Below, in pieces: positions 1 through 23,237 of a DNA stretch of 23,237 bases. Origin of the DNA: Alphaproteobacteria bacterium. GTDB lineage: Bacteria; Pseudomonadota; Alphaproteobacteria; RF32; CAG-239. The first letter of the stretch is position 1; the number at the start of each line of letters is the position of its first letter. The translations under genes and the position numbers were made by a program. The notes below the pieces were generated by a model. The model saw nothing but the letters and a program-made list of their open reading frames with translations. It ran no database searches and was not told the origin of the DNA. The DNA is taken from positions 1 through 23,237 of the forward strand of contig JAGCFG010000043.1 of the NCBI GenBank assembly GCA_017650255.1, in the 5' to 3' direction.

Positions 1-51
1 ATTGGCAAAAAATTCCATGGGTCTACGAATTTTTTAAATACAAAGTCGAAG

Positions 52-92
52 ATGCCTTGACCTCGCGTAAACACGCTCGGAGGCATGACAAA
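52..92. repeat. Palindromic, possibly dispersed repeat at window edge
   Basis: The arms ATGCCT (52-57) and AGGCAT (81-86) are inverted repeats enclosing a second short pair, GCGT/ACGC, and are followed by GACAAAA. The stretch is clearly richer in G+C than its surroundings. It resembles the hairpin-plus-GACAAA intergenic repeats common in alphaproteobacterial genomes. On the minus strand the same bases are also open from ATG at 98 (or 86) to the window edge, so a truncated gene is an alternative reading. With one copy visible, the repeat call is inference. Confidence 0.35.
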
Positions 93-127
93 AGACATTC
101 CTTATTCGTAAATTTTCCATAAAAAAA

Positions 128-162
128 CGTTCGGGGAATTTTTTTCTCCCGAACGCTTTTTT
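128..162. terminator. Rho-independent terminator, probably bidirectional
   Basis: An 8-bp GC-rich stem, CGTTCGGG (128-135) with CCCGAACG (148-155), is flanked by seven A before it (121-127) and six T after it (157-162). Read on the minus strand it ends with a U tract and lies just past the stop of the small gene at 174-386, so its main role is probably to end that minus-strand unit. Confidence 0.85.
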
Positions 163-173
163 AGAATGACGAC

Positions 174-386
174 CTAATCCTGGGTGTAGACGTTATAGTC
201 GAAATCCATCTCTTTCAACCTGTCCCTGATGGCCTTGATCTCAGCAAGGTTATCATCAGGTTGTTCTTCCAAAGAACGTAACCTATCGGTTAACTCGCAG
301 ATGGAATAAGAGGCATACTCTTCGTAGAATTCCTCATAAACTTCCATTTCGTCGTCACTCAAAGTGATGTTGTTAAAATCTTTCAT
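174..386 (-). CDS. Small acidic 70-residue protein, unknown
   Basis: I do not recognise this protein. It has 70 residues, is strongly acidic, and is predicted mostly helical (for example ELTDRLRSLEEQ and AEIKAIRDRLKEM), with no signal peptide or membrane segment. Its C-terminal half resembles that of the 70-residue protein encoded immediately upstream at 422-634: both have SI..L, an LEE, then EI.AI, EM and FDY. The two genes lie 35 bp apart on the same strand and end at the terminator at 128-162, so they look like a tandem duplication in one transcript. No clear Shine-Dalgarno sequence precedes the ATG. The tidy two-gene arrangement with a terminator supports real coding, but function is unknown. 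Confidence 0.6.
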   Translation of the reverse strand: MKDFNNITLSDDEMEVYEEFYEEYASYSICELTDRLRSLEEQPDDNLAEIKAIRDRLKEMDFDYNVYTQD

Positions 387-421
387 AAAAACAATTTTTT
401 GGGGTTAATAATTTTGGATAA

Positions 422-634
422 CTAGTAATCAAACTCATGTTCCATCTCGTTGATAGCAGTGTCAATGGCGCTGATTTCAGAAGCTCTTTGCTTCTTGAAC
501 TCATCAAACGAAATGAAAGGATCTCTATCATGAACAAGCATGAAATCGATATCTTCACGCTCCTCAAGATTTTTTTGAACTTCACGCAAGGCGCTAATGC
601 TCATACCGCTGAATTGTGTGTTTCCCATTTCCAT
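422..634 (-). CDS. Small acidic 70-residue protein, paralogue of its neighbour
   Basis: This is an unrecognised small cytoplasmic-looking protein of 70 residues, helical and rich in Glu and Asp. It ends ASEISAIDTAINEMEHEFDY, which aligns with LAEIKAIRDRLKEMDFDY of the product of 174-386; SISAL/SICEL plus LEE also match near the middle. A stretch of roughly 20 residues (about 27-47) separates the two conserved parts here and is shorter in the paralogue. A second ATG two codons downstream (Met3) is an equally plausible start. The gene is divergent from the porin, so the AT-rich gap 635-742 must serve both directions. Confidence 0.55.
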   Translation of the reverse strand: MEMGNTQFSGMSISALREVQKNLEEREDIDFMLVHDRDPFISFDEFKKQRASEISAIDTAINEMEHEFDY

Positions 635-677
635 ATTATTTTTTTTATTTTTTTTTTAATAATTACTATCATATATT

Positions 678-686
678 TTATCTACA
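678..686 (+). promoter_or_regulatory. DnaA-box-like 9-mer upstream of porin
   Basis: TTATCTACA differs by one base from the DnaA box TTATNCACA. It is embedded in a 12-mer (675-686) that recurs exactly upstream of nrdD (3979-3990). In an AT-rich gap this could be chance; the repetition upstream of two genes is the only support. Confidence 0.25.
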
Positions 687-742
687 CAAAACATACACTA
701 TTTTATAAGTTTTGTCCAGAAAAATTTACAAAAGGACCAAAA

Positions 743-1843
743 ATGCACAAAAAAATAATATTAGCAATCGCACTCTATGCCTTATCTCCCGCCGTTTCTA
801 ACGCAGGGGAATGGAACTACGATTTTTTTGGCAAGAGTCACACTCTTTATGGCTATTCTGATTACGACTCGAACAACCGAGCATCCGAGTCGCACAACCA
901 TTTTCCCACCCGCCTCAGCGCTGGGGCCATGGCACAATATGCCTTCAATGATGACTACCAATTGGGACTATATCTCGACTTGGCCTATGGAATAGACCAA
1001 CAGCTCAAAGACTATAACCACGGTTCTTGGGGCGAACAAATTTATGGCGTTCTCGATTCTCCTTATGGCAAATTTATTCTTGGACAAAGCTACAATGCCG
1101 CCTATCAACTCAGTGTCGGTGCGCCGACAATCGATGTTTTGGGCATAAACCAAAGCGACATTGTCAATTTTATCGCCAACCCCAACTGGCAGCGCAACCG
1201 CAAAGGAACTGCCTATCGCAAACTTAATTCAACCGATATCAACACCGACGGTACCGCTCCGAAAATCACTTATATCTCACCGGAATTCAACAATGGCACA
1301 ATGTATGGTTTATCTTATGTGCCTGAGAGTTACAGCCGCGACGGACTGATCAATTCCCAAGCTTCCTACAAAGACAGTGCCGGTTATATTGCCGCACTTT
1401 CACACACAGCCGATGTTTTCGGATTCTCACTTTCCGGCTCACTCGGCGCCGCCTATTATGAAGACAACGACTATGAAACTTCTCTCGGCTTGAGTGCCTA
1501 TCGCAAAGGCTGGACTTTGGGCGGAAGCTTGCGTCGTACTTGGAAGGACGGAAAAATCAATCGTCCGATTCGCAAATTTGTTCCCGATTACGATGCATAT
1601 CGCGATTCTTGGGCGGCCGATGCCGGAATTGGCTACGAGTTCGGACCTTTCAAAACCGCACTTACCTATTTTTATGCCAAAGCCGATTGCAAAGACTATT
1701 CAAGTGAAATTTATCAATGGGAAAATTCCTACCAATATAACAAGCACCTTGTGTTCAATGCCGCCGTTGCCCGAGGCAAATTTGACAGCGACATTGACAA
1801 TGCCGGCTATGCTTATATTATAGGTGCAGACATAAAATTTTAG
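743..1843 (+). CDS. Outer-membrane porin
   Basis: This is a general-diffusion type outer-membrane beta-barrel protein of 366 residues. I chose ATG 743 because AAAGGA lies just upstream and a good Sec signal peptide follows (about residues 1-21, ending VSNA before GEW); the frame is open further upstream, but that part overlaps the minus-strand small gene. The mature protein is rich in aromatic and Gly residues with alternating short strands (for example ALTYFYAKA and AGIGYEFG) and ends in Phe (IIGADIKF), the usual C-terminal signal for BAM insertion. Length and composition fit the Gram-negative porin superfamily (Porin_4/OmpC-like). The regulator gene follows after 9 bp, with its ribosome site overlapping this stop codon. 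Specificity cannot be read from the sequence. Confidence 0.88.
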   Translation: MHKKIILAIALYALSPAVSNAGEWNYDFFGKSHTLYGYSDYDSNNRASESHNHFPTRLSAGAMAQYAFNDDYQLGLYLDLAYGIDQQLKDYNHGSWGEQIYGVLDSPYGKFILGQSYNAAYQLSVGAPTIDVLGINQSDIVNFIANPNWQRNRKGTAYRKLNSTDINTDGTAPKITYISPEFNNGTMYGLSYVPESYSRDGLINSQASYKDSAGYIAALSHTADVFGFSLSGSLGAAYYEDNDYETSLGLSAYRKGWTLGGSLRRTWKDGKINRPIRKFVPDYDAYRDSWAADAGIGYEFGPFKTALTYFYAKADCKDYSSEIYQWENSYQYNKHLVFNAAVARGKFDSDIDNAGYAYIIGADIKF

Positions 1844-1852
1844 GAGCCTAAA

Positions 1853-2464
1853 ATGCCCAATTTGTTGTTTTTATCTTCTTGTCAGGCTTTTTCCGACGAT
1901 TTCAGAGAACAGTTGCAGCTTGCTGCGCCGGATTTCAATTTTTGCTCCCAATATGATGACGATACCATCTACGACATAGCTGTTATTGAAGACGATTTTC
2001 CTACTGATATCAACTTTCAGGAAAAAAATATTCAAACCATATACTTAAACAATAACGAAAATTTTTCCGCAAACGGCATTGTTATAAATAAACCTGTCAA
2101 ATTGGAGAGTTTGCTCGATTCCATAATGTCTTGCGTAAACCTTTCCGCCCGCGGTGCCAATGCCAAAATAAGTTTTGGAAACTACACTTTGGATCCTTTT
2201 CAAAAAGAAATTATCAATCGCAAAAACGGCAAAGCAACCAAGCTCACCGAAAGAGAGGTGTCGATTATTAACTATCTCTACAAGGCCAAAGGTAAAAATG
2301 TCAGCAAAGGAGAGCTTTTGTCAGAGGTTTGGGGCTATAACCCCGAAGCAACAACCCACACGGTTGAAACGCACATCTATCGCCTGCGCCAAAAAATAGA
2401 AGAAAATTCTCTCGGTGACGATGCCATTATTACCGAAGAATCCGGATATTCCCTAAATTTCTAA
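1853..2464 (+). CDS. OmpR/PhoB-type regulator with degenerate receiver
   Basis: This is a probable transcription factor of 203 residues. Residues about 103-203 form a complete OmpR-type winged helix: KLTEREVSIINYL, the recognition-helix region TTHTVETHIYRLRQKIE, and the closing ESGYSLNF hairpin. Residues 1-95 have the length of a receiver domain and keep Lys80-Pro81 at the conserved Lys position. The phospho-acceptor position in YDIAVIEDD aligns with Glu46 instead of Asp, and the usual acidic pair near the N-terminus is missing (LLFLSSCQ). It is therefore probably phosphorylation-independent or locked. AGGAG overlaps the porin stop, so the two genes are probably cotranscribed and translationally coupled; control of the porin is possible but inferred. 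Its 3' end overlaps xth by 12 bp. Confidence 0.82.
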   Translation: MPNLLFLSSCQAFSDDFREQLQLAAPDFNFCSQYDDDTIYDIAVIEDDFPTDINFQEKNIQTIYLNNNENFSANGIVINKPVKLESLLDSIMSCVNLSARGANAKISFGNYTLDPFQKEIINRKNGKATKLTEREVSIINYLYKAKGKNVSKGELLSEVWGYNPEATTHTVETHIYRLRQKIEENSLGDDAIITEESGYSLNF

Positions 2465-3238
2465 GTCTGCAATAACCGGTACATGGTCAGAAGGGCGCTC
2501 AAAAGCCCGAAACTCTTTTGCTATTTTTATATTTCTCACCGATTCTGCTAAACTTTTATCCGTCCATATATGGTCTAGCCGTCGTCCCTTATCATTTTTC
2601 TGCCAATTAGGGTTGCGATAACTCCACCAAGAATATATTTTTTCCGGCTCGGGAAAAATTGTGCGTACGGCATCAACAAAACGTCCTTTTTCAAAGAACA
2701 TTCGCAGCTTTTCTACCTCAATTGGAGTATGCGATATTGTTTGCAACAAAGCTTTGTGGCTCCATACATCATTTTCCGACGGAGCAATATTAAAATCACC
2801 GCAAATCAATTTTTGCCTATCGGATTCTTTTTCAAAAAACTCGGTCAATTCTTCAACAAAATCAAGCTTATGCACAAAAGACGGATTCGTTTTTTCATCA
2901 GGAACATCCCCACCTGCCGGAATATATATATTATGTATTTCAACGTTTTTTATCTTTGCAGAGATATGTCTGGCATCATCTCTTCCAACATGATGATATG
3001 ACCTTATATTATATAGAGGCAATTTTGAAAGAATGGCAACTCCGTTATAGCCGGGCATGCTATACAATGCAATATTTTCAAAACCGATTCTTTTTATCTC
3101 TTCAAATGGAAAATCTTCTCTTTTGGCTTTCACTTCTTGCAAACAAACAATATCCGGATTCTCTTTTTGTGCCAACTTTTCCAAAAGAGGCAAACGAATC
3201 CTTATGGAATTTACATTCCAAGTTGCTAACTTTAGCAT
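2453..3238 (-). CDS. xth: Exodeoxyribonuclease III (AP endonuclease)
   Basis: This is an ExoIII-family AP endonuclease and 3'-5' exonuclease for base-excision repair, with 261 residues, the usual size. All catalytic motifs of the EEP fold are visible: WNVNS with Asn8, LQEVK with Glu35 (metal), IYIPAGG with Tyr105, CGDFNIAP with Asp148 and Asn150, RRLDHIW with Asp222, and the terminal SDHVPV with Asp251-His252. The start ATG overlaps the lolA stop by one base (TAATG), so the two are translationally coupled. The 3' end runs 12 bp into the convergent regulator gene. Confidence 0.96.
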   Translation of the reverse strand: MLKLATWNVNSIRIRLPLLEKLAQKENPDIVCLQEVKAKREDFPFEEIKRIGFENIALYSMPGYNGVAILSKLPLYNIRSYHHVGRDDARHISAKIKNVEIHNIYIPAGGDVPDEKTNPSFVHKLDFVEELTEFFEKESDRQKLICGDFNIAPSENDVWSHKALLQTISHTPIEVEKLRMFFEKGRFVDAVRTIFPEPEKIYSWWSYRNPNWQKNDKGRRLDHIWTDKSLAESVRNIKIAKEFRAFERPSDHVPVIADLEI

Positions 3239-3852
3239 TAACGACCTTTCTTCAGCTTAAAACGAGAACTGTCTTTTTTGAACTTAAATACCGGAGAATC
3301 AATAGGTTTATCGAGCTGAGTTTCATATAATGACACGGTAATCTCAACGCTTTGCGGGTCAATAACTTTCCACTGTTTCAACTCAAAAGGCGAGTTGCTG
3401 AAAGTCAAAGTAATAACCCCGATATCGCCTTTGCCCTTATAGTCAAGACCGATAACTGTGGTTCCTGCATCTTTATAAAAAGAAGCGACTTTAATTGTTT
3501 GTCCGTCAATTTTTACATCATTACCCAAAATGACCGAAGCGGGAATATCGCTATAATCGATATTGCTCACCTGATCCAAATCCTTGTCGTTATAAACAAT
3601 ATATTCGCCGTTACCGACAATCAAAATATTGGCCGGTGCATTATATTCCATTCTGATTTTGTTCGGTTTTTCAATAATAATCCGTCCCTCACTGACCGAG
3701 CCATTGCTGGCATTTTGTACAAAACGAGCCTGCAAAGATTTTACCGAATTCAGATAATTTTCAATTTTTGCAATATCGTTTTTTGTTTGTGCTTTGGCAC
3801 AATAGGGAAATATCATGGCAAGAGCAAATAAAACGGAACATAACTTTTTCAT
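3238..3852 (-). CDS. lolA: Outer-membrane lipoprotein carrier protein LolA
   Basis: This is a periplasmic chaperone that carries lipoproteins from the LolCDE transporter to the outer membrane. The chosen start is ATG at 3852 (204 residues), with AAGGA about 8 bases upstream; a TTG two codons earlier sits too close to that site. The signal peptide is MKKLCSVLFALAMIFPYC.AKA, cleaved before QTK; the Cys is not in a lipobox. The mature part has the LolA pattern: a helix with SLQARFVQ, then GRIIIEKPNKIRMEY, IVGNGEYIVYND, and the late strand LTFSNSPFELKQWKVIDP. xth overlaps its stop by one base; the lolA-xth pairing is an operon by spacing, not an obvious pathway. Confidence 0.9.
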   Translation of the reverse strand: MKKLCSVLFALAMIFPYCAKAQTKNDIAKIENYLNSVKSLQARFVQNASNGSVSEGRIIIEKPNKIRMEYNAPANILIVGNGEYIVYNDKDLDQVSNIDYSDIPASVILGNDVKIDGQTIKVASFYKDAGTTVIGLDYKGKGDIGVITLTFSNSPFELKQWKVIDPQSVEITVSLYETQLDKPIDSPVFKFKKDSSRFKLKKGR

Positions 3853-3981
3853 TTTCAAAATCCTTACAATATTATTATGTGCTACAATATAATGTGATTT
3901 AATCTCAAATGCAATTCTTTGTTGTTTTCGGATTGCACAGTTTTAAACGATAAAAAAGAGCGATTCGTTTTAAAATAAATT

Positions 3982-4002
3982 TTATCTACAAAATTATCCA
4001 CC
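3982..4002 (+). promoter_or_regulatory. Two DnaA-box-like 9-mers
   Basis: TTATCTACA (3982-3990) and TTATCCACC (3994-4002) each differ by one base from TTATNCACA. They lie in the same orientation with three bases between them, upstream of an nrd operon. DnaA control of ribonucleotide reductase is known for E. coli nrdAB; applying it here is inference. Confidence 0.35.
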
Positions 4003-4163
4003 ACCACAGTTTGAGAAAAAAAACTCGATAAGGCATATCGGCACTGTGTCAAGGCAAAAATTTTAAAAAAAATATTTTTTGTTTCTTGGAAAAAATCGAT
4101 TCCTAATTCACAATTCAGACATCAAATTTAAGGCCGAAAATTAAGGCGCAAAAAAAACTGTGC

Positions 4164-4179
4164 ATACAATATATAGTCT
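4164..4179 (+). promoter_or_regulatory. NrdR box 1
   Basis: ATACAATATATAGTCT fits the 16-bp NrdR consensus (acaCwATATaTwGtgt) at its core CAATATATAG. It lies 15 bp from a second, matching box, exactly the tandem layout NrdR needs. NrdR represses nrd operons when bound by dATP/ATP. nrdR itself is not in this window. Confidence 0.85.
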
Positions 4180-4194
4180 ATTTACTTTTTTTTA

Positions 4195-4210
4195 ATACTA
4201 TATGTAGTAT
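4195..4210 (+). promoter_or_regulatory. NrdR box 2
   Basis: ATACTATATGTAGTAT is a near-perfect palindrome with the NrdR core CTATATGTAG. Its start is 31 bp from that of box 1 (about three helical turns), so both sites face the same side of the DNA. A candidate promoter overlaps it (TTTACT 4181-4186, TAGTAT 4205-4210, 18-bp spacer), so bound NrdR would block RNA polymerase. Confidence 0.85.
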
Positions 4211-4260
4211 ACCGGATAACAATTTAGCGTAACTACTAACGAGAAGGAATAAAACTTAAA

Positions 4261-6315
4261 ATGTCTGACCACGAATACAATGCATCAAACATTAAAAACA
4301 GCACAAAAATTGACAGTGTCATAAAAAGAGACGGCACATTGTCTCCATTTGACGGCGATAGAATTTTTAATGCTATCTTAAAAGCCGGTGAAAGTACCAA
4401 AGAATTTGGCGAGCAAGAAAGCTATTTGCTTACCGGCCAGGTCTTAAAAGTTTTGGATCACAAATTTTCTGATTCTGTTCCTTCTATCGAAAGTATACAA
4501 GATATTGTTGAGCAGGTTCTCATCTCCGCCAACTATTTTGCAACCGCAAAAGCTTACATTTTATATCGTGATCAACGCAATCGCGCTCGTGGTGACCAAA
4601 AAGTTGTTGTCGATGTAGAAAGCTCCATCAACGAGTATCTCGAAAGATTGGATTGGCGTGTAAATGCCAATGCCAACCAAGGATATTCCAACGGCGGACT
4701 TATTCTTAATGTTTCCGGCAAAGTTACTGCCAACTACTGGTTAAGCCACGTATATCCTGCCAATGTCGGTGAGGCTCACCGCAACGGTGATATTCATATT
4801 CACGATTTGGATATGTTGGCTGCATATTGTGCTGGTTGGTCATTGAAAAACCTCCTTCACGAAGGATTTAATGGTGTTCCAGGCAAGGCCGAAGCCGGTC
4901 CCGCAAAGCACCTTTCTGCCGCCATTGGCCAGATGGTAAACTTTATGGGTACACTCCAAAATGAATGGGCCGGAGCGCAAGCGTTTTCTTCTGTTGACAC
5001 ATATTTGGCTCCGTATATTCGCGCTGACCACATGGCCTATGAACAGGTTGAACAATGCTTCCAAGAACTCATCTACAACTTAAATGTTCCTTCTCGCTGG
5101 GGTTCACAAACACCGTTTACCAACTTTACTTTTGACTGGGTTTGCCCTGACGATCTTCGCGACAAACATCCTATGATTGCCGGTGTCGAACAGCCTTTCA
5201 CCTATGGTGACCTCAAACCCGAAATGGACATGATAAACAAAGCCTATATCACCATTATGATGAAAGGCGATATCAAAGGCCGTCCGTTCACCTTCCCAAT
5301 TCCTACCTATAACATGACACCTGATTTCCCGTGGGAAGATGAAAATACCGAACTTTTGTTTGAAATGACCGCAAAATATGGTCTGCCTTATTTCCAAAAC
5401 TTTATAAATTCAGTCTTAAAACCAGGGCAGATTCGTTCAATGTGCTGCCGTTTGCAACTCGACTTGCGCGAACTTTTGGCAAAAGGCAACGGACTTTTCG
5501 GTTCTGCCGAGCAGACAGGCTCAATTGGAGTAGTAACCTTTAACTGCGCTCGTCTCGGATATGTATATAAAAATAACGAAGCAGGTTTGTTTGCCAGAGT
5601 TGACGAGTTGATGAACATTGCTCGCACTTCTCTTGAAATTAAGCGCAAACTCATTCAGCGCCTTATTGACAATGGCTTGTTCCCGTTCACAAAACGTTAT
5701 CTCGGCACCTTGCGCAATCACTTCTCAACAATCGGTGTCAACGGCATCAACGAGATGATTTTGAACTACACTAACGGCGAACATAATATTGCCGACGAGT
5801 GGGGCAGGGCATTCGCAGAAAAATTCCTTGATTATATCCGTGACAGAATGGTTAAAATTCAAGAAGAAACCGGCCACATGTACAACTTAGAGGCTACTCC
5901 TGCTGAGAGCGCGACCTATCGCTTTGCCCGTGAAGACAAAAAGCGCTTCCCTGGCATTATTCAAGCAGGAACGGAAGAGAACCCGTACTACACAAACTCT
6001 TCACAACTGCCGGTTAACTTCACCGACGATCCTTTCGAAGCCTTGGAATTGCAGTCTAATTTGCAGTCCAAATATACTGGAGGAACTGTTTTACACCTTT
6101 ATATGGGGCAACGCATATCCTCGGCCAAAGTATGCCGTGATATTGTAAGACGTGTTCTTTCCAACTATCGCTTACCATACATTACCATCACTCCAACATT
6201 CTCCATTTGTCCGAAACACGGCTACATTTCCGGAGAACACAAATACTGCCCGATTTGTGACGAAGAAAAATTGGCAGAAAAAAGAAAACGCGCCACTTCT
6301 GAAGAAGTTGCATAA
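4261..6315 (+). CDS. nrdD: Anaerobic ribonucleoside-triphosphate reductase, large subunit without its glycyl-radical tail
   Basis: This is the class III ribonucleotide reductase catalytic subunit, which reduces NTPs to dNTPs without oxygen. Residues about 17-110 are an ATP-cone (VIKRDGTLSPFDGDRI ... AKAYILYRDQR), the allosteric dATP/ATP sensor. The barrel domain follows, with the active-site finger RSMCCRLQ (Cys395-Cys396). A zinc site sits near the end: Cys650, His653, Cys663 and Cys666 (FSICPKHGY ... YCPICDEE). The protein then ends with a charged tail ATSEEVA at residue 684. The RVxGY glycyl-radical loop that closes a normal NrdD is absent and is found in the next gene. GAGAAGGA lies 12 bases upstream of the ATG, a rather long spacing. 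The NrdR box pair precedes the gene. Confidence 0.95.
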   Translation: MSDHEYNASNIKNSTKIDSVIKRDGTLSPFDGDRIFNAILKAGESTKEFGEQESYLLTGQVLKVLDHKFSDSVPSIESIQDIVEQVLISANYFATAKAYILYRDQRNRARGDQKVVVDVESSINEYLERLDWRVNANANQGYSNGGLILNVSGKVTANYWLSHVYPANVGEAHRNGDIHIHDLDMLAAYCAGWSLKNLLHEGFNGVPGKAEAGPAKHLSAAIGQMVNFMGTLQNEWAGAQAFSSVDTYLAPYIRADHMAYEQVEQCFQELIYNLNVPSRWGSQTPFTNFTFDWVCPDDLRDKHPMIAGVEQPFTYGDLKPEMDMINKAYITIMMKGDIKGRPFTFPIPTYNMTPDFPWEDENTELLFEMTAKYGLPYFQNFINSVLKPGQIRSMCCRLQLDLRELLAKGNGLFGSAEQTGSIGVVTFNCARLGYVYKNNEAGLFARVDELMNIARTSLEIKRKLIQRLIDNGLFPFTKRYLGTLRNHFSTIGVNGINEMILNYTNGEHNIADEWGRAFAEKFLDYIRDRMVKIQEETGHMYNLEATPAESATYRFAREDKKRFPGIIQAGTEENPYYTNSSQLPVNFTDDPFEALELQSNLQSKYTGGTVLHLYMGQRISSAKVCRDIVRRVLSNYRLPYITITPTFSICPKHGYISGEHKYCPICDEEKLAEKRKRATSEEVA

Positions 6316-6356
6316 TTAACCAAAATCTGATAAACTATTAACTAGGGAGAAACCAA

Positions 6357-6563
6357 ATGAACGTAATAAACATTGAAGACATTAAATTGACAGATGCTGA
6401 GAGACAAGAGTGCGAGATTTGGACTCGTGTTATGGGATATCATCGTCCTGTATCAGAGTTCAACAAAGGCAAAAAATCAGAGTTTTATTCTCGCACATAC
6501 TTCACAGAGAGCAAAGCCGTATTGGGCTGCTGCTGTGACAACATGGGCATTGCTGCTGAATAA
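6357..6563 (+). CDS. Separate glycyl-radical domain of class III RNR
   Basis: This 68-residue protein matches the extreme C-terminus of fused NrdD enzymes: CEIWTRVMGYHRPVSEFNKG followed by KKSEFYSRTYF. Gly27 in RVMGY aligns with the radical glycine that NrdG oxidises. The gene has its own strong ribosome site (AGGGAGA, 6 bases from the ATG), lies 41 bp after a clean nrdD stop, and ends 3 bp before nrdG, so it is an intended gene and not a frameshift remnant. The first 15 residues (INIEDIKLTDAE) may be a docking segment for NrdD. After the usual family end it carries about 19 extra residues with three consecutive cysteines (58-60). A stand-alone radical domain recalls GrcA/YfiD, the spare radical domain of pyruvate formate-lyase. 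Function by homology; the split is seen directly. Confidence 0.88.
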   Translation: MNVINIEDIKLTDAERQECEIWTRVMGYHRPVSEFNKGKKSEFYSRTYFTESKAVLGCCCDNMGIAAE

Positions 6564-6566
6564 TCA

Positions 6567-7280
6567 ATGTCTGCAAACACAATAAAAGTCGGCGGAGCTG
6601 AAACTTTCAGCCTCGTCGACTTTCCCGACAAAATAAGTGCTGTAATATTTATGCAAGGATGCCCGTGGCGGTGTCCTTTTTGTCATAATGCTTTTTTGCA
6701 GGACTTTCAACATGACAGCGGCTTTATATGGGACAAATTCATCAAATTTTTAGAAACACGTCGCAACATTTTGGACGGAGTTGTATTTAGCGGCGGAGAA
6801 CCTTTGGTTCAAGACAATTTGGCTCAAGCTATACAAGAAGTAAAATCCTTAGGTTTCAAAATTGGACTACACACTGGGGGCTATAGACCGGAACATTTGC
6901 AAAAAATTTTGCCGCTGCTCGATTGGGTAGGGCTAGACATCAAGGCGCCCTTGAATGCCGAGCAATATGCAAAAGCCACCGGTGTTGCACCAGCTGCGCA
7001 AATAGAAAATATAAAACAATCACTGAAAATGCTGATAGATAGCGGCATAGATTTTGAATGCCGCACAACCTGCGATCCGCGTATATTGACCATTAATGAC
7101 ATAAAAATCATCGGTGATGAGCTTTCATCTTTGGGTGTTGCCAAATATTATTTGCAAAAATATCGCCCGATAGAAAGCGACAAGACAACCGGCGACTCCG
7201 ATTGCGAAAAATTTTTCCAGAACAAAGATTTGCTCCAATATTTGCAATCAAAATTCCAAGTTTTTGACATTCGCAAATAA
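6567..7280 (+). CDS. nrdG: Anaerobic RNR activating protein, radical SAM (NrdG2-like)
   Basis: This is the radical-SAM activase that uses S-adenosylmethionine and a 4Fe-4S cluster to abstract hydrogen from the reductase glycine. The cluster motif is CPWRCPFC (Cys32, Cys36, Cys39), a CxxxCxxC pattern; SGGEP at 75-79 is the SAM-binding motif. The N-terminus (GGAETFSLVDFPDKISAVIF) and 237-residue length fit the NrdG2 type rather than the shorter classic E. coli NrdG. The ATG is only 3 bp after the stop of the radical-domain gene and lacks a strong ribosome site, so translation is probably coupled. Its substrate here should be Gly27 of the 68-residue protein. Confidence 0.94.
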   Translation: MSANTIKVGGAETFSLVDFPDKISAVIFMQGCPWRCPFCHNAFLQDFQHDSGFIWDKFIKFLETRRNILDGVVFSGGEPLVQDNLAQAIQEVKSLGFKIGLHTGGYRPEHLQKILPLLDWVGLDIKAPLNAEQYAKATGVAPAAQIENIKQSLKMLIDSGIDFECRTTCDPRILTINDIKIIGDELSSLGVAKYYLQKYRPIESDKTTGDSDCEKFFQNKDLLQYLQSKFQVFDIRK

Positions 7281-7314
7281 TTAACTTTTCCTGACTAGAA
7301 TTGAAACAATAGCG

Positions 7315-7338
7315 TTTTGTCGATAATTTTTGACAAAA
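7315..7338. promoter_or_regulatory. Inverted repeat overlapping the promoter of the 518-residue gene
   Basis: TTTTGTC (7315-7321) and GACAAAA (7332-7338) form a 7-bp inverted repeat with a 10-base centre. The right arm overlaps the -35 element. It may be an operator, or a weak terminator after nrdG, since a T run follows at 7343-7349; the stem has only two G-C pairs. Confidence 0.35.
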
Positions 7339-7358
7339 TAATCTTTTTATGCTACCAT
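7330..7358 (+). promoter_or_regulatory. Sigma-70 type promoter for 7396 gene
   Basis: A perfect -35 TTGACA (7330-7335) is followed after 17 bp by TACCAT (7353-7358), preceded by TGC in extended -10 position. The start codon is about 37 bp downstream of the -10. Confidence 0.6.
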
Positions 7359-7395
7359 AAAAACAATAGATAATATCCGGACAAGGAGAAAGACG

Positions 7396-8952
7396 ATGGA
7401 CATGGAAATTTTAAGCGAAGAGATGCGCACGTACGTTTTAACTAATGAGCTTGACTATTCTGATAGCAATGCGCAAGCAGAGGCGCAAAAAGCATACATA
7501 GAAAACTTGCGAGAAAAAGCAGCAAAAAACGGTGGCTCGCTGGAAATTTCAACTTCAACCAATGATGGCGCAGATGCAGATAAAGCAAAAGTCCAAATAG
7601 ATAAAAGAAATTTGATCATAACCGGACCAAACCAAGAAGGTGAGCCTTGCAAAGAAATATATGATGATAAAAACAATCTCACATTCTCAAAGAACGAAAA
7701 AACCGGAGTAGAAAGAGAATACAATTACGATGAAGAAGGAAAATGCACCGGGGGCCAAGAAATAATACCAGATGGAGAATTAATGGTTATTCATAAATTA
7801 GACGCCCTTGGAAAATATGTGCTGGATGAAAAAGAACAAGAATGTGCTAAAGACTTAAATTTGGACATCAATTCATTAAGTGCGGCTCAAATTTTACAGA
7901 TTCGCCATGAACTTATGTATAAAAAGCCACAACCGAAACAGGAAGAAGAAAATAAAGAGCAAAAAGAAGAAAAGCCGAATCTAAATGTAGAAGAAGAAAA
8001 TTGTGCTCCTTCCAACGAGGAAACCCAAGAACGATACGAAAACCCAGAAGGTGAGGAAATCTTTCGCCGATATGCCGAGGAAAAAGGCTATGATTTTACT
8101 ATAAACGAAAATGATACCGAAGCACTCTCCGGAGAATTTTCCAAAGACGGCATAGGTAAAGGCCGTGTCAGAGTAAAAGATGATTCGGCAACCTCCGATA
8201 TTGAGGGTATAGAAGCGCTGGTTTATTATGCAAACGAAAAAGGAATGTCTATTACTTTGGGCAACTGTACTCCAGAATACAAAGCAGAGATGGAAAAATT
8301 CTGCACTAAGATGGGAGTGGATTTGCTATATTCACAACCTGCTCTGGAAGGACACCAAGAAGAACAAGCCATTGAAACACCAGAACCTGAACAAGCCATT
8401 GAAACATCAAAACATGAACAGGCTCTTGAGTCGAATCCTAATCCGACAGATAATCCAATTGATGTCGAAGAAAATAAAGAATTTGAAATGCCGACATATG
8501 AAATCAATCCGCTAAAAGCCCAAATGGATTTGAAAAAATATCTCAGAGATGCCGCTAAGGATAGTGAAACATTCAATGCAGTACTTGAAGGAAAAGCAGA
8601 GAATTACAAAGAAGGTTTGTATGATGATATGGGACCCGAAGTCAAAGAAAAAGCTTGCGCAGACGTTCTGTTGCGACAATATGCTGCAGCTTTTGTCAAA
8701 GAAGAAGGTGATGAAAATTTACAAAAATTAGAAATGGCCCTAAAAATGTATGGTTTAGAATCAATTACCATAGATCCTAAAGAATCTGAGGGAAAAGTTA
8801 CAATAACCACTAAAAACTTCCAATCGAGAGAAGGCGAAGAAATGGCTCAGATAAAAGTTTGCCATGACGCACTTGTTCCGTCTAAAAAAGTCAAAGAGAA
8901 TACAGGTGGAAATGACAATAAAATTAACCCAATTGACCGAGGTCGAGACTGA
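7396..8952 (+). CDS. Acidic 518-residue protein, unknown, with LPD7-like region
   Basis: I do not recognise this protein. AAGGAG precedes the ATG by 7 bases. There is no signal peptide or membrane helix. Residues about 86-125 contain two YD-like pieces (EIYDDKNNLTFS, EYNYDEEGKC). Residues about 174-215 are Glu/Lys-rich linker. Residues about 220-315 look folded: GYDFTINEND ... IEGIEALVYYANEKGMSITL ... MEKFCTKMGVDLLYSQP. The A-L-A-EKG-I-L-E-GV pattern resembles the LPD7 domain found in large polyvalent mobile-element proteins, and a similar stretch occurs in the next gene. Three 9-residue repeats (EQAIETPEP type) occupy 323-349, and a last helical region runs about 365-490. Function unknown; the LPD7 comparison is tentative. 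Confidence 0.7.
   Translation: MDMEILSEEMRTYVLTNELDYSDSNAQAEAQKAYIENLREKAAKNGGSLEISTSTNDGADADKAKVQIDKRNLIITGPNQEGEPCKEIYDDKNNLTFSKNEKTGVEREYNYDEEGKCTGGQEIIPDGELMVIHKLDALGKYVLDEKEQECAKDLNLDINSLSAAQILQIRHELMYKKPQPKQEEENKEQKEEKPNLNVEEENCAPSNEETQERYENPEGEEIFRRYAEEKGYDFTINENDTEALSGEFSKDGIGKGRVRVKDDSATSDIEGIEALVYYANEKGMSITLGNCTPEYKAEMEKFCTKMGVDLLYSQPALEGHQEEQAIETPEPEQAIETSKHEQALESNPNPTDNPIDVEENKEFEMPTYEINPLKAQMDLKKYLRDAAKDSETFNAVLEGKAENYKEGLYDDMGPEVKEKACADVLLRQYAAAFVKEEGDENLQKLEMALKMYGLESITIDPKESEGKVTITTKNFQSREGEEMAQIKVCHDALVPSKKVKENTGGNDNKINPIDRGRD
8362..8442 (+). repeat. Three 27-bp in-frame tandem repeats
   Basis: Units are 8362-8388, 8389-8415 and 8416-8442. The first two agree at 24 of 27 positions and the third is more diverged. 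They encode EQAIETPEP, EQAIETSKH and EQALESNPN, an acidic linker between two folded parts of the 518-residue protein. Confidence 0.85.
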
Positions 8953-9011
8953 TAAAAGACCACTTTTTTAAATTATTTTCAAAAAATTTACCAAAAATTG
9001 ACAAAAAGTTC

Positions 9012-9040
9012 TTGCCAAATACTTTTTTTTGTGTTATAGT
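9012..9040 (+). promoter_or_regulatory. Sigma-70 type promoter for 9076 gene
   Basis: TTGCCA (9012-9017), a 17-bp spacer, then TATAGT (9035-9040) with TGT just before it (extended -10). A second TTGACA lies 14 bp upstream at 8998-9003. This makes the 808-residue gene independent of its upstream neighbour. Confidence 0.72.
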
Positions 9041-9075
9041 GCCCACAAATCAAGAATAATGTAGGAGACAAAACA

Positions 9076-11502
9076 ATGGACGTAAAAGAATTGATGAGCG
9101 GCCTTCAAGGCAAGCCATACAATTACATAATAAACCGACTTAGCGATATGTTGGCTAGAAGTGTTATCACTTCTGACGAATATGCTGATGCATTCAGAAT
9201 GGCTCAAGAGACCTCTTATGCAGAACCGACTATGAATGTCGAAGAACTCAGCAAATCCGAGAATGAGAACTTTATGACTGTTGCCGAGTATGCAGATGAC
9301 GAGGTTAATACTAATGTTAAAACCCAAACTGCAGACAGCATGCTTGACGAGCCGTCGGTAGAAAATGTTGTCGACTCCGCAGATGAGCCGATTTTCAATG
9401 CCTTTGGTAATGTTGATACAAACGACAGTGCTGATGAAACCCCGGAAGAAAGCGCTGATGAAAGCAAAGAGAAAAGTGCAGACGAAACTCCTACAAACGA
9501 CACTGCAGAATCTCAAGTCGAAGAGCAAGAAGAAAAAACGTCCGAAAACAATAACAGCAACGCTCAATGGGTATCAGATTATCAAGGATATTTACAAGAT
9601 TGGTCAGACCGCAACCCAGAGCGTGGAATCGAAGAGCTTGAGGCTAAAGAAAGTTCATTAAATGTAAAATTCAAAGACGACGTAGCACTAAAATTCAGCT
9701 CTCCTTCCAATGTTGCCGTAAAAGCAAAGGATCCGTCTTCTCCGAAAGCCAGCGATTTTGACGCTTTGATGGAAGTTGCAAAAAAGAGCAACCAAGACAT
9801 CAATCTTTCTTACGACAAAATGTCAGAGTCGTTCCGTCATGCTTTGATTGAAGCTTGTGCAAAGTCTGGTGTATGCATCCGCAACTTGCAAGACGAAGAT
9901 ATCAAACTTTATGCTGATTTTGTTCTTCAACAAAACGAAACAAATCTTAACGATGATGTAGAGCAGGTTGTCGACCAAGAAGAGCAGGTTGTCGAAACAG
10001 TAGACGAACCAGAAACTCCTGCTGAGACAGAAAATGACAATACTTCTGAACCTGATTTGAACTATGATCAGGAAGCTGCTGAAGATAATGCAGATTTGGA
10101 TACAAATCCTTCTGACGAGGCTCCGAGCTCAGAAGAAGCAGACGAAGTAATAGAACTGCCCGAGTCGTTGGAAAGACCGAGCGAAGTTGCTGAACCTGTT
10201 GTAGAAGAGCCCGTAGTTAATGAGCCTGTCGCAGAAGAAGACGAAATTGTCGCTGAAGAAGCTCCAAAAAATGCCGAAGAAAAATCTCTATTAAAAAGAG
10301 GTTGGAACGGACTTAAAGGAAAATTCTTGGCAGTTTTCGGCTCGGCAGTAATTGTAGGTGGTGGCTCAGCAGCAGTTCTTGCCGGTTGCGCAAACAAAAC
10401 AGCAAATAATGACGAAACAGATGGTTATGAAACATTTATCGACACAACCAACAGTGCCCCAAGCGACACAACCTACGTTGCCACAGCTGATAGTTTACAA
10501 CAAGCCGCAGATACAACCAATGTATTCTCTGTTCCTACTGAGTGGAATGAGAATATGGGTATTAGCGAAAGAGATTATAACATTACTCGTAAAGCTTGTG
10601 GTGATGCTTGGGAGACGATGTATACAAATGCACATTTGTTAAAGGCAACACTCAGTACTGCAGATAACCAAATGACAGAAGCTCAAATATTGCTTGCAAC
10701 ACGTAACATTGTAGCTTGGACAACTTCTCCAAATGCTAATGGTCAAGCAAAAATCAATAGCGGTATTTTGAAAAAATATGGACTTAATAATTTGGTAAAT
10801 GCACTCAGATGTGGAGATACCCTAACTGTTGAAAATATTACTTATTATCAAAGTATGCTTAAAGCAGGCAATAATGACCGTCTTAATCTGCAAGTATCAT
10901 ACTTGGCTGAGATTAATGGAAGGTTTGCAATGTTGAGACATAACAGCGAAGGTTACCTTATCGGAAATACCTGCAACCAGTTCAAAGAAATCGGTGATTG
11001 TGGTAAAGATGCAAAATTTGCAATGTGTGATTGTGGTCCTAATGTAGCCGAACATGTTGAGCAAGTTATAAATCAGCCGCAAGCACCGCAAGTTGAGCAG
11101 GTTCAACAACAAGACACCACACAAGTTGTTGAGCCGGTAGTAGAAGTTCCTGCCGATACTGCACAAGTTGAAAAAGCGGCACCGGTACAAAATGTCCCCG
11201 GAGTCAGCTGGGTTGGCGGATCTTACGGATTTTCGGCCAATGGAAACATTATCGAAGCTACTGAAACAGTCAGAAGTGTAAGTGAAAATTCTAACATAAG
11301 ACAGAGCATATGGGTCAGAGGTGCAATGAGAAGACAGGCAAGAAAGCTTGCAAGAACTTTGGCAAAAGAAGGAAGACCTTTGGACGAAAATGTTGTAAAG
11401 GCCCTCCAGAAAGAAATCAGCAATCCAAATTCTTCTCGTCAAGAAGCTCAAGAGACTCTGGCAAGAAGAAAAGCCGCCGCTCAAAACTCGGTGCACGAGT
11501 AA
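9076..11502 (+). CDS. Membrane-anchored acidic 808-residue protein, unknown
   Basis: I do not recognise this protein. AGGAG precedes the ATG by 8 bases. Order of regions: a short helical N-terminus (1-50); acidic low-complexity (about 75-165, SADE repeats); a folded part about 192-275 (FDALMEVAKKS ... HALIEACAKSGVCI) that aligns with residues 220-315 of the preceding protein; a long Glu/Pro/Val linker (about 290-400); basic residues KSLLKRGWNGLKGK; and one hydrophobic segment about 417-437 ending LAGC (Cys438). The positive-inside rule puts the N-terminal half in the cytoplasm and 438-808 in the periplasm. The outer part has a helical region (about 480-620), a Cys-rich stretch (NTCNQFKEIGDCGK, MCDCGP), a Gln/Val/Glu linker and a basic C-terminal helix (MRRQARKLARTLAKEG). 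A strong terminator follows. It could be an envelope or secretion-related structural protein; that is a guess. Confidence 0.72.
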   Translation: MDVKELMSGLQGKPYNYIINRLSDMLARSVITSDEYADAFRMAQETSYAEPTMNVEELSKSENENFMTVAEYADDEVNTNVKTQTADSMLDEPSVENVVDSADEPIFNAFGNVDTNDSADETPEESADESKEKSADETPTNDTAESQVEEQEEKTSENNNSNAQWVSDYQGYLQDWSDRNPERGIEELEAKESSLNVKFKDDVALKFSSPSNVAVKAKDPSSPKASDFDALMEVAKKSNQDINLSYDKMSESFRHALIEACAKSGVCIRNLQDEDIKLYADFVLQQNETNLNDDVEQVVDQEEQVVETVDEPETPAETENDNTSEPDLNYDQEAAEDNADLDTNPSDEAPSSEEADEVIELPESLERPSEVAEPVVEEPVVNEPVAEEDEIVAEEAPKNAEEKSLLKRGWNGLKGKFLAVFGSAVIVGGGSAAVLAGCANKTANNDETDGYETFIDTTNSAPSDTTYVATADSLQQAADTTNVFSVPTEWNENMGISERDYNITRKACGDAWETMYTNAHLLKATLSTADNQMTEAQILLATRNIVAWTTSPNANGQAKINSGILKKYGLNNLVNALRCGDTLTVENITYYQSMLKAGNNDRLNLQVSYLAEINGRFAMLRHNSEGYLIGNTCNQFKEIGDCGKDAKFAMCDCGPNVAEHVEQVINQPQAPQVEQVQQQDTTQVVEPVVEVPADTAQVEKAAPVQNVPGVSWVGGSYGFSANGNIIEATETVRSVSENSNIRQSIWVRGAMRRQARKLARTLAKEGRPLDENVVKALQKEISNPNSSRQEAQETLARRKAAAQNSVHE

Positions 11503-11530
11503 TCAAAAAACCTTACCCCTCCCAAAAGTT

Positions 11531-11558
11531 AGCCCGATTCGTCGGGCTTTCTTTTTTT
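11531..11558 (+). terminator. Rho-independent terminator after 9076 gene
   Basis: AGCCCGA (11531-11537), a TTCG tetraloop, TCGGGCT (11542-11548), then TTTCTTTTTTT-like tract to 11558. It lies 28 bp after the stop codon; the last codons of the convergent alr gene abut its U tract. Confidence 0.95.
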
Positions 11559-12642
11559 ATCTATAAATTCTAATAAAACGAGGGTTCTTACCGATTCGCG
11601 ACAACATTTCATAACCTATTGTTCCGGCATCGCGCCCGATATCATCAAGAGTATAAAAATCACCGATAATTGTTGCCATATCACCGATTCTCAAATTTTT
11701 AACATTGGTAACATCGCAAATTATGTTATCCATAGAAACACGTCCAATAATGCCGGCCTCTTGGACAAGACTTTTCTTTTCAAAAAACACTTTCCCAACA
11801 TTCGATAAAGACCTTGCAATTCCGTCGCCATATCCGATAGAAACAATAGCAATTTTTCGTTTTGTTGCCGCACGATAAGTCGCAGAATAACCGACAAAAT
11901 CACCTTTTTCCAAATTGGCAATCTCCAAAACCGGAGCCATAACTTTTATACACGGAATCATCTGATTTTCTCTATACGGTGCAGTATTGATTCCATAAAG
12001 TGCAGCTCCGAGCCGAACAATATCTTTTTGATATTTTTCTCCCAAAAAAGTTCCGTCAGAAGCAGAAAGAGATGCTTTTAACTTTGGAAAATAAGCTTTT
12101 TTCAGTTTATCAAATTGCAACAACTGGTGCTCATTCATAAAGTGATCTTTTTCATCACCGCAGGCAAGGTGCGACATAATCATTGAAAATTCTTTTTTAT
12201 CGTCATCGCTTAATTTCTTCAAATTACTTTCCCTAAAACCCAAACGATTCAATCCGGTTTCTACCTGAATAGCCGGTTTAATTCCTTCAATTTTGTGTTT
12301 TTTCCAATATTCAAACTGCTCAGGAGATGCAATTACCGGTGTTAATTTTGCTTTGTTGAAAGAAGAAAGGCTGTCTTCCCCGATTCCTTGCAAAACAAAA
12401 ATTGTCGAATTGCCTACAAAGGGACGTATTTGCTCTCCCTCAATACCATGTGCCACAAAAAAACATCTGCAACCTGCTTTTTTATACAAACATTCGGCCA
12501 CTTTTTGCGCTCCGACGCCATAAGCGTCATCTTTTACAACCGCTGCTGCAATGGACTTTGGAGCTATTTTCTGTAAAGTTTTATAGTTTTTGATGATATT
12601 TGCTAAATTAATTTCCAAAATTGGTCTTGTCAAAACACTCAT
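11557..12642 (-). CDS. alr: Alanine racemase (PLP-dependent)
   Basis: This enzyme interconverts L- and D-alanine for peptidoglycan. It has 361 residues, the normal size. The PLP lysine is Lys37 in AAVVKDDAYGVG; most family members read VKANAYGHG, so the two residues after Lys are changed but the Lys, Tyr41 and Gly42 remain. Further family motifs are ETGLNRLGF, SHLACGDE, the second-active-site tyrosine region FVGYSATYRA, SIGYGDGIAR and GRVSMDNIICDV. The region upstream has only a weak ribosome site (TAGGCAG). The gene is convergent with the 808-residue gene and divergent from tatD, 45 bp away. Confidence 0.95.
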   Translation of the reverse strand: MSVLTRPILEINLANIIKNYKTLQKIAPKSIAAAVVKDDAYGVGAQKVAECLYKKAGCRCFFVAHGIEGEQIRPFVGNSTIFVLQGIGEDSLSSFNKAKLTPVIASPEQFEYWKKHKIEGIKPAIQVETGLNRLGFRESNLKKLSDDDKKEFSMIMSHLACGDEKDHFMNEHQLLQFDKLKKAYFPKLKASLSASDGTFLGEKYQKDIVRLGAALYGINTAPYRENQMIPCIKVMAPVLEIANLEKGDFVGYSATYRAATKRKIAIVSIGYGDGIARSLSNVGKVFFEKKSLVQEAGIIGRVSMDNIICDVTNVKNLRIGDMATIIGDFYTLDDIGRDAGTIGYEMLSRIGKNPRFIRIYR

Positions 12643-12687
12643 AACTGCCTATTATTCCTCTATTATCAACAAATTACCGAGATTTTT

Positions 12688-13431
12688 ATGAAATATATGG
12701 ATTTGCACATACATCTTCAAGATTACCCAAAAGATATTGCGCCCGAAATGGTTAAAAAAGCCATAAATTTGGGTTTTAAAAAATTTGTATGTGTCGGAAC
12801 TTCACCAAAAGACTGGGAAAAAGTCAGCGACATTACCACTCAATATCCGGATTTTGTCACGCCGGCTTTCGGAATTCATCCATGGCAGGTTTCATCTGTT
12901 GAGTCTGATTGGCAACAAACAATGGAAAAATATTTGCAAAAATTTCCGCACTCGCTTGTCGGCGAAATTGGCCTGGATAATTTAAAGCCGGAAATAGAAC
13001 TACAAAAACAGTATTTTTCTTTCCAAGTGGAAATTGCAAAAAAATATAACCGTCCGATCATAATTCATGCCGTAAAATCTTTTCATCTTTTTGAAAATTT
13101 ATGGAAAACACTGCCGAAAAAATTTATGTTCCACTCTTTTTCATCTTCTGTTGAACAATTGCAAAAAATCATTTCTCACGGCGGCTATGTATCATTTAAC
13201 CAATCTGTTTTGAAAAAAAGTAATTTTGCCGATATCATTAAGGCCGCGCCCGAAAACAAAATTTTGCTGGAAAGTGACGGCCCATACCAATCTTTGAACA
13301 AAGGTGAATTTTCCACGCCCTTGTATATTCCGGAATTATTGGAAAAAATTGCCTTCATAAAAAATTGTTCCCAAGAAGAATTGTCTGAAATAATCTATAA
13401 CAACTCAATGGAGTTTATCAATGTCGGATAA
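12688..13431 (+). CDS. tatD: TatD-family metal-dependent hydrolase
   Basis: This is a TatD-type TIM-barrel metallohydrolase, a family with 3'-5' exonuclease activity on damaged DNA/RNA. It has 247 residues. The metal ligands are present: DLHIH (His7, His9), GIHPW (His64), GEIGLD (Glu93), IIIHAVKS (His127), FHSFS (His149) and ESDGPY (Asp197). No strong ribosome site is seen before the ATG. Its end overlaps tcdA by 11 bp, so the two are one transcript with coupled translation. Paralogues share these motifs, so which TatD-type enzyme this is cannot be settled. Confidence 0.9.
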   Translation: MKYMDLHIHLQDYPKDIAPEMVKKAINLGFKKFVCVGTSPKDWEKVSDITTQYPDFVTPAFGIHPWQVSSVESDWQQTMEKYLQKFPHSLVGEIGLDNLKPEIELQKQYFSFQVEIAKKYNRPIIIHAVKSFHLFENLWKTLPKKFMFHSFSSSVEQLQKIISHGGYVSFNQSVLKKSNFADIIKAAPENKILLESDGPYQSLNKGEFSTPLYIPELLEKIAFIKNCSQEELSEIIYNNSMEFINVG

Positions 13432-14170
13432 CCGGTTTATGCGCACGCAAGCCCTTTTGGGCGAAGAAAGTTTTTCCAAACTTGAACATTCTACAGTAAT
13501 GATAATCGGACTTGGAGCTGTCGGCGGATATGCTCTTGAGGCGCTTGCCCGTGCCGGTATTGGCAAACTTATACTTGTAGACTTTGACAAAGTTGATATT
13601 ACCAATATCAATCGTCAAATTCTGGCTTTGGATTCTACCATAGGCATCAAAAAAACAGAACTTGCCAAACAAAGAGTGAGCGAGATTAATCCGAGCTGTA
13701 AAACAATTATAAAAGATATGTTCGTCAATGCGCAAAGCATCGAAAACCTTTTGTCCGAGCCGGTGGATTTTGTCGTAGACGCCATTGATGCCTTAAATCC
13801 GAAATGTGACCTGATACAAGCATTATATCAAAAAAAAATTCCTTTCATCTCGTCAATGGGTGCTGCGTTAAAAACTGATCCATCACACATCAAATTGCAA
13901 ACTCTAAACAAAACAAAAAATTGTCATTTGGCGCGTTTTATCCGCAAGCGATTGAAAAGAAGAGGAGTGGATATTTCAAAAATTTTGTGTGTGTCTTCTG
14001 ATGAACAAACAAATTTGCCCGAAACAGCACTGTTTTTAGAAGAGCAAGAAGCTCCTTGTAACAATACGCGCCAACGGCATACAATGGGTTCTCTCCCGAC
14101 AATCACGGCAATTTTTGGACTTGTTATTGCTAATGCTGTGATTCTTTCTTTGTCAAAACTTGAAAAATAA
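13421..14170 (+). CDS. tcdA: tRNA t6A37 dehydratase (E1-like)
   Basis: This is a ThiF/E1-like ATP-dependent enzyme that cyclises N6-threonylcarbamoyladenosine at position 37 of ANN-decoding tRNAs. It has 249 residues. The N-terminal RFMRTQALLGEESFSKL is typical of TcdA (formerly YgdL/CsdL). The nucleotide-binding GLGAVGGYALEALARAG (30-46) is followed by VDFDKVDITNINRQ with Asp54, Asn62, Arg65 and Gln66 for ATP. VDAIDALNPK and the C-terminal GSLPTITAIFG are also characteristic. The start lies inside the end of tatD. Other E1-like enzymes (ThiF, MoeB) normally carry CxxC zinc sites, not obvious here. Confidence 0.92.
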   Translation: MSDNRFMRTQALLGEESFSKLEHSTVMIIGLGAVGGYALEALARAGIGKLILVDFDKVDITNINRQILALDSTIGIKKTELAKQRVSEINPSCKTIIKDMFVNAQSIENLLSEPVDFVVDAIDALNPKCDLIQALYQKKIPFISSMGAALKTDPSHIKLQTLNKTKNCHLARFIRKRLKRRGVDISKILCVSSDEQTNLPETALFLEEQEAPCNNTRQRHTMGSLPTITAIFGLVIANAVILSLSKLEK

Positions 14171-14224
14171 AATAAATATTCTAAAATCAAAAAATCATAA
14201 CTTTATTTATACGGTAAAAATGCA

Positions 14225-15088
14225 ATGAAAATGATAAAACCGATAGTGAATATTTCCAAAATTATAGATACTTTTGATGTTGTTTTGTGTGGTTTGGACG
14301 GCGTTTTATATGATGGAGAAACTTTTAAGAGAGAGGCAATTAATGCCTTAATCAGCCTAAAACGTAACGGCAAAAAAATCATTTTATTGAGCAACACTCC
14401 AATGAGGCTGGAACATTTATTCAATCTGCTATACGAAAACCAAATATCACCGCTGTTGTTTGACAACATCGTCACAATGGGAGAAGTTCTGCACTACAAA
14501 TTGCAAAGTGCATCTCCGGAATATCAGTCACTTGGCCGTGTTTATTATAATTTAAGCGGTGACGACACAGCCGAAGCTTTTGCTGGCTTAAACTATCAAG
14601 ATACAGAAAATTATAACCAGGCAGATTTCTTGTTTGTAGCGCAACCAACGCAACCAATCGACCTGGCAGCAATGTCTGATGTCTTAAGTCACTGTGCAGG
14701 CATGCAAATTCCAATGCTTTGTCTTGGCGCCGAAAATTCAACTTTTATCGACGGAGAAATATCTTCTTCTGCCGGAGCAGTTGCAGAACAATATGCAATT
14801 TTGGGTGGAAAAATAATTTTGTTAGGCAAGCCGGATAAAATATTTATCGATTACGCTCTAGAAAATATAACGGATATTGACAGAAAACGTATAATTATGA
14901 TCGGTGACAGTCTGCCGGTGGATATCAAAGCTGCTGATTCTGCCAATATCTCAAGTTTGCTCATTAGCAAAGGAATTCATGTAAATTATTTGGGAGAAGG
15001 TTATATTCCCGATGTTAGCAAAGCCAAAGAGCTTTCTGCCAATTTTAACACTTTTCCCGATTATGTAATATCTAGTTTGCGGTGGTAG
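14225..15088 (+). CDS. HAD-IIA superfamily protein, nucleophile missing
   Basis: A 287-residue HAD-IIA protein similar to the TIGR01459-type family of Alphaproteobacteria. Motif II is LLSNTP (55-59), motif III is LGKPDKIF (Lys202), and motif IV is MIGDSLPVD (Asp228, Asp233). In motif I the sequence is VVLCGLDGVLYDG: the family pattern DxxGVL puts the nucleophilic Asp where Gly23 is, while the acid/base-like Asp25 remains. It is therefore probably not a normal phosphatase; it may be a binding or regulatory protein. The start has no clear ribosome site; ATG 14225 and 14231 are both possible. Its end overlaps the convergent ABC-F gene by 17 bp. It lies 54 bp after tcdA on the same strand. Confidence 0.82.
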   Translation: MKMIKPIVNISKIIDTFDVVLCGLDGVLYDGETFKREAINALISLKRNGKKIILLSNTPMRLEHLFNLLYENQISPLLFDNIVTMGEVLHYKLQSASPEYQSLGRVYYNLSGDDTAEAFAGLNYQDTENYNQADFLFVAQPTQPIDLAAMSDVLSHCAGMQIPMLCLGAENSTFIDGEISSSAGAVAEQYAILGGKIILLGKPDKIFIDYALENITDIDRKRIIMIGDSLPVDIKAADSANISSLLISKGIHVNYLGEGYIPDVSKAKELSANFNTFPDYVISSLRW

Positions 15089-16883
15089 AAAGCTCTTCCG
15101 CTAAAAGAGATATTTCAAGCCACTGATCCTCCGCCTCGGATTTTTGGTTTTGAATTTCCTTTAATTCATCGGTCAAAGCAAAAAATTGCTCGCGATTATT
15201 CTGGTATAAGTCAGCATCTGATAATTTTTGTGAAATCTCTGCAAGTTGTTGTTCTAATTTTGCAATCTTATCAGGCAAAATTTGCAACAAACGTTGTTGA
15301 TTATAAGTAAGTTTTTTCTGCGGTATAAATTTCACTTTTTCTTGCTGAGGAGCAACTTTTGTTTTTGTCTTTTGGAGAGTTGAAGCTTTTGCCTTTTCTA
15401 AAAAATCAGAATAACTCCCGACAAATTCCTCTACACTTCCATCGCCTTTCATATAAATAATAGAAGTTACCAACCTGTCCAAAAAATCTCTATCATGGCT
15501 GACCACAATCATTGTTCCGTCGTATTCGCTCAACATCTCCTGTAACAAATCAAGCGTGTCCATATCCAAATCATTTGTCGGTTCGTCAAGCAACAAAAAA
15601 TTTGACGGTTGCGATAAAATTTTAGCTAACATCAGCCTATTTTTTTCGCCGCCCGAAAGTGTTGCCACCGGAGATTTTGCCTGTTCCGGCGTAAAAAGAA
15701 AATCTTTCAGATAAGCAACCACATGGCGATAAGATCCTCTCACCCAAAGATGGTCTCCTTCATCACACAAGGTCTGCCACAAAGTTTTTTGCGGATTTAG
15801 AGAAAAACGATTCTGATCGAAATATGCTTCTTGCAAATTTTTGCCGATTCTCACAAATCCGTCATCCGGCTGCAATTTTTTTGTCAGCAATTTAATCAAA
15901 GTAGTTTTGCCCGCCCCGTTAGGTCCGACAATCCCGATTCTGTTACCTCTGATAACTTTGATAGAAAAATCTTTAACGATAGTTTTTTTCTCAAAACACT
16001 TTGTTATATGCTTTGCCTCAAGTACAATTTTAGATTTCCAAACAGTATTCTCAACATCAATATTAACGCTGCCTATTTGCTTTATTTGTTCTCTGCGTTC
16101 TTGCCTCAGCTGCAGCAATCTGCGAAGCCTTCCCTGATTGCGACGTCTTCTTGCCGTAACACCTTTATGCAACCACTCTGTTTCTTCAGCCAGTTTTTTA
16201 TCCAGATATTTTTGGGCAATAATTTCTTGTTCAATAATTTGTTCTTGCCACTCTTCAAAAAATTCAAAACCTTTATTGTTTCTGCGCATAACTCCGCGGT
16301 CAAGCCAAAAAGTTGTGCGCGAAATTTTTCTCAGAAAGTATCTGTCGTGGCTTATGAGTACAACTGCTCCTGCATAGCTGATAATAATTTTTTCCAACAG
16401 CTCAATTGTCGGCATATCCAAATGGTTTGTCGGTTCATCCAAAAGCAAAATATCAGGTTCTGAAATTAATGCCTTTGCCAAAGTAGCTTTTCTTTTCTCT
16501 CCACCGGAAGCTTTCTCCGGATTTTGCTCTGCCTCAATTCCCAGCTGTTCAATAAGTATTTGCGCTTTATATTCCGACGAAGAACTTTCATCATCCAACC
16601 CCGACAGCACCACTTCTCGCAAATTTTTATATCCGCTCAAATCAGCATCTTGCGGCATATATCCTATTTTGGTTCCGGGCTGAATAAAAATTTCTCCGTC
16701 ATCAATTTCCTGCAATCCGGCAATAATTTTGAGCAAAGTTGATTTCCCTGAGCCGTTTCTTCCGATTAAAGAAATTTTATCACCGCGGTTGATATAAAGC
16801 TCAACCCCGCGAAAGAGCTGATTCGTCCCAAAACGCAGTTTTACATCTTTTAACGTATATATCGGAGGTTCAAAATTTGCCAT
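15072..16883 (-). CDS. uup: ABC-F ATPase, Uup-type
   Basis: This is a soluble duplicated ABC ATPase (603 residues) without membrane domains, of the ABC-F group that acts on ribosomes. First ATPase: Walker A GRNGSGKST (41-49), signature ASGGEKRK, Walker B LLLDEPTNHLD. Second: GPNGAGKTT, LSGGEKNR, LLLDEPTNDLD. The inter-domain linker carries EWLHKGVTARRRRNQGRL, typical of Uup, and a C-terminal coiled coil (about 530-595, NKxLxQxLAEISQ-type heptads) also fits Uup rather than EttA. AGGAAA lies 5 bases before the ATG. The Uup assignment within ABC-F is likely but a relative cannot be excluded. Confidence 0.9.
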   Translation of the reverse strand: MANFEPPIYTLKDVKLRFGTNQLFRGVELYINRGDKISLIGRNGSGKSTLLKIIAGLQEIDDGEIFIQPGTKIGYMPQDADLSGYKNLREVVLSGLDDESSSSEYKAQILIEQLGIEAEQNPEKASGGEKRKATLAKALISEPDILLLDEPTNHLDMPTIELLEKIIISYAGAVVLISHDRYFLRKISRTTFWLDRGVMRRNNKGFEFFEEWQEQIIEQEIIAQKYLDKKLAEETEWLHKGVTARRRRNQGRLRRLLQLRQERREQIKQIGSVNIDVENTVWKSKIVLEAKHITKCFEKKTIVKDFSIKVIRGNRIGIVGPNGAGKTTLIKLLTKKLQPDDGFVRIGKNLQEAYFDQNRFSLNPQKTLWQTLCDEGDHLWVRGSYRHVVAYLKDFLFTPEQAKSPVATLSGGEKNRLMLAKILSQPSNFLLLDEPTNDLDMDTLDLLQEMLSEYDGTMIVVSHDRDFLDRLVTSIIYMKGDGSVEEFVGSYSDFLEKAKASTLQKTKTKVAPQQEKVKFIPQKKLTYNQQRLLQILPDKIAKLEQQLAEISQKLSDADLYQNNREQFFALTDELKEIQNQKSEAEDQWLEISLLAEELSTTAN

Positions 16884-16959
16884 ATTTTCCTCAAAAAAAC
16901 AAACTATTCAGCTTATATTACAATCAAGATAAAAAATAAAGATAATTCATAAATAAAGT

Positions 16960-16987
16960 TTGAATATAGGTGATTTTTGTATATTAT
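16960..16987 (+). promoter_or_regulatory. Candidate promoter for Sel1 gene
   Basis: TTGAAT (16960-16965), a 16-bp spacer and TATTAT (16982-16987) lie 33 bp before the start codon in the gap divergent from uup. Very AT-rich surroundings lower confidence. Confidence 0.4.
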
Positions 16988-17020
16988 AAAACAAAATGCA
17001 TATCATTATTGGGGTTTATC

Positions 17021-18217
17021 ATGAAAAATTTTTTTATATATCTGTTTTGCACTTTTTTTGCTTTTAATACTTTTGCGCAAGAAGATTTGTCGCTTATCGA
17101 TCTTTTTGGTGAAGAGGAAAATAAACAGTCTGAAGACACAGATAAAGCACCTCAAAAAAATTTCTCACAGCCGAAAGCTGAACAAAAAACTCAAAATTCT
17201 ACAGAAGAACAAGTCATCGAGGACGGAAAAAAATCCAAAATATCCGATTTCTTTTCTTTCTTAAACATTCCGTTTTTCCGCACAAAAGATCCTGCCAAAC
17301 AACAAGAACTTTCTCGTCAGGAAAATGAACCTCAGGAAAATTATGTGCAGCGCTTATCCCGCCTTGCCACAGATGGTGACGTTGATGCTGCCTTGTCTTT
17401 GGGATATATGTACCTATATGGTGTAAACGGAGTGAAAAATGATAATGAAAAGGCTTTCAAATTCTACTCCATTGCAGCAGAACAAAATGATGATATTGCC
17501 ATAAATAATCTAGGCAGCCTTTATTATAGCGGCATAGGAACTGAAAGAAATATTCCTGAAGCAACCAAGCTGTTTGAAAAAGCGACGCAAATGGGCAATA
17601 CCGAGTCCGCTGTCAATTTGGCTTTTGTATACCTTACACAAAACAAAGAGTTTGACTCCAAATTGCGTAGCACCATAGTCAGACTGTTTAACCAAGCTGC
17701 AGAGGCAGACAATATAACTGCACAATATATGCTGGGGATGATATATTACAAAGGTTTTGCAATTGCCAAAAATGACATTAAAGCCTTTAGTTATATTAAA
17801 AAAGCCGCTGAAGAATATGATGAAGCCCAATACCAATTGGCACTGATGTATATGAACGCAGAAGGAACAACCAAAAACTATAAAAATGCCGTTGAAAGTT
17901 TAATTCGTGCAGGAAGACAGGGGCATATAAAAGCCATGATTTTATTGGGCGATATATTGTCAGAAGGAAAAAACTATCCAAAAAATTTAGTCGGTGCGTA
18001 TATTTGGTATAACATTGCATCCGTATATACTCAGGACGCAGAGGAAAAAAGAGATGCAATAGAAGCAATGCTGAAACTCGAAAACATTTTACCTGCACAA
18101 GAGGAAGCCGGAAAATACAAACCGGCACCAACGGAAACAACTTCCTACATCAAAAAAACCTTTGGCGAAAATATAGCCGATTACTTAAATATGATACAAA
18201 AAGAGCCTGCATACTAG
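17021..18217 (+). CDS. Exported Sel1-repeat (SLR) protein
   Basis: This is a secreted or periplasmic scaffold-type protein of 398 residues. The frame is open from 16970, but ATG 17021 is chosen because a signal peptide begins there (MKNFFIYLFCTFFAFNTFA before QED) and GGGG lies upstream. Residues about 20-100 are a charged linker. From about 116 onward come roughly six Sel1-like alpha/alpha repeats, for example ALSLGYMYLYGVNGVKND, AINNLGSLYYSGIGTERN, QYMLGMIYYKGFAIAKND and QYQLALMYMNAEGTTKNY, ending near GAYIWYNIAS. SLR proteins usually mediate protein-protein contacts; the partner is unknown. The terminator stem overlaps its last codons. Confidence 0.9.
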   Translation: MKNFFIYLFCTFFAFNTFAQEDLSLIDLFGEEENKQSEDTDKAPQKNFSQPKAEQKTQNSTEEQVIEDGKKSKISDFFSFLNIPFFRTKDPAKQQELSRQENEPQENYVQRLSRLATDGDVDAALSLGYMYLYGVNGVKNDNEKAFKFYSIAAEQNDDIAINNLGSLYYSGIGTERNIPEATKLFEKATQMGNTESAVNLAFVYLTQNKEFDSKLRSTIVRLFNQAAEADNITAQYMLGMIYYKGFAIAKNDIKAFSYIKKAAEEYDEAQYQLALMYMNAEGTTKNYKNAVESLIRAGRQGHIKAMILLGDILSEGKNYPKNLVGAYIWYNIASVYTQDAEEKRDAIEAMLKLENILPAQEEAGKYKPAPTETTSYIKKTFGENIADYLNMIQKEPAY

Positions 18218-18231
18218 CAGGCTTTCTTTTT
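18204..18231 (+). terminator. Rho-independent terminator overlapping stop codon
   Basis: AGCCTGC (18204-18210), loop ATACTA, GCAGGCT (18217-18223) and a TTCTTTTT tract. The TAG stop (18215-18217) lies at the loop/stem border, so the left arm codes for the last residues of the Sel1 protein. It also separates that gene from convergent thrS. Confidence 0.9.
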
Positions 18232-18249
18232 GCTTAATATTTTGTGCAC

Positions 18250-20172
18250 TTAGTGTGGCATTTTGGCTTCTTCGCTCAGAGCCTTCACAAAGTCATCAAG
18301 TTTCATTACCATTTGCTGCTCAACACCAAGTCGTCTAACAGTAACAGTTCCGTTTTCTTTTTCTTTTGCACCGACAACTGCAATAACAGGAATTTTTGCC
18401 ATTGAGTGTTCACGTACTTTATAGTTTATTTTTTCATTGCGCAAATCTGTTTTTGCCTGCAGTCCTGCTGCTTTCAACTTTTCTGCAACCTCTGTCGCAT
18501 AACCGTCAAATTCGCTGACAATCGGTGCAACAACAACTTGCTCGGGCGACAACCACAAAGGCAATTTTCCGGCGTGGTGCTCAATCAAAATACCCAAAAA
18601 TCTTTCAATGGAGCCGAACAAAGCACGGTGCAACATGACCGGTTGATGTTTTTCACCGTCTTCACCGATATAAGAAATATCAAATCTTTGTGGCAAATTC
18701 ATATCAACCTGAATTGTTCCGCATTGCCACTCGCGCCCGATAGCATCACGTAAGATAAATTCCAACTTAGGGCCATAAAAAGCACCTTCACCGGCATTAA
18801 TCTCAAACTTATAGCCGTGTGAAGTGAGAGCATTGGCAAGAGCATTTTCGCACAAATCCCAAATTTCATCGGAGCCGATTCTATAAATGCTGTCCGGTCT
18901 GGTCGACAGATAAATTTTAACATCTTCAAACCCGAAATCTTTATATATGTCCAAAATCAGTTTCAAAGTGGTAATGCACTCTTCTTCCATTTGCTCAGGC
19001 GTGCAAAAGATATGAGCATCATCTTGTGTAAACTCGCGCACTCTCATCAACCCCATCAACGAACCCGAAGCTTCATAACGGTTGACCATTCCGAACTCTG
19101 CCATACGTAAAGGCAAATCGCGATAAGATTTTATGCCCTGCTTATAAACCAACAATCCGCCGGGGCAGTTCATCGGTTTAACACAGAATACTTTACCGTC
19201 CTCTGTTTTTCCGGAATAGTTATGCGCTCCATATTTATCCCAGTGTCCTGAAGTCTCCCACAAAACTCTGTCCATAATTCTCGGAGTAGCAATTTCAATA
19301 TATCCGTTATTTTCTTGACGTTTACGCATATAGTCAATTAGCTTGCGATAAATGCGATATCCTTTGTCATGCCAAAAGACTGCTCCCGGAGCATATTCCG
19401 GCTCAAAATGGAACAAATCCATTTCTCTTCCCAACTTGCGGTGGTCACGTTTTGCAGCTTCTTCCAGCATATTCAAATATGCATCCAAATCTTTCTTGTT
19501 TGTCCAAGCTGTTGCATAAATACGTTGCAACATTTCTTTTGATGAATCACCACGCCAATATGCTCCGGCAACTTTCATCAGTTTGAAGGCATCACCGATT
19601 TTGCCTGTCGAAGGTACGTGCGGACCGCGACACAAATCAGTAAAGTTACCTTGAGAATAAAGTGAAATAACTTCATCTTCCGGTAAATCTTCAATTAGCT
19701 CAACTTTATAGTGCTCACCAATAGACTTAAAATAAGCGATAGCTTCATTTCTAGGCAGAACCTTGCGCGTAACTTTTTCGTCTCGTTTGACAATCTCGTG
19801 CATTTTTGCCTCAATTTTTTCAAATTCCTCCGTCGTAAAAGGCTCTTTACGCGAAAAGTCATAATAAAAACCATTTTCGATAGCCGGTCCTATCGTAACT
19901 TGTACATCCGGCCACAATTCTTTTACAGCCTCAGCCATAACATGGGAGCATGAGTGGCGTAAAATATCCAATCCCTCTTTATCTTTTGTTGTAATAATTG
20001 TCACGGTTGCATCAGTGGTAATTGTCGTATTCAAATCTTGCAGTTTATCATTAACCTTAACCGCCAAAGCATTTTTTGCTAAACCGGCACTAATTTTTTC
20101 GGCAACCTCAAGCCCTGAAATATTGCCTTCAAAATTCATAACACTACCATCTGGTAATTTTATAGCAACCAT
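18250..20172 (-). CDS. thrS: Threonyl-tRNA synthetase
   Basis: This class II aminoacyl-tRNA synthetase charges tRNA-Thr. It is full length at 640 residues. Domains in order: TGS (1-62), editing domain with HSCSH (His73, His77) and CRGPH (Cys181, His185), catalytic core with zinc ligands Cys336 (MNCPGG), His387 (DDAHIF) and His515 (MLHRALFG), and the anticodon-binding domain (about 535-640). These positions match E. coli ThrRS within a few residues. AAGGA lies about 8 bases before the ATG. The GT4 gene ends 17 bp upstream on the same strand, so they may be cotranscribed. No leader hairpin or T-box is visible. Confidence 0.97.
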   Translation of the reverse strand: MVAIKLPDGSVMNFEGNISGLEVAEKISAGLAKNALAVKVNDKLQDLNTTITTDATVTIITTKDKEGLDILRHSCSHVMAEAVKELWPDVQVTIGPAIENGFYYDFSRKEPFTTEEFEKIEAKMHEIVKRDEKVTRKVLPRNEAIAYFKSIGEHYKVELIEDLPEDEVISLYSQGNFTDLCRGPHVPSTGKIGDAFKLMKVAGAYWRGDSSKEMLQRIYATAWTNKKDLDAYLNMLEEAAKRDHRKLGREMDLFHFEPEYAPGAVFWHDKGYRIYRKLIDYMRKRQENNGYIEIATPRIMDRVLWETSGHWDKYGAHNYSGKTEDGKVFCVKPMNCPGGLLVYKQGIKSYRDLPLRMAEFGMVNRYEASGSLMGLMRVREFTQDDAHIFCTPEQMEEECITTLKLILDIYKDFGFEDVKIYLSTRPDSIYRIGSDEIWDLCENALANALTSHGYKFEINAGEGAFYGPKLEFILRDAIGREWQCGTIQVDMNLPQRFDISYIGEDGEKHQPVMLHRALFGSIERFLGILIEHHAGKLPLWLSPEQVVVAPIVSEFDGYATEVAEKLKAAGLQAKTDLRNEKINYKVREHSMAKIPVIAVVGAKEKENGTVTVRRLGVEQQMVMKLDDFVKALSEEAKMPH

Positions 20173-20189
20173 ATTTTTAATCCTTTATT

Positions 20190-21344
20190 TTAATTAATTT
20201 CTAAAAGTTCTTTATAAACATCGATAGTTTTATCACACATAATCTGTTTTGTAAAATTATCATGCACATTTTTAATTGCCGCAGCTGACATTGCTTTTCG
20301 CTCAGCCAAAGGCATATCAAGTGCCCAATCAATGGCCTCTGCCAAAGATTTTGCATCTCCGCTCTGGAACAACTTGCCGCTGACACCATCAATCACATTC
20401 TCTAAAGAACCACCGATATTAGATGCCAAAACAATTTTGCCCATTGCTTGTCCCTCAATCGCCGCGCGCCCGAAAGCCTCAGGCTCAATTGCGGTTGACA
20501 ACACAATATCCGAAACCATTAACAGTGCCGGAATATCAAAACTTTCTTCAATGAATTGGATTCTGTCATCTGTCTTCAATTTTTTTGCCAATTCTTTCAA
20601 TTCATTTGTATATTTAACTCTCCCTTGGTCAGATCCGACAATAATTGCATAAGCCTCTTTGTGCTTAAGCAAAGACATTGCCTCAACCAACAAATGTTGC
20701 CCTTTCCAACGCGTAATTCTGCCAACAAGTGCAATAATAGGCCTATCTTCAGGCAAATTATTATCCGATATGGTCCGAATAATTCTCTCTTGCGTAACTG
20801 CAAATGGCGAAAACTTTTCCACATCGACACATCTCGGTATAAGCCTTATTTTATCTTCATCAACGACATAATTATTCAACATATGTTTCTTTATATGTTC
20901 GGAAATAGCAATAATTATTTCGCCGAAAGTCATAACCTTATTATAGACTTTTTTAATTCCCTTCGGTCCAAGTCCGTACGTCCCGTGAAAAGTTGTCATA
21001 AATTTTACGCCGGCCTTCTTTGCTGCCCAATAAGCGCTCCAAGCCGGAGCACGCGAGCGTGCATGCACAATATTTATGCCGTTTTCTTTGATTATTTTAG
21101 CCAATTTCAAAGAATTAAGATACATCTTAAAAATGTTCTTTGTTTTTAATGGCAAAGTAAAATGTTTAACCTTAATCTTATCCAATTCATAAACCAACCT
21201 GCCACCGGAAGATGCAACAAAGTTAGTATATCCTTCATTGTTCAAAGCTTCGGCAATTTGTATTGTTCCCCATTCAACACCGCCGTGTTGGAGTTCTGGA
21301 AGCACCTGCAGTACCACCGGTTTTTTATCTTTACTTTCTATCAT
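20190..21344 (-). CDS. Family 4 glycosyltransferase (GT-B)
   Basis: This is a retaining nucleotide-sugar glycosyltransferase of 384 residues, two Rossmann domains. The N-terminal domain has ELQHGGVEWGT (acceptor-side glycine loop) and FHGTYG. The C-terminal domain has ALVGRITRWKGQHLLVEA, and the donor-binding E-x7-E motif is Glu289/Glu297 in EPEAFGRAAIEGQAMG, followed by VLASNIGG. Cytoplasmic with no membrane helix. AAGGG precedes the ATG. It probably acts in lipopolysaccharide or other envelope glycan synthesis; the sugar and acceptor are unknown. No other glycan genes surround it, unusual for a polysaccharide cluster, so a lone core-LPS step is more likely. Confidence 0.9.
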   Translation of the reverse strand: MIESKDKKPVVLQVLPELQHGGVEWGTIQIAEALNNEGYTNFVASSGGRLVYELDKIKVKHFTLPLKTKNIFKMYLNSLKLAKIIKENGINIVHARSRAPAWSAYWAAKKAGVKFMTTFHGTYGLGPKGIKKVYNKVMTFGEIIIAISEHIKKHMLNNYVVDEDKIRLIPRCVDVEKFSPFAVTQERIIRTISDNNLPEDRPIIALVGRITRWKGQHLLVEAMSLLKHKEAYAIIVGSDQGRVKYTNELKELAKKLKTDDRIQFIEESFDIPALLMVSDIVLSTAIEPEAFGRAAIEGQAMGKIVLASNIGGSLENVIDGVSGKLFQSGDAKSLAEAIDWALDMPLAERKAMSAAAIKNVHDNFTKQIMCDKTIDVYKELLEIN

Positions 21345-21391
21345 TTTACCCTTATCTTTTAAAAATCAAAACGACACTATAGGCGAATAAT

Positions 21392-22132
21392 ATGCAAAAA
21401 TACACTTTTAATTCTCACTTTGCAACAGATTTTGAATATATTGAACCCAAAAATAATTTGCCGACAGTTTTATATCTTCACGGCTTTTGTTCAAATGCAT
21501 GGGGTCAAAAACCGGAAACGGTAAAACAGGAGTGCATAAAACTAGGACTTGGTTTTGTCAGATTCGACTTCGCTGGCCACGGTAGCGACAGCGATAATTT
21601 TACAAATGCTGATTTTAACACTTGGATTAATCAAGCCTCAGAAGTTATCGAAAAAGTAATAAAAGGTAATGTTATTATGATTGGTTCGTCTATGGGTGGT
21701 TGGATATCAATGTTGATAAGTATAAAATACCCAGACAGAGTGAGCGGCCTAATTGGTTTGGCTGCCGCCCCAAACTTTGTGAAATATTTTGAATCAAACA
21801 TCAGTGAACAACAAAAACAGGACCTTCTCACAAAAGGACATTTCAATATCGTCAACAATGATTTTAGTTACACAATCACAAAAAGATTTGTAGAAACAGC
21901 TCTTGCTTCGTGCTTGCCGGAAAATGAAAACTGGCCGATATATTGCCCTGTTTGTTTAATTCAGGGGATGAAAGACGCCAGTCTGAAATGGCAGTTAGTT
22001 TTGCAATATGCAGAACAAATAATTTCCGAAAAAGTAGAAGTGAAAATCTTAAAAAATTCAAATCATCGCTTAAATGATGAAACAGCTCTACGAGAGTTGC
22101 GCCAATCAATTGCAAATATTGTGAATATCTGA
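21392..22132 (+). CDS. Serine alpha/beta hydrolase
   Basis: This is an alpha/beta-hydrolase fold enzyme of 246 residues, probably a (thio)esterase. The full triad can be read: Ser100 in GSSMGG, Asp195 in QGMKDASL, His225 in NSNHRL. The oxyanion motif LHGF (29-32) and RFDFAGHGSD (57-66) are also clear. The overall pattern resembles ABHD10-like esterases. No signal peptide. It is divergent from the GT4 gene, with 47 bp between the starts; no convincing ribosome site is present in AATAATATG. Confidence 0.9.
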   Translation: MQKYTFNSHFATDFEYIEPKNNLPTVLYLHGFCSNAWGQKPETVKQECIKLGLGFVRFDFAGHGSDSDNFTNADFNTWINQASEVIEKVIKGNVIMIGSSMGGWISMLISIKYPDRVSGLIGLAAAPNFVKYFESNISEQQKQDLLTKGHFNIVNNDFSYTITKRFVETALASCLPENENWPIYCPVCLIQGMKDASLKWQLVLQYAEQIISEKVEVKILKNSNHRLNDETALRELRQSIANIVNI

Positions 22133-22197
22133 CAATAAATATTTTTATCCAAATTAAAATAGATTAAGCTACGATTATGTTTAACAGAGTATAAACA

Positions 22198-23211
22198 GTG
22201 AGAAATAGTCGTAGAATAGATAAAAGTGCAGTTATCACAGCATTCTTTTGCGCAATAGCCGCGTTTATTTGTGGTTTTGTGTTCTGTATGGCATTGCTCA
22301 GTAGTAATGAAAGTTGCTATTTCTTGGTTCAAAATTTTTGGCAATCAACCCGTGCATATAAAATTTTTACATATCTTTCCAACTTATATGACGGCTACTT
22401 CCTCAAAATGTCCGCACTGTTTTTCTGTCTGCTATTATGTTTGTGCATTTTGTGGTCACTCGTCGATCGCTTGTTTTTCAAAAAGAAAGAGGCTTTTTCT
22501 GACGACGATTCCGAACAATTAGATTCTTTTATTGATGACAACTCCAATCTTGATATGCAAAATTCCTTAAATTGGGATGATTTAAATTCCGTTAAACCAG
22601 ATGTTCTGGCTTCATATTTGCAAAACGAATATCCGCAAATTGCTGCTATTGCTCTTTCTCAACTCAATGCGGAACAAGGGGCAGCCGTACTCTCGCATAT
22701 GAGCTCGAATTTTGCGGCCGTAACCATTACACAGCTCATCTCTTCTCGACCGCTCTCTCCTCAATCAATAAGCAAACTCGGTAATGCGGTTGCCAAAGAT
22801 ATATTAAATGCTCCGCACGAAAGCGGCTTGTCAATTGTATCTACGATATGGAGCCACCTTGATGATAGCGCTGCCGAAAGGATTATGTCTTTCTTGATAG
22901 GTTATGCTCCGGAAGTTGCCGAAAAAATTACTAAGAAACCGATTGCTTTTGAAGATTTGAGCCGTTTACCATATTCACAAATACAAAAGCTTGTAGCCCA
23001 AACCGACGAGGCGCAGCTGGTAATCGCACTCTTGGGCGCCTCAGATGATGTGCGCAACCGTTTCTATCAAGTCATGCCGGAACAGCAAAGACAAATTATA
23101 ACCCAAGCACTTCAAAGATTGGGTGGCATAAACTTGGCAGAGATAAAAAAAGCTCAGAAGAATATAGTTTCTGTCGGAAAACAAATATTTTCAACTTCGC
23201 CTGAAAATTAA
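22198..23211 (+). CDS. Membrane-anchored FliG-like protein
   Basis: A 337-residue protein starting at GTG. Two hydrophobic helices (about 12-34 and 70-92) are joined by a 35-residue loop, followed by KKK and an acidic linker (98-128). Residues about 131-205 match the FliG middle domain, including EYPQ (144-147) where FliG has EHPQ, and about 248-330 match the FliG C-terminal domain (FEDLSRLPYSQIQKLV, LLGASDDVRNRF, AEIKKAQKNIV). The FliF-binding N-terminal domain of FliG is replaced by the helices. In FliG-C the usual ML-R-E-D-L-E segment reads IITQALQ, lacking charges tied to torque. No flagellar gene is nearby. No ATG starts the frame: the ATG at 22177 meets a stop at once. It may work with a motor-like or envelope complex; function unknown. 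Confidence 0.78.
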   Translation: MRNSRRIDKSAVITAFFCAIAAFICGFVFCMALLSSNESCYFLVQNFWQSTRAYKIFTYLSNLYDGYFLKMSALFFCLLLCLCILWSLVDRLFFKKKEAFSDDDSEQLDSFIDDNSNLDMQNSLNWDDLNSVKPDVLASYLQNEYPQIAAIALSQLNAEQGAAVLSHMSSNFAAVTITQLISSRPLSPQSISKLGNAVAKDILNAPHESGLSIVSTIWSHLDDSAAERIMSFLIGYAPEVAEKITKKPIAFEDLSRLPYSQIQKLVAQTDEAQLVIALLGASDDVRNRFYQVMPEQQRQIITQALQRLGGINLAEIKKAQKNIVSVGKQIFSTSPEN

Positions 23212-23237
23212 AAACTCTTAATTTTGAGAGATTAAGA

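Follow-up and report, generated by a model that had tools for sequence, protein, structure and literature searches.

The window, meaning the whole 23,237-nt stretch of alphaproteobacterial DNA analysed here, belongs to a draft assembly (152 contigs, 79% complete) and carries the genes of a class III ribonucleotide reductase (RNR). Its parts are listed in Table 1. The nrdD gene encodes no glycyl radical loop; this is found instead in a 68-aa ORF which, as the initial annotation had it, begins 41 bp beyond the nrdD stop behind its own ribosome binding site (AGGGAG) and is followed by nrdG. The two ORFs lie in different frames (starts at 4261 and 6357). Cys190 and Cys395/Cys396 are invariant across the 34 rows of the NrdD body alignment, and MCCR is a class of NrdD finger loop described in the available text of PMC9669993. 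The small protein ends in AAE, as do 117 of 120 small proteins among the matches listed; an AE end is found in 10 of 78 viral ones.

Table 1. Features of the split nrdD locus (positions are those of the window)
Feature	Position	Strand	Basis or remark
NrdR-box-like 12-mer ACAATATATAGT, first of tandem pair	4166..4177	.	motif search
NrdR-box-like 12-mer ACTATATGTAGT, second of tandem pair	4197..4208	.	starts 31 bp after the first
nrdD body, 684 aa: ATP-cone, catalytic barrel, zinc site; without glycyl loop	4261..6315	+	PF03477, PF13597
Cys190 codon, conserved active-site cysteine, YC motif	4828..4830	+	invariant in alignment A3
Cys395-Cys396 codons, finger-loop MCCR, thiyl-radical cysteine candidates	5443..5448	+	invariant in alignment A3
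Presumed zinc site C650-x2-H653-x9-C663-x2-C666, close to body end	6208..6258	+	all four invariant in alignment A3
Ribosome-binding site AGGGAG, 7 nt upstream of small-gene ATG	6344..6349	+	sequence
Small glycyl-radical subunit, 68 aa, loop RVMGYHRP, C-terminus AAE	6357..6563	+	PF13597 530-562
Gly27 codon, presumed radical glycine	6435..6437	+	aligned to Thermotoga NrdD Gly621; invariant in alignments A1 and A6
nrdG, radical-SAM activase, 237 aa	6567..7280	+	TIGR02495 (NrdG2), 197.3 bits, cut-off 131.15

The position of the cut was located by profile matching. The NrdD body scores 1108.6 bits against NF006126/PRK08270 (cut-off 548), with the match ending at 657 of the 684 profile positions. 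PF03477 (ATP-cone) covers residues 19-107 and PF13597 residues 137-677, the latter corresponding to profile positions 2-538 of 562. The 68-aa ORF is the missing end of PF13597 (profile 530-562, E=5.7e-8), and between them the two proteins cover the whole NrdD profile, which confirms the earlier statement that nrdD ends after its zinc site and that the loop has a gene of its own. Thermotoga NrdD (4coi) is tiled in the same manner, by the body up to residue 615 and by the small protein over 614-647. Residues 20-53 of the small protein align there ungapped, with Gly27 on residue 621; by itself this match is weak (E=0.74), and it was used only jointly with the PF13597 match. According to the available part of PMC4493059, Gly621 is the radical site of Thermotoga NrdD and a zinc ribbon separates the final barrel strand from the loop that carries Gly621; given this order, the cut in the window is placed between zinc ribbon and loop. 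The best PDB rows for the small protein alone were to a neural cell adhesion molecule and were taken as chance. In the Pfam search PF01228, the Gly_radical domain of the pyruvate formate-lyase (PFL) type, had no match on the 68-aa protein at E<=1; PF13597 was matched instead.

In the usual picture of class III RNR, the radical glycine lies on the catalytic chain. The window has the NrdD body, the cysteines and the adjoining NrdG of this class, and no glycine on the same chain; judged by its sequence, the pair is a two-chain variant of class III RNR and not a standard member.

The same separation is found throughout the window's family. Among 33 family genomes, 32 have NrdD (G023 has none), and body and loop are separate in 31 of these, as found by PF13597 search and by reading the DNA; in G008 the locus is cut by a contig end. 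The loop rows of eight genomes had suggested fused genes with open frames of 773-807 aa, but at the DNA level each of these loops sits in its own short frame, and the fused reading was ruled out. Further afield, 885 of 886 candidate small proteins match at E<=0.001, although some may be fragments of longer proteins. The initial annotation had proposed looking in other genomes for small proteins of the loop type beside an nrdD lacking it, and these are present in relatives: of 81 small ORFs in 80 named-genome loci (the best 80 of at least 539 confirmed relatives, and biased to look-alikes), 64 lie behind an NrdD body, 15 are lone, two are cut by contig ends and none is fused. A Shine-Dalgarno-like motif precedes 176 of 200 loop ORFs, pooled from loci with duplicates kept, versus 1319 of 8498 (15.5%) random ATGs. 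In comparisons of the window with ten relatives, dN/dS was 0.04-0.12 for the small gene (six of ten pairs with finite dS) and 0.02-0.04 for nrdD (seven of ten); dS is near saturation in these pairs, and four and three of them, respectively, have no finite value. Both genes look to be under purifying selection.

The split enzyme is probably a working RNR, and likely the only one of the lineage, because neither a class I/II reductase nor a second NrdD was found in the window's assembly. The initial annotation had allowed for a second full-length NrdD elsewhere, with this pair silent; the PF13597 search found none in that assembly, which is 79% complete, so that absences in it rest on the relatives. 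PF02867, the class I/II catalytic subunit, was not found in 31 of the 33 family genomes, the window's included, and is present in G021 and G022. Of the 31, 19 are at least 98% complete and have split NrdD. In G023, rated 100% complete, neither NrdD nor the class I/II subunit was found, so here the absence of any RNR gene is either tolerated or the gene was missed.

Two-chain NrdD is not peculiar to the window's genome and occurs in several Pseudomonadota. In a sample of 249 genomes from this phylum, 26 have NrdD (again counting the window's); 18 reach the profile end (562) in one frame and eight do not. The split is seen in complete plasmid records from Cupriavidus necator (pHG1), Bradyrhizobium ottawaense and Paracoccus ferrooxidans; these label the body "ribonucleoside triphosphate reductase" and the small piece "nrdD" or "hypothetical protein." In C. 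necator H16 the small piece is H16_RS32675, a 66-aa ORF lying on pHG1 with nrdD and nrdG on either side. Rhodopseudomonas is likewise split (two loci), and in Thiothrix the small piece is annotated while the body gene is absent from a gene table that is incomplete. The C. necator radical is said to have been assigned to G650 of NrdD by Siedow et al. in 1999. The pHG1 NrdD (676 aa, 76.2 kDa) has no loop, and its residue 650 is a glycine of a zinc-site stretch, CPTHGYLAGEH; for this reason the assignment may need revision. Pseudomonas aeruginosa had also been considered as a split case, but this rested on an NrdD length that has no support in the available text of PMC4860495, and it was dropped.

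Fused and split forms alternate. Of the best 120 of at least 7999 homologs of a fused relative, 81 include the loop, and the other 39, classed by their protein end, stop beyond the zinc site. In the fused relatives of the same subtype, the same loop follows a linker of 8-45 residues (80 of 81 measured). A FastTree reconstruction with 139 bodies has at least 10 changes between the fused and split states, five of them forced by well-supported branches. The covalent link is therefore dispensable, and readily lost or regained.

Nor is NrdD the only glycyl radical enzyme divided in this family. In G018 and G019 the break in a pyruvate formate-lyase falls within the glycyl radical domain, giving bodies of 693 and 691 aa, then an 80-aa ORF with RVSGYAVNF, then a radical-SAM activase; in G019 the body matches PF01228 over 2-49 and the small ORF over 52-106. 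Three enzyme types are thus split in one family: the window's NrdD, a second type of NrdD (L003) and PFL (L306, L307). The latter two, although different enzymes from the window's NrdD, have the same order of body, small glycyl ORF and activase.

The glycyl loop is also encoded away from nrdD, by the 15 lone ORFs among the 81 and on viral contigs. At 11 loci a lone loop gene lies on the chromosome. Members of one gene family are found nearby at six of these (including L157, L168, L181 and L184), and the two that were checked, at L157 and L184, are ClpB-like; at L181 an operon copy lies on the same contig as the lone one. Upstream of nrdD in the window is a tandem pair of 12-mers that resemble NrdR boxes. 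The search pattern was derived from the window, which is therefore no test of it, but the pair is also found upstream of nrdD in 16 of 21 relatives, against a background of 24 in 2000 sequence windows. It precedes the lone gene at all nine loci tested of the 11 chromosomal ones and is absent upstream of three of three prophage copies. NrdR itself is encoded in the window's genome (G000:C66), and a search of 39 genomes gave a match in 36. One of the three lacking a match is G014, which holds L168 and has weaker boxes. In the window's own genus no spare copy was found, with one body and one loop match in each of 11 genomes (G001-G007, G009-G012).

Mobile elements carry the loop as well. In two prophage-like loci (L039, L200) the loop gene lies between a cell-wall hydrolase and a phage integrase, and L196 has genes of the same families as these surroundings. 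A scan with alignment A1 gave a first viral set of 213 relatives, of which 80 were kept. By PF13597 search, one of the 80 whole contigs has an NrdD body over the cut-off and 79 have the loop only (one of them with an additional sub-threshold match), although the viral records come without completeness estimates and many are fragments, so that a body could lie outside. The neighbors include integrases, endolysins, terminase, portal and head-tail genes (139 of 237 listed were scanned). A second loop type, RRITGYLVGTLDRFN, was taken from another split NrdD, in G024. It has at least 7984 small relatives in the protein collection, some of which may be fragments, and 265 viral ones; 80 of the latter were kept, 75 without an NrdD body in the fetched stretch. 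Among 50 whole contigs of this type the loop is alone in 45, with the same caution as to fragments. In the others it is fused (G746), in pieces (G743), or apart from a body that is close by (G728), 2 kb away (G719) or on the other strand (G744). With one NrdG query, no activase match was found beside the loop on the same strand in the first set, and in the second set there was one at two of 75 lone loci. In the annotated phage collection, the window's protein finds one record, an archaeal virus, and the second loop type 14, of which 11 are unannotated fecal phages. The lone copies suggest that, among phage genes named "nrdD" or given no name (phrog_4132), some consist of this module of 40-70 residues alone.

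The viral loops also look to be under purifying selection, with median dN/dS values of 0.083 (12 pairs) and 0.04 (13 pairs) in the two sets, 14 and 16 further pairs being saturated. All 79 loops aligned from the first set retain the radical glycine, even the 17 that fall outside a search pattern which itself contains this glycine. In the second set it is kept in 80 of 80, but every row fits such a pattern, which leaves that test empty.

The most probable reading, which we put at about 0.9, is that the window encodes a two-chain class III RNR with its radical glycine on the 68-aa subunit. The NrdD chain would supply the ATP-cone, barrel, active-site cysteines (C190, C395/C396) and zinc site, and the small subunit would supply Gly27 together with the loop which, in fused enzymes, reaches into the barrel. 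The product of the adjacent gene, NrdG, would abstract the hydrogen of Gly27, after which the loop would seat in NrdD beside the finger-loop cysteine and catalysis would start. The 68-aa protein is very likely a radical subunit acting in trans, much as the initial annotation had supposed in assigning the glycine to a small subunit that docks into the NrdD barrel. In fused NrdD, the mobile glycyl domain flips out for NrdG and back for catalysis, according to the available text of PMC12662201 and PMC11226230; the split would merely remove its tether. After an oxygen cut, the small subunit could be remade at about one-tenth the cost of NrdD.

An AlphaFold model was made of a read-through proxy from L136, consisting of a relative's body, the natural spacer and the small subunit, with 72 sequences. 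Its pLDDT is 84.9, with values of 82-95 in the loop portion (701-740), and its pTM is 0.80. Superposition on NrdD structures extends through the loop; for 4coi, 525 residues align at 3.1 A (model 100-729 on chain 9-634). Since a read-through proxy was modelled and fused sequences are present in the alignment, docking is partly built in, and the model is supportive but not decisive. Separation of loop and body on viral contigs, by 2 kb or on opposite strands, is a further point for a two-chain enzyme. A first model from 29 close sequences (pLDDT 62, loop blocks 27-35) was set aside, as was alignment A4, where small rows were placed inside the body.

Compared with known class III NrdD (Thermotoga maritima, Prevotella copri, T4, S. 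thermophilus), the window's enzyme has the same barrel, finger-loop cysteines, zinc site, NrdG partner and glycyl loop, and an ATP-cone, which not all of them have, but its loop is a separate 68-aa protein rather than part of the NrdD chain. The model superposes on the structures of these four enzymes. The initial annotation had likened this to GrcA/YfiD. GrcA is said, from the title of a 2022 paper by Kammel and Sawers, to restore even inactive full-length PFL. As in GrcA/YfiD and the T4 protein Y06I, a small glycine-bearing protein works with a large chain that lacks the glycine, and phage-borne forms exist (PMC8683613, in the available part); action of GrcA on PFL in trans is described there and in the corresponding part of PMC12338860. 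The window's small protein, however, is of the RNR type (PF13597) and not PF01228, and GrcA rescues an enzyme that is normally fused, whereas NrdD here has no loop of its own to replace and no fused NrdD was found in the assembly (79% complete). The window thus encodes an obligate two-subunit enzyme and not a GrcA/YfiD arrangement; the analogy fits the lone chromosomal and phage copies better. For these, a role as oxygen-repair spare parts, replacing oxygen-cleaved subunits, is plausible by analogy.

The nrdD of Aeromonas phage phiAS4 is also spread over several ORFs, with a 41-nt gap between the last two, but it is in three broken pieces, tied to homing endonucleases or unknown causes, and the cut is not placed at the glycyl loop in the available text of PMC3653736. 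Divided nrdD genes in phages are described in that text, as are many phages that carry nrdD without an nrdG; a lone glycyl module is not mentioned in it. The split class II RNR of Pseudomonas aeruginosa (a title cited in PMC9669993) likewise comes in two gene pieces but has no glycyl radical. In the available text of the open-licence PMC literature, no paper was found to describe an NrdD split at its glycyl domain, a spare part for RNR, loop copies in phages or a divided PFL.

Several other explanations have to be weighed against the two-chain enzyme. A sequencing or assembly error, raised by the initial annotation and perhaps to be expected in a draft of 152 contigs, has hardly any chance of accounting for a split that recurs in 31 of 32 family genomes, in complete plasmid records and in 885 small homologs, and the same holds for a dying gene, with dN/dS far below 1. 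Only slightly more credible is that the two products are rejoined, by recoding, frameshift, protein ligation or splicing. Fused homologs of the split NrdD do exist, but the small gene has a ribosome site of its own, the gap between the genes is 41 bp, and the two frames differ here. Over 62 loci, the stop-to-ATG gap (median 34.5 bp) occurs in all three frames (27, 19 and 16 loci). Where body and small ORF share a frame (25 loci, including a few duplicates), one to five stops intervene and TAA, TAG and TGA all occur, which disfavors recoding.

What the lone and phage copies are for is a more evenly balanced question. The slightly favored view is that the glycyl part is a freely exchangeable module, separated several times, with spare copies under RNR control, and that many phages and some other mobile elements would deliver an oxygen-intact subunit to the host, as Y06I does for PFL. 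Alternatively, though this is unlikely, there was neutral fission in a tolerant linker, with no benefit, and the lone and phage-borne genes are by-products of gene movement. The variable linker at the split point (8-45 residues in fused relatives), the alternation of split and fused states on the tree and the lack of a spare copy in the window's own genus are all in keeping with this. It would leave unexplained the tandem NrdR-like promoter at nine of nine lone chromosomal copies tested, with weaker boxes in the genome that has no NrdR match, as well as the apparent purifying selection on phage copies and the splitting of PFL and a second NrdD type in the same family. Less likely still, phage and plasmid copies could act as inhibitors or decoys, engaging the NrdD or NrdG of the host so as to steer nucleotide supply. 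Because an activase match is nearly absent beside them, the viral loop proteins would have to act on host proteins, as this idea supposes; yet a decoy need not keep the radical glycine, which is retained in 79 of 79 loops of the first set, and T4 Y06I is an activating precedent rather than an inhibiting one (PMC8683613, available part).

RNR is an essential enzyme, and here the probable sole RNR of a bacterial lineage departs from the one-chain radical picture, so that docking and radical transfer between chains would be open to direct study. In the available part of PMC8683613, only YfiD and Y06I are given as validated, with spare parts for other enzymes regarded as possible. If the glycyl part is an exchangeable module, it would be a spare-part system for another glycyl radical enzyme, a point left open there, and the lone copies make it testable whether spare parts exist for glycyl radical enzymes beyond PFL.

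A split of the glycyl radical domain is found in pyruvate formate-lyase in two genomes of the family, where the break falls inside that domain at both loci and an 80-aa ORF with the motif RVSGYAVNF sits between the pflB body and the activase gene. Another genome of the family (G024) has a second type of NrdD, which we take to be Bacillota-like; its body is 757 aa long and is accompanied by a 60-aa glycyl ORF and by an NrdG-like gene of its own. The family member G023, although its completeness is rated at 100%, gave no match to NrdD and none to the catalytic subunit of a class I/II reductase.

Coordinates of the split enzymes and of the small-protein terminus
Feature	Location	Genome or contig
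C-terminus AAE of the small protein	window 6552-6560	
Second NrdD type, also split	L003:1090-4045	G024:C4
Split NrdD, C. necator pHG1	L209:771-3144	
Split pyruvate formate-lyase	L306:2238-4665	G018
Split pyruvate formate-lyase	L307:765-3183	G019

The AAE end is kept in 117 of the 120 small proteins listed, although the stretch preceding it varies; the NrdD body in gut relatives usually ends in VA. Genome G035 has two lone loop genes (loci L044 and L046) whose neighbours, judged by eye, look plasmid- or ICE-like, and holds two more loop copies, one of them adjoining nrdD. Among viral contigs, the nrdD of the large G743 (238 kb; locus L264) is made up of several pieces, possibly reflecting introns, inteins or another code, and the lone loop frame of G380 (locus L126) contains one TGA, which may represent recoding or decay.

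On plasmid pHG1 of Cupriavidus necator, the glycyl loop is encoded by the ORF after NrdD, and residue 650 of NrdD is a glycine within the zinc-site stretch. A 1999 study reportedly placed the radical of this enzyme on G650; that assignment of the radical site may be wrong.
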